DNA of 64,000 nt from NCBI GenBank assembly GCA_944323035.1, contig CALUQY010000010.1, forward strand, positions 1-64,000, read 5' to 3'. The notes below the pieces were generated by a model. That model had not been told where the DNA came from. It made no database searches and worked only from the letters and a program-made list of their open reading frames with translations. The position numbers and the translations under genes were made by a program. This document shows positions 1 through 64,000 of this stretch, piece by piece (the first letter of the stretch is position 1; every line of letters begins with the position of its first letter). Origin of the DNA: Candidatus Gastranaerophilales bacterium (GTDB taxonomy: Bacteria; Cyanobacteriota; Vampirovibrionia; Gastranaerophilales; Gastranaerophilaceae).

Positions 1-48
1 TAATTACACTTCTTTGTTTTTTCATTTTTCCATCCTTTCTTTTATGGC

Positions 49-68
49 GTTGGGCTGGCAAGCCCAAC
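49..68. repeat. Short palindromic repeat
   Basis: Perfect inverted repeat GTTGGGCT-GGCA-AGCCCAAC followed by CTAC. Short intergenic hairpins of this form are common in bacterial genomes. No gene upstream is visible in the window, so whether it terminates a transcript cannot be judged. Confidence 0.5.
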
Positions 69-439
69 CTACATTCTTTTTTTCTAGTTAATAAGTTAGT
101 TAATCAGGGTTATGAATAAAGCAGTTCTTCGTCGCCTGCTTGCCCTGCTCCCGCAGGTCAACCCGCGACTTCGCTGTCTAATACGCCACTCAAAAGGCTC
201 GCTCACGTGCCTTATCGCGAGCCTTTCTCGGACAGAATTTAACCCGGGTTTATTCTCGTCTATTCGGTCATATCCCTTATTAACTTTTTAACCTATTAAC
301 TTTTTAACTTTTCTTGTCCATTTGGCCATAACGACTTATTGCCATATTGCCTTATTCTCTTATTGACTTATTCATTATGTACCATGTTTTCTATTTAGTC
401 AAGTGTGTTTGTGCTAAAATTATGTCAAAGGAGAAGGCT
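69..439. repeat. AT-rich dispersed repeat carrying a family A element
   Basis: Positions 89-114 and 235-305 are the two halves of an AT-rich sequence that also occurs uninterrupted at about 26908-27035 (shared blocks: TTAATAAGTTA, GGRTTATG, TTAACCCG, CCTTATTAACT, TAACCTATTAAC). Here the family A element at 115-234 sits between the halves. No gene is supported in this stretch; the open frame from 347 is only an upstream extension of thrC. Confidence 0.6.
115..234 (+). repeat. Family A palindromic element, copy 1
   Basis: 120-bp copy running from AATAAAGCAGTTC to CTCGGACA. It contains a GC-rich 5' module (hairpin CCTGC/GCAGG), the linker GTCTAATACGCCACTCAAAA and a 3' hairpin GGCTCGC/GCGAGCC. 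Comparison with the uninterrupted repeat near 26960 places the insertion between TTATG and GAA/GAATT, with no target duplication. Confidence 0.8.
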
Positions 440-1492
440 ATGTACTACCAAGGATTAATCAACAAATACAGAGAATACCTGCCGGTCAGTGACAAAACAC
501 CGGTTATTACGCTTAACGAAGGCAACACGCCGCTAATCAAATGCACAAATCTGGCAAAAAAAATCGGAGTGGAAGCTGAAATTTATCTAAAATTTGAAGG
601 CTGCAACCCGACCGGAAGCTTTAAAGACCGCGGCATGACAATGGCGGTTTCAAAAGCAAAAGAAGCAGGTTCAGAAGCTATAATCTGCGCGTCAACCGGC
701 AACACCAGCGCATCTGCTGCAGCATTCGGCGCAAAAGGCGGGTTAAAAACATTTGTTCTAATCCCTGACGGCTACATTGCGCTCGGGAAACTTTCCCAAG
801 CAATGATGTACGGCGCAGAAATCATTGCAATCAACGGGAATTTTGACATTGCGCTGGAAATGGTCAGAAAAATTTCTGCCGAATACCCGATTACACTTGT
901 GAACTCCGTCAATCCTTACAGAATTGAGGGGCAGAAAACCGGCGCGTTTGAAATTATTGACGCACTCGGACAGGCGCCTGACTATCATTTTATCCCTGTC
1001 GGCAACGCCGGTAATATAACCGCTTACTGGAAGGGTTACAAAGAGTTTCATAGCTTAGGCAAAATCAAAGAGTTACCGAAAATGATGGGATTTGAAGCGG
1101 AAGGCTCTGCGGCAATCGTTCGCGGAGAAAGAATTTTGAAACCGGAAACCCTCGCGACCGCAATTCGTATTGGCAACCCTGCAAGCTGGAAACAGGCAGA
1201 AGCCGCACGTGACGAAAGCAACGGAATGATTAACTGCGTCACAGACGATGAAATTGTAAAAGCTTACAAACTTCTTGCTTCCTGCGAAGGTATTCTGGCA
1301 GAACCTGCAAGCGCTGCGTCTGTTGCGGGATTGATTAAAGTCAAAGACCAAATAAAAGCCGGCTCAAAAATCGTTTGTATTCTGACCGGAAACGGCTTGA
1401 AAGACCCTGACAACGCGATAAAATTCTCCAACGCGGACGTCAAAAAGACTTCAAGCGAAATGACCGATATCTTAAAAGCCATGAATATTTAA
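440..1492 (+). CDS. thrC: Threonine synthase
   Basis: Converts O-phospho-L-homoserine to threonine in the cytoplasm using pyridoxal phosphate; last step of threonine synthesis. The 350-residue product has the fold-type II PLP pattern: [12 protein letters not shown] near residues 55-66, with Lys62 as the expected Schiff-base lysine, a [14 protein letters not shown] loop that binds the substrate, and a C-terminal ILTGNGLKD motif. The length fits the short bacterial class. ATG at 440 is chosen because AAGGAG lies six bases upstream; the longer open frame from 347 has no ribosome site and an atypical N-terminus. It stands alone, with repeats upstream and an intrinsic terminator right after it. 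Confidence 0.95.
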
Positions 1493-1522
1493 TTTTCAAC
1501 ACGATTTTTAATACAAGAAAAA

Positions 1523-1551
1523 ACATTACACTTTATGTGTAATGTTTTTTT
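1523..1551 (+). terminator. Intrinsic terminator of thrC
   Basis: Nine-base-pair stem ACATTACAC/GTGTAATGT with loop TTTAT, then a run of T, 30 bases after the thrC stop. Confidence 0.85.
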
Positions 1552-1577
1552 ATGATAAAGGAGAATTAGTCTAATAA

Positions 1578-1863
1578 AATAAAGCAGTTCTTCGTCGCCT
1601 GCTTGCCCTGCTCAAAGCGTAAGCCGATGCTCGCAGTGTCACCTCGTGAGAACGAGGGGAGCAGGCGAGCATAATATCTCCGCCGTTTCTAATCTTTGAT
1701 TTGTCAGGCGGGATAACGCAGGTCAACCCGCTTTCCTCTCACAAAACAATTCACTGGATTGTTTTGCTCGGCAGAGTGCCACTCAAAAGGCTCGCTTGCG
1801 TGAGCGGGAGTTGCTACGCAACTCATTCACGCCACGTGCCTTATCGCGAGCCTTTCTCGGACA
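1578..1863 (+). repeat. Family A palindromic element, copy 2 (long composite)
   Basis: 286-bp copy with the standard ends AATAAAGCAGTTC and CTCGGACA. Its middle is expanded with family B-like sequence (ATCTTTGATTTGTCAGGCGGG around 1686-1711) and a second hairpin AAAACAATTCACTGGATTGTTTT. That hairpin differs from other copies (CAGT/ACTG) by a compensatory pair change (CAAT/ATTG). Its right end is fused directly to the truncated coding sequence at 1864. Confidence 0.8.
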
Positions 1864-2718
1864 ATTATTGACGCAGGAGGTACTCCTTCAAAACTAGATC
1901 AACTGCTAAGTGATTATATCTACGACTCAACAACAAATACTGCAACAGAAGTCAAATCTTTGATGCAAAAAGCTATTGATATGATGTATATCATAAAAAA
2001 TCAGAGTGAATTTGGCAGCGAACTCACAGCTGACAAAATGCTCAACGTACTTGATAACTTTACGGACGGAGATATGAAAAATTTAACGACTCCGCCTGAA
2101 GCTCCTCCGGAACCGGATTTGAATTACCCGCAGCCGGAACCAACTTTTGAAGAAGTTCTGCGCGATCCGCCGGACAAACCGCTTGAAACAGACAGGATTT
2201 ACGATAAACCTAAAGCCCAGTGGTATACAAACCTCTGGTACGCAATGAATGGTCAATCTACTTCAGATGAAGTCTATTCGGTTTATGATGAAAACGCAGA
2301 ATTCAGTTATTTTACAGTTACGGATACAGAAAAAACCTGTGACCCTGATACTTCTAACCAGAACTATGTTGTTATTGATGACTCTCTGGCATCAGACTCA
2401 AGCTGGCTGCAATTTGCACTCACCAACGGTATGGTTACAATTTCACAGGCCGGTTTAAGGTCAAATTCTGATATCACATGGGAAGGTATAGAATTCACAA
2501 GTACAAGTGATATCAGTGAAGTGCCAGATGAAAGCAAAATCGCCAAAGCTGAAGCTGAATATGAAAAAACAATGAAAGAAATTCAAATTGAAGATAAAAA
2601 GCTTGAACAACAAATGAGCAAATTAGATACCGAACACAGCGCTCTTGAAAAAGAACTTGAATCTATCAAAGGCGTTATGGACAAAAATACTGAACGCTCC
2701 TTCGCAGCATTCTCATAA
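1864..2718 (+). pseudogene. 5'-truncated hypothetical protein with C-terminal coiled coil
   Basis: An open frame continues from the element junction at 1864 to the stop at 2718, with protein-like composition from its first codon (IIDAGGTPSKLDQLLSDY). The natural start is missing; the only in-frame starts are TTG 1960 and ATG 1963, neither with a Shine-Dalgarno site. Visible parts are a proline/glutamate-rich segment (PPEAPPEPDLNYPQPEP), a middle domain with WYTNLWYAMNG, and a charged C-terminal coiled coil with heptads around EKTMKEIQIEDKKLEQQMSK. I recognise the style of this C-terminus from Gastranaerophilales hypothetical proteins but know no function. It was probably beheaded by recombination at the family A element. 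Confidence 0.6.
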
Positions 2719-2782
2719 ATATATCTATCGTCTTTTACAAACCGGCTATAGCCAGTGTGAGAAACTGCGGATGTCCGTCCTC

Positions 2783-2836
2783 GCGATGACAATTGTCATT
2801 GCGGGCGGGCAGCAGGAGCGCGGCAATCCCGTCATA
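2783..2836. repeat. Family C (REP-like) repeat
   Basis: GATGACAATTGTCATTGCGGGCG ends with GCGGCAATCCCGTCAT, a diverged copy of the widespread intergenic repeat GTCATTGCGAG...GTGGCAATCC, seen again near 28955-29280 and 49826-49866. It lies between the truncated gene and the XRE gene. Confidence 0.6.
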
Positions 2837-2845
2837 TACGCAAAC

Positions 2846-3058
2846 CTAACCTATCAATTCTTCTATTGTTTTTCCCAGAACCCTTGCCAGAATCAGAGCG
2901 TTAACCATTGACAGGTCATGCCTGCCGTTTTCAACATTACTTATATACGCTTTACTAAAATCGGTCTTTTCTACTATATCATCCTGAGTAAGCTTCTGGC
3001 GCATACGCTCCATTTTAAAATTAAATCCGAAATCATTCAGTATTTTTTGTCTGTCCAT
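2846..3058 (-). CDS. XRE-family transcriptional regulator
   Basis: 70 residues, essentially one Cro/C1-type helix-turn-helix: RMRQKLTQDDIVEKTDFSKAYISNVENGRHDL covers helices 2-4. It has no sensor or effector domain, so it is expected to act as a simple DNA-binding repressor. It is transcribed divergently from the small gene at 3141. The 82 bases between the two starts hold a strong promoter for that gene and an inverted repeat over its -10 box, so autoregulation or repression of the neighbour is likely. The same arrangement recurs at 41261-41760. Confidence 0.85.
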   Translation of the reverse strand: MDRQKILNDFGFNFKMERMRQKLTQDDIVEKTDFSKAYISNVENGRHDLSMVNALILARVLGKTIEELIG

Positions 3059-3075
3059 AGTTTAATTTTATCTAC

Positions 3076-3109
3076 TTGACAATAACCTGTCGATAAACTA
3101 TAATTTATC
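3076..3109 (+). promoter_or_regulatory. Promoter and operator for the small gene at 3141
   Basis: TTGACA (3076-3081), 17 bases, TATAAT (3099-3104). The inverted repeat GATAAA-N6-TTTATC (3092-3109) covers the -10 box and is the obvious binding site for the divergent XRE protein. Confidence 0.7.
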
Positions 3110-3140
3110 TAAATAAATGACAATTTATCAAGAGGGCAAC

Positions 3141-3326
3141 ATGCAGCAATTTTATGAAAACAAAATCGACGGACGGCTTGACATACTTGAGGACATCTTG
3201 CACGAGCAAATGCGCTCAATTTGTGATGCACTTGCAAATGTTTATCTTGTACGCCACCTGCAGGCGTTCAAGGATATTGACCGAGAACAAAGGGCAAAAC
3301 GGGGAAAAAGTCTAACCCTCGAGTGA
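3141..3326 (+). CDS. Small hypothetical protein (IDG-L motif), partner of XRE regulator
   Basis: 61 residues. ATG 3141 follows GAGGG and is preferred over ATG 3117. The N-terminal pattern YENKIDGRLDILEDIL is shared with the 60-residue protein at 41261-41443 (FDDQIDGSLAVISETL); both genes are divergent from an XRE gene. The rest is amphipathic helix with a basic tail. No signal peptide or membrane segment. Function unknown; the paired context suggests a regulated accessory or toxin-antitoxin-like module. Its last 15 bases overlap the 3' end of the convergent M16 gene. Confidence 0.65.
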   Translation: MQQFYENKIDGRLDILEDILHEQMRSICDALANVYLVRHLQAFKDIDREQRAKRGKSLTLE

Positions 3327-6128
3327 TTTAAAATATTCTTTGTTGTTTTCAAGAGTGTTTTTAGTCGCCAGCACCGAATAAATCGGCTTGCCGCCGAAAA
3401 CATTTTTCGCAACGTTCTGAATATCGTCCGCCGTAATTTTATCAATCATGGCAAATGTTTGGTTGACATTCGTCAGCCCGTAGAAGCTGTATAAACCGTC
3501 GTGTAAAAGCTCGCTTCTGCCAATCGGGTGCTCTGCGGCGTTAAGTAAATCGTTTTTAAGCGAAAGTTTTGCATTTTCCAATTCCTCTGCAGTAACTTTT
3601 TCATTCTTCATACGTTCAATGTTTTCATTGAAACCGGCAATCGCTTTTTGAACATTGTCATAGCTGATTTCGCCTGTATCGGCGTTATCGGTTGTCGTTC
3701 CTATAGAAAGTTTTACCATGCCGGTATTGCCTTTATGGTCAAGAGTTGAGCGTACGGAATACGCGAGTTTTCGCTCTTCGCGCAAATCCTGAAACAATCT
3801 TGATGTTGCACCGCCGCCGAGAATTGTATTCATAAGCCGCAGCGTCAAAGCATCCTGCATATTACCGGAATGTTTATATGTAAAGGCCTCAATAATTTTA
3901 GCCTGATTAGTTGCATCATCATCAACCAGCACTTTTGTTTTTTCAACCGGCTTATAGTTGTTACGCAATGATACTGAAAATTTTTCAAAGTTATCAAACG
4001 TATTCATCTTTTCAAAAAGTGTATTTTGAAGTTCCGGATTTTTCTCAAACGGTGCCGACATTACGATACTTGCCTGAGAGTCAGACATAATTTGTTTGTA
4101 TAAATTTTTCAAATCGTCAAAAGTCGCGTTTTCAATGGATTTGAGAATTTGCTGTTTATTCATGCCGGCAGGTTCGTCTTTAAAGAGTTCTTCATTAAGT
4201 TTATCAGATGCGGACTTATCGGAAATTTTTATGGCATCGGTGACAAACGCCTTTGCGTGTTTAAATTCTTCTTCCGTAAAACGCGGGTGGTTGATAACTT
4301 CTTTCATCAAATCGAGAGCTTTTGCGGTATCTTCGGACGCGAAATCCATATTGACGCCGATTGATCGCAAATTTGCATGGAAATTCCCGCTGATACCGTT
4401 CTTTTCAAACTCTCTTGCCAGAGTTTGCTTATCTTTGCCCATTGTGCCCTGATTGAGCATATAATCTAAAATCAGGCTGGCACCGAGATTTTTGGAAATT
4501 TTATCATGGTCAGGCATATAAATTTCCATAACAAGATTGGCTTGATTAGTATTAATATTGTTTATCACGACCTGCATATTGTTTGGCAGAACATAGGATT
4601 TAATATTCTCCTCGTTCAAAACGGTTTTGGCAGAACCGAAAGAAATCTGTTTTGCCGCAGCGTAATTTGTCTTAATTTTATCAGCATTTGCCGTTGCAGG
4701 GTGAACAACCGTAATTGAGGCTTTATTCAGGTCATAATATTTTTTCGCAGTATCCGCGATATCTTTAGAGGTTAGGCCGTCAACTATCTTTTTAAATTTC
4801 GTAATCTCGTCAAAGCCGCTGTCTAAAAGAACTTCGCCGATAATGCTGTTTGTTCCGGCAGAGGTTTCAAAGACGGATGAAAATAGTTTTGAAAGCTGTT
4901 TTTTGGCAATCTTGAGTTCTTCCTCTGTCGGCGGGTTAACCTTGATATTTTCGATTTCCTGATAGAGAATTTTCAAAACTTTTTCGGAATTCTCTTCTGT
5001 TGTCTGACCGCCGATAATCATTGCACGCGGCGCGCCGGTTTTGCTTGAAATTTTCTCATCTTCAATAAACAAAGAAGTGTTATAATCCTTGAGTTTAGTT
5101 TCAAGCCGCGAGCTGCTGAGGTTTGCAAGAATCATATCGAGTGCAAGAATTTTAATTTTATCCTCAATATTGTTGCTTTCCGGCCCGTTGAAGCCGACAA
5201 GAATTGTTGTACCTTTTGCTTTATCGGAAATTATATCTTCGCGAACCGGTTTATCAATAGGTTTCAAGTCCTCAAAATGCCTGTCTTTTGGCGGAAGTTT
5301 ATCAGAAGTAAAATATTTTGAAACGAGTTCAATGGCCTCTTCCGGCTTGACGTCACCTGTTATAACCGTTGTCATATTGGCAGGATAGTAATTCTGGTTA
5401 AAATAATTTACCACATCATCACGGGTAAGATGATTGATATTATCCGTTGTACCGCCGATTAAATCAACAGAGGTGGTTTGAATATTATATAGATTTTTAA
5501 GCATTTTATTAAGCCCGATATTAACAGGATCGGACGTAATCATGTTGATTTCGGAATTAACAATACCTTTTTCTTTTTCAAGCATGTCTAGCGCAAATTT
5601 AGGCGTTTGGAGCATTGATGCGTGAATTTTCATCTGTTCTTCCAGATCTGTATCTTTCAGAAGATTTGATTTAATAAAGTAGTTTGTTTCCGCCATGCCT
5701 GTTGCGGCGTTGGTATAGGCACCCATTTTGTCAACAGTTTTGAAAAACTCACCTTTTTCTAATCCGTCTGAACCGTTAAAGAAATTATGCTCAAGATAGT
5801 GCGAAATTCCGCGTTTATTATCGGTTTCGTTCATTGAACCGGTATTCACGTACGTTTTAAGAACGGTTGCGCCTTCTTTCGGAACAATTACAACTTTCTG
5901 ACCGTTGGCAAGCTTGTAATAATGCGCTTTCAGGTCAAACGGAAGCTCTACTTCATAGAGTTTGTTATAAGCCATAGGCTTTTTAACATTATAATCCGGC
6001 ACCGCATTTTGAACAGGCTTCCGGGCTGCCGTTTTTTCTTCCGCCGGCGGATTTGCGCCAAAAGCCGGGCTTGTCATATACTTAATCTGATTATTGGGGT
6101 TAATACTAATACTATTTATTCGCAACAT
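3312..6128 (-). CDS. M16-family zinc metallopeptidase, two fused halves
   Basis: 938-residue insulinase/pitrilysin-type peptidase. The first half has the inverted zinc motif HYLEH at about residues 110-114, with the downstream glutamate in EKGIVNSEIN. The second half is an M16 repeat without the motif and carries the R/Y-type region (LGGGATSRLFQDLREERKLAYSV) that closes the catalytic chamber. Such proteins degrade peptides; cell location is unclear, as I see no convincing signal peptide. The start at 6128 (MLRINSISINPNN) gives an N-terminus in the style of this taxon; an upstream ATG at 6197 lacks a ribosome site. It stands alone and is convergent with the small gene at 3141. Confidence 0.85.
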   Translation of the reverse strand: MLRINSISINPNNQIKYMTSPAFGANPPAEEKTAARKPVQNAVPDYNVKKPMAYNKLYEVELPFDLKAHYYKLANGQKVVIVPKEGATVLKTYVNTGSMNETDNKRGISHYLEHNFFNGSDGLEKGEFFKTVDKMGAYTNAATGMAETNYFIKSNLLKDTDLEEQMKIHASMLQTPKFALDMLEKEKGIVNSEINMITSDPVNIGLNKMLKNLYNIQTTSVDLIGGTTDNINHLTRDDVVNYFNQNYYPANMTTVITGDVKPEEAIELVSKYFTSDKLPPKDRHFEDLKPIDKPVREDIISDKAKGTTILVGFNGPESNNIEDKIKILALDMILANLSSSRLETKLKDYNTSLFIEDEKISSKTGAPRAMIIGGQTTEENSEKVLKILYQEIENIKVNPPTEEELKIAKKQLSKLFSSVFETSAGTNSIIGEVLLDSGFDEITKFKKIVDGLTSKDIADTAKKYYDLNKASITVVHPATANADKIKTNYAAAKQISFGSAKTVLNEENIKSYVLPNNMQVVINNINTNQANLVMEIYMPDHDKISKNLGASLILDYMLNQGTMGKDKQTLAREFEKNGISGNFHANLRSIGVNMDFASEDTAKALDLMKEVINHPRFTEEEFKHAKAFVTDAIKISDKSASDKLNEELFKDEPAGMNKQQILKSIENATFDDLKNLYKQIMSDSQASIVMSAPFEKNPELQNTLFEKMNTFDNFEKFSVSLRNNYKPVEKTKVLVDDDATNQAKIIEAFTYKHSGNMQDALTLRLMNTILGGGATSRLFQDLREERKLAYSVRSTLDHKGNTGMVKLSIGTTTDNADTGEISYDNVQKAIAGFNENIERMKNEKVTAEELENAKLSLKNDLLNAAEHPIGRSELLHDGLYSFYGLTNVNQTFAMIDKITADDIQNVAKNVFGGKPIYSVLATKNTLENNKEYFKSLEG

Positions 6129-6206
6129 GTAAACACTACTACCTTTTATATTATTTATAACTAACGCGCAAGAAAAAAATTGCGCATTGGAACTCATAAT
6201 GTAAAC

Positions 6207-6920
6207 TTAGATTACAAGCAGGAGTTTAATAATCCCGAGCGTTAACAGGCTCAAAACAACAAGCGCGCCCCACAACCCGATTTTAACCTTACGCTTGAGG
6301 GTAAAAAACGGCGCGGGATTGGATTTGGCAACGGTCGGATATTTGTCAAATTTGGATTTAGAAGGCTTACGTTTTGCAGGCAATTGCTGAACTTTTTTTC
6401 GCCGCGCAATTTCATCTTCTTTTGCCTGCATTTGAAGATATTTTTCTTTCAGGGTATTTTTATCCTTACTCCGCTTACCGGTTACAAGAAGCTCTTCGTC
6501 AAAAAGAAGCCGTGACACAGAAGCGTCCTGACCGTTTTTTGCCGAATAAAACATAACCGCCACCTCAAACGCCCGCTGCAAGCACTCCAATGCCTTTATT
6601 CCGTCCTTATCAACCGCACGCGTGTGCACTGACTGGTTTCCCGCTTTTTTGAGAAAATATAAATCGCTTATAAGTTCACGTTTTTCCGTACAATTTATTA
6701 GGTAATCGTCAAGGTTCGCAAGCATAGTATCAAACGTATCATTCGGCTGATAATTCCCGTTAAGAAGCTCACGGCAGACATTCTCCGCAAAACATCTGGT
6801 CTGCGTCATACACTGCTGAAAATATTCATCACGATAAAGCGCCTCCGCCTCTTTTGCAAGTTTAAAAATGTTGCGATTTATTTCTTTTATAAAGTAAAAA
6901 TTGCTTTCGTTCTTTTTCAT
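6207..6920 (-). CDS. DUF4145-like protein with C-terminal membrane anchor
   Basis: 237 residues. The N-terminal half (NFYFIKEINRNIFKLAKEAE, then RCFAENVCRELL and KKAGNQSVH) resembles the helical DUF4145 domain found at the N-terminus of some restriction subunits and as stand-alone proteins. A basic, low-complexity linker (about residues 150-210) follows, then one hydrophobic segment near 215-236 as a tail anchor. The domain would therefore face the cytoplasm. It lies downstream of plsY-waaA with a 200-base gap, so it is probably a separate unit. Function unknown. Confidence 0.6.
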   Translation of the reverse strand: MKKNESNFYFIKEINRNIFKLAKEAEALYRDEYFQQCMTQTRCFAENVCRELLNGNYQPNDTFDTMLANLDDYLINCTEKRELISDLYFLKKAGNQSVHTRAVDKDGIKALECLQRAFEVAVMFYSAKNGQDASVSRLLFDEELLVTGKRSKDKNTLKEKYLQMQAKEDEIARRKKVQQLPAKRKPSKSKFDKYPTVAKSNPAPFFTLKRKVKIGLWGALVVLSLLTLGIIKLLLVI

Positions 6921-6975
6921 AAAAACCCTGTTATATCAAGCCTTTTGCACGCCAATTGTAACAATTTCTTAATAT

Positions 6976-7095
6976 ATTTGCCATTTTGTTACATGAAATA
7001 AAAAGTTGTAGTATCATGCATGTACAACTATTCCAAAATCTCCTCCCAAGATTTTATGTATGAGTCCTCATGTCAGACATGGGACTTTTCTTTTT
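6976..7095 (+). ncRNA. Possible small RNA with C-rich loop
   Basis: In the gap between two minus-strand genes the plus strand shows hairpin AAAATC-TCCTCCCAA-GATTTT (7035-7055), whose loop is complementary to a Shine-Dalgarno sequence. It is followed by a terminator-like hairpin AGTCCTCATGTC/GACATGGGACT (about 7063-7085) with TTTCTTTTT. There is no open frame. A weak promoter TTGCAC-19-TAATAT precedes it. This is inferred from structure only. Confidence 0.35.
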
Positions 7096-7121
7096 GGCTA
7101 ATTACGGCCTGTCAAATCCGA

Positions 7122-7733
7122 CTAAAATTCAGTCTTATTTTCAACACCCTTGATTAAGCGCTGAACGTTTTCACGGTGGAGGTAAGTAATATAAATTGCA
7201 CCGACAACAGCGTAAACAATGTATGCAACGGGTGAATCCATAAGAAACATTGTTACCGGTGTGGACCAGATTGCAATAATTGAACCGAGTGAAACGTACT
7301 TACTTGCCTTTGTAATCACAATCCAGAGAAGCCCGAATACAAGCGCCGCAACCCAGTTCAAAGCCAAAATTGTACCAACGCCCGAGGCAACGGATTTTCC
7401 GCCGGTAAAGCCGAGAAAAATTGATTTACTGTGACCGAGCAGAACTGCAATGGCCGCAAGCACCGGCAGCAAACCTATTCCCATAAACGCCGTTGTAAAA
7501 TAATATGCCAGAAGTACAGGTATCATACCCTTCATCATGTCAAGGAAGAGCGTGATGAAAAACCATTTTTTACCCATAACGCGCTTAACATTGGTTGCCC
7601 CCGTTGAGCCGGAACCGATTTTGCGAATATCTTCGCCCTTAAAGTGTTTTACAATCAAATATCCGGTCGGAATTGAGCCGATAATATAAGCAATTATAAC
7701 GGTTATCACCAGTTGAATTATATCCGGTAACAT
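7122..7733 (-). CDS. plsY: Glycerol-3-phosphate acyltransferase PlsY
   Basis: 203-residue integral membrane enzyme that transfers the acyl group of acyl-phosphate to glycerol-3-phosphate, the first step of phospholipid synthesis. Seen: GSIPTGYL (about 19-26), GSGSTGATNVKR (about 41-52), a third conserved region around GHSKSIFLGFTGGKSVA, and several membrane spans. Length is normal. Three bases separate it from waaA upstream, so the two are one operon for envelope lipids. Confidence 0.95.
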   Translation of the reverse strand: MLPDIIQLVITVIIAYIIGSIPTGYLIVKHFKGEDIRKIGSGSTGATNVKRVMGKKWFFITLFLDMMKGMIPVLLAYYFTTAFMGIGLLPVLAAIAVLLGHSKSIFLGFTGGKSVASGVGTILALNWVAALVFGLLWIVITKASKYVSLGSIIAIWSTPVTMFLMDSPVAYIVYAVVGAIYITYLHRENVQRLIKGVENKTEF

Positions 7734-7736
7734 TTT

Positions 7737-8981
7737 TTATACTCCTATTTGTTCTTTAATTCTGTCAATAACAAAGTTCAATGCGCCCTGCTGCTGCGCA
7801 AAAACGGTCTTGCAGTCCTCGCAGGCTTTTTTATAAAATTCTTTATCGCCCAAAAGTTTTTCCATATATTCTGTAAGTTCTTCACCGTTTTGAACAATTT
7901 TCCCCGCATTAGTCTGACTCAAAAGCCAGTAGATATCGCGGAAGTTATGGATAGACGGCCCTGTAATCGCAGGTTTATCATAAACAACAGCTTCCAGCGG
8001 ATTGTGACCGCCCGTTTTGTTGAAGCTTCCGCCGATAAATGCAAAATCGCATATTGAATACATTTTCCCGAGTTCGCCAAGCGTATCAAGGATTATAATT
8101 TCGTTATCCCTAAATGTATCATTTTTAGAGCGGAATCCGTATTTTAATCCTGTTGACTTCACAAGCTCAGTAACCTGCGGAACCCTCTGCGGATGACGCG
8201 GAGCAAGCAATAGTTTTGCATCAGAAAATTTCTTCTTAACCTTCCTGAAAGCGTCCAGAACGATTTCATCTTCACCCGAGTGCGTACTGCCTGCAATGAT
8301 TACACGCCCGTATTTCTGCCCGATTTCAATATCGCATTCTTTGCGTTTAACATCAAACTTCAAATTCTTCATGACCTTTGTTGTTGCAGGGTTAGCGCCA
8401 ATACTTATCATCTTGTCATTATCAATTTGGCTTTGCGTATAAATACCTGTATAGTTTTTCAGCATGCCGGCAAAGAAAAATTTGAAATTCTTATACGAGT
8501 TATAAGTAGAGTCAGAAATTCTGCCGTTGATGATAAACAGCGGAATATTTCTCTTTTTACAGTAGTAAGAGAACGCAGGCCAGAGTTCGGTTTCAGCGAT
8601 AAAAATCATTGACGGCCTGATTTTTGAGAGAAAACTTCTCACAAACGCCGGAACATCATAAGGGAAATATGTTATAAAACTTGCGACCCCTGCATATTTT
8701 TTCTGCGCTATATCCTGTCCGGTTTTAGTGCCGGTGGTTACTATAATTTCGTAGTCAGGAAAAGTTTCCTTCGTTTTTTTAATAAGGTTTTCGAGCGCAA
8801 TAACCTCACCCACCGAAACCCCGTGAAACATAATTCTTTTTTCGCCCATTTCCGGCGGATTTAAAATCCCGAATTTCTCACGCCAGCCATACATATATTT
8901 GCCTTTAGCGGCACGCACAACGTAAATAAACGGCAAGGCTGCAAAAAATAATACTGTAACAGCTATCTCATAAATCAACAT
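7737..8981 (-). CDS. waaA: 3-deoxy-D-manno-octulosonic acid transferase
   Basis: 414 residues. Transfers KDO from CMP-KDO to lipid A precursor at the inner membrane, implying a Gram-negative LPS-type outer membrane. Seen: N-terminal membrane anchor (LIYEIAVTVLFFAALPFIYV), the GT30 nucleophile region HGVSVGEV, ETELWP, and the C-terminal nucleotide-sugar half with GGSFNKTGGHNPLEA. Upstream partner of plsY. I cannot tell from sequence whether it adds one or two KDO residues. Confidence 0.93.
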   Translation of the reverse strand: MLIYEIAVTVLFFAALPFIYVVRAAKGKYMYGWREKFGILNPPEMGEKRIMFHGVSVGEVIALENLIKKTKETFPDYEIIVTTGTKTGQDIAQKKYAGVASFITYFPYDVPAFVRSFLSKIRPSMIFIAETELWPAFSYYCKKRNIPLFIINGRISDSTYNSYKNFKFFFAGMLKNYTGIYTQSQIDNDKMISIGANPATTKVMKNLKFDVKRKECDIEIGQKYGRVIIAGSTHSGEDEIVLDAFRKVKKKFSDAKLLLAPRHPQRVPQVTELVKSTGLKYGFRSKNDTFRDNEIIILDTLGELGKMYSICDFAFIGGSFNKTGGHNPLEAVVYDKPAITGPSIHNFRDIYWLLSQTNAGKIVQNGEELTEYMEKLLGDKEFYKKACEDCKTVFAQQQGALNFVIDRIKEQIGV

Positions 8982-9032
8982 AATAAACTATTATACATCT
9001 AAAATATTTTTAGGCACGTAATTTTAAGTATT

Positions 9033-9752
9033 TTAACAAGATTTCAATTTCGCGATTTCTACGTTAAATAAGTATTGGACATCGACGTCCGTGATAATAT
9101 TTGCGATAACATCGTTCGGGTTAACTTCAAACTCGTCTTTGAGTTTGTTAAAAATCCCGCAAACCCTGACTCCTGTGTATTCCTGAATAAGCCTTATTGT
9201 AACGGATTCCTCGTCCACCAGCCCCGCGGAAGTCGAAAGAACCACACCCCGCAGTGAAACACCGCTGTTTTGCGCCTGCTGAACCGCCATAATCGTATTG
9301 TTTATTGATGAACTTTCTGCCGGCGCTACCAGTACAACCGGAAGCGAAAGATTTTTAACCAGATCAGCCTCAAGAAATTTTCGCGTTATAGGAGTAGATA
9401 GTCCAAGTGTTCCGTCTGTCACAATGCACTCAAAATTACGGGAAAACGTCATATAATCCTGATAAATCAAATCAACATCAATTTCTACGCCCTCAAGCGC
9501 CGCCGCAATTATCGGAGTTGAGTCAGATTTAAAAAGATACGTGGAAAAAGTTTCCATATAAGAATCCACATACTTCATAAACTCCAGATCCCGTGACTTT
9601 AAAAGGTTATCCTTTGTAACGGCAGCCCCCGTCTGAATCGGCTTATAAAGCGTTGTATAATACCCGAGCGCCTGCATGGTGCCCGCAAGCCCCGCCGAAA
9701 ACACAATCTTCCCTGTATTTTTCTCTGTTTCCGTTACAAATAGTTCTAGCAT
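9033..9752 (-). CDS. BioD-like (dethiobiotin synthetase family) protein with altered ATP site
   Basis: 239 residues. The family match rests on YKPIQTGA (about 36-43), the segment STYLFKSDSTPIIAAAL matching the BioD LFxxPxSPxLAA block, and LPVVLVAPAESSSINNTIMAVQQA matching the GTINHTLL block. True BioD makes dethiobiotin from DAPA, CO2 and ATP. Here the P-loop is ETEKNTGKI instead of GTDTxVGKT, and the VEGAGG loop reads VTDGTLGL, so nucleotide handling may differ. No biotin genes are near. The ATG abuts a family A element; the only purine-rich site upstream is GGAG inside that element. Confidence 0.6.
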   Translation of the reverse strand: MLELFVTETEKNTGKIVFSAGLAGTMQALGYYTTLYKPIQTGAAVTKDNLLKSRDLEFMKYVDSYMETFSTYLFKSDSTPIIAAALEGVEIDVDLIYQDYMTFSRNFECIVTDGTLGLSTPITRKFLEADLVKNLSLPVVLVAPAESSSINNTIMAVQQAQNSGVSLRGVVLSTSAGLVDEESVTIRLIQEYTGVRVCGIFNKLKDEFEVNPNDVIANIITDVDVQYLFNVEIAKLKSC

Positions 9753-9756
9753 CGTT

Positions 9757-9903
9757 AAAAGCAGTTCTCCGCCATCTGCCGCCCGCGGAACCGCGGGTCG
9801 CGCGATTCCCTCTCGAAAAAACAGTTCACTGGACTGTTTTTCTCGGCAGAGTGCTGTCTAATACGCCACTCAAAAATTTCGCTTGGCGAAATTTTCTCGG
9901 ACA
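9757..9903 (+). repeat. Family A palindromic element, copy 3
   Basis: 147 bp, from AAAAGCAGTTCTCC to CTCGGACA. It contains the 24-base palindrome AAAACAGT/ACTGTTTT region, then CTCGGCAGAG, then the linker and a shortened 3' hairpin AATTTCGCTTGGCGAAATT. It separates the bioD-like and xer genes. Confidence 0.8.
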
Positions 9904-9929
9904 CATTACAATCATAGCACAAAATCCAT

Positions 9930-10778
9930 CTAGCGCTCTATACTGAAATAAACTTCTTTTAATCTTTTTTTACTTATATGTGTGTAGAGCTGCGTTGTTG
10001 CGACATCGCTATGTCCGAGAAGTTCCTGCACAACACGCAAATCAGCACCGTTTTCAAGCAGGTGGGTCGCGAAACTATGCCGCAAAGTGTGCGGTGAAAT
10101 TGATTTATGAAGTTTAAGCCCCTGAGCGTGGATAAAGTTGTAAATATCCTGTCGTGTAAAGGGTTTTCCGCTCTCATGGAGAAGCACTTTTTTAGTATCC
10201 AAATTATACTTATTAATTAAATACTCCCTTTCAGGGTAAAAATTTTTCAAAGCCTTAATCGCATTTTTATTCAGCGGAACAAGCCGCTCTTTGGAACCTT
10301 TACCCAGACAGCGCAAATATTTCGCACGAATATCAATATCACCGGTATTAAGCCCCGCGAGTTCCGAAACCCTCAGCCCGCATCCGTACAAAAGCTCCAT
10401 TATTACACGCTGAACAGTGCTTAAATCCTCTGCCAGAATTTTGTTAATCTCCTCAACCGTCAAAACTTTGGGAAGTTTTTTCGGCAATTTTTGCTGCTCC
10501 AGAAACTCTGTCGGATTGCTTTTAAAATACTCGTTCGCGCACGCCCAGCGGAAAAATCCCCTGATAGAAGCGATTTTGCGCGCAATACTCGTTGCGGTAT
10601 ACTTATTTTCCTTTAAATAATAAATATAAGAATTAACATTTTGCCGCGTGATATTTTCAATGTTTCCGCCGAAATAATCCAGCAATGCCCCTATATCACG
10701 TTCATACGCCATTATCGTATTTTGTGCCAGCCCCTTTTCAAGCTCCAAATATTCCAGATAAAAAGCCAGTTCCTGCAT
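9930..10778 (-). CDS. xerD: Xer-type tyrosine recombinase
   Basis: 282 residues, the size of XerC/XerD. N-terminal SAM-like core-binding domain (1-95) and catalytic domain with all expected residues: Arg136 (GCGLRVSELAGL), Lys160, His230 and Arg233 (HTLRHSFATHLL), His256 (LGHSDVATT) and nucleophile Tyr265 (QLYTH). Resolves chromosome dimers at dif sites. Which Xer paralogue it is cannot be decided here; a single-Xer organism is possible. Not next to phage or integron genes. Confidence 0.88.
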   Translation of the reverse strand: MQELAFYLEYLELEKGLAQNTIMAYERDIGALLDYFGGNIENITRQNVNSYIYYLKENKYTATSIARKIASIRGFFRWACANEYFKSNPTEFLEQQKLPKKLPKVLTVEEINKILAEDLSTVQRVIMELLYGCGLRVSELAGLNTGDIDIRAKYLRCLGKGSKERLVPLNKNAIKALKNFYPEREYLINKYNLDTKKVLLHESGKPFTRQDIYNFIHAQGLKLHKSISPHTLRHSFATHLLENGADLRVVQELLGHSDVATTQLYTHISKKRLKEVYFSIER

Positions 10779-10926
10779 AAGCTAATTTTAGCATTTTTCG
10801 GGGATTTCCGCCCTTTTTATGAAGAATTATGAAGTATATATTTTGTATATACGCAATTCCGGCATCAAAAAACCGTTTATAACTTCATAGAGGATGATGT
10901 GATAAAAGAGAAAGAAAGGAGTATAT

Positions 10927-11469
10927 ATGGTTGACGGAGTCGGAGCAGGCGGAGTAAGCCCTAAGGATTTGTATAACAAAGTTCAGGGCAGCAAAACAGA
11001 ATTTGTCAAACAATGGCAGGCCGAATACAAAGGCAATCCGTTTATGGCTGAAAAAATTTACAATTATGTAGCGTCAATGGATTCTGACGGCACGCCGGGG
11101 CTTACGCCGGAAGAATACAAGCAGGGGCTGAATGACAAAAAAGCATTGGCTGAAATCAAGCTCGACAAAATCGTTGAGCAATATGTTGCAAAAGAAGATG
11201 TCGAAGCTTTTACAAAAATGAATCAGGATGAAAAACTATCCTATCTTGAAGGCCGAATTCCTCACGATCCCGGACGTGAAGCAGAAGCACATATCCAGGC
11301 AAGTATTGTTCTGTCATCACTGAACAGGCTTGACACAGAGCTTATGCTTATTGAACAGGAGCAAGATCTTATTAACGCACAGGAAAATGCCGAAAAAGAA
11401 ATACAAAAGACAGATCAGAAAGAAACACCAAAGCAGAACGATATCAAAAATTTTAACGGTTTGGGATAA
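10927..11469 (+). CDS. Hypothetical protein with EF-hand-like loop
   Basis: 180 residues, acidic, mostly helical, with no signal peptide or membrane segment. Residues near 50-60 (SMDSDGTPGLTPEEYKQ) resemble a calcium-binding EF-hand loop. The N-terminus is glycine-rich (VDGVGAGGVSPKDLY) and the C-terminus is charged and low-complexity, ending in NFNGLG. A strong AAAGGAG lies before ATG 10927. The gene has its own terminator. I do not recognise a function; the style fits small secreted or structural proteins of this lineage. Confidence 0.7.
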   Translation: MVDGVGAGGVSPKDLYNKVQGSKTEFVKQWQAEYKGNPFMAEKIYNYVASMDSDGTPGLTPEEYKQGLNDKKALAEIKLDKIVEQYVAKEDVEAFTKMNQDEKLSYLEGRIPHDPGREAEAHIQASIVLSSLNRLDTELMLIEQEQDLINAQENAEKEIQKTDQKETPKQNDIKNFNGLG

Positions 11470-11475
11470 AGATTC

Positions 11476-11507
11476 GGGCGGGTTCAAGTTTGAACCCGCC
11501 CTTGTTT
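11476..11507. terminator. Bidirectional terminator
   Basis: Perfect 12-bp stem GGGCGGGTTCAA/TTGAACCCGCCC with loop GT, followed by TTGTTTT. It serves the plus-strand gene ending at 11469 and lies directly after the prfB stop on the other strand. Confidence 0.85.
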
Positions 11508-12593
11508 TACAAACTCATTTCCTGTTTGAGGTACGCTTCAACAAACCCGTCTAAATCGCCGTCCATAACAGCGTCAACGTTACTCACCTCATAGCCTGTG
11601 CGGTGATCTTTAACCATTTTATAAGGGTGAAAAACATAAGAACGGATTTGCGAGCCGAAATTAATATCAACATTTTGCCCTTTGAGTTCCGCCAATTTTT
11701 TCTCGTGCTCTTCCTGTTTTATTGCAAGAAGTTTTGAGATAAGAATTTGCATTGCGTTTTCGCGGTTTTGAAGCTGGGAGCGCTCCTGCTGGCATTTAAC
11801 AACAATTCCGGTTGGTTTGTGCAAAATCCGGACAGCCGTTTCGACCTTGTTTACGTTTTGACCGCCGGCACCGCCGGAGCGCATTGTATCAATTTCCAAA
11901 TCTTCCGGCGGAATTACGATATTTTTTTCAAAGTTTTCAATAATCGGCGAAACCTCCAGCGACGCAAAACTTGTCTGACGTTTGCCGTTAGCGTTAAACG
12001 GAGAAATTCTGACCAATCTGTGAACGCCGCGTTCTGCCTTTGTATAGCCGAATGCAAATTTGCCGGAAATTTTTACCGTTGCGGATTTTATTCCGGCTTC
12101 CTCACCGTCAAGTTTGTCAAGAAGCTCTGTTTTCCAGCCTTTTCGCTCTGCCCAGCGCAGATACATTCTAAGAAGCATACTTGCCCAATCCTGTGCATCT
12201 GTGCCGCCGGCACCAGCAATTACTGTAATAATCGCATCCGCATCATCATATTCGCCGTTAAGCATCTGACGGATTTCAAACTTTTCTATTTCACTTTGCG
12301 CATTTAAAAGAGCCGTTTCGCTCTCTGCAAGGAGTTCGGAATCTTCAATCTCAAGCGCCACATTTGCATCATCAATCACGCCTGCCCACGAGTCTAAAAG
12401 CCCCAAAACCTCTTTCAAATCCTTGATTTTAGCCCCGAGTTCAGAGGATTTATTTTTATCAGACCAGACATCAGGCGACTGCATTTCCTCTTCTAATTTT
12501 GACAGGTCAGTGCGAAGTTTGTCAGGGTCAAAGACACTCCTTCAACGCAAGAAAACGTTTATTTACATCATTTAAAAGCTGCTTAATTTCCAT
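11507..12593 (-). CDS. prfB: Peptide chain release factor 2, with programmed +1 frameshift
   Basis: RF2 releases peptides at UGA and UAA. The gene starts at ATG 12593 ([14 protein letters not shown]). Frame 0 ends after 21 codons at in-frame TGA 12530-12528, and the +1 frame continues with [16 protein letters not shown]. The slip site is the classical one: AAGGAG, three bases, CTT TGA C. Translation of the shifted product gives 361 residues with the SPF codon-recognition tripeptide ([10 protein letters not shown]) and the GGQ catalytic motif ([11 protein letters not shown]). The open frame from ATG 12484 is only the part after the shift. Autoregulation follows: low RF2 favours shifting. Confidence 0.95.
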
Positions 12594-12629
12594 AAAAAAT
12601 ATGATATCGAAAAAATATTAACAGTGCAA

Positions 12630-13448
12630 CTAATCTTTAGTAATCATAAGTTTAGCGGCAATTCCGGTACCTATTCCGGCAAGGAGGTAAGTCATCCAGG
12701 CCAAAAGATAATTTTTCTTGAGAGCTTTAAGATTAGCTTTTGCACCAAGCGTTTCTTTTGCCGCTTTAATTCCGCGGATAGAAGCTGCGGCTTCCTCGAT
12801 AATCGTCGGCAAGAACGCACAAAAACCGATTGTACCGGCGTTGCGTTCCCAGAAGTTTTTCCGCCCGTCAGAACGTTCACCCGATGCCCGGTTCAGATAC
12901 GCGACTGCCATAGGCGCAAACATCCCGACAACTCGAAGTTTCTGTAAACCCTTCATTATTTTACTCTTTTCAAAGTTCGTGGCGTGTCCGAGTTCATGCA
13001 AAATCAAAGAGGGTTTGGATTTAGGTGCACAGGCAAAGTTGCCTTTATCAGTATAAAAAGCGTTTCTTCCGTCAGCAACAACATCAATAGAGTTTGCAAG
13101 TGACGGAAAATGCTGTTTCAGGGCAGATGTATTGGAATGGTCAAGGTAATAAATATCCGCACTCAAACCTTTATTCTTTTTCATTGCGTTCGCAACTTTT
13201 TCTACATCCTCGCGCGATGCAAACTCTTTACCTGCCATAAGCGCAGCCGAGCAAACACCCGAAAGTTTTTCTAAACCATACTGTGCAAGCCGCAATAAAC
13301 CAGCCGCCCCGACAGCAGTTGTAGCTGCAGAAAACTCATCTTGCGGCAGATCCAAATAAACACGCATAGAATGCTGCGGCGCATTTTGCGTCGGAACAAA
13401 CCGATAATCACGGTTATAAACATTCGAATTTAACGTTACATTATTCAT
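12630..13448 (-). CDS. Putative membrane zinc metallopeptidase
   Basis: 272 residues. HELGH at 151-155 is a zincin-type HExxH motif in a hydrophobic context (SLILHELGHATNF); a possible third ligand is the glutamate pair in TIIEEAAASIRG. Hydrophobic stretches occur around 40-55, 170-185 and at the C-terminus (LLAWMTYLLAGIGTGIAAKLM), so it is probably membrane-bound. The N-terminus (MNNVTLNSNVYNRDYRF) is taxon-specific. Substrate unknown. It lies alone between prfB and the ATPase gene. Confidence 0.65.
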   Translation of the reverse strand: MNNVTLNSNVYNRDYRFVPTQNAPQHSMRVYLDLPQDEFSAATTAVGAAGLLRLAQYGLEKLSGVCSAALMAGKEFASREDVEKVANAMKKNKGLSADIYYLDHSNTSALKQHFPSLANSIDVVADGRNAFYTDKGNFACAPKSKPSLILHELGHATNFEKSKIMKGLQKLRVVGMFAPMAVAYLNRASGERSDGRKNFWERNAGTIGFCAFLPTIIEEAAASIRGIKAAKETLGAKANLKALKKNYLLAWMTYLLAGIGTGIAAKLMITKD

Positions 13449-13502
13449 GACACACTATCACATGAATATTAACGTAAAATTCCGGTAAAAATTGCGCGTT
13501 TA

Positions 13503-14489
13503 TTACAATCTTTTAAGCGTATCCCTGGAAAAGTAGTGCAAATCAGCTTTGTTAATACCAATTTCAATCGTTTTATCGACATCGCAGGAAGCGTCAATCT
13601 TTGCGCAAGCCTTATGCTCTCCGACAGAAAAATAAATAATCTTTTCAGAGCCTAAAAGTTCAACGGACTCAACCTCTGCGCTCAATTTAATATCCGTACC
13701 GCCAAACATTTTTTCCGGTCTGACGCCCAGAATAACATCCTCACGCCCGACAATAGACCCGTCAAGGAAATTCATAGGTAAAGAGCCGATAAAACCAGCG
13801 ACAAATGTATTTGCCGGTTTGTTGTAAACATTTTCAGGCGTGTCAAACTGCTGAATTTTACCCTTATCCAGCACACAAATTCTGTCACCCATTGTCAAGG
13901 CTTCCGTCTGATCGTGGGTTACATAGATAAATGTTGCCTGCAATTTTTCGTGTAATTTTTTGATTTCACTGCGCATCTGAACACGTAACTTCGCGTCAAG
14001 ATTAGAAAGCGGCTCATCCATTAAGAAAACTTTCGGATTTCTGACAATCGCCCTTCCGAGCGCAACCCGCTGGCGCTGCCCGCCCGAAAGCTCTTTCGGA
14101 CGCCGGTCAAGGTATTCTGTAAGGTTTAAAATTTCAGCGGCTTCTTTAACTTTTTCCTCAATAATATCTTTCTTAACCCCGCGCATTTTTAAACCAAACG
14201 CAATATTTTCCCTCACAGTCATGTGCGGATAAAGCGCGTAACTCTGAAAAACAAAGGCGATATCACGATCTTTCGGGGAAACATCATTTACGACCCTGCC
14301 GTCAATAGAAATTTCACCGGAAGTAATATTTTCAAGCCCCGCAATCATTCTTAAAATCGTGGATTTGCCGCAGCCGGAAGCCCCGACAAGCACAACAAAC
14401 TCACGATCTTTTACCTCTAAGCTCACCTCATCTATTACTCTTTTTTTGTCGTATATTTTTACAATATTATTTAAAACTACATTTCCCAT
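13503..14489 (-). CDS. ugpC: ABC transporter ATP-binding protein, MalK/UgpC/MsmX type
   Basis: 328 residues. Walker A GASGCGKST, Q-loop, signature LSGGQRQRVALGRAI, Walker B VFLMDEPLSNLDAK, H-loop VTHDQTEA and a C-terminal OB/TOBE regulatory domain with GVRPEKM. Such ATPases drive CUT1 sugar or glycerol-phosphate importers; no permease or binding protein is nearby, so it may serve several transporters, as MsmX does. The start is ATG 14489 (MGNVVLNNIVKIYD): the longer frame reads through a repeat fragment. The only ribosome-site-like sequence, GGAG ten bases upstream, is supplied by that repeat. Confidence 0.88.
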   Translation of the reverse strand: MGNVVLNNIVKIYDKKRVIDEVSLEVKDREFVVLVGASGCGKSTILRMIAGLENITSGEISIDGRVVNDVSPKDRDIAFVFQSYALYPHMTVRENIAFGLKMRGVKKDIIEEKVKEAAEILNLTEYLDRRPKELSGGQRQRVALGRAIVRNPKVFLMDEPLSNLDAKLRVQMRSEIKKLHEKLQATFIYVTHDQTEALTMGDRICVLDKGKIQQFDTPENVYNKPANTFVAGFIGSLPMNFLDGSIVGREDVILGVRPEKMFGGTDIKLSAEVESVELLGSEKIIYFSVGEHKACAKIDASCDVDKTIEIGINKADLHYFSRDTLKRL

Positions 14490-14532
14490 AAAAGCAGTTC
14501 TCCGCCTTTTCAGCACCGCACCCGTGCGCGGA
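14490..14532 (+). repeat. Family A element, 5'-module fragment
   Basis: AAAAGCAGTTCTCCGCC plus a short GC-rich hairpin fills the whole gap between the histidine kinase stop and the ATPase start codon. Read on the minus strand it ends GGCGGAGAACTGCTTTT immediately before ATG. Confidence 0.65.
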
Positions 14533-15648
14533 CTATTCCTTTTCAATCGGCAGAATTATTGTGATAACACAGCCCTGCATAACTTCAGAGCGGACTTCCC
14601 ACGAACCGTTAAGAGCTTTAACCGCATTGCGCGCAGACCCCAAACCAAATGTTCTGACCAAATTTTTTCTGTTTGAGCGCAGCATGTGAACATAAGGCTC
14701 TGTTAAATCCTCTAAATCAGATTCTGTATAGCCAACGCCTGTGTCAATAACAGAAATTTTCAGGTAAGAATTCTCTCTCTGCCCTTCCTTTACCGTAATC
14801 CCGCTTTTGCGAACTTCAACCAGATCCGGATAGGTCAGTTTAATATCAATAAGCCCCAAATCCGTAAGTTTGACAGAAGCTTCAATAATATTTTGCAGAA
14901 TAATCTTCAACATATTTTCATCAGAATAAATCGCACGTTTAGTAATCTCTTCCGCATCAAAATTAACCTTGATATTTTTCATCTCAAACAAATCTTCGTT
15001 TGCTCTGATGATATTTTGAATAGCGTTCACAACGTCAAAAACCTGCAAATTCAGCGGAACACACATTGATTCAGTTTGCGCGAATTCAATAAATTTATCA
15101 AGAAAATATAGGTAATCCACCGCATTTTTGCTGATAATTCTTGCATATTTTGCCTGTTTTTCGGTAAGTTCGCCGCCAAGCCCGTCAAGAAGCGCCTTTG
15201 AAAACCCCTGAATTGACTGGATAGGAGATTTTAATTCGGTCGCAATCTTGCAAATCATCTGGTTTTTATCTTTATTCAGCCTGCCGGATTTTTCGGCAGT
15301 AGAAAGAAAATTCGTAATAGCAGTAGTGTCGCTGATTGAAATATAATACTTGTCGTCATTTTCAACCGCGCTGAGTTCAACGAAAAACTCTTCGTCAGAA
15401 AGCGAAATCGCCGCAGTAGCCACCGGCGCATCTTTTGCAATAGAACTTTTTACAGAATCCAGCCCGTTAATAATTAATTCATCAAGAGTATGTTTTCTGA
15501 GTGCGCTTTTTGTTCCCTCAAATAAAGCAGCGGTGTTTTCGTTCAACCATAAAATATTGCCGCCTAAATCAGTAACAATAACGGCATTTGGCAAATGTTT
15601 AAGAATTAAATTCGGATTTAGTTTAGCTAGTAGATTAAAATTATTCAT
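14533..15648 (-). CDS. PAS-containing histidine kinase-like protein lacking the phospho-acceptor His
   Basis: 371 residues, soluble. PAS domain about 15-115 (VIVTDLGGNILWLNENTAALF), HisKA-like helix 125-195, HATPase_c 210-368. In the H-box the line ATELKSPI (136-143) stands where SHELRTPL is expected, so Thr137 replaces the histidine. In the N-box LQNIIEASVK (251-260) the second Asn is replaced by Ala, although G1 (DTGVG, 302-306) and a G2-like FGLGSARNAV remain. Autophosphorylation is therefore doubtful; a signalling or scaffold role by dimerisation is possible. No response regulator is adjacent. Confidence 0.75.
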   Translation of the reverse strand: MNNFNLLAKLNPNLILKHLPNAVIVTDLGGNILWLNENTAALFEGTKSALRKHTLDELIINGLDSVKSSIAKDAPVATAAISLSDEEFFVELSAVENDDKYYISISDTTAITNFLSTAEKSGRLNKDKNQMICKIATELKSPIQSIQGFSKALLDGLGGELTEKQAKYARIISKNAVDYLYFLDKFIEFAQTESMCVPLNLQVFDVVNAIQNIIRANEDLFEMKNIKVNFDAEEITKRAIYSDENMLKIILQNIIEASVKLTDLGLIDIKLTYPDLVEVRKSGITVKEGQRENSYLKISVIDTGVGYTESDLEDLTEPYVHMLRSNRKNLVRTFGLGSARNAVKALNGSWEVRSEVMQGCVITIILPIEKE

Positions 15649-15684
15649 ACGGTTGCATTACTTTCTTGTTTACTGTATTATACT

Positions 15685-15726
15685 AAAAGCAGTTCGCCGT
15701 TCCGCGGATTGCGCAAGCTTCGCTGT
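15685..15726 (+). repeat. Family A element, 5'-module fragment
   Basis: AAAAGCAGTTCGCCGTTCCG through GCTTCGCTGT, ending where full copies continue with CTAATACGCCACTC. It lies 36 bases upstream of the kinase-like gene start. Confidence 0.55.
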
Positions 15727-15832
15727 TTCATAAAGATAATATCATGAACAACCGTAAATAAGAAAGAGATTATAAATTTTTGTAATTTTTTCTTAACAAA
15801 GTAGCAAAAAAATTTTGTTTTGGGTTTTATAT

Positions 15833-15950
15833 ACAGGGGTGCCCGAAAGGTACAATGGCAAAAAGTCACAAAAGACTTGCATAACCCTTACGGGATACGG
15901 TTAATAACGCGGCCAGCCCCGAATGCGAGCAGTAGAGGATGAGGATAGAA
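15833..15950 (+). promoter_or_regulatory. Structured 5' leader, possible cis-regulatory RNA
   Basis: Upstream of the gene at 15953 lies about 115 bases with several mutually compatible helices: GTGCC-CGAAA-GGTAC, AAGTC-ACAAAA-GACTT, CCC-TTAC-GGG, and a possible outer pairing AGGGG...CCCC(G). It is GC-rich against AT-rich surroundings and has no open frame. I compared it by eye with the known riboswitch consensuses I remember (cobalamin, c-di-GMP-I, THF, ZTP, glutamine) and found no match. Confidence 0.35.
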
Positions 15951-15952
15951 CA

Positions 15953-16300
15953 ATGACAGAAATCAATCCAAACTTAAATCCGGTCCAACAGGTTAAACCT
16001 GCCACCGAACTAACCCCTAATCCGTCTGAAACTGAAACTGACGTTAAAGTTTCAGAAAATCAGATGAACGAATACAGTCTTGCTAATATGCCGCAAGCCC
16101 GTATCGGTCAATCACAGGTACATTTCGCAGGTAACATTAACGCTGATGTCCAACAATTTATGAACAACCCTGTACTCTGCCAGCAGGCTATGGAAATCGG
16201 AGATCTGGCTGAAAGCAAATATCAGGCTCAAGGCGACAGCGAAGCTCCTTTGAAAGCTCTTAACGTTGAAAAAGCTTTTTTAGATGAATTTGCAAAGTAG
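15953..16300 (+). CDS. Hypothetical protein
   Basis: 115 residues, acidic. ATG 15953 follows GAGGATGAGGA; the in-frame ATG at 15923 lies inside the leader and is less likely. The N-terminal half is proline/threonine/glutamate-rich and disordered; the sequence VHFAGN near the middle resembles the short [F/H]FxG patches in many proteins of this lineage, and the C-terminal half is helical (LCQQAMEIGDLAESKYQ). No signal peptide. No family recognised. A family B repeat follows the stop codon directly. Confidence 0.65.
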   Translation: MTEINPNLNPVQQVKPATELTPNPSETETDVKVSENQMNEYSLANMPQARIGQSQVHFAGNINADVQQFMNNPVLCQQAMEIGDLAESKYQAQGDSEAPLKALNVEKAFLDEFAK

Positions 16301-16495
16301 CGTAAGCCAGGGTGAAGCCGCGGATTGGCACACGTGAGTGCGAGCGGAGTGCGAAGAACGTAAGTCCGGGGTCACGTTTTTCGCGAGTCGGGCGACTGTG
16401 TGGCAAGCAGGCGGCGGAACTATTGATAATCGCCGTTGTGAGAGGAGCGTAAGCGAAAGGAACGGACAAATCTTTGATTTGACAGGCGGGAGGAA
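16301..16495 (+). repeat. Family B GC-rich element, copy 1
   Basis: Starts right at the TAG of the preceding gene and ends ACAAATCTTTGATTTGACAGGCGGGA. The same end (CAAATCT...GATTTGTCAGGCGGG) and the CGCCGTTG block recur after the gene ending at 46507, and the end occurs inside family A copy 2. Short open frames in it look non-coding. Confidence 0.55.
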
Positions 16496-16545
16496 CAATT
16501 ACAATTTGTTTATGTTTATGCTAAAGTTTATTTATTAATTCTAAT

Positions 16546-16705
16546 TGTCCGAGAAAGTTTCGCAATAAGGAACGTGAGCAAAACTTTTGAGTGACGTATT
16601 AGACAGCACTCTGCCGAGAAAAACAGTCCAGTGAACTGTTTTTCGAGAGGGAATCGCGCGCCCCGCGGTTCCGCGGGGCGGCAGGCGACGGAGAACTGCT
16701 TTATT
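16546..16705 (-). repeat. Family A palindromic element, copy 4 (inverted)
   Basis: 160 bp, reverse orientation: TGTCCGAG at 16546 to GAACTGCTTTATT at 16705. Contains hairpin AAAACAGTCCAGTGAACTGTTTTT, and the 3' hairpin in the form GTTTTGC/GCGAAAC. The aroQ start follows 13 bases later with its own ribosome site. Confidence 0.8.
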
Positions 16706-16718
16706 ATGAGGATTTTTA

Positions 16719-17159
16719 ATGAAATTTTTAGTGATAAACGGAGTTAATTTAAACTTACTCGGCGTCAGAGAACCTGAAAAATACGGCACCCTGACACTTA
16801 AAGACTTAGAAAAAAGTTTGTACGCATATTCATTTGAGTTAGGAGTTGATCTGGAGATGTTCCAGAGCAACTTTGAGGGAGAGATTGTTGAAAAAATCCA
16901 TTCATCACGCGGAAATATCGACGGAATAGTCATAAACGCCGGCGCATATACGCACACCAGCGTTGCAATTCGTGATGCACTTGCAGGCGTTGATATTCCG
17001 ACAATTGAAGTTCACCTGACAAATATCTATAAACGTGAAGAATTCCGTCACCACTCATACATTGCACCGGTTGCAGCCGGACAGATTTCCGGCCTTGGTT
17101 TTGACGGCTACAAATTCGCGATTTCTGCATTGAAAAATTTGATTGAGGAGAAAAAATAA
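16719..17159 (+). CDS. aroQ: Type II 3-dehydroquinate dehydratase
   Basis: 146 residues; dehydrates 3-dehydroquinate in the shikimate pathway as a dodecameric cytosolic enzyme. Motifs: [10 protein letters not shown] (usual NGPNLNLLG), [10 protein letters not shown] with the catalytic Tyr, [35 protein letters not shown] with the catalytic His, and GQISGLG. The common QSNHEGE reads QSNFEGE here. GAGGA precedes ATG. The stop overlaps the deoB start (TAATG), so the two are translationally coupled. Confidence 0.95.
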
Positions 17160-18334
17160 TGAAAAGAGCTGTCATTATTGTAATAGATTCCATGGGAATA
17201 GGCGCAATGCCGGATTGCCGCGATTTCAACGATGTTCCGGAATGCAACACCCTTAAACATGTGTGCGAATTTAACAATGGCTTGAAAGTTCCAACCCTTG
17301 AAAAAATGGGACTTGGAAATATTCAGGAATTCAAAGGAATTTCACCGGTTGCAGCGCCGATTGCACAGTACGGCACAATGAAAGAAAATGCTAAGGGCAA
17401 AGACACAACCACAGGTCACTGGGAAATCGCCGGCTACACAATTCCGGCACCGTTTGCAACCTTTCCGGAGGGGTTCCCGAAAGAACTTATTGAAGAATTT
17501 ATTGAAAAAACCGGCTGCGGCGGAGTTCTTGCAAACCGTCCGGCAAGCGGAACCGCAATAATCGCAGAACTTAATGACGAACACCACGAAACAAAATTCC
17601 CGATTGTTTATACAAGCGCAGACAGCGTTTTTCAAATCGCGGTCGATACAGACCTTATTCCGCTTGAAACGCTTTACTTGTGGTGCGAAACCGCAAGAAA
17701 AATCCTTGATGAAGGCAACTGGAATGTTTCGCGCGTAATCGCAAGACCATACAAAATCATAGACGGCAAACCGACAAGAATTTCTAAAGACCGCCGCGAT
17801 TACTCAATGCTCCCGAAAAATACAATCCTTGACGAAATAAAAGCCAAAGGCGGACAGGTTATCGGTATCGGCAAAATAGAAGATATTTTTGCAAAAGCCG
17901 GAATAACCCACGCTATCCACACAGGTTCCAACAAGGAAGGGCTGGAACTGACCCTGAAGGCTGTCAAAGGCGAACTTTCGCTTGAGCCTCTGGCTTATGC
18001 GGATTACAGAAGTGAAAAACCTTTTGCAAGCCTGATTTTCACAAACCTTGTAGATACGGATATGCTTTACGGACACAGGAACGACGCAAAAGGCTACGGC
18101 AGGGCAATTGAAGAAATCGACACCTATCTGGCGCCGGTAATGGAGGCTATGAGGGATGAAGATTTATTGATAATCACCGCCGATCACGGCTGCGATCCGT
18201 GCGTTGAAGGTACAGATCATACCCGCGAATATGTACCGTTACTGGTTTGGCACAGAGGAATTGAATCCAAAAACCTCGGAATGCTGATCGGATTTGATAA
18301 CGTGGCTAAAATCATAAAAGAGTGGATAAAATAG
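17159..18334 (+). CDS. deoB: Phosphopentomutase
   Basis: 391 residues; interconverts ribose-1-phosphate or deoxyribose-1-phosphate with the 5-phosphate in nucleoside catabolism. Alkaline-phosphatase-fold metal sites are visible: VIDSMGIGAMPD at the N-terminus, GKDTTTGHWEI with the phosphorylated Thr region, and TADHGCDPCVEGTDHTREYVPLLVW at the C-terminus. Length is standard. It shares one base with the aroQ stop; the pairing with a shikimate gene is not functionally obvious. Confidence 0.95.
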   Translation: MKRAVIIVIDSMGIGAMPDCRDFNDVPECNTLKHVCEFNNGLKVPTLEKMGLGNIQEFKGISPVAAPIAQYGTMKENAKGKDTTTGHWEIAGYTIPAPFATFPEGFPKELIEEFIEKTGCGGVLANRPASGTAIIAELNDEHHETKFPIVYTSADSVFQIAVDTDLIPLETLYLWCETARKILDEGNWNVSRVIARPYKIIDGKPTRISKDRRDYSMLPKNTILDEIKAKGGQVIGIGKIEDIFAKAGITHAIHTGSNKEGLELTLKAVKGELSLEPLAYADYRSEKPFASLIFTNLVDTDMLYGHRNDAKGYGRAIEEIDTYLAPVMEAMRDEDLLIITADHGCDPCVEGTDHTREYVPLLVWHRGIESKNLGMLIGFDNVAKIIKEWIK

Positions 18335-18394
18335 AATTTTTATTATATAATAATTTTGCGGCGATAAGCTGTAACAAAAAGAAGGAGAAAAAAC

Positions 18395-18571
18395 ATGTCA
18401 GTAAAAATTAACGAAAATTGCATAGGCTGCGGCGCTTGCGAATCAATTTGCGAAGCAGTATTTTCAGTAGACGGCGTTGCTAAAGTAAATGAATCAGCAG
18501 TAGCAGCAAACATGGATGAAGTAAAAGAAGCTGCAGAAGCTTGCCCTGTCGGCGCTATTGAAGTAGAATAA
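18395..18571 (+). CDS. [4Fe-4S] ferredoxin
   Basis: 58 residues, acidic, with GAAGGAG before the ATG. Cys9, Cys12 and Cys15 (CIGCGAC) with Cys50 in ACPVGAI would bind one [4Fe-4S] cluster; Cys19 is the extra cysteine often left from the second cluster of two-cluster ferredoxins. The pattern matches single-cluster ferredoxins of the Thermotoga/Desulfovibrio type. Small soluble electron carrier; partner not indicated by neighbours. Confidence 0.92.
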   Translation: MSVKINENCIGCGACESICEAVFSVDGVAKVNESAVAANMDEVKEAAEACPVGAIEVE

Positions 18572-18600
18572 GTAGCGTAATTCAAGCTAATAAATAAAAA

Positions 18601-18632
18601 ACGACCTGTTTTTATAACAGGTCGTTTTTTTA
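18601..18632. terminator. Bidirectional terminator between ferredoxin and XRE genes
   Basis: Perfect 10-bp stem ACGACCTGTT/AACAGGTCGT, loop TTTAT, followed by seven T; A-rich on the other side, so it can also stop the convergent XRE transcript. Confidence 0.85.
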
Positions 18633-18845
18633 TTCAAAATTTAAAAATTCAGACAATGAAAGTTCAAATGCATCCGCAAGTTGTTTAACTTTACTAAACA
18701 CAACATCATTCTTTGCGGTTTCAACATTTCCCAGAGTTGAACGGGCAATACCTGAACGATACGAGAGGTCATCCTGTGTAAAACCCTTTTCTTTCCTCAG
18801 TTCTTTTATTCTTTTTGCAAGTTTTTGTAACAATTCCTTGTCCAT
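18630..18845 (-). CDS. XRE-family transcriptional regulator
   Basis: 71 residues from ATG 18845 (MDKELLQKLAKRIKELRK). One Cro/C1 helix-turn-helix: KGFTQDDLSYRSGIARSTLGNVET. An upstream ATG in the same frame would read through the promoter region and is rejected. Divergent from the HAD-like gene at 18909, with TTGTC-type half sites between them; likely represses that gene and itself. Confidence 0.85.
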   Translation of the reverse strand: MDKELLQKLAKRIKELRKEKGFTQDDLSYRSGIARSTLGNVETAKNDVVFSKVKQLADAFELSLSEFLNFE

Positions 18846-18895
18846 AACATAATTGTCCGTTATAATGACAAAGTCACAAACCGTCACACGGACAA
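18838..18895 (+). promoter_or_regulatory. Promoter with repeated TTGTC operator half sites
   Basis: TTGTCC (18838-18843), 17 bases, TATAAT (18861-18866). TTGTC (18853) and GACAA (18867) form an inverted repeat around the -10 box; a further GGACAA lies at 18890. The same TTGTC/GACAA arrangement around TATAAT is seen at 41515-41538 in front of another XRE gene. Confidence 0.55.
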
Positions 18896-18908
18896 AATGG
18901 AGGATAAA

Positions 18909-19256
18909 ATGACGCATAAGACATTTAAAAGAAAACTACTTATAGACCTTGACGGCGTACTAAATGAGTATACGGGTAATTACGAGGAAAATGTAATTCC
19001 ACCAATAAAAAGAGGGGCAAAGGAATTTCTAGAAAAATGTTTTGAAGAAAACTATGAAATAAAGATTTTTACCACACGCAACAGGTTGCGGACAACTAAA
19101 TGGTTAATTGACAACGGTTTAGATAAGGTTATTAGCGACGTTACAAATGTAAAAGAGCCGGCATACTTATATATTGATGACAGATGTATACTTTTTAACG
19201 GCGATTTCAACAAAACCCTTCAACAAATTGATAGTTTTAAAGTTCATTGGAAATAA
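18909..19256 (+). CDS. HAD-superfamily hydrolase, small phage-type
   Basis: 115 residues; start ATG 18909 follows GGAGG, and ATG 18897 lies before that site. HAD motif I LLIDLDGVLNEY, motif II FTTRNR, a late acidic motif LYIDDR and a lysine in DVTNVKEPAY fit a minimal capless HAD phosphatase, similar in size to phosphatase domains found in phages. Substrate unknown. Divergent from an XRE regulator, probably its target. Confidence 0.75.
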   Translation: MTHKTFKRKLLIDLDGVLNEYTGNYEENVIPPIKRGAKEFLEKCFEENYEIKIFTTRNRLRTTKWLIDNGLDKVISDVTNVKEPAYLYIDDRCILFNGDFNKTLQQIDSFKVHWK

Positions 19257-19295
19257 TATCATCTTATATGTATATCTATAACCGCAAGACATTTA

Positions 19296-19889
19296 CTAAA
19301 TATGGATGTCGCTCAGCGACCCCTGGCGGAAGATTTTGTAGTTTTCATCATCCAGAATCCCGACAACAGTTGATTCGAGTCCTTTGCAGGTGCAGCCGTA
19401 ATCCTCTATCACTAAATCCGCCAGACCGGACATATTTTCAAGCGCCTGTTCATAACTCTTTGCGCTCGGCTGGTGTGACAAATTCGCGCTCGTAGTTGCC
19501 AGTACATGACCCGGTGTAATTTCACAAATTTCACGGAAAACTTCGTTATCCGGAACCCGTATCCCTACAGTTTCCATGCCGGAAGTTATGTAGTCCGGCG
19601 TTGCTGCAGCGTTTTTCTTCGTCACAACCGTCAGCGCGCCCGGCAAATATTTCTTAATAAGCTTCTGCCCGACTTTCGGAATAACCTCAACATAGCGCAA
19701 AAGGTGATAAACTTCATTCGACATCAAAATCAAAGGTTTTTGTGCTTCGCGTTTTTTAATTTCGTAAATCTTTTTAACCGCTTTTTCACTCTCCGGCAGG
19801 CAGCCAAGCCCCCAGACGGTGTCTGTCACATACACGATTACTCCATCATTTTTCAAAACTTCTACGATTTCATCTTTATTTTTTAGCAT
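19296..19889 (-). CDS. tsaC: Threonylcarbamoyl-AMP synthase
   Basis: 197-residue YrdC/Sua5 domain that makes threonylcarbamoyl-adenylate from threonine, bicarbonate and ATP for tRNA t6A. Seen: TVWGLGC near the N-terminus, KKREAQKPLILMS, LPGALTVVTKK, and TTSANLSHQPSA. It is the short TsaC form without the Sua5 C-terminal domain. Its first bases overlap murJ by 14 bases, giving a minus-strand operon murJ-tsaC downstream of spoIID and cysS. Confidence 0.92.
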   Translation of the reverse strand: MLKNKDEIVEVLKNDGVIVYVTDTVWGLGCLPESEKAVKKIYEIKKREAQKPLILMSNEVYHLLRYVEVIPKVGQKLIKKYLPGALTVVTKKNAAATPDYITSGMETVGIRVPDNEVFREICEITPGHVLATTSANLSHQPSAKSYEQALENMSGLADLVIEDYGCTCKGLESTVVGILDDENYKIFRQGSLSDIHI

Positions 19890-21468
19890 AAGACATCACC
19901 TTTCCTTTTAATCTATCAAAGAGGATTTCGCAGTATTCCATTTTTAGCAGAAGATTCATTCCAATATAAGTTGCGAGGCAGACAACGGACACAAGCGCTA
20001 CTTTCAGTGCCAGAAGCACCTTTGTATCCCCTTTGAATAACAGAACCACGCCCCAGCATATAAGCCCCGAAACAACGCCTGACAAAATCATCTTCCAGGA
20101 ATTTTTCCATAATCTTCCGTACTGCAGGTCAATTTTATCCTTAATCAACCACCCGAGGAGTATCGCGTTAAAACAGGTTACAACGGCGTGTGATAATGTA
20201 ATCCCGCTGATTTGCATACCCAGAACATTTATAAAGAGGAAGTTTGCGGCATATTTAAGCACAATTGACGAAAACGCGACCACAAACGGGGTTTTGGAAT
20301 CGTTAAATGCGTAATAAACACGCGTAATTGAATCCCTGAAAACATACGGAACGATTACGAGCGAGAGAAAAATCAAAGCTTCCGTAACCATTTTGGTAGA
20401 CTCAGCGTCAAATGTTCCGCGTTCAAAAACAAGTCTTATGCAATCTTCGCCCACCGTCAAAATTCCGATGATTATCGGGATTGAACAGAAGAAAAGCACG
20501 CCAACGCCTTTATTAAAATAATTTCGTATTCCGTCAAAATCCTTATCTGCAACAAGTCTTGAGAAAATCGGGAAGAGCGGAACCAGAAACGCGGTTACTA
20601 AAATCCCGACCGGAAACTGAAAAATTCTGTTCGCATATCCGATTGCAGTCCACGCACCGGCCATAAGGCAGGAGGCAAAAAACATATCAACATAAACGTG
20701 AAGCTGTCCGACAGTTGAGCTTAATGCCGCAGGGAAAAGCAGTTCCATAAGGTTTTTAAATTCGTGATTGCCCTTTATTTCCAAATTCGGCTTGAACTTA
20801 AACCCGAGTTTTCTAATCTGTGGAAACTGTAGTAAAAACTGTGCCACCGCACCGATTGTCGTTGCCCATGCAAGAACTATCCCCGATGGATCGTTTTTCA
20901 CAAGCGTAATCATTATGATTATCGCAAGACTCATCAAAATCGGCGAAAAGTTCGGCAGCATAAACTTTTTATACGTAATCAAAATTCCGTAATAAATCCC
21001 GATAATTCCGCCTATGATAAATACAGGCGTCATTATCTGCAAATGTTTTGCAGCAAGTGAAATAAGTTCAGGGTTGCCCTCCGACACAATCAACGCCATA
21101 ATCTTATCCGCAAAGACAAAAAACAGCACGCCCAGAACTGTAAACGCAAGCAAACTTACCGTGATAAATGTACTGTATAATTTATTTACTTTTTCGGAAG
21201 GTTTTTCGCTCAAATCGGGAATAATTTTAGAGAAAACCGCAACCGTTGCACTATGGAACGGCCCGCCCACACCGCCAAGAAGAATTATCGCAAGCGCCGG
21301 AATCTGGTATGCGTAAAAATAAGCGTCTGAAACAAGCGAGGTGCCGTATCCGTTTGCGATTACTATATCGCGGATAAAACCTATTAATTTACTAAAAATT
21401 GTCACAAGTGCGATAAGCCACGCTGCTTTTAAAACGCCGGTTGAAAAATCTTTTTTAGTTGCTTCCAC
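19876..21468 (-). CDS. murJ: Lipid II flippase MurJ
   Basis: 530-residue MOP-family membrane protein that flips lipid II across the inner membrane. N-terminus KAAWLIALVTIFSKLIGFIRDIVIANGYG matches the conserved first two helices; the loop LLGGVGGPFHSATVAVF and roughly 14 hydrophobic helices are visible. Length is normal. Overlaps tsaC downstream and the SpoIID gene upstream by 14 bases each. Confidence 0.93.
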   Translation of the reverse strand: MEATKKDFSTGVLKAAWLIALVTIFSKLIGFIRDIVIANGYGTSLVSDAYFYAYQIPALAIILLGGVGGPFHSATVAVFSKIIPDLSEKPSEKVNKLYSTFITVSLLAFTVLGVLFFVFADKIMALIVSEGNPELISLAAKHLQIMTPVFIIGGIIGIYYGILITYKKFMLPNFSPILMSLAIIIMITLVKNDPSGIVLAWATTIGAVAQFLLQFPQIRKLGFKFKPNLEIKGNHEFKNLMELLFPAALSSTVGQLHVYVDMFFASCLMAGAWTAIGYANRIFQFPVGILVTAFLVPLFPIFSRLVADKDFDGIRNYFNKGVGVLFFCSIPIIIGILTVGEDCIRLVFERGTFDAESTKMVTEALIFLSLVIVPYVFRDSITRVYYAFNDSKTPFVVAFSSIVLKYAANFLFINVLGMQISGITLSHAVVTCFNAILLGWLIKDKIDLQYGRLWKNSWKMILSGVVSGLICWGVVLLFKGDTKVLLALKVALVSVVCLATYIGMNLLLKMEYCEILFDRLKGKVMSYAKK

Positions 21469-23176
21469 GCCCTACCTCAATATATACTCTTAATTCCTTG
21501 CCTTTAACCTTGCTTTCAGCGTCAGAATAAACATAAATTACTCTGTTTTTGCCCTCTTTAACGTATTTTGAAATATCAATTCTATTCAAAGCCTCGCTAA
21601 AAAGGTGGCTTTCAAGCGGGAAAATTCTGTCTTTTCCGTTGATATTCAGAATAATACTCGGCACGCTGTCTTTGTTTTCCACAACAAGAAAAACCTTATC
21701 CTTATCAGCATAGAAACTTTGCGCAACAAAATCATTATCTTTTGAAAGCGTAACCGGTTTTGTTGCAAGCACAATGCCGGTGTAGTAATGGAAAAGAATA
21801 TCTTTATAGGATTTACCTAGTTCCTGCGCCATAAACCCCGCGCCAAACTGGCTCATTCCGACGCCATGCCCGTAGCCGCCGCCGTAAGCCTTAATTGAAA
21901 TAAGTTTTCCATTCTCATCCGTTGCCGGAACAAAAACAACATTCGCAGACGGCAAAGCTTTACCATCCTTGATAAACGCACGGCGGATTACAAGTTCCTT
22001 ATAAAGATGAATCTGTTTTTTATCGGTTTCAATGACAAGTTCAATAATTTTACCTGATTTCCCGCGCTGCTTTACAAAAACTTTTTTAATTTCGCCGAGC
22101 TTTTCACCTTTTGCAAACGCCGGCTCCACAAAACCGGTAAGACTTTGCGCCGGAAGTGTCGTTTCAAGATTTGCTTTAAGTTCATCAACAGTCCACTCGC
22201 GCGTCCAGCGGTAATATGGCGATTTCAAATCAAAAGAATCCGGAACCGTGCTGTAAAAATTCAATGCGTTTTCTTCTATTTCCAGGGACGGCTGTTCCGG
22301 AATATCTGGTTTCGCAACAAGATAAGGTTTTACAATCGAGGGGAAAGCTTTTGTTTTCGGGTCAGAAAAAACATAAGCAAAATCTTCTGTATAACCGCCC
22401 GCGGTCGAACAGTACTGGGCAAGAATCAATTCCCCGTTATGCAGGGCAACAATGCCCTCTGTTTCCTGAACCGCACGCGTTGCAATATCTTTTTCCGTAT
22501 TTGCACCGTAATAAACCTGACTTGCAACAGAATCCACAACATCATAGTTAGGTGAAGATTTTACCCGCGGTGAAAGCACATAATTTCTTGCCGTAACACT
22601 CTGCGCCTTCAAAGCCTCCAGCCCGAACCGCACCGGCATTTCGTTCGGAACAACACCTTTTAAATACTCTTCGACCTCAACCATATTAACAAGGTTAAAA
22701 AATCCGCTGTTAATACTCTTTACGACCTCAAAAGCGCCGTGATAAAGCGCAGGTTTTCCGGCACGTTTTAAGTTCGAAACCCCGAGAAGCCCTCTGTCGC
22801 ATACAAAATGCACAGGCCCGTCGACTTCTTCCAGAAGTTTCCCGCCTGAATAAATTTCAAATGTACCTTTTGCATTCAGCCGAACCTTTACAGGTAGATT
22901 TGCGCCGACTGTTGTTATAAACTTATTCCCGTCATAAATACCAAGCGTATCTGTGCCGTAAACAGAAAGTTCCTTGTAATTATAAGAATTAAACGCCTGA
23001 TTTCCGATACCAACGCGGATAACTTCCGACTCAGGGCCTTTTTGCTCAACGGTTTCAACCATTCTCTGACGCGCAATCTGGAGAGTTTTTTCAGGAATTT
23101 GATACGCTGCTGCACTCAGACTTATAACTCCCGTGAGGAATGATGCCGCCAGCACTTTTATTATTTTGCTTCCCAA
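21455..23176 (-). CDS. SpoIID/LytB-domain protein, secreted
   Basis: 573 residues with a signal peptide (IIKVLAASFLTGVISLSAAAYQ). SpoIID domain: GVVPNEMPVRFGLEALKAQSVTARNY, then ILAQYCSTAGGYTED and GYGHGVGMSQFGAGFMAQE. SpoIID-type enzymes are peptidoglycan lytic transglycosylases or amidase modulators; in non-sporulators they act in wall remodelling. A C-terminal extension of about 110 residues with beta-rich composition follows the domain. It sits between cysS and murJ, overlapping both, so wall synthesis and remodelling are co-transcribed. Confidence 0.88.
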   Translation of the reverse strand: MGSKIIKVLAASFLTGVISLSAAAYQIPEKTLQIARQRMVETVEQKGPESEVIRVGIGNQAFNSYNYKELSVYGTDTLGIYDGNKFITTVGANLPVKVRLNAKGTFEIYSGGKLLEEVDGPVHFVCDRGLLGVSNLKRAGKPALYHGAFEVVKSINSGFFNLVNMVEVEEYLKGVVPNEMPVRFGLEALKAQSVTARNYVLSPRVKSSPNYDVVDSVASQVYYGANTEKDIATRAVQETEGIVALHNGELILAQYCSTAGGYTEDFAYVFSDPKTKAFPSIVKPYLVAKPDIPEQPSLEIEENALNFYSTVPDSFDLKSPYYRWTREWTVDELKANLETTLPAQSLTGFVEPAFAKGEKLGEIKKVFVKQRGKSGKIIELVIETDKKQIHLYKELVIRRAFIKDGKALPSANVVFVPATDENGKLISIKAYGGGYGHGVGMSQFGAGFMAQELGKSYKDILFHYYTGIVLATKPVTLSKDNDFVAQSFYADKDKVFLVVENKDSVPSIILNINGKDRIFPLESHLFSEALNRIDISKYVKEGKNRVIYVYSDAESKVKGKELRVYIEVGRGSN

Positions 23177-24534
23177 ACCGTACCGTCCTTAGTATCTTTA
23201 AGTACAATATTAACTTCATCCAGTGCAACCCTTATGGCATCTGCAACCGGCCAGTTTTTAGCGTCACGCGCTTCTTTGCGGTAAGCAATCAGCTCTTCCA
23301 TTGACGCAAACTCCCTGCCGAGTTTTTCGCCTGCAGTTTTCAATGCCGCGTTCAGCTCCTCATCGCTCAATTTTGCTTTTTCAAAGCTGAAACCAAGAAC
23401 ATTTGCGAGTTTATAGAGAATTGTGAAAGCGTTTTCTTCATCCTTATTCGCACGTGTTGCAAGATCAAAAAGAACCGCCAGCGCTTTTGATGTATTCAAA
23501 TCATCATCCATAGCTTCAACAAAAGCTTTGTATTCCGGCGTTTCCTCAAGTTTCAGCGAATCATTAATTTTTGTCTGCTTTGCATTAAGCATTCTTTTTA
23601 CACCGCTTGCCGCAGCACTCAAAGCTTCATCCGAAAACTCAACAGGCATACGGTAGTGGTTTGTCAAAATAAAGAAACGGATTGTATTCGCATCATAATT
23701 TTTCAACAAATCGTCAATAGTGAGGAAATTCCCCAGAGATTTTGACATTTTTTCTTTGTTAATAGTAACAAAACCGTTGTGAAGCCAGTAATTAACAAAC
23801 TTGCAGCCGTTAGCACATTCAGACTGTGCTATTTCATTTTCGTGGTGAGGAAAAATCAAATCCGCACCGCCGGCGTGAATATCAATAGTTTTACCTAAAT
23901 ATTTGCGGCTCATGGCAGAGCATTCAATGTGCCAGCCCGGACGTCCGACACCCCACGGAGAGTTGTAGCCAAATTTTTCATCCTTTTTCCAGAGTGCGAA
24001 ATCCAGTGCATCCTCTTTAACATCACCGACTTCAACGCGCGCACCGCTTTCAAGCTGGTCAATCGGCTGCTTGGAAAGCATTCCGTACTGAGGGAACTTT
24101 TTCACGCGGAAATAAACATCCCCGTTAACTTCATAAGCAAAGCCTTTATTAATCAAATCTTTAATAATAGAAATCATCTCACCCAGCGTTTTGGTGGCAA
24201 AAGGTTCAATGTCGGGTTTTAGCGTGTTGAGCTTCTTCATACTTTCCGCAAAAGCTTTGTACCAGCAGGTAGAAACCTCTTCCGGCGTTTTGCCTTCTTT
24301 TTCGGCTTTTTTAAGAATTTTATCATCCACATCCGTAACGTTACGGCAATAAGTCACATCATAACCCTTGAATTTTAAATACCTGTAAAGCACATCCCAC
24401 GTAATATAGCAGCGTGCATGCCCGAGGTGCGCATAATCATAAACCGTAGGCCCGCAAACATACATTTTAACTTTATTTTCTTCAATAGGCTTAAACTCTT
24501 CTATCTTGTTTGTGAATGAATTAAATAATTTCAT
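23161..24534 (-). CDS. cysS: Cysteinyl-tRNA synthetase
   Basis: 457 residues from ATG 24534, which has GAGGAT eight bases upstream; the ATG at 24555 has none. Class I synthetase: HLGHAR (HIGH), zinc ligands around CGPTVYD, WHIECSAMS and HHENEIAQSE, and KMSKSLGNF (KMSKS). First gene of the operon cysS-spoIID-murJ-tsaC. Confidence 0.96.
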   Translation of the reverse strand: MKLFNSFTNKIEEFKPIEENKVKMYVCGPTVYDYAHLGHARCYITWDVLYRYLKFKGYDVTYCRNVTDVDDKILKKAEKEGKTPEEVSTCWYKAFAESMKKLNTLKPDIEPFATKTLGEMISIIKDLINKGFAYEVNGDVYFRVKKFPQYGMLSKQPIDQLESGARVEVGDVKEDALDFALWKKDEKFGYNSPWGVGRPGWHIECSAMSRKYLGKTIDIHAGGADLIFPHHENEIAQSECANGCKFVNYWLHNGFVTINKEKMSKSLGNFLTIDDLLKNYDANTIRFFILTNHYRMPVEFSDEALSAAASGVKRMLNAKQTKINDSLKLEETPEYKAFVEAMDDDLNTSKALAVLFDLATRANKDEENAFTILYKLANVLGFSFEKAKLSDEELNAALKTAGEKLGREFASMEELIAYRKEARDAKNWPVADAIRVALDEVNIVLKDTKDGTVWEAK

Positions 24535-24600
24535 AAAAATATCCTCATATAACACGGATATTTTAACATAAAAAGGGTAAATAATACATTATCTTTATGA

Positions 24601-24628
24601 TTGACACGAAACGTATTTAACATAAGAT
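24601..24628 (+). promoter_or_regulatory. Promoter of the small hydrophobic peptide gene
   Basis: TTGACA (24601-24606), 16 bases, TAAGAT (24623-24628), about 75 bases upstream of the ATG at 24705. It would give a 5' leader of roughly 70 bases. Confidence 0.5.
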
Positions 24629-24704
24629 AAAAACAAGGGTAAGTCCAATCACCGCCCAGAACTGATGTTTTCGGCATACAGATTTTGGAGGGAGGTGATG
24701 CAAG

Positions 24705-24779
24705 ATGATTTTCGCAATAAGCGAAAAAGCGTTAATCATAATCTGGTTGATACTGATAACGCTTTTATTCATCAAATAA
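24705..24779 (+). CDS. Candidate type I toxin: 24-residue hydrophobic peptide
   Basis: MIFAISEKALIIIWLILITL plus LFIK: one membrane-spanning helix with a lysine end. It is preceded by an exceptionally long ribosome site, GGAGGGAGGTGA. After the stop comes hairpin GAGAGGA-CGGCAA-TCCTCTC, and a promoter on the opposite strand points into the 3' end. This is the layout of Fst/TxpA-type type I toxin-antitoxin loci of Firmicutes (the holin-like toxin group), where an antisense RNA overlaps the toxin 3' end. A longer frame from ATG 24698 looks non-coding. The assignment is from architecture; no homology search was possible. Confidence 0.55.
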   Translation: MIFAISEKALIIIWLILITLLFIK

Positions 24780-24793
24780 CGGGGCTATTTAAA

Positions 24794-24813
24794 GAGAGGA
24801 CGGCAATCCTCTC
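24794..24813. terminator. Hairpin shared by candidate toxin mRNA and antisense RNA
   Basis: Perfect 7-bp stem GAGAGGA/TCCTCTC with loop CGGCAA, flanked by GGGGC and GCCCT, which extend the stem. Lies 14 bases after the toxin stop codon. Confidence 0.6.
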
Positions 24814-24827
24814 GCCCTGTCATTTAT

Positions 24828-24856
24828 ATTATTTACGATTTACGAAACTTTGTCAA
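24828..24856 (-). promoter_or_regulatory. Convergent promoter for a putative antisense antitoxin RNA
   Basis: On the minus strand TTGACA (24856-24851), 17 bases, AATAAT (24833-24828). Transcription would start near 24820, run through the hairpin and into the 3' end of the peptide gene. No open frame follows. Confidence 0.5.
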
Positions 24857-24917
24857 GTCTTTTTAATTACAGCTGTCCATGGCAGCTCCATCAGCCGAAA
24901 TTTTTAGACATGTTACA

Positions 24918-26804
24918 TTACGCTACAAGCTGGCGGACATAGGCAGCGCTGTAACCCATTTTCGGCATTATGTCAGCAACAATCTTTTTAGCACTGTCAG
25001 AAATATAAACTTCTTTGCGAACTTTAGATTCTGGCACTTCTGCTTGTCCTTGTGAACCCTGAACCATTGCAACTATAGAACCTGCTAGCTGCATTGCCTG
25101 ACCGACATTTGCAAGACCTTCTTTTGAGAATATCTTACGTAAAGTAGATTTTGCTCTTGATTCCGTTCTTGCTCTAACCTCAGCGGCATCTTTCTTTGCA
25201 GTTTTCACATCCGCAGCGTCATCTGTTTCAACATCTTTCCCTTTAGCACCTTCAGTGCCTTTTGCTTCAGGAGTTTCTTCGGTACCTTCCACGCCTTCGG
25301 TACCTTTTGCACCATCGGCACCTTCGGTACCTTCAACTCCTGCGGTATCACCTGTTTCGGCAGCAGGGTCTGTTCCCTCTGCCGGCGCAGTATCATCAGG
25401 AGCCTGTGTAGAATCCGTAGCTTCGGTACCTTCTTTACCTTCAACCTTGCCTGCATCATCCGCATCTTTTGCGCCCTGTGTTTCTTCCAGTTCATCGGCC
25501 TTATCTGCCGCTGCTGTTCCTTTTGTATTAGCGGCATCAGCTTGTTCTCTAATTGATTTCAACTCGTTATCCAAATTCTTCCATTGGGAAGTCATTTGTT
25601 TAGTAGATTGAACGGCTGACATACCGGATTGAACTGCACTTGCTGCAGACATAAAGGCAGCCTGAACCATGCCGGCAGACGCATATGCTACCGTTTGTGT
25701 GAGTTTTGCAGCAGTTTTACCCCATTGACCGACAGTCTTACCCGTTGTACCAATAGGTTCCATAACCGCACCGGCTGCGGCTAAAGCAGCACCCACAAAC
25801 GGGATACCCGCACACGCTTTAAAGACACGGCCTAAATTTTCAATAATAGAACCGGTTGTCTCAACGATTGTTGAAATTTCTTCAATATCCTGTGCGACTT
25901 CAAGAGTTTTTTCAAGTTTTGTTTGGTTTTTGTCTAAGTCTTTCTGGTTAGCCTTATTTGTTTTTACATAAGCCTTAGCCGTTCGGTTCATTTCATTGAC
26001 TAACGCCTTGGAGGAGCGGCCTATAACGTTAATCTTTGATTGTCCGATTGTAATTGTAGAGCTTTTTTCACGGATTGCATTTCTTAATGTAGCTATTTTT
26101 TCAAAATTGCCGGAACCTGATGCAATTTCAGCTTCCAATTCCGCAGAATATTCATCAATGGATTTATTGGCAGCGTCCATTTCCATCATAACAGCACGGC
26201 GTTCTTGTTCTAAAGCTTTAAATTCTGCCTGCTGTTTAGCATCTTTTTCCTTAAATTTATCATCATTTTTCTTGATTGATTTTTGTAATTTTACACTTTT
26301 CTTACTGATAGAAGAAGCCTCATCTTCGCGGCTTTCAACATCATTAATCCCGCCCCTCAAATCAGAAGTTTGAGTATCTAATTCTTCAGCAGCGGCACGG
26401 CCTTTGGTAGCGTCACGGCCAATGCCTAAATCGTCAGTTTCGGCAGCATCATTTCCGCCGATCATACTTGTATCAAGTCCGGAAGTAAGAGTATTTATTC
26501 CGCCGGAAGAAGTTCCGTTAGTAGAAGAAGTACCGTTAGTTCCGCCGGAAACAAAATTCATCTGACCGTTAAAAATACTATTACCGCCTTTTTTACCTGC
26601 CGTTGAAATATTACGTGAGGTTCTAAGGGATAAAATTGACGGCTGATTATTTGTTGAAAAAATATTCGGGTCATTAAAAACGGAACCGTCTTTAGTCATA
26701 TCGACAGGAGTACGCGCAGTCGTAGTCTTTTGACTTACGCCTTTCTTCGGACGTATATAATTCGCGCCGTTCGCCGAATTAATATCCACGCTGAACATAC
26801 TCAT
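24918..26804 (-). CDS. Large coiled-coil hypothetical protein with GTEG-rich tract
   Basis: 628 residues from ATG 26804, with GGAG ten bases upstream. Order of parts: Ser/Thr/Gly/Asn-rich N-terminus (about 1-130), long charged coiled coil (about 150-310), a hydrophobic glycine/alanine segment (CAGIPFVGAALAAAGAVMEP) and a second Ala-rich helical part (about 315-400), a low-complexity acidic tract of near-repeats such as GTEGADGAKGTEGVEGTEE (about 430-520), and a helical C-terminus. No signal peptide. The coiled coil plus hydrophobic helices resemble pore-forming translocator proteins in general design, but no family is recognised. Confidence 0.6.
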   Translation of the reverse strand: MSMFSVDINSANGANYIRPKKGVSQKTTTARTPVDMTKDGSVFNDPNIFSTNNQPSILSLRTSRNISTAGKKGGNSIFNGQMNFVSGGTNGTSSTNGTSSGGINTLTSGLDTSMIGGNDAAETDDLGIGRDATKGRAAAEELDTQTSDLRGGINDVESREDEASSISKKSVKLQKSIKKNDDKFKEKDAKQQAEFKALEQERRAVMMEMDAANKSIDEYSAELEAEIASGSGNFEKIATLRNAIREKSSTITIGQSKINVIGRSSKALVNEMNRTAKAYVKTNKANQKDLDKNQTKLEKTLEVAQDIEEISTIVETTGSIIENLGRVFKACAGIPFVGAALAAAGAVMEPIGTTGKTVGQWGKTAAKLTQTVAYASAGMVQAAFMSAASAVQSGMSAVQSTKQMTSQWKNLDNELKSIREQADAANTKGTAAADKADELEETQGAKDADDAGKVEGKEGTEATDSTQAPDDTAPAEGTDPAAETGDTAGVEGTEGADGAKGTEGVEGTEETPEAKGTEGAKGKDVETDDAADVKTAKKDAAEVRARTESRAKSTLRKIFSKEGLANVGQAMQLAGSIVAMVQGSQGQAEVPESKVRKEVYISDSAKKIVADIMPKMGYSAAYVRQLVA

Positions 26805-26879
26805 GATATAAGCTCTCCGTTTTTTGCTCTCTAAATATATAAAGAGTTTTGAAATCAACGGATTTCAGCGTTTTTAATA

Positions 26880-27040
26880 TTCGTTACAAATGTTAATATT
26901 ACAAATGTTAATGAGTTAATAAGTTAATCGCAGCCCTTGGCTGCAGTTAATTAGGATTATGGAAATTAACCCGAATTCATTTTCATCAATTTTGGTTATA
27001 TTCCTTATTAACTCTTTAACCTATTAACCTATTAACCTTG
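26880..27040. repeat. AT-rich dispersed repeat, uninterrupted copy
   Basis: Matches the two halves at 89-114 and 235-305 around family A copy 1, but here GGATTATG is followed directly by GAAATTAACCCG. It therefore records the pre-insertion sequence. Contains the palindrome GCAGCCCTTGGCTGC. No gene. Confidence 0.6.
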
Positions 27041-27044
27041 AAAA

Positions 27045-28169
27045 TTAACTTATCTTACCAAGGACAACCCTTCTTTTTGCCCCGGTACAGTTCGGAAGAT
27101 TTGAAGGGATTCCGTAATATTTACAGTACCCTAAAAGCGCAAACGCCATTACTTCCTTAAAATTATTGGAAATTTTGTAATCCTCGTGGGTTTTAAGCTC
27201 AATTTTTTCGGGTAAATATTTTCTTATCAAGCGCATTAATTCAGGATTATACGCCCCGCCGCCGCCAATAATGACTTCATCAACAGATATGGCCGGAAAA
27301 ATAAATCTTTCATACGCATCTACAATCGTTCTTGCGGTAAGCGCAGTAACTGTTGCAATAACGTCTTTTTTATCCGCAGGCGCAAAACGCAGGGCATTTT
27401 CAATATAAAAATTTGAGAAATATTCACGCCCTGTTGTCTTTGGCGGCTCCTTTAAATAATATTCATCCTGCAATAACAAATTAAGCCACCCGTCGTCAAT
27501 TATTCCCTCGTGCGCGATTTTCCCGTCCTCATCATAAGGCTTATTAAAAAACTTATTCATGCAGTAATCAATCATTATGTTTCCAAGCCCCGTATCAAAC
27601 CCGAAAGTTTCACTCTCCCTCGTGACAACCGTGACATTGGAAATCCCGCCGATATTCTGCACTAAAACATTCTTTTTCAGCGGTTTAAACCACTTTTCAT
27701 CCGCAAAACACACAAGCGGCGCTCCCTCGCCGCCCGCTGCAATGTCTGCCTCTCTGTAATTTGAAACGACCATACATCCCGTTTTTTCAGAGATGACAGA
27801 ACTTTCACCCAGTTGCAGCGTACTTTTTAAGGATACACCGTCCAACATCTCCCCTTTTGGGCTGTGAAATACAGTCTGTCCGTGACTTGCTATCAAGTCA
27901 GGTTTCCCGTGCTCTGATATCAATATATTGCAAGCGTTTGCAAAACATTCCCCAATCGCAAAGTTCATCTGGCACACGTCCTTGATTGAACTTTCTCCCC
28001 TGAACATCTGAAAAATTTTTTCTCTTATATGCAGCGGATATTTATAATTTATTCCCGCAATCAATTCACAACTTAAATCAGGATGAACCAGACATAAACC
28101 CGCATCAATACTATCGCAGGAAGTTCCCGACATTAAACCTATAATCTTTTTTGTTTCCAGTTCACACAT
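27045..28169 (-). CDS. anmK: Anhydro-N-acetylmuramic acid kinase
   Basis: 374 residues; phosphorylates and hydrates 1,6-anhydroMurNAc during wall recycling. Seen: IGLMSGTSCDSIDAGL at the N-terminus, LIASHGQTVFHSP, VQNIGGISNVTVV, FDTGLGNIMIDYCM and IGGGGAYNPELM. Length is typical. Single gene. Suggests a peptidoglycan recycling pathway, consistent with the SpoIID protein. Confidence 0.95.
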   Translation of the reverse strand: MCELETKKIIGLMSGTSCDSIDAGLCLVHPDLSCELIAGINYKYPLHIREKIFQMFRGESSIKDVCQMNFAIGECFANACNILISEHGKPDLIASHGQTVFHSPKGEMLDGVSLKSTLQLGESSVISEKTGCMVVSNYREADIAAGGEGAPLVCFADEKWFKPLKKNVLVQNIGGISNVTVVTRESETFGFDTGLGNIMIDYCMNKFFNKPYDEDGKIAHEGIIDDGWLNLLLQDEYYLKEPPKTTGREYFSNFYIENALRFAPADKKDVIATVTALTARTIVDAYERFIFPAISVDEVIIGGGGAYNPELMRLIRKYLPEKIELKTHEDYKISNNFKEVMAFALLGYCKYYGIPSNLPNCTGAKRRVVLGKIS

Positions 28170-28406
28170 AAGTTTTTATTAAATCCTGATATACGGCTTC
28201 CAAGCCGAAAAAAAATCCCTAATCAAACTCTTTCACCTAAATTATACTTTTCTCTTTTCAACTTCCGTGTCCAAGCCACTCCCAAGTTTTATGCTAAGCC
28301 ATCACCTCTATCTCTTTAATACTTTATCCTGTTCACAGTATTCAATCTAAATCTTATTAAGAGTTTTATCAAGTAACAAAACCGCCAAAATTTGTTACAA
28401 TTGCCC

Positions 28407-28545
28407 ATGCCCTTTGAAACAATTGAACAAAAATAATGTTTACAATTTTAATGAAGCAAATTTAATGAAATAAAGTAAAAAATAAGGCTTTTCATGATTG
28501 ACAAAGGAATACATTTTGTGAAAAGCATTCTCCACAAAGGGCATG
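28407..28545. repeat. Nested inverted-repeat element
   Basis: Outer ends CATGCCCTTTG (28407-28417) and CAAAGGGCATG (28535-28545) are perfect 11-base inverted repeats enclosing an AT-rich 117-base interior. Inside, GCTTTTCA (28487-28494) pairs with TGAAAAGC (28519-28526). No open frame. Size and form fit a small non-autonomous element; the rest of the 28170-28547 gap shows nothing else. Confidence 0.5.
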
Positions 28546-28547
28546 TA

Positions 28548-28766
28548 CTAAATAACAAAATTAAAAAGTTCTTTTATATCAAGTTTTAAAGCATTTGCAA
28601 TAGCCTCAAGATTTCTGACAGTGACATTTGTTTCACCACGTTCTATCAGCCCGACAAAGTTTCTGTTCAAATCTGCCAACTCCGCCAGCTTTTCCTGAGA
28701 AAGCTTCCGTTTTTGGCGTTCAACTCTTATCTTGAGTCCCAGTTTTAAAATAGTATCGTTGTTCAT
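28548..28766 (-). CDS. XRE-family transcriptional regulator
   Basis: 72 residues: a single Cro/C1 helix-turn-helix, KLSQEKLAELADLNRNFVGLIERGETNVTVRNLEAIANAL, typical of solitary XRE regulators. Divergent from the promoter at 28791-28820, which drives the disrupted prepilin locus, so it may have controlled that gene. Confidence 0.85.
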   Translation of the reverse strand: MNNDTILKLGLKIRVERQKRKLSQEKLAELADLNRNFVGLIERGETNVTVRNLEAIANALKLDIKELFNFVI

Positions 28767-28790
28767 ATTACCATTCTAATAACTACTATA

Positions 28791-28820
28791 TTGACATTCT
28801 ACCTAATTTATTGGTATAAT
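28791..28820 (+). promoter_or_regulatory. Promoter facing the disrupted prepilin locus
   Basis: TTGACA (28791-28796), 18 bases, TATAAT (28815-28820); AAAGGATGG and ATG 28856 follow. Lies in the short gap upstream of the divergent XRE gene. Confidence 0.65.
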
Positions 28821-28949
28821 GATAAATATATTGGTCTAAAAGAAAGGATGGATTTATGAAAAAACATTACCACCACCGCCCGGCTGAGTCGGTCGCTGAG
28901 CAACGCTCACAAGTGAACCAAAAGAAGTAAGCATCAAGGCCGTAAAGTA

Positions 28950-29290
28950 TTCGTCATTGCGAGGAGTGAGCAAAGCGAACGACGTGGCAATCCAGTCAAC
29001 CAACGCCGCGCCACCATGTCATGCTGAACTAGTTTCAGCATCTATCCAGCATTGCGTTCTACCGGTGTCGTTGGATAGAGCCCGAAACCGTCTTGCTCGA
29101 CTCGCGAAAAACGGCAACGCGAAAAGCGTGGTTTTCGCTTTGTGCCTCCGCTCGCTCGCGCAATTCGGGATGACAGTGGCTGAGCCAGTTCCACAATTGA
29201 ACCCGAGTGAGAATTCAACAAAAAAGTCTACCATTCATTGTCATTGCGAGCGGTCGCAGACCGCGTGGCAATCCACCGGCGGTCGAGCAG
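28950..29290. repeat. Cluster of family C and related REP-like repeats
   Basis: Contains GTCATTGCGAGG...GTGGCAATCCAG at 28953-28999, GTCATGCTGAAC...TTTCAGCATCTATCC around 29017-29048, GCGCAATTCGGGATGACAG around 29158, and GTCATTGCGAGCGGTCGCAG...GTGGCAATCC around 29239-29275. Several repeat types have landed in one another. Confidence 0.7.
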
Positions 29291-29663
29291 GTCTACTGTT
29301 TGGTTGGTCGTTAAAAAGTCATGTTCAACCCTTGTGGATGGCACTCAGTGCCTTTACCATGGCGGAGATACTCTTATCCCTCACGATAATCGGTATAGTT
29401 GCAGCAATAACGCTCCCGAGTTTGACTGGCAACATCAACGAACGCACGTGGAACACGCAAAGAAAAGCGCTTTATGCAAGGATGTCACAGGCAATTGCTC
29501 TCATGCCCGCACTCAACGGCTACGGAACGTTGACAGAGGATGAGAGCGGAAACGTTACAGAAGACACTGCCGCCGAAACCTTCACCACTGCAGGTTTATC
29601 AAAAGTATTAAAAATCAACAACATCTGTGACCGCGAACACTTAGAAGATTGCCTATACAACAA

Positions 29664-29689
29664 AAACCCGCGGTTTAAACCGCGGGTTT
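29664..29689. repeat. Perfect 26-bp palindrome in the prepilin remnant
   Basis: AAACCCGCGGTTT/AAACCGCGGGTTT, no loop. It sits where the prepilin reading frame is lost. It could be a small insertion or a terminator-like hairpin (it ends in TTTA). Confidence 0.65.
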
Positions 29690-29770
29690 ACCATATCCGG
29701 TCATTTGACTTATGTCATTTATAACAGCAAGCCCGACGACAACCATTTAAGGTTACGCCTTGACCGGCGG

Positions 29771-29980
29771 TTATCTTTCAAACCCCTCTTGATGAAATCT
29801 CATCATATTTGCCAGATGCCATTGTCTTTCTTTAACATCCTGCAAATAATCTTTGATTTCTTCAAGTTCGGCTAACAATGTAGCCATATCTTTGTTCTGT
29901 CTGACAAACGGAACCTCTGGCTCCTTTTCCTGCCAGGAAGGCGAGAAACAAAGATTATCAAACAATTCCTTATCGTTCAC
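29771..29980 (-). CDS. Small coiled-coil hypothetical protein
   Basis: 69 residues with an ideal GGAGGT eight bases before ATG. The C-terminal half (MATLLAELEEIKDYLQDVKERQ) is an amphipathic helix; the N-terminal half is acidic with aromatic residues (LCFSPSWQEKEPEVPF). No membrane segment. Its position after the prepilin remnant and its size recall small accessory proteins, but no function is recognised. Confidence 0.65.
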   Translation of the reverse strand: MNDKELFDNLCFSPSWQEKEPEVPFVRQNKDMATLLAELEEIKDYLQDVKERQWHLANMMRFHQEGFER

Positions 29981-30050
29981 ATTTACCTCCTAATCAAATA
30001 TACACACAGCCGCAGACCTGATTCCATAAGATCTGCCCGCGGCGGGAATT

Positions 30051-30263
30051 CTAACACCCTTTTTCAGAAATGAATGAGTGGAACAAATCCACTAAATCAA
30101 ACTTACCGTATTTAAAAGCAACAGGTGCTTTTTTGTAAGCTTCGTTTTCCAAATCCTGAATTGCCTTTACCTCTTTATAAGTATCAGAGTCAAAATCAAA
30201 ACTTGTCATTTCCCCGTAATCTAACATCAAATCCTCAATGTCTAAAATTTTCTTTTCTGTCAT
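30051..30263 (-). CDS. Small acidic hypothetical protein
   Basis: 70 residues from ATG 30263, with AAGGAG eight bases upstream; the GTG at 30272 is too close to that site. Acidic N-terminal half (ILDIEDLMLDYGEMTSFDFD), short helical C-terminus. No known domain. Same strand as the gene at 29771 with a 70-base gap, perhaps one unit. The 290 bases upstream (30273-30562) show no gene. Confidence 0.6.
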   Translation of the reverse strand: MTEKKILDIEDLMLDYGEMTSFDFDSDTYKEVKAIQDLENEAYKKAPVAFKYGKFDLVDLFHSFISEKGC

Positions 30264-30562
30264 ATCAAACACTCCTTATTTACCTGTGTTGAATGTCGGC
30301 GTGAAATGCAAAAAACTTTAGGGGAAAACGCTCAATCGTTACATAAGTTTACAAGCCAAAAATCCAACATGCGCCATAGAGCCTTTTATACCGGCTTAAA
30401 ATCCATTGCAATAGCAAAAAGAAAAACTATTTACAAAAATTTACACGCCGCAACTCAAATATAACGCAAAAATCATGATTTAGCGGTTTTATACCACTAG
30501 CCAAAATAACATTTTTATGTTATAATAGGCAGCGGTGAAGGCGAAGTGGAAGGAGTTACACA

Positions 30563-30721
30563 ATGGGTACTACTGAAACAATCGAAACTAAGAAAATCAA
30601 AAAGTCAAAATTCAACGATGAATTTGAAGCTTATTTGAAAAAGCAATGCCTCAAAACCACATTTAATGGGTCTGAATTAGAAACATTCTCATGGTACCGT
30701 AAAGTTTTAGGTTTGGCTTAG
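30563..30721 (+). CDS. Small basic hypothetical protein
   Basis: 52 residues; AAGGAG lies eight bases before ATG 30563 and a terminator-like hairpin follows. Lysine-rich (TIETKKIKKSKF) then FEAYLKKQCLK and a short aromatic C-terminus (FSWYRKVLGLA). Upstream, TATAAT near 30520 may be the -10 box. No family recognised; its signals for expression are better than those of most short frames here. Confidence 0.55.
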   Translation: MGTTETIETKKIKKSKFNDEFEAYLKKQCLKTTFNGSELETFSWYRKVLGLA

Positions 30722-30756
30722 ATTCCTTAGGTCTTTTAGTAAAAAAGAATGAAGAA

Positions 30757-30790
30757 AGCGCTGCTCTTTGGGAGGGTGCTTTTTTTATAT
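30757..30790 (+). terminator. Intrinsic terminator
   Basis: AAAGCGCT pairs with GGGTGCTTT (one G-T and one T-G pair), loop about 12 bases, followed by seven T. Follows the small gene ending at 30721. Confidence 0.6.
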
Positions 30791-30810
30791 CCTGGAAAGA
30801 CACTCTATAA

Positions 30811-31014
30811 AATAAAGCAGTTCTCCGCCGCTCCGCCTCGCTGAACCGCGAGCCGCGCGTTTCCCTCTCGAAAAACAGTTCACTGAACTGTTTTTCTCGG
30901 CAGAGTGCTGTCTAATACGCCACTCAAAAGGCTCGCTTGCGTGAGCGGGAGTTGCTACGCAACTCATTCACGCCACGTTCCTTATCGCGAGTCTTTCTCG
31001 GACAGACATGCAGC
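30811..31014 (+). repeat. Family A palindromic element, copy 5
   Basis: 204 bp, AATAAAGCAGTTCTCC to CTCGGACA, with palindrome AAAACAGTTCACTGAACTGTTTT and the extended 3' hairpin (GGCTCGCTTGCGTGAGC inner stem). Just beyond, 31016-31036 holds an inverted remnant of a 5' end (GCGAAGAACTGCT). Confidence 0.8.
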
Positions 31015-31117
31015 CGGAATGGCGAAGAACTGCTATATATACATGACTTTACACAAAAATAACTTTTATGATAAAATTATATTAATAGGGAGAGAGGATT
31101 CTCTCAGGAGGGTTATT

Positions 31118-33214
31118 ACGAATAAACGGTTATTAATATCTGCAATAATTTTAACAGTTTTCGGCGCAAACAGTGCTTTCGCAAGTCTTACACCGGAAGC
31201 TAATTCTCTCTATCAGAAGGCCTGCGCTTTTGAATACAGAGAAGAATATAATAATGCCATTCAAGCTTTACTTCAAGCAATTCAGCTCAACCCGAAAGAA
31301 TCCATGCTTTATACAAAACTTGCAGGACTTTATGCGGATACACAGGATTACGATTCAGCTCTGGCAACATATAAAAAAGCCCTCGAACTTAAACCGACTG
31401 ACGCATTTATTTATATAAGTATCGGCGGAATTTACGAAAATAAAGGCAGCTACAAAGAGGCACTTTTATACTACCAGCAGGCGCAAAAAATCTTTCCGGA
31501 TTACAAATTTAACTACCTGAACATCGCCAATGCTCAATATATGAGCAAAGACTATAAAAGCGCGATTAAAAACTACGAATTTTTCCTGAGTATTTATCCG
31601 GAACACTTTGAAGCACGAGAAAACCTAGCAAATTCATACCTTCTTGAAAACAGTGTTGACAAAGCGATTACGGAATTCGCCGCGATTTACAAGAAAAATC
31701 CGGACGGGTTTAACAGCTACGGAAACTACGGGATTGCACTTTATAAAACAAAAGAGTACACAAAGGCAATTGAATTCCTGCAAAAAGAGCTTGAAAAGAA
31801 TACCACAAACCTTTCCTGCCGCGTAACACTGGCGCTCTGCTATCAGGCACTTGAAGAAAACGACAAGGCTCTTGCGCAGTACACTGCAATCTTTGAGCAG
31901 GAACCTTCCCTGAATATAATCCGGTTTGACTACGCAAATCTTCTTGCTGATATGCAGCAAAATGATGAGGCAATCAAGCAATACAAGCTTTATATTGAAA
32001 AATATCCTGACAACGGCTACGCTTACAAAAACCTCGGAATGGTCTTAAAACGCGAAAACCGGATTGACGAAGCCGTCAAGAATTTTGAACTCGCAATCGA
32101 GAAAAACACCAGCGACCCCGATATGAAAAAGGCGCTTGCAGAATCCTACCACCTGCAAAAGAATTATGAAAAAGCTGTTCAAGTCTACAACGAAATTCTT
32201 CTCACAGAAACAAACAACTATGATTTGAAGCTTAATAAAGCGCTTGCGCTCCACGCGTGGGGGAAATATCCTGCCGCAATAGATTTATATATGGAACTTT
32301 TAAAAGTAAAACAAGACGAAGAAGTGACCAAAAATTTAACCTCTGCACTTCTCACACAGGCAAAAATCTATTACGATGCAAACGACCTTACAAAAGCTTT
32401 GCCATACTTTGAAAAAGCTGCCGAATACAACAAAGAAAACAGCTATCCTTTATATATGATAGCAAAAATTTACCGCGCACAGGATGACACCTTAAAGGCA
32501 AGTGAATACTACGAAAAAGCTATTTCATTAAGCCCGACAAACCTCGATTACAGCAATGAATATGCAGAATTCATCACAGAAGCTTATAATAAACAATTCG
32601 CAGAGCCTGCAGCGCCGGAAAAAGAAATAACAACTACTCCGGCGGCACCGGCAGAAACCGCAGGCAACATAAGCAATGTAAGCAGCGCAGATGAAGATAT
32701 CTCTCTTGTCACGGTAACATTTGAAGACGAAAACGCACCTAAAACAGAAGTTGATAAACAATACCAAAAACTTCTCACAGCAGCAGACAAAAGTTACAAA
32801 AACAAAGAATTTGACGCGGCACTTTTAACCTACAAAGAAGCGTTGGAACTTAACCCGACAGACGAAAAAACACTATTGAAAATCGGTAATGTCTATAGAG
32901 CCCAAAAAGATAACAAAAACGCAAGCTCATATTACAAAAAGGCAATTTTGACAGACATAAACTATGCAGATGCATGGTTCAACCTCGGGCTTGTAAACGC
33001 GGAGGACAAAAATACCGATGAGGCAATAAAAGCGTTTAGTAAAGTCGTCGAAATTGATCCAACCTATTCATACGCATATTTTGCGCTGGGTATTGCATAC
33101 GAATCACTGGGCAAAAATCAGGAAGCAATCAAAAATTACCAATCCTTCCTGCAATACAGCGACGACAGCAATACTATGGGAGTTGTTCGCGAAAAATTGA
33201 AAATATTAAAATAA
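31118..33214 (+). CDS. Secreted TPR-repeat protein
   Basis: About 698 residues. Signal peptide NKRLLISAIILTVFGANSAFA, then tandem tetratricopeptide repeats of 34 residues (first near LTPEANSLYQKACAFEYREE), at least a dozen, split by an Ala/Pro/Thr-rich linker near residues 490-525. TPRs bind proteins; here probably in the periplasm or at the outer membrane. Start problem: no ATG, GTG or TTG exists in frame next to the signal peptide. AGGAGGG is followed after five bases by ACG (31118), so either ACG is the start or an ATG was lost; the next upstream ATG (31044) has no ribosome site. Its stop overlaps the next gene (TAATG). Confidence 0.8.
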   Translation, partial: TNKRLLISAIILTVFGANSAFASLTPEANSLYQKACAFEYREEYNNAIQALLQAIQLNPKESMLYTKLAGLYADTQDYDSALATYKKALELKPTDAFIYISIGGIYENKGSYKEALLYYQQAQKIFPDYKFNYLNIANAQYMSKDYKSAIKNYEFFLSIYPEHFEARENLANSYLLENSVDKAITEFAAIYKKNPDGFNSYGNYGIALYKTKEYTKAIEFLQKELEKNTTNLSCRVTLALCYQALEENDKALAQYTAIFEQEPSLNIIRFDYANLLADMQQNDEAIKQYKLYIEKYPDNGYAYKNLGMVLKRENRIDEAVKNFELAIEKNTSDPDMKKALAESYHLQKNYEKAVQVYNEILLTETNNYDLKLNKALALHAWGKYPAAIDLYMELLKVKQDEEVTKNLTSALLTQAKIYYDANDLTKALPYFEKAAEYNKENSYPLYMIAKIYRAQDDTLKASEYYEKAISLSPTNLDYSNEYAEFITEAYNKQFAEPAAPEKEITTTPAAPAETAGNISNVSSADEDISLVTVTFEDENAPKTEVDKQYQKLLTAADKSYKNKEFDAALLTYKEALELNPTDEKTLLKIGNVYRAQKDNKNASSYYKKAILTDINYADAWFNLGLVNAEDKNTDEAIKAFSKVVEIDPTYSYAYFALGIAYESLGKNQEAIKNYQSFLQYSDDSNTMGVVREKLKILK

Positions 33215-33615
33215 TGAAAAAGTGGTTTTTAATCTTATTGTTTTTCATAACTATAGTTTCGACCGGTTGTAAGGAAAAATCTTACATAGTTTTTAACCGT
33301 GAACCGATTACACCTGAAAATGTGCTGGAGGTGGATTATTCCTTCAAAACGGGAGAAAGGGTTTATTATCTGATAACACTGCCCGAACCCGTTTTAACCC
33401 GCCAGTTATATGTACAGGTTTTCAAACGCGATAATGATGAAATGCGTTACGGCTACAAGCTTATCTACGGAAAAACCGTCAAACTGAAAGACGAACAACA
33501 GTATTATTACACCGATTACTTTGTCCTGAACGAAGCCGGACTTTACGAATTTAAAGTTTACTCAAAAGACGAACCGACCAAAGAGTTAACAAGTAATATA
33601 GTGCACGTAAAATAA
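33214..33615 (+). CDS. Lipoprotein, hypothetical
   Basis: 133 residues. N-terminus MKKWFLILLFFITIVSTGCK is a lipoprotein signal with lipobox STGC and lipidated Cys19. The mature part is beta-rich with many Tyr and Lys (LYVQVFKRDNDEMRYGYKLIYG) and no family I recognise. Translationally coupled to the TPR protein, so the two likely act together at an envelope membrane. Confidence 0.75.
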   Translation: MKKWFLILLFFITIVSTGCKEKSYIVFNREPITPENVLEVDYSFKTGERVYYLITLPEPVLTRQLYVQVFKRDNDEMRYGYKLIYGKTVKLKDEQQYYYTDYFVLNEAGLYEFKVYSKDEPTKELTSNIVHVK

Positions 33616-33629
33616 CCGTCGGTTTTTTG

Positions 33630-33679
33630 TGTCCGAGAAAGACTCGCGATAAGGGACGTGAGCGAGTCTTTCTCGGACA
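33630..33679. repeat. Family A minimal element (solo palindrome)
   Basis: 50 bp: TGTCCGAGAAAGACTCGC and its exact reverse complement enclose GATAAGGGACGTGA. This is the 3' hairpin of family A with both flanks TTTCTCGGACA, without the 5' module. Homology to the toxin gene starts at the very next base. Confidence 0.85.
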
Positions 33680-34763
33680 TTATACAAAGTCAAAAGAATT
33701 GGAAACCTCAACCCTTGATAAACTAACGAACACAAAAGATCAACGTGTTTATGAACAGTTGTATCAAAGCTATTTAAAACAACGCGAACATAATAAGCAA
33801 ATCAATCACATACTAAACCGTGTAGAATATGCCTTGCAAATAAAGCAGTTCTCCGCCGCTCCGCCTCGCTGAACCGCGAGCCGTGGCGGCTGCGCTGTCT
33901 AATACGCCACTCAAAAGACTCGCTCACGTTCCTTATCGCGAGTCTTTCTCGGACAGCAAAAAGATTATGACGGAGTGGCAAACGAATTGCAAAATTACCA
34001 GACAATACAGGAAGAGGGCATGAAAAATCTAACACAGGAATGGTCAAAAACTCAGTTACAACCAACCATTCCGGACGCTACGGACTATCCTATGCCTGAC
34101 ACAGAACGTCATATCAATTGGTCTGGATTTCCACGTACAATCTTGCATGATTTCCCTGAAACAGAAAAATTACTTTTAATGGGACTCCTGACAACAACAA
34201 GCCCTGTAGCACCTGATGCTTATAAATTAGCAAATATCTCGGAGAATGGTTTTGAAACACAGGAAGATTATATACAAAAAAATGGATTTATGGTTAACAG
34301 TATTTCAGATTTACCATTTGAAACGATTAAATCAAAAGTACAGACAAAAGTGATGAAACAATTAGGCGTTAATGATTCAAAAGGATTAATTTTCATGCCA
34401 CATAGCAGTTTGTCTCTTGAAATAAAAAATAACAAGCAATTTAAAGATTATGTATTACAAAATTTGTTAAAGCTTATAAAAGGGGAACATATTGAGGGAA
34501 GCCTTGCTTTTGAGTGGTCTAATCCAAACTTGTATGGAGCACTTAAGTGTGTAGGAATTTTAGACACATATATTAATGACCATGGAGATATTGTATCTTT
34601 TGTTTTTGATACCTATGATTTTAATAAAAACGATTCAAATTTTTTGGTTGAGTGGGCGCGTAATGTCCAAGAACATGGACTCTTTAGAAATTTTTATACA
34701 ATCAACATTATTGTTATTCCAAAAAATGAGTGGCTTGATTGGTTTATAAAGAATACGCTATAA
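33680..34763 (+). pseudogene. Toxin-like gene 1: truncated and interrupted by a family A element
   Basis: From 33680 the sequence matches the complete gene at 39636-41078 from its codon 162 (YTKSKELETSTLDK). It is nearly identical up to the end of the constant region (TDYPM), then carries a different C-terminal domain of the same family (about 220 residues, ending WLDWFIKNTL). Residues 1-161 are missing and a 117-bp element splits codon Q214. The C-terminal part keeps the DTYDF motif and WARNVQEHG. Its 3' end overlaps the convergent membrane gene by 20 bases. An internal ATG (33975) could express the C-terminal domain, which would make the immunity gene still useful. Confidence 0.7.
33839..33955 (+). 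repeat. Family A element, copy 6, inserted in toxin-like gene 1
   Basis: 117 bp, AATAAAGCAGTTCTCC to CTCGGACA. Left flank GCCTTGCA and right flank GCAAAAAG are contiguous in the intact homologue (40430-40445), so the ends are exact and no bases were duplicated or lost. Confidence 0.92.
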
Positions 34764-35070
34764 TAAGCATTGTAAGAAATAAAATAATTGGTGCTGCCGC
34801 AATAAAAAGAGAAATTTTTTCTAACAACGATAGAGATTTTTTCCTAAGAAGATTTATTGTTGCTATAATGCTTATTATTAAAGAAAGATTGGTGATTAGG
34901 TAAATAAAGGTAGAAATAAACCATATAAGAAGAACTATACCATCATGGAGTCCCCCTTCGGGGAATTCTATAACAAAAAAAAAGAAGTAAAGATTAGTTG
35001 AAAAAGTAGCCCAAATAATCAGGGTAATAATTTCAATAATCAGTGCAAAGATTAAAAGAAGAATTTTCAT
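34744..35070 (-). CDS. Candidate immunity protein 1 (multi-pass membrane protein)
   Basis: 108 residues with three to four hydrophobic helices: LLLIFALIIEIITLIIWATF, then LYFFFFVIEF, a loop FPEGGLHDG, IVLLIWFISTFIYLITNLSLIISII, a basic loop LLRKKSLSLLEK and a last helix. It overlaps the 3' end of toxin-like gene 1 on the opposite strand. Convergent toxin gene and small inner-membrane immunity gene is the known arrangement for pore-forming colicins and colicin M. Near-identical to the protein at 38790-39119 over its first 88 residues; both face tails of type HGLFRNFYTINII. Function inferred from context. Confidence 0.6.
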   Translation of the reverse strand: MKILLLIFALIIEIITLIIWATFSTNLYFFFFVIEFPEGGLHDGIVLLIWFISTFIYLITNLSLIISIIATINLLRKKSLSLLEKISLFIAAAPIILFLTMLIIAYSL

Positions 35071-35076
35071 GGTTCT

Positions 35077-35105
35077 ATTATAGCAATATATAGAATAATA
35101 GTAAA
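35077..35105 (-). promoter_or_regulatory. Leaderless-type promoter of immunity gene 1
   Basis: Minus strand TTTACT, 17 bases, TATAAT, 6 bases, ATG. The start codon falls where transcription should begin and no ribosome site exists. The same 17/6 spacing is found for all five membrane genes of this locus. Confidence 0.7.
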
Positions 35106-35142
35106 TAGCACATTGCGGGGAAGGTTCCCCGCACTATTTACT
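35100..35142. repeat. Cassette-junction palindrome a
   Basis: AGTAAATAG ... TGCGGGGAA-GG-TTCCCCGCA ... CTATTTACT. Separates immunity gene 1 from orphan tail 2; the left arm contains the -35 box of immunity gene 1. Confidence 0.75.
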
Positions 35143-35276
35143 TATACAACAATCCTGACTGGAAAGTAGAGTGGGGACGTAATGTCCAAGAACATCATTT
35201 AATAACCTGTTTTTATTCTATAACAATCGTTGTTGTTCCGAAAAATCAATGGATAAAATGGTGCATTGGTTTATAA
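35134..35276 (+). pseudogene. Orphan toxin tail 2
   Basis: Open frame without start: YNNPDWKVEWGRNVQEH, then LITCFYSITIVVVPKNQWIKWCIGL and stop. Only the last 45 or so codons of a toxin-like C-terminal domain; the junction with the palindrome replaces everything upstream. Overlaps the stop of immunity gene 2 by six bases. Confidence 0.65.
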
Positions 35277-35606
35277 ATTCAATAAAAAAGAAATAATTAC
35301 TATTCCAATAGGAATAATACTCCATAAAAGACATATTTTTTGAACTAATGTTATCCTTTGTTGTTTTAGCATTAAGACCAAAATTTTGATACTGGTAAAT
35401 AAGAAAAAACAGCTACAAAAATAGAATATTGATAATATTATATAGAATTCTATGGAATCATAGAAAGTAAATGCAAGCCAAGAACTACTTTCAGAAGGTG
35501 CAAAAAATATTAGTAGAAAAAGATACAAAAACAGTCCAACTGTTATCCAAATAATGAAAGCTATAATATCAATAATCAAAGCCAAACTTAAAAAAAATTT
35601 TTTCAT
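35271..35606 (-). CDS. Candidate immunity protein 2 (multi-pass membrane protein)
   Basis: 111 residues: N-terminal helix FFLSLALIIDIIAFIIWITV, a Phe/Leu-rich second span, loop APSESSSWLAF, a third span FYIILSIFYFCSCFFLF, basic loop KQQRITLVQK and a last helix. Same architecture as immunity protein 1 but clearly diverged, matching a tail with a different C-terminus (WIKWCIGL). Transcribed from a leaderless-type promoter (TATAAT 35618-35613, TTTACT 35641-35636). Confidence 0.6.
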   Translation of the reverse strand: MKKFFLSLALIIDIIAFIIWITVGLFLYLFLLIFFAPSESSSWLAFTFYDSIEFYIILSIFYFCSCFFLFTSIKILVLMLKQQRITLVQKICLLWSIIPIGIVIISFLLNL

Positions 35607-35612
35607 GGCTCA

Positions 35613-35641
35613 ATTATACTAGTATATAGAATAATAGTAAA
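35613..35641 (-). promoter_or_regulatory. Leaderless-type promoter of immunity gene 2
   Basis: TTTACT, 17 bases, TATAAT, then six bases to ATG on the minus strand. Confidence 0.7.
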
Positions 35642-35675
35642 TAGTTGCGGGGAGCTTTCCCCGCAACTATTTACT
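35636..35675. repeat. Cassette-junction palindrome b
   Basis: Perfect 18-bp arms (AGTAAATAGTTGCGGGGA and complement) with loop GCTT. The best-preserved copy of the junction. Confidence 0.85.
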
Positions 35676-35812
35676 TATACAACAATCCGGACTGGAAAGT
35701 AGAATGGGCGCGTAATGTCCAAGAACATCATTTAATAACCTGTTTTTATTCTATAACAATCGTTGTTGTTCCAAAAGATGAGTGGTTGCAAAGTATTGAT
35801 ATGCCTAATTAA
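35669..35812 (+). pseudogene. Orphan toxin tail 3
   Basis: Frame without start: YNNPDWKVEWARNVQEH, LITCFYSITIVVVPKDEWLQ, SIDMPN, stop. Its end is nearly identical to the complete toxin-like protein at 39636-41078 (DQWLQSIDKPN). Overlaps the stop of immunity gene 3 by eight bases. Confidence 0.65.
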
Positions 35813-36131
35813 ACAATATATCAAGACAAAAAAATATTGGCCAAATACTAAGAACAAAAAAGATTTTTAATAAATTGGAAATAGGTTTGTTTTTTAGCAT
35901 TTTAACACATGCAATTATGGATGTGGAATGGAGAAAAACTGCACCCACGTAAATACCTATATAAAACAAAAAATTTTCAAGAAATAAAAATTTAGATCCT
36001 ATAGATTCGTCTGTTGGGAAAGAAGCAAGTAATGAAAAGAGAAGTATATAAACCAGCGACATTACAGTCAACCATAAAATCAGGAAGCCAATTTCAGTAA
36101 TTAACGCAACACTTAAAAAAAACTTTTTCAT
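35805..36131 (-). CDS. Candidate immunity protein 3 (multi-pass membrane protein)
   Basis: 108 residues: FFLSVALITEIGFLILWLTV, LVYILLFSLLASF, then ENFLFYIGIYVGAVFLHSTSIIAC, basic loop KMLKNKPISNLLK, last helix. Closely related to immunity protein 5 (39311-39643), and both are paired with tails ending in LQSID.PN, which supports specific pairing. Leaderless-type promoter. Confidence 0.6.
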   Translation of the reverse strand: MKKFFLSVALITEIGFLILWLTVMSLVYILLFSLLASFPTDESIGSKFLFLENFLFYIGIYVGAVFLHSTSIIACVKMLKNKPISNLLKIFFVLSIWPIFFCLDILFN

Positions 36132-36137
36132 AGTCCA

Positions 36138-36166
36138 ATTATACTGGTATATGGGATAATAGTAAA
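36138..36166 (-). promoter_or_regulatory. Leaderless-type promoter of immunity gene 3
   Basis: TTTACT, 17 bases, TATAAT, six bases, ATG on the minus strand. Confidence 0.7.
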
Positions 36167-36195
36167 TAGTTCTTGCGGGGAGTAATCCCCGCAGG
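36161..36195. repeat. Cassette-junction palindrome c (array end)
   Basis: AGTAAATAGTTCT, then TGCGGGGA-GTAA-TCCCCGCA. The outer right arm is degenerate (GGTATATTTAACTT) and no toxin tail follows: this is the inner end of the left half-array. Confidence 0.65.
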
Positions 36196-36200
36196 TATAT

Positions 36201-37493
36201 TTAACTTCTATCTTTTAATGCTCTGTAATTTTCCAGTTCCATTATCCAGCCTTCTTTAAAGCCCATTGTCTTTAATACGATTTCCTTAGGAATTCCGGCA
36301 TGGTGGATTTTGGGCAGAAGATAGTCCTCTGTGTATATGACCGGAACATTTTTTTCTAAATCGCTGTTATAACAGATGAATTCGGTCTTGCCGTCTTTCC
36401 TGGTTTGCGCTCCCGTAATGACAATTTCGTGTCCGCGAAGCTTTTTGTTTTTTGTTTTGTTTGTAATTCCGGCTACAATGTTTTCTCCAAGATTTAACGT
36501 GTCTAACAGCTGGGATTTGATTGTCTGAAAATCCGTTTCATAACCCGTAATTTCACCGTCTTGATTGATTTTCTGATAGTTAACCGAAATTATATTTTTA
36601 TTGCGTACAACCGATTCCACAAAAGTTTTTTCGTATTCTATCAGACCGCGTTTTGTTACCTTGAAGTTGCCGGAACGCCGATCGGTCAAAGAATCATAGC
36701 TTTGTTGGGAACCTACATTCATAAATGTTGACTGTAATATTGTGTCAATGGTGTTGCGTTGTTTTGTGTTTGTTAAATTTTGATTGTTCAAACCGACTTT
36801 TAACAGAACTTTATCGTCAGGCTTTAGGGTTATTTTTATTTTATTAAAGTCTTTTTCATCGTATGGAATTTCAAAGATATTCAAAAGCCATATCGCATCA
36901 AGAGTTTTATCTGCAAGGTTATCCGAGTCAATTATTTTTTCTACAGCGAGTGAGGGGGAAGTCAGGCCGGAAACAAATCGTGCAAATTCTGCCGGTTCTT
37001 GTTTCGCCAGATCAAATTCAATGCATGCTGCTGTGCAGGTGCTAGAGCCTCTTGCTCCGTAATTATGACTTATAGGAAGGAATAGACCTTCTAGGTAACT
37101 AATTATATTGTTATCAGATTTTTGGCTTATCCGGTATGGATTGTTCAAATGTCCGATTGTTTCGATAAGTATCAATTTATTATCAAGGCCGGCTGCGCGT
37201 TCTGTTGTTAAAATTTTATACAAATTCTCCAGTGTTGAACTCTTATCATTTGATTTTCTGTTTGTCAAAATCCCCTGTTTGTTAAGATTTTCAAATTCTA
37301 ATATCATCTGAGGCGGCAGTGCTGAAGATATTTTGTCAAACTTTTCTTTCTCCTCCGGCGTCAGGCTGCTGTATGTGAACCTGTCAGGACTTTGTGCGCA
37401 AAACCTGCATTGCAACGAAAGATTAACCTTTTGGGGAAATCGGCTGATTATGGTATAATTCCTTTGTGAGATGTTCGATACCGAGAGTAACAT
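36201..37493 (-). CDS. Putative papain-like cysteine peptidase domain protein
   Basis: 430 residues; AAGGAG lies nine bases before ATG 37493. The pattern GARGSSTCTAACIEF (Cys153 or Cys157) with a later GHEIVITGA (His355) and FICYNSD (Asn376) fits the Cys-His-Asn order of papain-fold enzymes. The N-terminal 60 residues contain CRFCAQ. No signal peptide or membrane segment. It sits inside the toxin locus between the two half-arrays; processing or maturation of a toxin is one idea, but nothing shows it. Family assignment is from motif reading only. Confidence 0.45.
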   Translation of the reverse strand: MLLSVSNISQRNYTIISRFPQKVNLSLQCRFCAQSPDRFTYSSLTPEEKEKFDKISSALPPQMILEFENLNKQGILTNRKSNDKSSTLENLYKILTTERAAGLDNKLILIETIGHLNNPYRISQKSDNNIISYLEGLFLPISHNYGARGSSTCTAACIEFDLAKQEPAEFARFVSGLTSPSLAVEKIIDSDNLADKTLDAIWLLNIFEIPYDEKDFNKIKITLKPDDKVLLKVGLNNQNLTNTKQRNTIDTILQSTFMNVGSQQSYDSLTDRRSGNFKVTKRGLIEYEKTFVESVVRNKNIISVNYQKINQDGEITGYETDFQTIKSQLLDTLNLGENIVAGITNKTKNKKLRGHEIVITGAQTRKDGKTEFICYNSDLEKNVPVIYTEDYLLPKIHHAGIPKEIVLKTMGFKEGWIMELENYRALKDRS

Positions 37494-37511
37494 TTGCGCA
37501 AACTCCTTACA

Positions 37512-37667
37512 TGTCCGAGAAAGTTTCGCGATAAGGAACGTGGCGTGAATGAGTTGCGTAGCAACTCCCCCTCACGCAAGCGAAACTTTTGAGTGGCGTA
37601 TTAGACAGCGTAGTCGCGGGTTGACCTGCGTGAGCAGGGCAAGCAGGCGACGGCGAACTGCTTTATT
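37512..37667 (-). repeat. Family A palindromic element, copy 7 (inverted)
   Basis: 156 bp, TGTCCGAG at 37512 to GAACTGCTTTATT at 37667. Its 3' hairpin is GTTTCGC/GCGAAAC with an extra inner hairpin GTGAATGAGTTGCGTAGCAACTC. Lies between divergent genes at 37493 and 37727. Confidence 0.8.
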
Positions 37668-37726
37668 TCTATAATATATGAAAAGATTTTTATTTGCTAT
37701 ATCCTTTGGATATCCGTTCGGGAATT

Positions 37727-38719
37727 ATGGAAAAACTGAAAAAAATAAAACCTTTAACAAAAGAACAAATATTGATTTCCTTAGACCGGTTAACACGGTT
37801 TAAGGAAGTGGAAAAGCGTTATATGCGGGTGTTTGAAGAGATTATTACAGGCAACCTGCTGGAGCCTAAGTTTAAAAAAGCGGACGTTGAAAACCTTGAT
37901 GCCGCATTGATTACAGAACTTGCAACAGGAATTATTAACTATTCACTCCGTAAAATGGGATTTGAATTGAAAGAAGATTATTCAATTAATCAACAGATTT
38001 ATGATTATGAAAAAACAGTTTTTCGAACGAGCGAACGGGAAGAAATATTCCTGAAAAATAAGATTAACTATGCAGCGGCGTTAGAACTGATTGAAGAAGG
38101 CGCGGTTTTCAACCTGCGCTGGTTAAAATCGCTTGCACATGGCAGGTGTTCGGCTGAAAACCGCGCATCTAATCTTTATCCGGTTGAAAAAGTTATGCTT
38201 GTGGAAGGGATTACGGAGGAAATCCTTCTTCCGGAATTTGCAAAACTTCTGGATTATGATTTCAAAAAGAACGGGATTTTTGTGATATCAGCCGGCGGGA
38301 AAAATCAGGTCGTAAAATATTTTTATCGTTTTGCCGGCTGTCTGAAAATCCCTATTTTTGTGCTTCTCGATAGTGATGCACAGGAAAATTATACCCAAAT
38401 CCGTCCGCGCTTAAGAGATGGCGATTATGTTTATGTGATTTCTAAGGGTGAATTTGAGGATATTCTGCCAAAATCTTTGATTAAAAAGACGATTAATTAC
38501 GAAACAGAATTTATTTCCATGGGAGATACGGCTCCGCTTGAAGGCGCTGCGTCAACGGTTGAGTTTTTGGAAGAATTTTTCCGGAACCGCGGACACCACG
38601 AGTTTAAAAAATCGGAGTTTGCACATTACGTAAAATCAAACATTTTTGATATGTCTGACATTTCGCCGGAAATCAAAGAGATTATAAAGGCACTGCAAAC
38701 CTGCAAGAGCTGTAAATAA
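37727..38719 (+). CDS. TOPRIM-domain protein, OLD-like without ATPase
   Basis: 330 residues from ATG 37727. The C-terminal half has TOPRIM motifs: VMLVEGITEEILLP (Glu160), FVLLDSDAQE (Asp215, Asp217) and KGEFEDILP, as in the nuclease half of OLD-family proteins. The N-terminal 150 residues are helical and contain no Walker motifs, so the usual ABC-type ATPase is absent. TOPRIM nucleases of this type occur in anti-phage systems such as Gabija and retron-linked OLD proteins, but there the ATPase is present. It lies within the toxin locus; function open. Confidence 0.6.
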   Translation: MEKLKKIKPLTKEQILISLDRLTRFKEVEKRYMRVFEEIITGNLLEPKFKKADVENLDAALITELATGIINYSLRKMGFELKEDYSINQQIYDYEKTVFRTSEREEIFLKNKINYAAALELIEEGAVFNLRWLKSLAHGRCSAENRASNLYPVEKVMLVEGITEEILLPEFAKLLDYDFKKNGIFVISAGGKNQVVKYFYRFAGCLKIPIFVLLDSDAQENYTQIRPRLRDGDYVYVISKGEFEDILPKSLIKKTINYETEFISMGDTAPLEGAASTVEFLEEFFRNRGHHEFKKSEFAHYVKSNIFDMSDISPEIKEIIKALQTCKSCK

Positions 38720-38725
38720 CGCACA

Positions 38726-38747
38726 TTGCGGGGAAAGCTCCCCGCAA
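38726..38747. repeat. Cassette-junction palindrome d
   Basis: TTGCGGGG-AAAGCT-CCCCGCAA, directly after the TOPRIM gene stop and before the promoter of immunity gene 4. May also terminate the TOPRIM transcript. Confidence 0.7.
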
Positions 38748-38754
38748 AGTGCTA

Positions 38755-38783
38755 TTTACTATTATTCCATGTATTGCTATAAT
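38755..38783 (+). promoter_or_regulatory. Leaderless-type promoter of immunity gene 4
   Basis: TTTACT (38755-38760), 17 bases, TATAAT (38778-38783), six bases, ATG 38790. Confidence 0.7.
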
Positions 38784-38789
38784 AGAACC

Positions 38790-39119
38790 ATGAAAATTAT
38801 TCTTTTAATCTTTGCACTGATTATTGAAATTATTACCTTGATTGTATGGGCTACTTTTTCAACTAATCTTTACTTCGTTTTTTTTGTTATAGAATTCCCC
38901 GAAGGGGGACTCCATGATGGTATAGTTCTTCTTATATGGTTTATTTCTACCTTTATTTACCTAATCACCAATCTTTCTTTAATAATAAGCATTATAGCAA
39001 CAATAAATCTTCTTAGGAAAAAATCTCTATCGTTGTTAGAAAAATTTTCTCTTTTTATTGCGTCTTTTCCTATTCTTTTATTTATTAAACTTATTGTTTA
39101 TGTGATACGCTATCAATAA
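38790..39119 (+). CDS. Candidate immunity protein 4 (multi-pass membrane protein)
   Basis: 109 residues from ATG 38790. Nearly identical to immunity protein 1 for about 90 residues (LLIFALIIEIITLIVWATF), then differs at the C-terminus (IASFPILLFIKLIVYVIRYQ). Its partner tail 4 on the other strand has the same HGLFRNFYTINIIVI type as toxin 1. This is an inverted duplicate of cassette 1. Confidence 0.6.
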   Translation: MKIILLIFALIIEIITLIVWATFSTNLYFVFFVIEFPEGGLHDGIVLLIWFISTFIYLITNLSLIISIIATINLLRKKSLSLLEKFSLFIASFPILLFIKLIVYVIRYQ

Positions 39120-39245
39120 ACCAATCTAACCATTCATCTTTGTAAATAACAATAATGTTGATTGTATAAAAATTTCTAAAGAGTCCATGTTCTTGTACAT
39201 TACGCGCCCACTCTACTTTCCAGTCCGGATTGTTGTATAAGTAAA
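39091..39245 (-). pseudogene. Orphan toxin tail 4
   Basis: Minus-strand frame without start: YLYNNPDWKVEWARNVQEHG, LFRNFYTINIIVIYKDEWLD, WFIDSVSHKQ, stop. It overlaps the 3' end of immunity gene 4 by 29 bases and begins at palindrome e. Confidence 0.65.
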
Positions 39246-39281
39246 TAGTGCGGGGATTACTCCCCGCAAGAACTATTTACT
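39240..39281. repeat. Cassette-junction palindrome e
   Basis: AGTAAATAG-TGCGGGGA-TTAC-TCCCCGCA-AGAA-CTATTTACT. Separates tail 4 from immunity gene 5. Confidence 0.75.
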
Positions 39282-39304
39282 ATTATCCCATATACCAGTA
39301 TAAT
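39276..39304 (+). promoter_or_regulatory. Leaderless-type promoter of immunity gene 5
   Basis: TTTACT (39276-39281), 17 bases, TATAAT (39299-39304), six bases, ATG 39311. Confidence 0.7.
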
Positions 39305-39310
39305 TGGACT

Positions 39311-39643
39311 ATGAAAAAGTTTTTTTTAAGTGTTGCGTTAATTACTGAAATTGGCTTCCTGATTTTATGGTTGACCGGAATGTTGATTATTTTTATCATC
39401 GCACTTAGTATTTTACCTTTACCAATTGAATACTCTATGGATTCTAATTTTAGATTTCTAAAAAAATGTATATATCATTTACACATTACAAGTATTTATG
39501 TGGGTGCAATTTTTCTCCATTCCATATCCATAATTGCTTGCCGAAAACTGCTAAAAAACAAACCTATTTCCAATTTATTAAAAATCTTTCTTGTTCTTAG
39601 TATTTTACCAATGCTTTATTGCCTCTATGTACTTTTTAATTAG
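39311..39643 (+). CDS. Candidate immunity protein 5 (multi-pass membrane protein)
   Basis: 110 residues from ATG 39311. N-terminus identical to protein 3 for about 20 residues (FFLSVALITEIGFLILWLT), the second span differs (MLIIFIIALSILPLP), and IYVGAIFLHSISIIAC with the basic loop KLLKNKPISNLLK is again shared. Convergent with the only complete toxin-like gene, overlapping it by eight bases, so this should be the cognate immunity gene of an intact toxin. Confidence 0.65.
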   Translation: MKKFFLSVALITEIGFLILWLTGMLIIFIIALSILPLPIEYSMDSNFRFLKKCIYHLHITSIYVGAIFLHSISIIACRKLLKNKPISNLLKIFLVLSILPMLYCLYVLFN

Positions 39644-41078
39644 GCTTATCAATACTTTGTAACCATTGATCTTTAGGAACAACAACGATTGTTATAGAAT
39701 AAAAACAGGTTATTAAATTATGTTCTTGTACATTACGCGCCCACTCTATCATCCAATTTTCATTTGGATTAAAGTCATAAGTATCCAGTACGAATGATAC
39801 AATATCACCATTTTTATTAATATATGTGTCTATTATATCCGCATACCCAAGAGTCAAGCCTAAGTTATTTTTCCAATCAGTATAAACTACACTGCCAGAT
39901 ACGACCTTTCCATGTAATAATTCATTAAGATGAGCTTTAATAAAATCATGAAATTCAGGACTTGCAGCTATTTCTTGCGAGAGGGCGCTATCTGGGCGTA
40001 TTATCAAACCTTTTGCATCGTTTACATATAACTGTTGACGTACCTTTGCACGTACTGTATCCTTAAAATCAAATGGTAATTGAGAGATACTTTCTACTAT
40101 ACTTCCGTTCTGTTCAAGATATTTTTTATAACCATTAACATCTTCAGTTGCAATTTTCCAAAATTGATTAGCATCCGGAGCATTTTTCCCTACAATATCC
40201 ATACCAAATCCAATAGCCAGTTTCTGAGCCTCCGGGGATTCTTTTCCAATGTTTCTTAAAACATAATCCCAATCTTGAGGCGGAGTAAGTGGTTGCGGCA
40301 TAGGATAGTCCGTAGCGTCCGGAATGGTTGGTTGTAACTGAGTTTTTGACCATTCCTGCGTTAGATTTTTCATGCCCTCTTCCTGTATTGTCTGGTAATT
40401 TTGCAATTCGTTTGCCACTCCGTCATAATCTTTTTGCTGCAAGGCATATTCTACACGGTTTAGTATGTGATTGATTTGCTTATTATGTTCGCGTTGTTTT
40501 AAATAGCTTTGATACAACTGTTCATAAACACGTTGATCTTTTGTGTTCGTTAGTTTATCAAGGGTTGAGGTTTCCAATTCTTTTGACTTTGTATAACCCT
40601 GACGCAATTCTCCTACTGTATCACCAAGCTTAGGCATTAAATAATAGAAATCTACGCTGTTATCAAAATTCTTTATTGCGTCTTTTATAGATTTTGCAAT
40701 CTGAATCCCTTGCAGTGCTAATTGACCGCCCACCTGTACAATTAAGCCGATTGCTTGAATCGCTTCGCCGGCAGGGCCTAATACATCGCCTATCCCGCCG
40801 GCAGGAACATTCATTGATATTCCGCCGTCTAAAACTAAATTCTGTTTATGCGGGGTTTCAAAAGGGCCTTTCAATAAATCCCAGATTCCGAGCCATTCTA
40901 ATATCGTAGTGTTAAACGGTGTTGTTGGCTCTTTCCCTGCTATTCCTCCATTCGGGTTTACAGTTTCATCATTGTACGGAACTATCGGGGTGCCTATTCC
41001 GCCGCCGCGGTAGTGCTCTCTTACTTCGGTTCCGTCACGTTTTGTGTAAGCATTTACATGTACTAATTTTTCTGACAT
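39636..41078 (-). CDS. Polymorphic toxin-like protein, intact copy
   Basis: 480 residues from ATG 41078 (AAGGAG seven bases upstream). Constant part 1-261: N-terminal VHVNAYTKRDGTEVREHYRG, a hydrophobic Gly/Ala segment (about 91-135, GGIGDVLGPAGEAIQAIGLI) and a charged coiled coil (160-250). Variable part 262-480: VVYTDWKNNLGLTLGYADII, INKNGDIVSFVLDTYDFNP (Asp432, Tyr434, Asp435), EWARNVQEHNL and a hydrophobic end. The D-x-Y-D-F line is reminiscent of the colicin M/PaeM lipid II phosphatase active site, but I could not align it and the following His/Arg are not in the expected place. No signal peptide. Toxic activity is inferred from the convergent membrane protein and module swapping. Confidence 0.6.
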   Translation of the reverse strand: MSEKLVHVNAYTKRDGTEVREHYRGGGIGTPIVPYNDETVNPNGGIAGKEPTTPFNTTILEWLGIWDLLKGPFETPHKQNLVLDGGISMNVPAGGIGDVLGPAGEAIQAIGLIVQVGGQLALQGIQIAKSIKDAIKNFDNSVDFYYLMPKLGDTVGELRQGYTKSKELETSTLDKLTNTKDQRVYEQLYQSYLKQREHNKQINHILNRVEYALQQKDYDGVANELQNYQTIQEEGMKNLTQEWSKTQLQPTIPDATDYPMPQPLTPPQDWDYVLRNIGKESPEAQKLAIGFGMDIVGKNAPDANQFWKIATEDVNGYKKYLEQNGSIVESISQLPFDFKDTVRAKVRQQLYVNDAKGLIIRPDSALSQEIAASPEFHDFIKAHLNELLHGKVVSGSVVYTDWKNNLGLTLGYADIIDTYINKNGDIVSFVLDTYDFNPNENWMIEWARNVQEHNLITCFYSITIVVVPKDQWLQSIDKPN

Positions 41079-41260
41079 AATATTCTCCTTTTTTATTTGC
41101 ATAACAAGATATAACAGGTTTCGCCGCCTGTATGGCAAACGAGGGGGGTAACAGTGGCCAGTGTCAAATTGATTATGACAGATTTCGCAGCATTGTAAAG
41201 TCCCCAATTTTGGCGACACATTTTTGGCTACACAGTTTCGGGGACAAAAACGCATACAAA

Positions 41261-41443
41261 TTATGGCTCCGGCTGAGCCAGGTGCGAAACTTTCCCGGAT
41301 ACTCTTGCCTGCATATCCCGTGCAACTCTAATGCATTCTACCATTACATGTAAATTAACAATTTCGTCGCCAAACTTGTACAATGTTTCAGAAATCACAG
41401 CAAGGCTTCCGTCAATCTGATCGTCAAAATATTTTTTATCCAT
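41261..41443 (-). CDS. Small hypothetical protein (IDG-L motif), partner of XRE regulator
   Basis: 60 residues from ATG 41443 with AGGAG six bases upstream. N-terminus KKYFDDQIDGSLAVISETL shares the aromatic-acidic-IDG-L pattern with the 61-residue protein at 3141-3326. Both have a basic, helical remainder and a divergent XRE neighbour. Function unknown. It is close to the toxin-like gene start (180 bases) on the same strand, so it could be co-transcribed with it. Confidence 0.65.
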   Translation of the reverse strand: MDKKYFDDQIDGSLAVISETLYKFGDEIVNLHVMVECIRVARDMQARVSGKVSHLAQPEP

Positions 41444-41503
41444 AGTCACTCCTGTTCTCTTGATATTTTCCAAGTTTATTTGTATATATACAACCTAACA
41501 TGG

Positions 41504-41538
41504 TTGATGTTGATTTGTCAATATCTTATAATGGACAA
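41504..41538 (+). promoter_or_regulatory. Promoter and TTGTC operator of XRE gene
   Basis: TTGATG (41504-41509), 17 bases, TATAAT (41527-41532), then nine bases to ATG 41542 with no ribosome site, so the mRNA may be nearly leaderless. TTGTC (41515) and GACAA (41534) flank the -10 box as at 18853-18871. Confidence 0.55.
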
Positions 41539-41541
41539 CAT

Positions 41542-41760
41542 ATGAAAAATGAAACTTTACTAAAAATTGCACATATAATCAAATATGCCCGTGATAAAAA
41601 GGGGCTAACCCAAGAGCAATTAGCTGAAATGGTGGGTTTAAGCAAAAACAGTATTGCATCTATAGAAAGTGGACAGGTCAACCTTAAAATACTAAACTAT
41701 TATAACATTTGCAAAGCGTTGGACATCGACATGGGTGTTTTGAATAACTTTCAACTCTAA
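41542..41760 (+). CDS. XRE-family transcriptional regulator
   Basis: 72 residues from ATG 41542 (MKNETLLKIAHIIKYARDK); an upstream ATG at 41500 lies in the promoter. Cro/C1 helix-turn-helix: KKGLTQEQLAEMVGLSKNSIASIESGQ. No further domain. Divergent from the small IDG-L gene, and the nearest regulator to the toxin-like locus. Confidence 0.85.
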   Translation: MKNETLLKIAHIIKYARDKKGLTQEQLAEMVGLSKNSIASIESGQVNLKILNYYNICKALDIDMGVLNNFQL

Positions 41761-41831
41761 TCGTTAAATAATCATTAATTATTTCTGATTTCCTAATTTT
41801 TATCGTTAAAATGATATCAGAGGAAAATATT

Positions 41832-44441
41832 ATGTTAAACTTAGAAAAATTTACTAATCTTTCAAACGAAATTATTGCCGGTGCTCTCAACTTTTCAGCA
41901 CAGTATAAAAATTCGGAAATTCAGCCCGAACATATTTTACTCGCGTGCGTGAAGGATGACGGCATGGCTAAGGATTATATGAACGAGTTGAAACTACTCA
42001 ATCAGGATTTCATCAACGATTTAATCAGTACAATCAAAACTTTTCCGACAGTCAGTATGGTCAACACCTCGCAGTTAATTTTATCAAAAGATTCCTTCCA
42101 AATTCTGGAAAAAGCACAGGAACTTGCGCAGGATTTCAAGGACGAATATGTCGGAATTGATATGATTTTACTTGCGATGACAAAGATTGAAGGCACAAAT
42201 GTTTATAATCTTTTAAAGCGTTTCAGGGTCAGCGAAAGCACAGTCCTGAATGTTATGAAAAAAATAAGAGGTAATCAAAAAGTGGATAATAAAAATGCAG
42301 AAGAAAATTTAAAAGCTTTAGAAAAGTATTCTACCGATTTAACGGCGCTTGCCCGCAAGGGTAAACTTGACCCTGTTATCGGCAGAGATGAAGAAATAAG
42401 AAGAATTGTACAGGTTCTGAACCGGCGTACCAAAAACAACCCTGTTCTAATCGGCGAGCCGGGGGTTGGTAAAACCGCGATTATTGAAGGTTTAGCACAA
42501 AGAATTGTGAGAGGCGATGTGCCGGAAAGCCTTAAAAACGTAAAACTTGTATCACTCGACCTTGGCGCGCTGGTTGCAGGTGCAAAATATAAAGGTGAGT
42601 TTGAAGAACGTTTGAAGGCTGTATTGAAAGAAGTCGAAAACTCCAACGGCGAAATCGTCATGTTTATTGATGAACTTCACATGGTAGTCGGTGCCGGTGC
42701 CTCGGAAGGTGCAATGGATGCCGGAAACCTTTTAAAACCAATGCTTGCCCGCGGTGTTTTGAGGACAATCGGTGCAACAACCGTCAATGAATACAGAAAA
42801 TATATTGAAAAAGACCCCGCTCTTGAACGCCGGTTCCAGCCGATTATGGTTAACGAGCCGTCAATTGAAGATACAATAAGTATCCTGAGAGGCCTGAAAG
42901 AAAAATACGAAGTTCACCACGGAGTCAGAATCCTCGACAGCGCCCTGATTGAAGCAGTAAAACTTTCTGACCGCTACATCACAGACAGATTTCTGCCGGA
43001 CAAGGCAATCGACCTGATTGATGAAGCCGCATCTTCACTGCGTATTCAAATCGACTCCATGCCGGAAGAAATTGATACCCTTTCGCGTCAGAAAATTCAG
43101 CTCGAAATTGAACGCGAAGCCCTGAAAAAGGAAGATGACAACGAAGAAACCACTGCAAAAATTAACGAAATTTCTTCACAAATCACCGAACTTACAGGCA
43201 AAATCGACGTTCTGAAAAAACAATGGGAAGCCGAAAAAGCTTCTATCACAGGTGAAGCAGGTATCAAAGAGGAAATTGAAAAAACAAAACAAAAAATCGA
43301 AGAGGCTGAGCGCAACACCGATCTTCAAACCGCAGCTGAACTCAAATACGGTAAACTTCTTGAACTGCAAAAACAATTAACCGCAATTCAGGGCAAAGAA
43401 AAAGTTTCCAACCGTCTTTTGAAGGAAGAAATCACGGATGAAGATATCGCAAACGTTGTCAGCAAGTGGACGGGAATTCCGGTCAACAAACTTGTTGAAA
43501 GCGAAAAACAAAAACTTATCAACATGGAAGAAATTCTCCACAAACGTTTGATAGGTCAGGAAGAAGCGGTTCAAACGGTATCTGACGCAATCCGCCGCGC
43601 CCGTTCCGGTTTAAAAGACCCTAAACGTCCGATAGGTACGTTCCTGTTCCTCGGGCCGACAGGTGTAGGTAAAACCGAACTTGCAAAAGCGCTTGCAGAA
43701 TTTATGTTCAACGATGAGGACGCTCTTATCAGAATTGATATGTCCGAATATATGGAAAAACATAACGTTGCACGTCTGGTCGGGGCGCCTCCGGGATACG
43801 TAGGTTACGAAGAAGGCGGCCAACTGACAGAAGCCGTCAGAAGAAAACCTTATTCCGTTGTACTTTTTGACGAAATCGAAAAGGCGCATCCGGATGTTTT
43901 CAACATAATGCTTCAAATCTTTGATGACGGACGTTTGACGGATAGCAAAGGCAGAACCGTTGACTTTAAAAACACCCTCATCATCATGACAAGCAACATC
44001 GGCAGCGATATTATTCTTGAAAGCACGGTTAACTCCATGATTTCACCGGAAGAATTCGACAAAACAAAAGAAGAAATTCTTGAACTGCTGAAAACCCGTT
44101 TCAAACCGGAATTTCTGAACAGAATTGATGAAACGATTTTCTTCAAAGCACTTACGCTTCAACAATTGTCAAAAATTGTCGATATCCAAATGGAATACCT
44201 GCGCAAACGTCTTGCAGAACAGGAAATCGACCTGCTGATAACGGAAGATGCCCGAGAATTCCTTGCACACCGCGGATTTAATCCGATTTACGGTGCAAGA
44301 CCGCTCAAACGGACAATCCGTCAGCTTGTTGAAAACCCTCTTTCTAAATTGTTATTATCGCAAAACTTCCTTAAAGGCGATGAGATAGTAATAGACGTTG
44401 ACAACGACGAAATAACATTCAATAAGACACACAAGAAATAA
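41832..44441 (+). CDS. clpB: ATP-dependent chaperone ClpB
   Basis: 869 residues from ATG 41832 (GAGGA seven bases upstream). Hsp100 disaggregase that works with DnaK. N-domain repeats 1-145; NBD1 with GEPGVGKTA and FIDELHM; the long coiled middle domain (about 410-520, [20 protein letters not shown]) that separates ClpB from ClpA/C; NBD2 with [20 protein letters not shown] and the C-terminal GARPLKR. The pore loop YKGEFEER is present. No heat-shock operator was recognised upstream. Ends at a strong terminator. Confidence 0.95.
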
Positions 44442-44444
44442 TCT

Positions 44445-44476
44445 AAAATGCGCTCCAAAAGGGGCGCATTTTATTA
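44445..44476 (+). terminator. Intrinsic terminator of clpB
   Basis: AAAATGCGCTCC-AAAA-GGGGCGCATTTT, a 12-bp stem with one G-T pair and A/T flanks. Confidence 0.85.
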
Positions 44477-44511
44477 GGTATAGCAAAAAGATATTTTATA
44501 TGTTATAATAT

Positions 44512-44575
44512 AATAAAGCAGTTCTTTGCCGCCTGCCCGGCAAACGCGGTTTGCCAACCAGCGGCTGCGCTGTCT
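44512..44575 (+). repeat. Family A element, 5'-module fragment
   Basis: AATAAAGCAGTTCTTTGCCGCCTG through GGCTGCGCTGTCT; then unrelated sequence. The 3' module (CTAATACGCC... CTCGGACA) is absent. Lies just upstream of the phosphatase-like gene. Confidence 0.7.
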
Positions 44576-44593
44576 ATACCAAAAGAGGATATT

Positions 44594-45220
44594 ATGTTTT
44601 TTCAAAGACGATGCAAAATAACTTTCATAGCCCACGGGGCAACGATATATTCGGACGAATACCGTTTTTCTAACTGCGAAAATTACCCGCCTCTGACCGA
44701 AGCCGGTGAAGAAGAGATAGAAAAAATTTGTCAGTTTTTAATAAAACGTTCGGTTAAAAACGACAAAATTTACTCTTCCTGCGGAACAAGAGCGGTTGAG
44801 AGCGCGGAAATTATCGCAAAAATTTATAAAACAAATGTTGAAATTCTGGACGATTTAAAACCGCGGCTTTGCGGCAACTGGAATAACATGACACTTAACC
44901 AGCTTATGAAGCAACAACCGGATAATCTGTTAAAACTTATTGAGCATCCGGATGAACGCGTCTGCGAAAATTCCGAATCTTTGAAAGAATTTGTAGAGCG
45001 CGTAGGCAAAAGTATTGATAAAATTATCAAGGAAAACATGGGTAACCGCATAATCATAGTGACGTATCCTGACGTAATTCAGGCGGCTATTATTGCTGCG
45101 CTCAAACTTCCGGAAGATAAACTTTGCAACTTCTTTATCAAGACCGGCAGCGCAACGCAAATCAGCTACTACGAAACATTGAACTCCCTGAAATACTGCG
45201 GTTACGTTCCGATTTATTAA
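44594..45220 (+). CDS. Histidine-phosphatase-fold protein with altered active site
   Basis: 208 residues; AGAGGA precedes ATG. The phosphoglycerate-mutase fold is suggested by ITFIAHGATIYS at the N-terminus, IYSSCGTRAVESAEII (Arg66) and IIIVTYPDVIQAAI near 152-166. In active members the first motif is RHG; here Arg is Ala13 (AHG, His14 kept). The second catalytic His (usually SHGG) is replaced: T-Y-P at 157-159. It is probably not a phosphatase of the usual mechanism; a binding or regulatory role is possible. Single gene. Confidence 0.65.
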   Translation: MFFQRRCKITFIAHGATIYSDEYRFSNCENYPPLTEAGEEEIEKICQFLIKRSVKNDKIYSSCGTRAVESAEIIAKIYKTNVEILDDLKPRLCGNWNNMTLNQLMKQQPDNLLKLIEHPDERVCENSESLKEFVERVGKSIDKIIKENMGNRIIIVTYPDVIQAAIIAALKLPEDKLCNFFIKTGSATQISYYETLNSLKYCGYVPIY

Positions 45221-45341
45221 CCTGCGGTTTTGCCGTTTTTACAAAATTTATCATTTTTATTACTAATTGTTACGAAATTTTCAAAAACTGAAATTCTGAC
45301 TCTCACAAATTGTTATTATTTATAAGAGAGAGAATACATAT

Positions 45342-45647
45342 ATGATTTCAGCAGTAGACAACAATCAGAACAAATACTACGAGCGTGTCGGAGCTGTGAA
45401 TATGCAAACCTCGCGCGGGTATCCGCCTGAATTCTATCAGGATTTGATGAAAAAAACCAGCGCACAGGACAGCTTCACACGGCAGGACGACATGCCGGTC
45501 AGAGGTAATTTCGGCAATCTTTTGACCTACGGACGCAGCAGCACAAAAAACCCTTTTGCGCAAACTACTGACGCAAAAGAGTTCAATTTAATGCACCCTG
45601 ATGTCAGAAGCGACGAAAGAGCGCAGATAATGGATTTGATGGCGTAA
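45342..45647 (+). CDS. Hypothetical protein
   Basis: 101 residues; weak purine-rich ribosome site (GAGAGAGAA) before ATG 45342. Polar, probably disordered, with no signal peptide or membrane segment. It ends two bases before the convergent gene at 45650. The neighbour also has a short basic/polar sequence with many Pro and Tyr; both are of the lineage-specific kind with no known domain. Confidence 0.55.
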   Translation: MISAVDNNQNKYYERVGAVNMQTSRGYPPEFYQDLMKKTSAQDSFTRQDDMPVRGNFGNLLTYGRSSTKNPFAQTTDAKEFNLMHPDVRSDERAQIMDLMA

Positions 45648-45649
45648 TC

Positions 45650-45964
45650 TTACGCCGCACAATAAAGTCCTTTTCCCCTAAAATCGCTGTCATCATAATA
45701 TGCGCGGCTTTCCGGCATATTTGCTGACGGCCCGTTTGCACCTGCGTATGCAAATGTATCTTTGACAAAGTTTTTGTCATAAGCTTCAGTCAACAATTCT
45801 TTTTCTGTCGGCTGCTTAGCCGGACGGGTTGTGTAACCGAAAGGTTTTTGACCTTCCTGCGGACGCTCAACCGGTGTTGATGTGCCGCGGAACGGAACCT
45901 GACCTATCGGTGCTGACTGGTATGCAAATGGATTAAATTTTACTGAATAATCTTCGTTTGCCAT
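45650..45964 (-). CDS. Hypothetical protein
   Basis: 104 residues, rich in Pro, Tyr, Ala and Gly, probably disordered. Contains the patch VPFRGTSTPV, similar to the [VF]xFxG patches common in proteins of this group. No ribosome site of good quality. Convergent with the gene at 45342. No function recognised. Confidence 0.5.
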   Translation of the reverse strand: MANEDYSVKFNPFAYQSAPIGQVPFRGTSTPVERPQEGQKPFGYTTRPAKQPTEKELLTEAYDKNFVKDTFAYAGANGPSANMPESRAYYDDSDFRGKGLYCAA

Positions 45965-46054
45965 AACAACTTATCCCAAAATAATTCCCTATATTATTAT
46001 AAAGAAAATTCGGGTTTAAAAATTGTCTTTTTTGGCTGCAAAGATTAAGAAATG

Positions 46055-46234
46055 TTAACCGCAAAAAATATTTTTCAGATGTTCGCGGTTTTTGTACATC
46101 AGGTTAACCGGCGGAGCATAGCTATAATCAGTAAAAATTCTGTTTAAATTTTCCGTCAAATCATTCTTTTCTTCAAAGCCGCATAACCCGATAATACTGT
46201 TATCATTTGTAAACAGATTTTTGAGAAATTCCAT
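46055..46234 (-). CDS. Small hypothetical protein
   Basis: 59 residues from ATG 46234, which follows GGAGG; an earlier ATG (46288) lacks a site. Contains SIIGLCGFEEKNDLTENLNRIF and ends with FCG. No known domain. Divergent from the DUF1858 gene, the two starts being 72 bases apart. Confidence 0.5.
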   Translation of the reverse strand: MEFLKNLFTNDNSIIGLCGFEEKNDLTENLNRIFTDYSYAPPVNLMYKNREHLKNIFCG

Positions 46235-46306
46235 ACTACCTCCAACTTTATTGTATAATATACTTAATGACAGACGTGAAAAAGTCATAAAATGGAGGGA
46301 ATAAAT

Positions 46307-46507
46307 ATGGGTAAAATTTCAAAAGATATGAACATAATGGATATCGTTAATCAGTGTCCGCAAAGCGTAGAAGTATTCAGAAAATACGGTTTAGGCTGTA
46401 TCGGATGCGCTGCAGCACACTTTGAAAACCTTGAAGCTGGCGCAAAAGTTCACGGCTTTGACGCTGACGCTATGGTTGAAGAAATTAATGCGTTAGCCGG
46501 TGTGTAG
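46307..46507 (+). CDS. DUF1858-domain protein (redox disulfide type)
   Basis: 66 residues from ATG 46307, with GGAGG nine bases upstream; ATG 46292 lies before that site. Pattern ISKDMNIMDIVNQCPQSVEV, FRKYGLGCIGC, then a helical end matches the DUF1858 family of small proteins with a CxxC pair, found with hybrid-cluster proteins and ScdA/RIC iron-sulfur repair proteins. Probably a thiol or metal-linked protein in anaerobic redox stress. A family B repeat follows the stop codon. Confidence 0.8.
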   Translation: MGKISKDMNIMDIVNQCPQSVEVFRKYGLGCIGCAAAHFENLEAGAKVHGFDADAMVEEINALAGV

Positions 46508-46645
46508 CACCGGGGTCGTCACGCTCTCGCGTGCCGAACAGGGTGCGAAACATTACGATGCCGCCGTTGCGACCGTAATGCAATGAAGGGAGCGTACAAA
46601 TCTGCCAACAGTAAAACTGTTGAGCTAAGATTTGTCAGGCGGGTT
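46508..46645 (+). repeat. Family B GC-rich element, copy 2
   Basis: Starts at the TAG of the DUF1858 gene and ends CAAATCTGCC...GCTAAGATTTGTCAGGCGGG. Shares its end and the CGCCGTTGCGA block with copy 1 (16301-16495), which also begins at a stop codon. Confidence 0.55.
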
Positions 46646-46649
46646 TTGG

Positions 46650-47024
46650 CTATAATAATTTCAGCAATTCAGGTACAAAGATAAGTATTCCAACGACAAC
46701 CGAGATAAAAGACACAAAAAGAACTGCTCCGGCAGAAATGTCTTTAGCGAATTTCACAAGTCTGGAATACTTATTTTTATATAGCGCATCGACCGCAAAT
46801 TCCAGTGCGGAATTAAGCATCTCCGCAAGCACAACCAGCGCAATGGTCAAAAGAAGTATAGAGAACTTCACTGTTCCGACATGCAGGATAAACCCCGCAA
46901 GTACAACCATAGCCGCAATAATCATGTGAACACGCAGATTTTTTTCTGCACGCAGCGCCAAATTAATTCCGTGACGGGCGTTTTCTATTTTGGCTTTGAA
47001 ACTTTGTGCTTTAAACTTTGTCAT
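46650..47024 (-). CDS. dgkA: Diacylglycerol/undecaprenol kinase family protein
   Basis: 124 residues, three membrane helices. Catalytic signature AEMLNSALEFAVD with the family Glu and Asn, followed by the third helix. Members phosphorylate diacylglycerol or, in many bacteria, undecaprenol. Overlaps ybeY by 14 bases at its start; the pair ybeY-dgkA downstream of a PgpH-like gene is a common bacterial order. Confidence 0.9.
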   Translation of the reverse strand: MTKFKAQSFKAKIENARHGINLALRAEKNLRVHMIIAAMVVLAGFILHVGTVKFSILLLTIALVVLAEMLNSALEFAVDALYKNKYSRLVKFAKDISAGAVLFVSFISVVVGILIFVPELLKLL

Positions 47025-47517
47025 TACACAGCTCCTTTATCGCGTCAACCTGATGTTTGACAACAAAATTGTATTCTTCTTCCGTTTGATGATCAAACCC
47101 CAGCAGGTGCAAAATTCCGTGTGCAATAAGGAATTGCAGTTCATAGTCAAAGGTTTTGCCTTCTTCTAGCGCCATTTCTTCGACCTTATCCAGCGCGATA
47201 ACAATATCACCAAGAACAACTCGTTTATCTAAAATAAACCTGTCCTCGCTGTCGGCAAAAATCGCAAACGTTATGATGTCAGCGGGATAGTCCTTCTCTC
47301 GGTAAGTCTTGTTAAGTTCGTGCGTGTCCGCGGAATTTGTAAACGTAATATCAAAAAATACTTCCTCAAATTCTTCGCCTGCCAGGCAGCAAGTTGAAGA
47401 AATTTCTTCGTGCGACATCAGATTATTGAAGAGTTTTTCCGCAGTTTGGCTCCACTGCTGAACATCTATTCCGTAATTCTCATTAACATTTTCGGTTAAG
47501 CAATCAACTTTTTTCAT
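47011..47517 (-). CDS. ybeY: Endoribonuclease YbeY, 16S rRNA maturation
   Basis: 168 residues from ATG 47517; the ATG at 47565 would extend deep into the upstream gene. Zinc motif HGILHLLGFDH followed by QTEEE, and LNKTYREKDYPADIITF with the family DVLSF-type strand. Processes the 3' end of 16S rRNA and helps ribosome quality control. Its start overlaps the PgpH-like gene by 14 bases. Confidence 0.93.
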   Translation of the reverse strand: MKKVDCLTENVNENYGIDVQQWSQTAEKLFNNLMSHEEISSTCCLAGEEFEEVFFDITFTNSADTHELNKTYREKDYPADIITFAIFADSEDRFILDKRVVLGDIVIALDKVEEMALEEGKTFDYELQFLIAHGILHLLGFDHQTEEEYNFVVKHQVDAIKELCNDKV

Positions 47518-49636
47518 TATTTTTTTCTTTTTCTTCCAACTGTTTAATTTTCTTTTCAAGCTCATCGTCTTGATATTTAATCCTGTTGTGCTTCATGCCG
47601 CGCAGAATTCTGACAAAAGTTGCGGCGATAGTTTTGATATCAAGAAGAGTGAGCGGGCTGTCCGAAAGCTGGCCGTCGGTAATTCTATCCATAATAATTT
47701 TATCAATAACCGCTTCCATTTCTTCCTGAGTCGGATTATCCATAGAGCGGACAGCGGATTCTACAGCATCTGCAAGCATAAGAATTGCAGTTTCTTTAGT
47801 GTTAGGTTTCGGCCCCGGATAACGGAATTGTTCCTCTTTAACGTTTTCAGCGCCTTCTTCTTTCAACGCCTGATTATAGAAGTAACTTGCCAGCCCCTGC
47901 CCGTGATGCTGGGTAATAAAATTTTGTATAACCTGCGGAAGCGAATATTCTTTTGCCAGCTCCAGACCGTCTTTCGGGTGCGCTGTTATAATCATTTTAC
48001 TGATACGCGGAGTGAAATTATTATGCGGGTTTTCAATCTTGAAATACGATTGGTTTTCAACAAAGAAAAGCGGACGTTTTAATTTCCCGATATCGTGGTA
48101 TAAAGAGCCTACGCGTGCAAGAACAGGGTTTGCCCCGATAGCTTCAGCCGCTGCTTCGCAGAGATTTGCAACCATTAAGCTGTGGTGATACGTTCCCGGT
48201 GCATCAAATTGCAAACGTCTTAATAACGGCTGGTTCGCATCGCCAAGTTCCGAAAGCCCGTACGGCGTAATAATTTTGAAGGTGCTTTCCAAAATCGGCA
48301 GCGTTCCAAGAACGATAATCGAGCTTAAAACACCGTTGATAAGCAGGAATGTTATATTTTTCAAGATTAAGTAACTGCTTACATCAATAAGGCATTTTTC
48401 AAGCAGGAAAATACTTATCGCAATCAACACGCCTGCAATAGAAACAAAAAATCCGACCTTCAATAGATCCATACGTTTTGAATAACGAATTTTAGAAATC
48501 GCAATAGTCGAGATCATTGTTAGGAGAATAAATGTACACAAGAATGCCGAATTGTATTGAAACCCGAGAGTTAAAAGGGTTAACAGCACAGTTCCCGCAA
48601 CGAAAGCAATCCGCGGGCTGGTAAATATCGCCAGCACAAATACATAAGCCGGAATCGGCAGAATATAAGGCGATGTACCGGAGGGCAGCAGCATTGCAAT
48701 AATAACAACCAGAGTTGAGAGCGATGCGGAAACAGAAAGATAACGCGGCTCAAGAAACTGTTTTTCGAAAAATTTCATATAGCCAAGATAAATGAGCGTG
48801 CCAAGTGCAACAATAATAAACATTGCCACAAGCCCCTGAAAATTCAACTCATAAACGTTATACCCCGCCTGCCGCAGAGCATCGCGTTTAAGTTTTGTAA
48901 CGGGTTCGCCCTTGTAGACAATCAAATCCCCTTTCTGAAATTTCATTTCGTAAGGTTTAACAGTGCTTTGCGCATTCTGGCGTGCGATATTTGTTGCGAA
49001 CTCATCAACAACGAGGTTTGGAACAATAACCTGTTCCAGAATTGCCGTTATGATAGAAATTTGACGTTTGGAAATATCTCTTACGAGGTTTTGTTTAATA
49101 ATTCTTTCAACGTCATTATCGGCAAAATCACTTTCGGTAATCCCGACTTCTAAGACTTTTTCCAGTGTCTGGCTTGCTTTTGCAAAAGTTTCATTCAAGC
49201 TGTCATCGTCAGCTTTCAAAAGGAAATCCAGCACAAAATCTTTTCTGGAGTTAGGCAGGTCAAAAAAGACCTCTAATTTTTCGCGCTTTTGCGCGTCAGG
49301 AAGATTTTCAAATCTTATATTTTCAATAGAATTCTGCAGATTGTTGAAGTTAATTCTGACAAAGTTGTCCTCTGTAGGAGTCAAAATCGGCTCAACCTTA
49401 CCGGCGGCTTCTTTTTTCAACAGCTCGGTTCTTCGCGTGTCAATAACGGTAAGCGTTTTTTGCGCATAAATATCTTTCTGGCTTATGCCGTTTTTAACGG
49501 TGTTTTGAAAGAAGAAATTCTGCGAGGAGATAAGCGCCGTCAAAATAACAGTAAAAACGAAAAACGAGAAAGCTTTCACAAAGGATTGCGAGTGCAAAAA
49601 TCCCGTAAATTTTTCCAAATATAATTTAATATCCAT
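47504..49636 (-). CDS. HD-domain membrane protein, PgpH-type c-di-AMP phosphodiesterase
   Basis: 710 residues. N-terminal membrane helix, a large extracytoplasmic 7TM-HDED-type domain (about 50-270), seven membrane helices (about 275-460), then a cytoplasmic HD domain with TYHHSLMVANLCEAAAEA, LYHDIGKLKRP, and late TAHPKDGLELA and QHHGQG. This is the PgpH architecture, which hydrolyses c-di-AMP in Firmicutes; activity here is inferred. Its operon partners ybeY and dgkA are the same as in many Firmicutes and cyanobacteria. Confidence 0.88.
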   Translation of the reverse strand: MDIKLYLEKFTGFLHSQSFVKAFSFFVFTVILTALISSQNFFFQNTVKNGISQKDIYAQKTLTVIDTRRTELLKKEAAGKVEPILTPTEDNFVRINFNNLQNSIENIRFENLPDAQKREKLEVFFDLPNSRKDFVLDFLLKADDDSLNETFAKASQTLEKVLEVGITESDFADNDVERIIKQNLVRDISKRQISIITAILEQVIVPNLVVDEFATNIARQNAQSTVKPYEMKFQKGDLIVYKGEPVTKLKRDALRQAGYNVYELNFQGLVAMFIIVALGTLIYLGYMKFFEKQFLEPRYLSVSASLSTLVVIIAMLLPSGTSPYILPIPAYVFVLAIFTSPRIAFVAGTVLLTLLTLGFQYNSAFLCTFILLTMISTIAISKIRYSKRMDLLKVGFFVSIAGVLIAISIFLLEKCLIDVSSYLILKNITFLLINGVLSSIIVLGTLPILESTFKIITPYGLSELGDANQPLLRRLQFDAPGTYHHSLMVANLCEAAAEAIGANPVLARVGSLYHDIGKLKRPLFFVENQSYFKIENPHNNFTPRISKMIITAHPKDGLELAKEYSLPQVIQNFITQHHGQGLASYFYNQALKEEGAENVKEEQFRYPGPKPNTKETAILMLADAVESAVRSMDNPTQEEMEAVIDKIIMDRITDGQLSDSPLTLLDIKTIAATFVRILRGMKHNRIKYQDDELEKKIKQLEEKEKNNEKS

Positions 49637-49699
49637 AAGTTACCTATGTTTTTTACTTATAAGATTATAATATATTATAAAAATTTTTCAACCCTGACG

Positions 49700-49990
49700 A
49701 ATTAAGCGTCATATCTAACGTTCCGACAATGCTGCAAGGAGCCCGCCCAAGTCCCGAAGCTTGTTGACTGGATCACCACGTCGCCCTAACGGGCTCCTCG
49801 TGATGACACACGCCACATATTGTCATTGCGAGCCGACGCAGTCGGCGTGGCAATCCAGAATGACGTAAACTTTAATGTCATCCCGAATTTATTTCGGGAT
49901 CTGGCCAGCGTTGCGTACTGCCGGTATCGCCGATGAGATTCCGCATCAAGTACGGAATGACATTAAAGGCAAGGTTCCTTTATTCTGTTA
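49700..49990. repeat. Intergenic cluster of REP-like repeats
   Basis: Between two genes lie AAGGAGCCCG...ACGGGCTCCT, GTCATTGCGAGCCGACGCAG...GTGGCAATCCAG, GTCATCCCGAATTTATTTCG with GGGATCT, and GAGATTCCGCATCAAGTACGGAATGAC. These are four inverted-repeat types placed side by side. No gene is supported in 49637-50024. Confidence 0.75.
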
Positions 49991-50024
49991 CACATAAAAA
50001 CATTTTTGTTAAATTGAAAAACAA

Positions 50025-50360
50025 TTATGACTTTGGAAGAGATAACAACAAATTCTTTATATGTTCTTTGGTTGTATAAGGTAAATCAATAATCAGTCGA
50101 AGAATTGCAAAATCAATAGCATCATACTTTACATTTTCCTCACGCAAAAAACCTAACAAATAGTCCGGTTCAATTCCACCTTTGGAGATAAGTGAACATA
50201 ACGTTGTTGCGTCCGGAAGATTTTTACCATTTTCAATATTAGAAAGACTCGGTTGTTCTAAACCAATAAGATTACAAAACTTTTCTTGTGAAAGATTCTT
50301 TTGATTTCTATAAGCTCGGATTCTTAAACCCAATTCAGTTTTGATTTGTGCTTCATCCAT
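50025..50360 (-). CDS. XRE-family transcriptional regulator
   Basis: 111 residues. N-terminal Cro/C1 helix-turn-helix (KNLSQEKFCNLIGLEQPSLSNIENGK) and a 40-residue C-terminal helical extension (EENVKYDAIDFAILRLIIDL) that may dimerise. Divergent from the secreted nuclease gene; a perfect palindrome lies in that gene's promoter, so it is probably its repressor. Confidence 0.85.
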   Translation of the reverse strand: MDEAQIKTELGLRIRAYRNQKNLSQEKFCNLIGLEQPSLSNIENGKNLPDATTLCSLISKGGIEPDYLLGFLREENVKYDAIDFAILRLIIDLPYTTKEHIKNLLLSLPKS

Positions 50361-50414
50361 ATAATTATCTTAATAAAGAATATTAATTATGAGGATATAC
50401 TCTGCCTTATAATA

Positions 50415-50444
50415 TTGACTAATTATAATGTGCGCATTATAATT
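50415..50444 (+). promoter_or_regulatory. Nuclease promoter with palindromic operator in the spacer
   Basis: TTGACT (50415-50420), 17 bases, TATAAT (50438-50443). The palindrome AATTATAATG-TGCG-CATTATAATT (50421-50444) fills the spacer and -10 box. Confidence 0.7.
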
Positions 50445-50461
50445 ATTTCAAAGGAGAATGC

Positions 50462-50926
50462 ATGATTAAAATTCAATATAGCCTTATTGTATTATTACTC
50501 TTAATTGCACTTCCTGCGCTTGCGGACACGCGTACGCCCGTCGAAATAACCAAAATTACCGATGGCGACACCGTCGTAGCACAAATCGGCAACAATAAAT
50601 TCAGGGTCAGGCTCATTGGCATTGACTGCTACGAAACATCTAACAACAACAGAGCTTACAATCAGGCGTACAAAAACAATTTATCAATAGATGAAGTTAT
50701 TGACAATGGCTTAAACTCTAAACTTTATCTGGAAAAGCTCCATAACCAAAACAAAAACTCCCAGACCTTCTTAGATTTCAAAGGACTTGATATCTATAAC
50801 AGGGTGCTGGGAGTTCTTTATTTTGGTAAAATTAATGTCAACGAAAGTTTAATGCAGCACGGAGGATGCAGGCGTATCCGGACTTTTCCGCCGGATAACA
50901 TGCCCCTTACGCACATTACTCAATAG
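50462..50926 (+). CDS. Secreted thermonuclease-like protein (SNase family)
   Basis: 154 residues, signal peptide 1-21 (ending ALPALA). Staphylococcal-nuclease core: ITDGDTVVAQI, KFRVRLIGIDCYET with the catalytic Arg and Glu, and DIYNRVLGVLYF with the second Arg. AAAGGAG precedes ATG. The last 20 residues (CRRIRTFPPDNMPL...) do not look like the family end; in another frame the DNA reads QAYPDFSAG and stops, so a small frameshift near 50870 is possible. It overlaps the 3' end of pyk on the other strand by 11 bases. Confidence 0.8.
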   Translation: MIKIQYSLIVLLLLIALPALADTRTPVEITKITDGDTVVAQIGNNKFRVRLIGIDCYETSNNNRAYNQAYKNNLSIDEVIDNGLNSKLYLEKLHNQNKNSQTFLDFKGLDIYNRVLGVLYFGKINVNESLMQHGGCRRIRTFPPDNMPLTHITQ

Positions 50927-52340
50927 TTTTCAGCTTGATAAAGTTAGTCGTATGACCCGGGGTATATGGAACAACACCTGTCAAAATAACTTTATCACCT
51001 TTTTTCATTTTAAATTCTTTAATCAAAAGTGCATTTAACGCCTTCAAAGTTGAAAGGCTGATTTCTTGCTGCCAATCGTACTGGAACGGTATAACGTCAC
51101 GGAAAAGATTCATCTGACGGCATACTTTATCGTTTTGCGCAAGCGCATAGATTGGAACACTAGGTTTCGCTTTACTCAAAAGCGCCGGAGTATAGCCCGT
51201 TGTTGTAAAGGTTACAAGCGCTTTAATCGGCAATGAATCCAGCATTGTAATCATTGCGTGGCACATTGCAAACGCTTCCTGATTATCAAATTCTTCCATT
51301 TTTCTTGAGTAGTAGTTATGTCTGATAACGTTGTTTTCTTCAAGGTTTTGTGAAATTTTTGACATCATTTTAACAGCTTCAACAGGGTATTTACCAACAG
51401 CGGTTTCGCCCGAAAGCATTATTGCATCAGCGCCGTCAAGAATTGCGTTTGCGACGTCAGAGGCTTCCGCACGGGTCGGAATAGGTTGTTCTATCATAGT
51501 TTCAAGCATTTGGGTCGCAACGATTACGACTTTATTTTTCGCATTACATTCTTTGATAAGTCGTTTTTGCGCTGCCGGAACTTTTTCTGCTGAAATTTCA
51601 ATACCCAAATCGCCGCGCGCTACCATTATACCTTCTGAATTTTTAATAATTTCATCAATATTTGCAAGCGCTTCCGGCTTTTCAATTTTAGAAATCAACG
51701 GAATTTGACCGCCGTACATTTCCATACAGTGTTTAGCTTTCAGAACATCTTCTCCTGTTCTTACAAAAGAGAGCGCCATATAATCAACTTTCCACTCAAG
51801 ACCTAGCTTAATATATTCAATGTCTTTCTTTGTAATCGCAGAAAGGCTAGCAGTTCTGCCCGGAAGATTTAAACCCTTGTTTGCTTTCAAAAGTCCGCCT
51901 CTTACAACAAGCGCATTAATAACCGTGCCGTCTGTAGAATTTACTCTCAATTCAAGTTTTCCGTCATCAAGATAAATTGTGTCGCCGCTTTTCACGTCGC
52001 GCGCAATGCCTTCGTAATCAACCGGTATAATATTATCTTTATATTCAGTTTCGTGACGAAGTTTAACGTTTTCGCCTTCGACAAGTTCTATAGGTGCTTC
52101 CAGTTTCGCAACTCTGATTTTAGGCCCTTGAAGGTCAAGAAGTATCGCAGTGTGGGTGCCTAATTTTGCTGAAACTTTTCTTACCATATCAATGGTTTCT
52201 TTGTGAGCTTCCGGCGTTGAGTGGGATGAGTTTACCCTGAACATGCTCGCACCGGCTTTAATTAATTCTTCAATTTTGTCTTCATTATTGACCGATGGCC
52301 CTAATGTAGCTACTATTTTTACTCCGCTTGATTTTAACAT
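50916..52340 (-). CDS. pyk: Pyruvate kinase
   Basis: 474 residues. Converts phosphoenolpyruvate and ADP to pyruvate and ATP. Seen: ATLGPSVNNEDKIEELI, MFRVNSSHSTPEAHK, ISKIEKPEAL, MVARGDLGIEI (metal-binding), TQMLETMI, and AIMLSGETAVGKYP. The C-terminal regulatory domain is present; no extra PEP-utiliser domain. Single gene. Confidence 0.96.
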   Translation of the reverse strand: MLKSSGVKIVATLGPSVNNEDKIEELIKAGASMFRVNSSHSTPEAHKETIDMVRKVSAKLGTHTAILLDLQGPKIRVAKLEAPIELVEGENVKLRHETEYKDNIIPVDYEGIARDVKSGDTIYLDDGKLELRVNSTDGTVINALVVRGGLLKANKGLNLPGRTASLSAITKKDIEYIKLGLEWKVDYMALSFVRTGEDVLKAKHCMEMYGGQIPLISKIEKPEALANIDEIIKNSEGIMVARGDLGIEISAEKVPAAQKRLIKECNAKNKVVIVATQMLETMIEQPIPTRAEASDVANAILDGADAIMLSGETAVGKYPVEAVKMMSKISQNLEENNVIRHNYYSRKMEEFDNQEAFAMCHAMITMLDSLPIKALVTFTTTGYTPALLSKAKPSVPIYALAQNDKVCRQMNLFRDVIPFQYDWQQEISLSTLKALNALLIKEFKMKKGDKVILTGVVPYTPGHTTNFIKLKTIE

Positions 52341-52455
52341 ATATTCTAATTCCTTTTTTTAAATTAATAAGGGTAACAACAACCTATTCTATCACAACAA
52401 GGTTGCAGTGCAAGATGATTTATGTTAAAATTTTTATGTTGAAAAGGAGTTAGAT

Positions 52456-53523
52456 ATGAAAATTGGTAAAAGTATGACCGCCGTGGGCATTTGCGCCCTT
52501 ATTGGTACAAGTTTATTATGCAGCGGATTCAGGTTCCCGTTCTTTCACAGGGAAAAACCGGCTCCGGCAGCAACAACAACCGTAACGCAGGGGTATGAAA
52601 GTGTAAAAGATTCTGTATGGTGTGTAACTTTCCAGCTAGTCTGGAATGATTTAATGGACAAGTTCACGAACGGTAAACCCGTTCAGCTTGCAGGAGGCAA
52701 CCCGCCGATTGCGGACGAATTAAACAAAAAACTTTACACCTCGGACATTCTTTCACCGGACTCTTACTACAAAACTCAGGGTGAAATTAAACCTAAACTG
52801 AAAAAACAAATAGAAAAAGCTATCTATAAAAAATTCAAAGAAACCAGTGATGTACTTGATATGATAGACTGGCACGTTAAAGACGGATATCTTTTCTACG
52901 CAATGCTGAAAAAAGATTTCACCTTCCGCAATCCGTTTAACGTTCTTGCTGAAGAACCGTTTGCGGGTTCTGCCGAAAACGTTAAATATTTCGGCATCAA
53001 CAAGGATTCCGAGAAAAAACTCAAAGATAACGTTCAGGTTCTTTACTACAATGAAGGCGAATACGCCGTAAAACTTCTCACCAATGAAAACGAAGAAGTT
53101 ATACTTCTAAAATCCGACAAAACAGGGAATTTTACGGAGCTATATGACTATGTTAACTCTATCGCAAAACCTGAAAAAATGACAAAAAATGATGAGTTGA
53201 AAGTTCCGAATATTAATATCGACAAAACAATTTCCTACGATGAACTCTGTGAAAAAAGAATTCTCGGTACTAACAAAAAGATTACCAAAGCACTTCAAAC
53301 AATCAAATTCAAAATGGACAACAAGGGCGGAACTTTAAAAAGCGAAGCTGTGATAGGAATTATGCGCATGTCGCTGGCACCGGAAACCGGCCGTCATTTT
53401 GACTTTAACCAGCCGTTCGTAATGTTTCTGAAAGAACAGGGCAAAGACAAACCGTATTTTGCCGCAAGAATTGATAATACTGAATTTTTAGAAAAAGGAG
53501 CAGAAGAAGATGTACAACATTAA
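52456..53523 (+). CDS. Secreted hypothetical protein with serpin-like C-terminal segment
   Basis: 355 residues; AAAAGGAG before ATG, N-terminal signal segment (KSMTAVGICALIGTSLLCSGF). The mature part begins with a Thr/Pro-rich stretch, then VTFQLVWNDLMDKF. The C-terminal 60 residues read GGTLKSEAVIGIMRMSLAPE ... FDFNQPFVMFLKEQGKDKPY FAARIDN, which follows the serpin order: hinge, reactive-loop arginine, then the [FL]xxxxPFxFxI strand. The hinge lacks the usual alanine run. Serpin assignment is tentative. Overlaps the SIMPL gene by 14 bases, so they are co-expressed. Confidence 0.5.
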   Translation: MKIGKSMTAVGICALIGTSLLCSGFRFPFFHREKPAPAATTTVTQGYESVKDSVWCVTFQLVWNDLMDKFTNGKPVQLAGGNPPIADELNKKLYTSDILSPDSYYKTQGEIKPKLKKQIEKAIYKKFKETSDVLDMIDWHVKDGYLFYAMLKKDFTFRNPFNVLAEEPFAGSAENVKYFGINKDSEKKLKDNVQVLYYNEGEYAVKLLTNENEEVILLKSDKTGNFTELYDYVNSIAKPEKMTKNDELKVPNINIDKTISYDELCEKRILGTNKKITKALQTIKFKMDNKGGTLKSEAVIGIMRMSLAPETGRHFDFNQPFVMFLKEQGKDKPYFAARIDNTEFLEKGAEEDVQH

Positions 53524-54247
53524 AGACTATCAGGTAGTAATACTAGGTTTGTTAATTGCAGCAGGCGCAATACTTTCAACAACAATACTTTCAAATGCGG
53601 TCGTTGAATTCCAGAAACTGCAAAACCAGACAATCCGTGTAACAGGTTCGGCAAGCCAGAATGTAACTTCTGATTTTGCAACACTCGCTCTCAGAATTAC
53701 GGCAAGAACTCCGGATTTGAAAAGCGGTTATGCAAAAATGGAAAACGATGCCAATATAATTAAAGACTTTCTGGTCAAAAACGGCATTGACGCAAGCACT
53801 ATTGACGTTTATCCGGTTGACAGCTACGAATACTACCGCAGAAACGGAGCATATTCTTCTAACGAAATTGAAGGATACAATGTTTCACGCTGGGTAAAAG
53901 TTTCCTCAAAAGATGTCAAAAAACTTGCGCAAATTTCAAAAGATGCCGGCTCGCTCGTAAACCAGAACGTCAATATCAATTTGAACAATGTTGAATATCT
54001 GGTTTCAAACCTTGATGATCTCAAAGTCAAAATGGTTGGCGAAGCAACCAAAAACGCTAAAGCACGCGCTGAAAGCATGGTTGCCGGCACAAACAGCAAA
54101 ATCGGCACAATGAACAGTGCAAGAATGGGCGTGTTTCAAATCGTTCCGGTAAATTCAACAGAAGTTTCGGACTATGGCATCAACGACACATCCTCTCTTG
54201 AAAAGAAAGTTATCTCAACTGTTAACGTAACATTTAATGTTAAATAG
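53510..54247 (+). CDS. SIMPL-domain (DUF541) protein
   Basis: 245 residues with an N-terminal membrane anchor (VVILGLLIAAGAILSTTIL). The SIMPL domain begins IRVTGSASQNVTSDFATLAL and continues through NAKARAESMV to a conserved C-terminal strand. These periplasmic or surface proteins form oligomeric shells of uncertain role (oxidative stress in E. coli YggE). Coupled to the upstream secreted protein, and eleven bases separate it from the uracil-DNA glycosylase gene. Confidence 0.85.
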   Translation: MYNIKDYQVVILGLLIAAGAILSTTILSNAVVEFQKLQNQTIRVTGSASQNVTSDFATLALRITARTPDLKSGYAKMENDANIIKDFLVKNGIDASTIDVYPVDSYEYYRRNGAYSSNEIEGYNVSRWVKVSSKDVKKLAQISKDAGSLVNQNVNINLNNVEYLVSNLDDLKVKMVGEATKNAKARAESMVAGTNSKIGTMNSARMGVFQIVPVNSTEVSDYGINDTSSLEKKVISTVNVTFNVK

Positions 54248-54257
54248 GTGAGGCAAA

Positions 54258-54833
54258 ATGCAATCCGAACTTGCAAAGATTAAAGAAAAATGTCTGGCCT
54301 GCCGGAAGTGTCCGTTGTGTGAAACGCGTACAAACATAGTTTTCGGGGACGGTATTCCGAACCACAAGCTTGTTTTGATAGGCGAAGCACCCGGATACTG
54401 GGAAGATCAAAAAGGAAAACCTTTTGTCGGCAAAGCAGGTCAGCTTCTGGATAAGATTTTTGCATCTGTCGGACTTTCCCGCGAGCGAGATGTTTATATC
54501 TGCAATACGCTAAAATGTCGTCCGCCGGATAACCGTAATCCGCTTCCGGAAGAAAAAGATGCGTGCAGAGAATATCTTGATGCCCAGCTTGAAATTTTGC
54601 AGCCCAAAATTATTCTGCTTTGCGGAGGTGTTGCACTTCAGTCAATGCTTCCGCAATACAGCGGAATTACAAAAGTGAGAGGCAAATGGTTTGACGGGCC
54701 GTACGGTTCAAAAATGATGCCTATTTTCCACCCCTCCTATCTGCTGCGCAATGATTCGCGCGAAAAAGGCAGTCCTAAATGGCTCATGTGGCAGGATATT
54801 CAGGAAATTAAACGTCAGTATGATTTGTTATAA
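54258..54833 (+). CDS. Uracil-DNA glycosylase, family 4
   Basis: 191 residues. Iron-sulfur UDG: CLACRKCPLC at 13-22 and later cysteines (CNTLKC) as cluster ligands, GEAPGYWED active-site loop, KPFVGKAGQLLD, and HPSYLLRN near the end. Removes uracil from DNA after cytosine deamination. The family 4 enzymes are common in anaerobes and thermophiles. Third gene of a likely three-gene operon. Confidence 0.93.
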   Translation: MQSELAKIKEKCLACRKCPLCETRTNIVFGDGIPNHKLVLIGEAPGYWEDQKGKPFVGKAGQLLDKIFASVGLSRERDVYICNTLKCRPPDNRNPLPEEKDACREYLDAQLEILQPKIILLCGGVALQSMLPQYSGITKVRGKWFDGPYGSKMMPIFHPSYLLRNDSREKGSPKWLMWQDIQEIKRQYDLL

Positions 54834-54846
54834 GACTGGTTTTTAA

Positions 54847-55749
54847 TTAATCCGCCTGCTTATTAGCATTTTCTTTAATCTTATATTTCAAATTGTTTTT
54901 GACATCACTTAACGGCCCGTTATTCGGAGCTTTCAGAGTATGGTAATAGTTTTTTGCATAAACAACAGGAAATTGAACAATCCAGCCCGATTTCATCAAA
55001 ATCCCCGCAACATCCGCGCCGTGGTTAAGAACAAGTTCATCAATCGTTTGCTCATACGCCGGCGACATTGATGAAAAAATCTTCAGGAAATAATCACCTG
55101 CGCTCACAACACCGTAGCCGGTTGACGTTACCGGATTCGTTATAAGTTCTGTTACTTTAAAGTTTTCGGTATCCTCTTTAACCATTCTTATATTTTCAGG
55201 CAGCTCAAGAGTTTCACCGTGAAGCTGCTCTATTTCATACCATTTACCTTCATATTGAATTTTCATCAAAGTCGGTTTGGGCATATAAATATCATCAACA
55301 ACCGGTTCAAGAATAACTCTTCCGTCAAACCCGACAAGTCCGTATTTATAGTTTTTCCCGACCAGAAACATCTGCCCGAAAAGAAGATCTATTGAAGAAT
55401 ATTTATGTTCAACAACAACATTTCCTTTCTCATCATAAAGCCCGTAAGTGCTGCCGTTGCCAAGTTTTACATAACGCCCTAAAAGTCTTTCGGCATTTTT
55501 ATATTTCGGAGAAATAAGGTATTCTCCGTTATCGTTCATAAGCCCGAATTTTGAACCTTTCTGTACAATCCAGCCGCCTTCACCAACCCGGATTAATTTT
55601 TTATAATCCGCCTCTGTTACAATTTGTCCGTCAAGCGTTTTCAGACCGAATTTTCCGTCCTCGGAATATGTCGTAACACCGCTTTCGATTGCCAGTGCCG
55701 AACCGTTTAACAAAACCAAAAATAATAATGTTAAAAATACCTTTTTCAT
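54847..55749 (-). CDS. WG-repeat secreted protein
   Basis: 300 residues, signal peptide 1-20 (LTLLFLVLLNGSALA). WG-type beta repeats such as GKFGLKTLDGQIVTEADYKK, SKFGLMNDNGEYLISPKYKN and YKYGLVGFDGRVILEPVVDD (about four). A C-terminal helical part follows (about 200-300). Repeat proteins of this kind are thought to bind ligands outside the cytoplasm. Convergent with the UDG gene. Confidence 0.85.
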   Translation of the reverse strand: MKKVFLTLLFLVLLNGSALAIESGVTTYSEDGKFGLKTLDGQIVTEADYKKLIRVGEGGWIVQKGSKFGLMNDNGEYLISPKYKNAERLLGRYVKLGNGSTYGLYDEKGNVVVEHKYSSIDLLFGQMFLVGKNYKYGLVGFDGRVILEPVVDDIYMPKPTLMKIQYEGKWYEIEQLHGETLELPENIRMVKEDTENFKVTELITNPVTSTGYGVVSAGDYFLKIFSSMSPAYEQTIDELVLNHGADVAGILMKSGWIVQFPVVYAKNYYHTLKAPNNGPLSDVKNNLKYKIKENANKQAD

Positions 55750-55813
55750 AATACAATAATAGCATAAAATAAATTTATGGTATAATTTTCTTGTAGGGAA
55801 ACTAAGGGATATT

Positions 55814-58666
55814 ATGAAAAAGAGAGTTCAAGAAATAGCATTAAAAACAGCCATTACATTAGGAAGCATTATTGTTGTATGGTTTATATTTTACCTCGCG
55901 TGCCTGCCGGTGATTATTTCATCAAGCAGGACAATTAATTTGGTCGAAAACCTTGTCAACAAGTATACTAAATTAAACCTGACCGTTGAAAAACCTGTTT
56001 TTAAACCTCACATTCTGCCGCAGGCCGGATTTGAAGTAAAAAATCTGGTTCTAAAAAAAGACGAACAGGAATTAATGAATATTAAAAATCTTGAAACAAA
56101 AGTTCGTTTCGGCAAAATTCTTTTCAAAAACATCACCCTCGACAAACTTACCGCCGACAACTTAACCCTTGATGTTGACGGACTTTTGAATGCGCTTCCA
56201 ACGCCGCAGACAGAACAAAATTCAGAACCCGCTGAATTCGACTGGGATATAGATTTCTTTAATGCAAATCTGGGCGTCAAAAAAGCCTTCATTTCTTATA
56301 ACTATACCCCTGAAACCAAAATCAGAATAGGTATCAAAAACGCACAGCTTGAACAAACACCTGATGCAAAATACCTGCACATCAATACAAGAACGGATAT
56401 TATACAAAACAACAAACCGCTTCTGACTTTTGAAGTTAACGATGAAAATAAAGTAAAACTTCAAAATAAATCAATCGTTGTGGACAATTTACAAATTGAT
56501 ATCAACAAATCAATCGTAACGCTTGCCTCACTCATAAACAGAAAAACTTTTGATGTTAATGTAAAATCTGACAGGTTTTTTGTCAAAGATATTTTTGATT
56601 TAGTAAATTCAAACCTTATTATCCCGAACGGCAAGGAAATGTTAAGCCCTCTTACCAATCCGGGCGGCGCGGTGAGTTTTGATGTAAAACTCCACAACAA
56701 CGAACTCTCCGGCACTGTCAACATGAAAAATGCCAGAGCAAGCGTAAAAGACTTAGCAAAACTTCCGCTTGTTATGCCGGAAGGATTGATTACTATTTAC
56801 CCCGATAAAATGGTATTTTCCGGATTTAAAGGTTACTATGGCAAAAACAAATCCAACACTATCAAAGTTTCAGGAACAATAAAAGATTATTATAAAACTT
56901 TTGATTCAGACCTAACCATTGACACCGTTGCAACAAATGAATTTTTAGCGGATTATCTTGCAAATCTCATCGGCGGCACCACAATTAAAATTTCAAAAGA
57001 TATTCCGACAAGGGTAATCTATAAAGCAATAAATAATAAAATGGATATAACCTGGCTCACAAAAATTGCCAAAGGCGTAAGTATCGGTATTGCTGACACC
57101 CCATCCGCACTTAACGATTACGACAGAGCGGTAAAAGGTGAATTTATCCTTGATGGAAGCGAATTGGAAATTAAAAATCTTAATTACTATATAGCTCAGG
57201 ATATCCATAAAGGCATGGGCAAAATTGACCCTATCCTTATCTTTGACGGCAGAATGAATATCGCAACAGGAGAGCTTCACGAAGCCGGTTTCAGCTTCGG
57301 ACAAGAACTTCCTAGTGAATTTTTAAATGTATTTGCACGCCAGAAACTATTTAAAGGCGGAACTATGAAAGGAAGTATGCATGTTCTTTTCAGAAACAAT
57401 ATTCCGAAAGTCAAAGCGGATATGCAAATCACTAAAGCACGTATTCCGTCGCAACGCCTCTTTATCAGAAACGCAACACTTCAAACAGACCGCGAAGATA
57501 TAAAAATCAATGCAAACGGCAGGTTTAAACGTGTAAAATACGACCTTGCAGGCGTTATCAAAAACGAACTCGTAACTCCGGTTATAGTTAAAGATTTGGA
57601 ACTGAATCTGGACAAAGTTAATGTTGACAGACTTCTTAAATCTTTAAACAACCAGCATCAGCCAGGTTCCGTGCCTGCTGACGGAACACAGGTAACAGGC
57701 ATACCGGCTGCCGAAACCCCGTTAGAAACCGCTGCCGTAAACGATGACACTGAAGAATGTCTTGATGAGGACGGTGAAGAATGCGAAGCAGATGATTACT
57801 ATATGTTTGACACAAACCTGATTGCTATCGAGAAATGTGCATTCAGACTTAAAGAAGGCTATTACAACGGGCTGACTTTCGGTAATATTGTCGCAAACAT
57901 GACACTGGATCGCAACGGCATCTTCAACCTTCAATCAAACAAGTTTGACATTGCAGAAGGAATCTCAACGCTGAAAATTAACTGTGATTTTAAAACTTTG
58001 AAATATTATATAAGATTAGGGGTAAAAGACGTTAACTCTGACATGTTCTCAACCGCCATTCTCAACCTTAGCAAAGAAATCTCGGGTAAAGCCAGCGGTC
58101 TGATTGAACTTACCTCTGACGCTTCAATGAAACTTAACGGCTTAATAAAATTTGAAATTAAAGACGGTACAATCGGTAAAATCGGACTCGTTGAATACTT
58201 AATGAAAGTTGCATCAATTTTCAGGAACCCGTTAGTCATGATTTCACCGGCAACGATTATGGATATCGTCAATATACCGGAAGGGAAATTTGATAACATA
58301 TACGGCGAATTAACACTGAAAAATAACGTTATCGAACGTATGTTCATTAAATCATCTTCACCAACTTTAAGCGCACTTATCCGCGGCCGGTATGACCTTG
58401 AAAAAGCTGATGCATCTCTTAGAATTTATACCAGATTTTCAAGCTCTCATAAAGGTTTTGCCGGCTTCTTGAGAAACTTCTCCCTGAACGCTCTTGCCAA
58501 CAAGGTTAAGCTGAGCGGAAGAAATGACGCCAACTATTACGCGGCAGAATTAAAAGACCTTCCGCCGATAGAAGCAAAAAATGAAGATACACAGGTATTC
58601 CTGACACAGGTAGAGGGCGACGTTGAACATAACAACTTCCTATCAAGCCTGAAGAAAATTAAATAA
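55814..58666 (+). CDS. AsmA/YhdP-like envelope protein
   Basis: 950 residues. One N-terminal membrane helix (TLGSIIVVWFIFYLACLPVI) then a long beta-rich periplasmic body with NLVLKKDEQELMNIKNLETK near the start and an AsmA-C-type end (LNGLIKFEIKDGTIGKIGLV, EYLMKVASIFRNPL). An acidic insert lies near residues 635-660 (DDTEECLDEDGEECEADD). AsmA-clan proteins bridge the periplasm and move phospholipids to the outer membrane, fitting the LPS genes seen earlier. Single gene ending at a strong terminator. Confidence 0.75.
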   Translation: MKKRVQEIALKTAITLGSIIVVWFIFYLACLPVIISSSRTINLVENLVNKYTKLNLTVEKPVFKPHILPQAGFEVKNLVLKKDEQELMNIKNLETKVRFGKILFKNITLDKLTADNLTLDVDGLLNALPTPQTEQNSEPAEFDWDIDFFNANLGVKKAFISYNYTPETKIRIGIKNAQLEQTPDAKYLHINTRTDIIQNNKPLLTFEVNDENKVKLQNKSIVVDNLQIDINKSIVTLASLINRKTFDVNVKSDRFFVKDIFDLVNSNLIIPNGKEMLSPLTNPGGAVSFDVKLHNNELSGTVNMKNARASVKDLAKLPLVMPEGLITIYPDKMVFSGFKGYYGKNKSNTIKVSGTIKDYYKTFDSDLTIDTVATNEFLADYLANLIGGTTIKISKDIPTRVIYKAINNKMDITWLTKIAKGVSIGIADTPSALNDYDRAVKGEFILDGSELEIKNLNYYIAQDIHKGMGKIDPILIFDGRMNIATGELHEAGFSFGQELPSEFLNVFARQKLFKGGTMKGSMHVLFRNNIPKVKADMQITKARIPSQRLFIRNATLQTDREDIKINANGRFKRVKYDLAGVIKNELVTPVIVKDLELNLDKVNVDRLLKSLNNQHQPGSVPADGTQVTGIPAAETPLETAAVNDDTEECLDEDGEECEADDYYMFDTNLIAIEKCAFRLKEGYYNGLTFGNIVANMTLDRNGIFNLQSNKFDIAEGISTLKINCDFKTLKYYIRLGVKDVNSDMFSTAILNLSKEISGKASGLIELTSDASMKLNGLIKFEIKDGTIGKIGLVEYLMKVASIFRNPLVMISPATIMDIVNIPEGKFDNIYGELTLKNNVIERMFIKSSSPTLSALIRGRYDLEKADASLRIYTRFSSSHKGFAGFLRNFSLNALANKVKLSGRNDANYYAAELKDLPPIEAKNEDTQVFLTQVEGDVEHNNFLSSLKKIK

Positions 58667-58702
58667 AATTAAGGGGGATTTAACAATTCCCCTTAATTTT
58701 TA
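58665..58702 (+). terminator. Intrinsic terminator
   Basis: AAAATTAAGGGG/CCCCTTAATTTT, a perfect 12-bp stem with a 12-base loop, T-rich after. Confidence 0.85.
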
Positions 58703-58794
58703 TTAATGCGCAAATTTTTTATTGCTTGGACGTTAATATTTTACAAAATTTATTTTTTGTACTAGAATAATTGCATTAAGAAATTTAGGGGTAT

Positions 58795-59451
58795 ATGAAA
58801 AAGATAGTTTCAGCAAAAGAAGCAATAAGCCAGATAAAAGACGGCGCAACGATAATGGTCGGCGGCTTTTTAAGCTGCGGCGCTCCGGACAAATTGATTG
58901 ACGAACTTGTTGAACAAAATGTTCAAAAATTAACGATGATATCAAACGACACCTCAATCCCGTCCGTGGATAAAGGCAAATTAATCGTAAATAAACAAAT
59001 CAAAAAGATTATAACCTCCCACATCGGTACAAACCCTGAAACCGGACGCCAGATGCACTCAGGCGAACTGGATGTAGAACTTGTTCCTATGGGAACTTTG
59101 ATTGAACGTATACGCGCTAAAGGAACCGGACTCGGCGGGGTTTTGACGCCTACAGGTGTCGGCACAATTATTGAAGAAAATAAAGAAACAATGATGATAG
59201 ACGGTAAAAAATTCATCTTTGAACGCCCAATCGGTGCGGATTTTGCGCTTATTTACGGCTCCAAAGTCGACCAATACGGCAACGTTGCGTTCTACGGAAC
59301 AACGCGCAACCTAAACACTGTTATGGCAACTGCTGCAGATACAGTTATCGTTCAGGCGGATGAATTCGTCGACTGCCTTGACCCGAATGAAGTCGTAATT
59401 CCGGGATTATTTATTGATTACATCGTTGTAAACAGCGGAGAAAACGCATGA
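58795..59451 (+). CDS. 3-oxoacid/acetoacetate CoA-transferase, subunit A
   Basis: 218 residues. Family I CoA-transferase alpha subunit: VGGFLSCGAPDKLIDEL, then IGTNPETGRQM, ELVPMGTLIERIRAKGTGLG, GVLTPTGVGT and GADFALIYGSKVDQYGN. Works with the beta subunit encoded next, whose start overlaps its stop by four bases. The substrate could be acetoacetate, butyrate or succinate; sequence alone does not decide. Suggests short-chain acid fermentation. Confidence 0.9.
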   Translation: MKKIVSAKEAISQIKDGATIMVGGFLSCGAPDKLIDELVEQNVQKLTMISNDTSIPSVDKGKLIVNKQIKKIITSHIGTNPETGRQMHSGELDVELVPMGTLIERIRAKGTGLGGVLTPTGVGTIIEENKETMMIDGKKFIFERPIGADFALIYGSKVDQYGNVAFYGTTRNLNTVMATAADTVIVQADEFVDCLDPNEVVIPGLFIDYIVVNSGENA

Positions 59452-60179
59452 ATTTAACAATCAATCAAGCTTTACAGGAAAAAATCGAACAACAGTATCA
59501 ACGCTCAGCCGATTTTACACTGACAAAAGAACAGATAAGAGAAATTATCGCCAGACGCGCGGCAAAAGAATTTAAAGAGGGCGATGTCGCAACCTTAGGT
59601 CTTGGCTTGCCGACAGCTGTTGCGGATTATGTTCCGGAAGAAAAACATGTTATTTTCCAGTCAGAAAATGGACTTCTGGGCGTTGGCAAAAGCCAGAGCG
59701 GTGATAAAATTGACCCGCGGATAATCAATGCCGGCGGCGGCTATGTTGAACCAAAAGCAGGCGCTTGTTTTTACGATTCACAAATGGCATTTACAATGAT
59801 GCGCGGCGGACACATTGATGCAACGGTTTTAGGGGCATTGCAGGTTGATGAAGAAGGAAGCCTTGCAAGCTGGCTTATTCCGGGGAAAATGGTTCCGGGA
59901 ATGGGCGGCTCAATGGATCTTGTGGTAGGCGCGAAAAAAGTAATCGTTGCAATGGAGCACACCTCAAAGGGTGCGATTAAAATCGTCAAAAAATGCGATC
60001 TTCCGCTTACCGCTTACCGTGAAGTAGATTTGATTATCACGGAACGCTGCGTATTTGAAGTCACACCTGACGGACTTGTGTTGACGGAAGTAAACCCGCT
60101 TTTCACCATAGACGATATCAAAGCAAGCGTCACAGCAGACTTCAAAGTAAGCGACAACGTAAAATTTATGGAAATATAA
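59448..60179 (+). CDS. 3-oxoacid/acetoacetate CoA-transferase, subunit B
   Basis: 243 residues. Beta subunit with the catalytic glutamate in FQSENGLLGVG, plus NLGLGLPT-like TLGLGLPTAVADYV, RGGHIDATVLGALQVDEEGS, and MGGSMDLVVGAKKVIVAMEH. The first 25 residues form an N-terminal extension (MNLTINQALQEKIEQQYQ) before the usual start at REIIARRAAKEF. Overlaps subunit A by four bases (ATGA). Confidence 0.92.
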   Translation: MNLTINQALQEKIEQQYQRSADFTLTKEQIREIIARRAAKEFKEGDVATLGLGLPTAVADYVPEEKHVIFQSENGLLGVGKSQSGDKIDPRIINAGGGYVEPKAGACFYDSQMAFTMMRGGHIDATVLGALQVDEEGSLASWLIPGKMVPGMGGSMDLVVGAKKVIVAMEHTSKGAIKIVKKCDLPLTAYREVDLIITERCVFEVTPDGLVLTEVNPLFTIDDIKASVTADFKVSDNVKFMEI

Positions 60180-60184
60180 ATATA

Positions 60185-60667
60185 ATGTCAGACTACAAAA
60201 CGCTTTTAGATGACGGGATTTTTGATATAAGAAACGGCAGGTTTGAGGACGCTGTTCAGAAAATTAACCAATCCATTGAGCTTAAACGCGATTGGGAAAT
60301 TTCTTATTTCTACCGTGCAGCGGCTTTTCAGGCATTGGGGAAATTTAACGATGCCCTGCTGGATTATACAAAAGCCATTCAGCTAAATCCACGCATGACT
60401 GATGCTTACTACAACCGCGCCTACATAAACCTCACCAGAAAAGATATTAAAAATCCAGACCTGCCAAAAACCGTTGAAGATTTAAATAAAGCGCTTGAAC
60501 TCGATCCGAAATTTATTGATGCGCTTTATGCCATGGCGGCTGCTCAGAAAAAACTCAGGAACTACCATGCGGCACTTGAATACCTTGAAAAACTTATACA
60601 ACTGGAACCAGATGCCGTCAACGCCAAAGCATTAAAAAAACTTATACTGCAAAAATACATTGTTTAG
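60185..60667 (+). CDS. TPR-repeat protein, small
   Basis: 160 residues with about three to four tetratricopeptide repeats (LDDGIFDIRNGRFEDAVQKI, YFYRAAAFQALGKFNDALLD, ALYAMAAAQKKLRNYHAALE). No signal peptide, so cytoplasmic. Starts five bases after the CoA-transferase stop; probably in the same transcript. Role unknown. Confidence 0.8.
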   Translation: MSDYKTLLDDGIFDIRNGRFEDAVQKINQSIELKRDWEISYFYRAAAFQALGKFNDALLDYTKAIQLNPRMTDAYYNRAYINLTRKDIKNPDLPKTVEDLNKALELDPKFIDALYAMAAAQKKLRNYHAALEYLEKLIQLEPDAVNAKALKKLILQKYIV

Positions 60668-60732
60668 CTATTGTATCAAGTTTGTAAAATTTTCTTATCC
60701 CTGATACAATAAAGCCGGAAGGGGAAAAGTGT

Positions 60733-63642
60733 ATGTTTTTTTATTCGGATCTTCACATCCATTCAAAGTATTCGCGTGCAACAAGCCGTGACTGCAATCT
60801 TGAACAGCTTGCTTTCTGGGCTAAGAAAAAGGGGTTAAGTGTCATATCAACAGGTGATTTCACTCATCCTGCGTGGTTTGGCGAAATAAAGGAAAAGCTT
60901 GTTCCCGCCGGAAACGGCGTCTACAGACTCCGGCCGGATATCGAAAAAACTATCTTTTCTCCGGATGAAGAGCCGGTAAGATTTATTTTATCGGTCGAAA
61001 TCTCAACTATTTACAAAAAGTGGGATAGAACAAGAAAAGTTCACCACGTATGTTTTATGCCGGATTTGGAAAGTGCGGAGAATTTCCGCCGGAAGCTCGG
61101 CGCAATCGGTAATATCAATTCTGACGGCAGACCGATTTTAGGGCTGGATTCAAGAAGCCTTTTAGAAACAACTCTGGAATCAGGTGAGGGGGCTTATATA
61201 ATCCCTGCCCATATCTGGACTCCGTGGTTTTCAGCACTGGGGTCAAAGTCAGGATTTGACTCTATTGAAGATTGCTATGAGGATTTGTCAGACTATATTT
61301 TTGCGGTAGAAACCGGACTGTCATCTGACCCGGAGATGAACTGGCGCGTATCAAAACTCGACAGGTTCAGGCTTGTGTCAAATTCGGACGCGCATTCCCC
61401 TGCAAAACTCGCGCGCGAAGCAACGGTTTTTGACACGACTCCCGATTATTACGGGATTATGAATGCCTTAAAAACCGGTGAAGGCTATGTCGGAACAGTT
61501 GAATTCTTTCCGGAAGAAGGGAAATACCACGAGGACGGACACCGCAAATGTAACGTTTGTCTGACGCCGGAGGAAACAAAGGCTCTCAACGGAATTTGTC
61601 CTGTTTGCGGAAAGCCGTTAACAATCGGTGTTTCTTACCGCGTGAATGAATTATCAGACCGCAAAGGTGATTTTACACCGCCTTCCACAGCCGGTCAGGT
61701 TTACAGTCTTGTGCCGCTCCCTGAAATTATCTCGGAAATTCTGGGCGTAGGCGTCGGGAGTAAATCGGTTGTGAAAGAGTATGAACGGGTAACGCAAAAA
61801 CTCGGCTCAGAACTCTCAATCCTGCGCGAAATCCCGATTGAAGATATTACAAAACTTTCGCCGATGCTAGGTGAAGGGATTTCGCGCCTGCGTCAGGGAA
61901 AAGTTATCAAGCATGCCGGCTACGACGGCGAATACGGCGTGATTAAACTATTTGAAGATGATGAACTTGAAAACAAAAAATATGTAAACCTAAAACTTGT
62001 TAACATTCCAACAGAAAAACCTGCTGTCGAGAAGCCGGCACAGCGTAAAAATCCTTCTCGGGCAGAAACCAACATTGAAGTCCAGGAAAAACCTAAAAAT
62101 AGAGGACTTGATGAAGAACAGCTTGCAGCGGTGAATAGTGAAGAAAAACAGCTTTTAATCGTTGCCGGCCCCGGTTCAGGGAAAACAACCGTTCTTACCC
62201 GCAGGATTGCGCACCTGATTTCGGACAAGAATTTGAAGCCGGAGAACTGTCTTGCCATAACTTTCACCCGCCGCGCAGCGCAGGAAATGTGCACCCGTCT
62301 TGCAAAACTTCTCGGAGAAAGCGCAGCGAACTTGAACATCCACACCTTCCACTCACTCTGTTTTGATATTTTGAAAGAAAATTATGAGGCAGCGGGTTTA
62401 AATCCTGATTTCAGAGTTATGAGCGAGCAGGAGAAGGAACTTTGCACCGACCCGCAATTACTTGAAAATACTCTGAACTTTGACGAACTTATCACGCTTA
62501 CCGTCAAATTACTTGAGAAAAATCCGGAAATCACAACGGGTTACAGGGAGCGTTTTCAATATGTGTCTGTTGATGAATATCAGGATATCGACGAAAACCA
62601 GTACAAATTAATCCGCCTGCTGGTTCCGACTGACGGGAGAATTTGTGTAATCGGCGATCCTAATCAGGCAATTTATGGATTTCGCGGCGGGGATGCCAAA
62701 TTTTTCAAGAATTTCACGCAGGACTATCCGGAGGCAAAGACCGTAAACTTGAAAAATAATTACCGTTCAACAGGAAACATTGTAAATGCATCTAACCAGA
62801 TGATTCAGGAGTTCAATATTGTTTCAATGTATGACAAGCCGCACGATAAAATCACAATCCACACAGCACCGACCGACAAAGCAGAAGCGGAATTTGTTGC
62901 AAGTACAATCGAAAAACTTATCGGCGGGCACAGCCTGTTTTCAATAGATTCCGACCGTTCGACAGGACAGGAGTGCGAATATTCTTTCTCTGATTTTGCA
63001 ATTCTATATAGAACCTCTTCCCAGCTTCCGCCGCTCATTGAAGCCTTACAGAGAACAGGTATGCCTTTTGTTGCGGTTTCAAATGAGCCTTTGTGCGAGA
63101 AAAAAACCGTACATAAACTCCTTTCATGCCTGAGGGCAGAAGAAGATGTTGATGTGCAGCTTTCCCGTTTAAAAGAGGATTTCGCGGACAAAATTGAAGA
63201 TAACATCTGGAATTTCCTCATTAATCTTGCACAAACTTACAGGGGAAAAGATGATTTTATCCATGAAGTTTCTATGGCAAATGAAGCTGACACACTCGAC
63301 AATCGCGCAGACAGAATTACGCTTATGACGCTCCATTCATCAAAGGGGCTGGAATTCAAATGCGTGTTTATCACAGGGCTTGAGGACGGAATTTTACCGC
63401 TTTACCGTGCAAAAGAGCAGAACGAAATTGAAGAAGAACGCCGGCTGCTTTATGTCGGTATGACAAGAGCGGAAGAACATCTTTTCCTCACGCGCGCTCA
63501 AAAGCGCAAATGGCAGGGCATGATTCGCGAACTGTCGATTTCACCTTTCTTAGAAAAAATCGAAAACGATCTTTTGAATTTGACTAAATTTGAAAAAGTT
63601 TTCAAAGAGAAAGACAACTCGCTGCAACTAACGCTATTTTAA
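60733..63642 (+). CDS. EndoQ-like PHP nuclease fused to UvrD/PcrA-type helicase
   Basis: 969 residues. Residues 1-400 form a PHP domain of the TIGR00375/EndoQ type: FYSDLHIHSKYSRATS, STGDFTHPAW, VSNSDAHSPAK, then a zinc ribbon CNVC...CPVC (about 271-291) and helix-hairpin-helix-like LREIPIEDITKLSPMLGEGI. EndoQ cuts DNA 5' to deaminated bases. After a charged linker (about 420-455) comes a complete SF1A helicase: VAGPGSGKTT (about 477), FTRRAAQEM, VDEYQDID, GDPNQAIYGFRGG, NNYRST, LHSSKGLEFKCVFI and RRLLYVGMTRAEEHL. The 2B region is short. A lesion nuclease with its own unwinding motor is the natural reading. Confidence 0.85.
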   Translation: MFFYSDLHIHSKYSRATSRDCNLEQLAFWAKKKGLSVISTGDFTHPAWFGEIKEKLVPAGNGVYRLRPDIEKTIFSPDEEPVRFILSVEISTIYKKWDRTRKVHHVCFMPDLESAENFRRKLGAIGNINSDGRPILGLDSRSLLETTLESGEGAYIIPAHIWTPWFSALGSKSGFDSIEDCYEDLSDYIFAVETGLSSDPEMNWRVSKLDRFRLVSNSDAHSPAKLAREATVFDTTPDYYGIMNALKTGEGYVGTVEFFPEEGKYHEDGHRKCNVCLTPEETKALNGICPVCGKPLTIGVSYRVNELSDRKGDFTPPSTAGQVYSLVPLPEIISEILGVGVGSKSVVKEYERVTQKLGSELSILREIPIEDITKLSPMLGEGISRLRQGKVIKHAGYDGEYGVIKLFEDDELENKKYVNLKLVNIPTEKPAVEKPAQRKNPSRAETNIEVQEKPKNRGLDEEQLAAVNSEEKQLLIVAGPGSGKTTVLTRRIAHLISDKNLKPENCLAITFTRRAAQEMCTRLAKLLGESAANLNIHTFHSLCFDILKENYEAAGLNPDFRVMSEQEKELCTDPQLLENTLNFDELITLTVKLLEKNPEITTGYRERFQYVSVDEYQDIDENQYKLIRLLVPTDGRICVIGDPNQAIYGFRGGDAKFFKNFTQDYPEAKTVNLKNNYRSTGNIVNASNQMIQEFNIVSMYDKPHDKITIHTAPTDKAEAEFVASTIEKLIGGHSLFSIDSDRSTGQECEYSFSDFAILYRTSSQLPPLIEALQRTGMPFVAVSNEPLCEKKTVHKLLSCLRAEEDVDVQLSRLKEDFADKIEDNIWNFLINLAQTYRGKDDFIHEVSMANEADTLDNRADRITLMTLHSSKGLEFKCVFITGLEDGILPLYRAKEQNEIEEERRLLYVGMTRAEEHLFLTRAQKRKWQGMIRELSISPFLEKIENDLLNLTKFEKVFKEKDNSLQLTLF

Positions 63643-63652
63643 TGAGGATAAT

Positions 63653-64000
63653 ATGACCGTTAAAAACTTTTTAGAGAGATATTTCATATTAATTTTATTT
63701 TTTTGCTTTGTTGTCTTTTATATAACTATTGGACAATTATTACATTATAAATTTGTCACAGAAACTTATGATGTATATTTTTGGGCAGACACTCCGCGCA
63801 TATTTAAAGATTTAACAGTATTTATAAAAGGCTGCCATAATAATTACCACAGCGCAGCCCATGCGTTAATTGTAGGTCTGGTTCAGCCGGTAGTTTCGCT
63901 TCTGCAAAGTTTTATTAGAACTGATTATTTAACTTTAATTGTCCTACAATCAGTACTTGGCAGTTCTTGTGTATGTCTTGTTTTTTCACTCCTGAAAAAC
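63653..64000 (+). CDS. Membrane protein, N-terminal part (runs off the window)
   Basis: 116 codons without stop at the window edge; GAGGA seven bases before ATG 63653. Hydrophobic helix RYFILILFFCFVVFYITIGQ, a luminal/periplasmic loop containing DVYFWADTPRIFKD, then HSAAHALIVGLVQPVVSLLQ and another helix. The layout (short cytoplasmic end, helix, loop with Asp, many helices) resembles GT-C/PMT-like glycosyltransferases, but the rest is needed. Confidence 0.6.
   Translation, partial: MTVKNFLERYFILILFFCFVVFYITIGQLLHYKFVTETYDVYFWADTPRIFKDLTVFIKGCHNNYHSAAHALIVGLVQPVVSLLQSFIRTDYLTLIVLQSVLGSSCVCLVFSLLKN

Follow-up and report, generated by a model that had tools for sequence, protein, structure and literature searches.

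The window, a 64,000-nucleotide stretch of DNA from a Candidatus Gastranaerophilales bacterium (gut Melainabacteria), carries on its reverse strand the gene of a histidine kinase homologue without its acceptor histidine and, directly downstream of it, the gene of a sugar-ABC ATPase. The features at this locus are:

14533..15648 (-): pseudo-histidine kinase gene of PAS-DHp-CA architecture (ORF of 371 aa, Pfam, AlphaFold2)
15328..15585 (-): PAS-like domain, residues 22-107 (AlphaFold2 secondary structure; Pfam PAS under cut-off; D107/T109 conservation)
15067..15324 (-): DHp domain, residues 109-194, the most conserved domain (Pfam, AlphaFold2)
15238..15240 (-): codon ACC of Thr137, phospho-acceptor position (alignment, codon comparison)
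14878..14880 (-): codon of Ala257, in place of the second N-box Asn (alignment)
14743..14745 (-): codon of Asp302, G1 box kept (D in 118/125 orthologues)
14638..14676 (-): former ATP lid/G2 box, residues 325-337, without its glycines and with R332 where Thr stood (alignment)
13503..14489 (-): UgpC/MsmK-type sugar-ABC ATPase, 328 aa, 43 nt downstream of the pseudokinase stop (ORF and family matches)

The pseudokinase gene is intact, as the preliminary description had it, with an ATG start and no internal stop in its 371 codons. Pfam HATPase_c covers residues 243-369 at 43.7 bits, over its cut-off, and HisKA (residues 128-192) marginally misses its own at 26.7 against 26.9 bits, the assignment being supported by the kinase-core fold. 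An AlphaFold2 model based on 57 rows (mean pLDDT 87.2, pTM 0.66) places helices at residues 109-154 (in three segments) and 163-194, followed by the CA domain. The mixed strands and helices predicted for residues 22-107 can be read as a PAS fold, in agreement with the PAS domain proposed earlier, with the Pfam PAS profile at 18.1 bits staying under its cut-off of 22.6. D107 and T109, at the PAS-DHp connection, are kept in 44/55 and 45/55 orthologues, respectively. Inspection by eye revealed no membrane segment, and neither Pfam nor AlphaFold2 gave a match to a receiver domain, the protein ending after the CA domain.

Two substitutions claimed for this protein were borne out by alignment: Thr137, in KIATELKSPIQSIQGFS, occupies the H-box position of the phospho-acceptor His, and in the N-box LQNIIEASVKLT N253 is retained while the second Asn position is occupied by Ala257. 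The further claim that the glycine motifs of the ATP site remain held in part. The G1 box, D302-T-G-V-G306, is retained, but the lid sequence RKNLVRTFGL aligns with KKYGGTGLGL of the two least changed orthologues (both of family f4), the lid G-x-G is gone, and the GLG readable nearby is out of register. In the AlphaFold2 model a helix at residues 330-345 passes through the former lid. Acceptor His, second N-box Asn and lid G-x-G, the marks of an active HisKA-type kinase, are all missing from the window protein, which combines the histidine kinase fold with a lineage-wide loss of the acceptor and a gene kept by selection, as a pseudo-histidine kinase should.

An orthologue-grade match was found in 55 of the 59 related genomes, equivalent to 55/58 of the order since G058 is the sole genome from outside it; matches of this grade were absent from G014, G028 and G039 within the order and from G058. 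None of the 55 orthologues has an internal stop. Together with 70 scan sequences (the best 80 of 319 matches, less 10 repeats) they form a set of 125 distinct orthologues, 115 of which lack His at position 137. The residues found there are Asn (77), Thr (12), Gly (12), His (10), Ser (8), Phe (2) and Gln, Leu, Pro and Ile (one each); Tyr, the acceptor-position residue of DivL, occurs in none of the 125. Conservation of Thr137 is thus a feature of the genus (7/7 orthologues) and not of the whole set (12/125). Because the seven genus rows encode this Thr by three different codons (ACC, ACT and ACA), chance, an alignment error, a sequencing error and a recent point mutation are ruled out. Orthologues bearing His, anticipated as the finding that would point to a recent mutation, do occur (10/125), but only two of them, L027 and L030 of family f4, combine it with a canonical N-box and lid. 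The remaining eight (L010, L124, L132, L144, L146, L155, L164 and L179) carry His on a degenerate ATP site and are unlikely to be active kinases, since lid glycines and second N-box Asn are both gone. In the window's genome 12 further HisKA proteins were found, and every one of them has its His. At the level of sequence, the conserved pseudokinase put forward in the preliminary description is therefore well supported by the 115/125 orthologues without His, by these 12 paralogues and by purifying selection.

Among scan matches bearing a Gastranaerophilus species name, the nearest listed was Candidatus Gastranaerophilus phascolarctosicola (94% identical). Two records titled Fusobacterium sp. (L107 and L134, 85% and 45% identity) also carry this Gastranaerophilales gene, so that their names look wrong. 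Searches by family yielded no f4, f7 or f2 genomes beyond those already used.

The gene is kept under purifying selection. Pairwise dN/dS within the genus ranges from 0.02 to 0.11 for 20 of 21 pairs (one was not computable), ratios that are rough because many dS values exceed 1, and the DHp domain had the lowest dN/dS in all three comparisons made. Mean column entropy is likewise lowest in DHp (1.30 bits for residues 121-195, as against 2.06 for PAS and 1.91 for CA). K167 and Y168 are invariant in all 125 orthologues, K164, F149 and I171 are kept in 124, and Q165, S150 and N175 in 123. The residue after position 137 is Glu or Asp in 121/125, and residue 141 is Ser, Thr or Asn in 117/125 (Ser in 99/125). 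G148 and F149, kept in 119/125 and 124/125, lie about 11 and 12 residues after the acceptor position; in EnvZ-like kinases the residues at about this distance from the His help to choose the response regulator.

A conserved tie to a sugar-ABC ATPase gene had not been foreseen. The downstream gene matches the UgpC subfamily (461.6 bits, cut-off 432), and an ATPase gene lies directly downstream of 106/125 orthologues, comprising 36/55 genome loci and 70/70 scan loci (from the best 80 of 319 matches). In 54 of these 106 there is an overlap of exactly 8 nt between the kinase stop and the ATPase start, the latter being extrapolated from the alignment. When 46 loci were compared gene by gene, 27 had the ATPase as the next downstream gene, a place that each other gene cluster took once at most. 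By family, the neighbour is present in 33/34 f1 and 3/3 f7 rows and missing from f2, f3, f4 and f6 (18 rows) and from the f1 genome L016, a total of 19, of which 16 have an ATPase orthologue elsewhere in the genome. L016 has lost the neighbour and retained the degenerate protein; adjacency is therefore not essential. Orthologues paired with the ATPase tend to be those without lid glycines: 14/19 unpaired orthologues have the lid G-x-G (four more keep one glycine) as opposed to 3/106 paired ones, all three of them the f7 rows, although these counts follow phylogeny and do not represent independent events. The former lid of paired orthologues carries R332 (95/106, against 1/19 unpaired), the unpaired ones having Thr at this position in 17/19. 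In the window's family the second N-box Asn and the lid glycines are mostly lost.

The ATPase probably powers sugar ABC importers. UgpA/UgpE-like permeases, which it may serve, are encoded on contigs C15 and C4 of the window's genome (best-scoring models, under their cut-offs), and the genome has no close second ATPase of the UgpC/MsmK kind, the next match being 42% identical over about 230 residues. Distance from the permeases and lack of a close second copy are reminiscent of the multitask ATPases MsmX and MsmK as described in PMC7658222, passages of which make no mention of a pseudokinase gene partner.

Further genes surround the pair. Downstream of the ATPase gene, at 12633-13448 (-), lies the gene of a 272-aa protein with an HELGH motif (HExxH, metallopeptidase-like) and hydrophobic C-terminal stretches, and at 15923-16297 (+), divergent from the pseudokinase, that of a 125-aa protein whose cluster occurs in 10/46 loci; neither has a match in Pfam or NCBIfam. 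Among f3 genomes, the gene of the sugar-ABC ATPase stands end to end with another gene (L212, L218) or, in L214, near a piece on the opposite strand that by eye resembles a kinase CA domain.

The His loss is old and lineage-wide. When nine paralogues served as the outgroup in a tree of 61 rows, the orthologues fell into one clade (support 96), and two changes between His and not-His sufficed. Orthologues outside the order were sought by running an f4 query against 60 genomes of the class (the window's own family contributing 11), and the matches listed included many from outside the order, a few of them of similar length. Eight of these were selected on length or coverage; each has His, and they all fell outside the orthologue clade, which in the resulting tree of 69 rows had a support of 99, with two changes still sufficient. 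A quick tree of all 125 rows required four changes between His and not-His, and 23 for the residue at 137 itself, which with tied ranks 17-21 of 75 DHp positions is a middling DHp site. Families cohere within the orthologue clade except for the two His-bearing canonical f4 rows, whose own pairing the tree leaves open; these were placed near the root, an early branching that is weakly supported, as the branch uniting all non-f4 rows had a support of 76 with the paralogue outgroup and 43 with the extra outgroup rows. Orthology is supported by an upstream gene of cluster c5, presumably rsmI, that is shared by two loci each of f2, f4 and f7.

A single loss from an ancestral His, the ancestral state resting on the outgroups, is the simplest reading. 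The likely course would lead from a canonical kinase through His loss to adjacency with the ATPase gene in f1 and f7 and finally to loss of the lid glycines in f1, an order of steps for which tree support is weak to moderate. Adjacency to the ATPase was either gained in f1 and f7 or lost elsewhere; f1 and f7 as one clade, implying a single gain, was not rejected (p-AU 0.404).

Structural comparison of the predicted model returned kinase cores: RetS (6dk7) as the top row (Z 22.1, 2.5 Å over 215; profile match E 2e-17), ZraS (Z 22.0), HK853 (Z about 20) and DivL (4q20; Z 19.9, 4.9 Å over 223; weak profile match E 7e-05). As RetS ties with the ordinary kinase ZraS, the structural match singles out no pseudokinases. 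RetS is a membrane hybrid protein that keeps its His and has C-terminal receiver domains, unlike the window protein, which has no receiver domain. In Pseudomonas, RetS is described as regulating the kinase GacS through heterodimers with it (PMC12189002). DivL, according to PMC4211667, binds ATP weakly, has neither kinase nor phosphatase activity and binds DivK~P. It shares with the window protein the PAS-DHp-CA order and the replacement of the acceptor His across a lineage, but has Tyr at this position, several PAS domains and a role in the alphaproteobacterial cell cycle (PMC4211667), whereas the family described here has one PAS domain, a drifting residue at 137 and an ABC ATPase neighbour, and belongs to a different phylum. 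A ChrS variant of Corynebacterium glutamicum is reported as a catalytically dead histidine kinase that affects signalling via a paralogous kinase (PMC9491836); this was a frameshift mutant of laboratory evolution, as opposed to a natural, lineage-wide family.

Candidate partners were sought among receivers and kinases. A receiver profile made from 13 of the genome's receivers was used to search the 587 ORFs of the 46 loci and found four receiver genes, three of them within two genes of the pseudokinase. In L053 (genome G023) a receiver-STAS gene at 6135-7037 (-), over both cut-offs with 54.6 and 36.7 bits, lies directly upstream on the same strand at about 50 nt from the pseudokinase; receiver-STAS, pseudokinase and ATPase genes may form one operon there, and the receiver-STAS protein is a possible partner of the G023 orthologue. 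NarL-type regulators lie two genes upstream on the same strand in L071 (74.5% to L086 of the window's genome) and two genes downstream on the opposite strand in L068 (67% to L087), and the receiver gene of L067 is eight genes away. Since the receivers near the pseudokinase in L053, L071 and L068 are different proteins, they represent a lead and not a pattern, and no common receiver partner emerges from gene neighbourhood. Two loci also have a gene of the kinase cluster close by, encoded on the opposite strand in both: one of 143 aa adjacent to the pseudokinase in L035 and one of 1479 aa two genes off in L073. Among the 12 paralogues, the HisKA kinase G000:C14:27653 (L097) comes closest to the family consensus in its DHp domain (35% identity, the others 12-27%), and its first DHp helix closely resembles that of the family (EFKTPLNSIIGFS against EFKSPLQSIIGFS); Pfam gave no GAF domain for this kinase. 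It is a possible partner of the pseudokinase by this resemblance, but only a lead because such DHp motifs are common in kinases.

We posit that the protein is a PAS-gated, kinase-dead protein-interaction switch like DivL or RetS, expressed together with a probable sugar-importer ATPase, and assign this reading a probability of about 0.5. The ancient loss of the acceptor, the careful retention of the gene and its tie to the ATPase gene suggest a switch rather than a kinase. More specifically, a PAS-DHp-CA histidine kinase would have become a pseudokinase for which autophosphorylation on the usual His is impossible. The PAS domain would sense a cytoplasmic signal, and the helix leading into the DHp bundle would relay it and set the conformation of the DHp surface. 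This surface could then dock a partner, either a receiver domain or one of the cell's own true kinases, with no phosphotransfer of its own. The role suggested in the preliminary description, passing on conformational signals or titrating partners, would fit such a switch. The kept PAS-DHp connection and the conserved DHp domain, set against a drifting acceptor, argue for signal-dependent docking as the function retained. In the window's family the pseudokinase would be made with, and often translationally coupled to, the UgpC/MsmK-type ATPase, and because this ATPase probably powers sugar ABC importers the output most likely concerns carbohydrate uptake. We infer the loss of kinase activity, the docking, the identity of the partner and the link to sugar uptake from these comparisons.

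Two other roles are possible but unlikely, and to the same degree. The protein could be a dedicated phosphatase that does not phosphorylate but dephosphorylates a response regulator by means of the acidic residue at 138 and the hydroxyl-bearing one at 141. An E/DxxT/N motif marks HisKA phosphatases, and the conservation of E/D at 138 (121/125) and S/T/N at 141 (117/125) while 137 drifts fits such a role, but residue 141 is mostly Ser (99/125) and not the Thr or Asn of that motif, and the window's family no longer has the lid glycines. DivL, moreover, has no phosphatase activity (PMC4211667). Alternatively, the pseudokinase could be a regulatory subunit that binds the co-made ATPase and adjusts how active it is in response to the PAS signal. 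The frequency and exclusiveness of the downstream position (106/125 orthologues, 27/46 loci), the exact 8-nt overlap (54/106) and the conserved new sequence in the former lid (R332) speak for such a subunit; gene adjacency, however, is no proof of binding, the 18 rows of f2, f3, f4 and f6 keep the orthologue without the neighbour (the ATPase being elsewhere in 16 of the 19 unpaired genomes), and f7 has the neighbour yet keeps the lid glycines. A fuller version, marginally more doubtful again, holds that the histidine kinase fold was recast as a PAS-gated ATPase subunit, the gene becoming coupled after loss of the acceptor and the former lid turning into a conserved contact surface. If true, a single sensor would, with no phosphotransfer, throttle the whole of sugar import in gut Melainabacteria.

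That the protein is still a kinase, phosphorylating another residue such as Thr137 or Tyr168, is improbable. Tyr168 is invariant (125/125), Thr137 is held throughout the genus (7/7), and lid glycines persist in 14/19 unpaired orthologues and in the three f7 rows; against this, the residue at 137 is Asn in 77/125, with Gly, Phe, Leu or Pro among the remainder, and second N-box Asn and lid glycines are mostly missing from the window's family. Least credible is a functionless remnant subject to neutral drift: the missing His, second Asn and lid glycines, together with the three of 58 order genomes (G014, G028, G039) without an orthologue-grade match would accord with decay, but a dN/dS of 0.02-0.11, orthologues in 55/58 genomes with no internal stop in any, and near-invariant DHp residues do not. 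The interaction switch remains our preferred reading.

Pseudo-histidine kinases as such are already known, although to our knowledge few bacterial ones have been studied, and among the matches listed there was no literature on an order-wide family with graded decay and an ABC-ATPase gene partner. One order appears to display graded stages, from a canonical kinase through His loss with an intact ATP site and coupling to an ABC ATPase to loss of the lid glycines, and what a kinase fold is kept for after catalysis thereby becomes testable. The family also points to a possible control of sugar uptake in gut Melainabacteria, a group known mostly from metagenomes.
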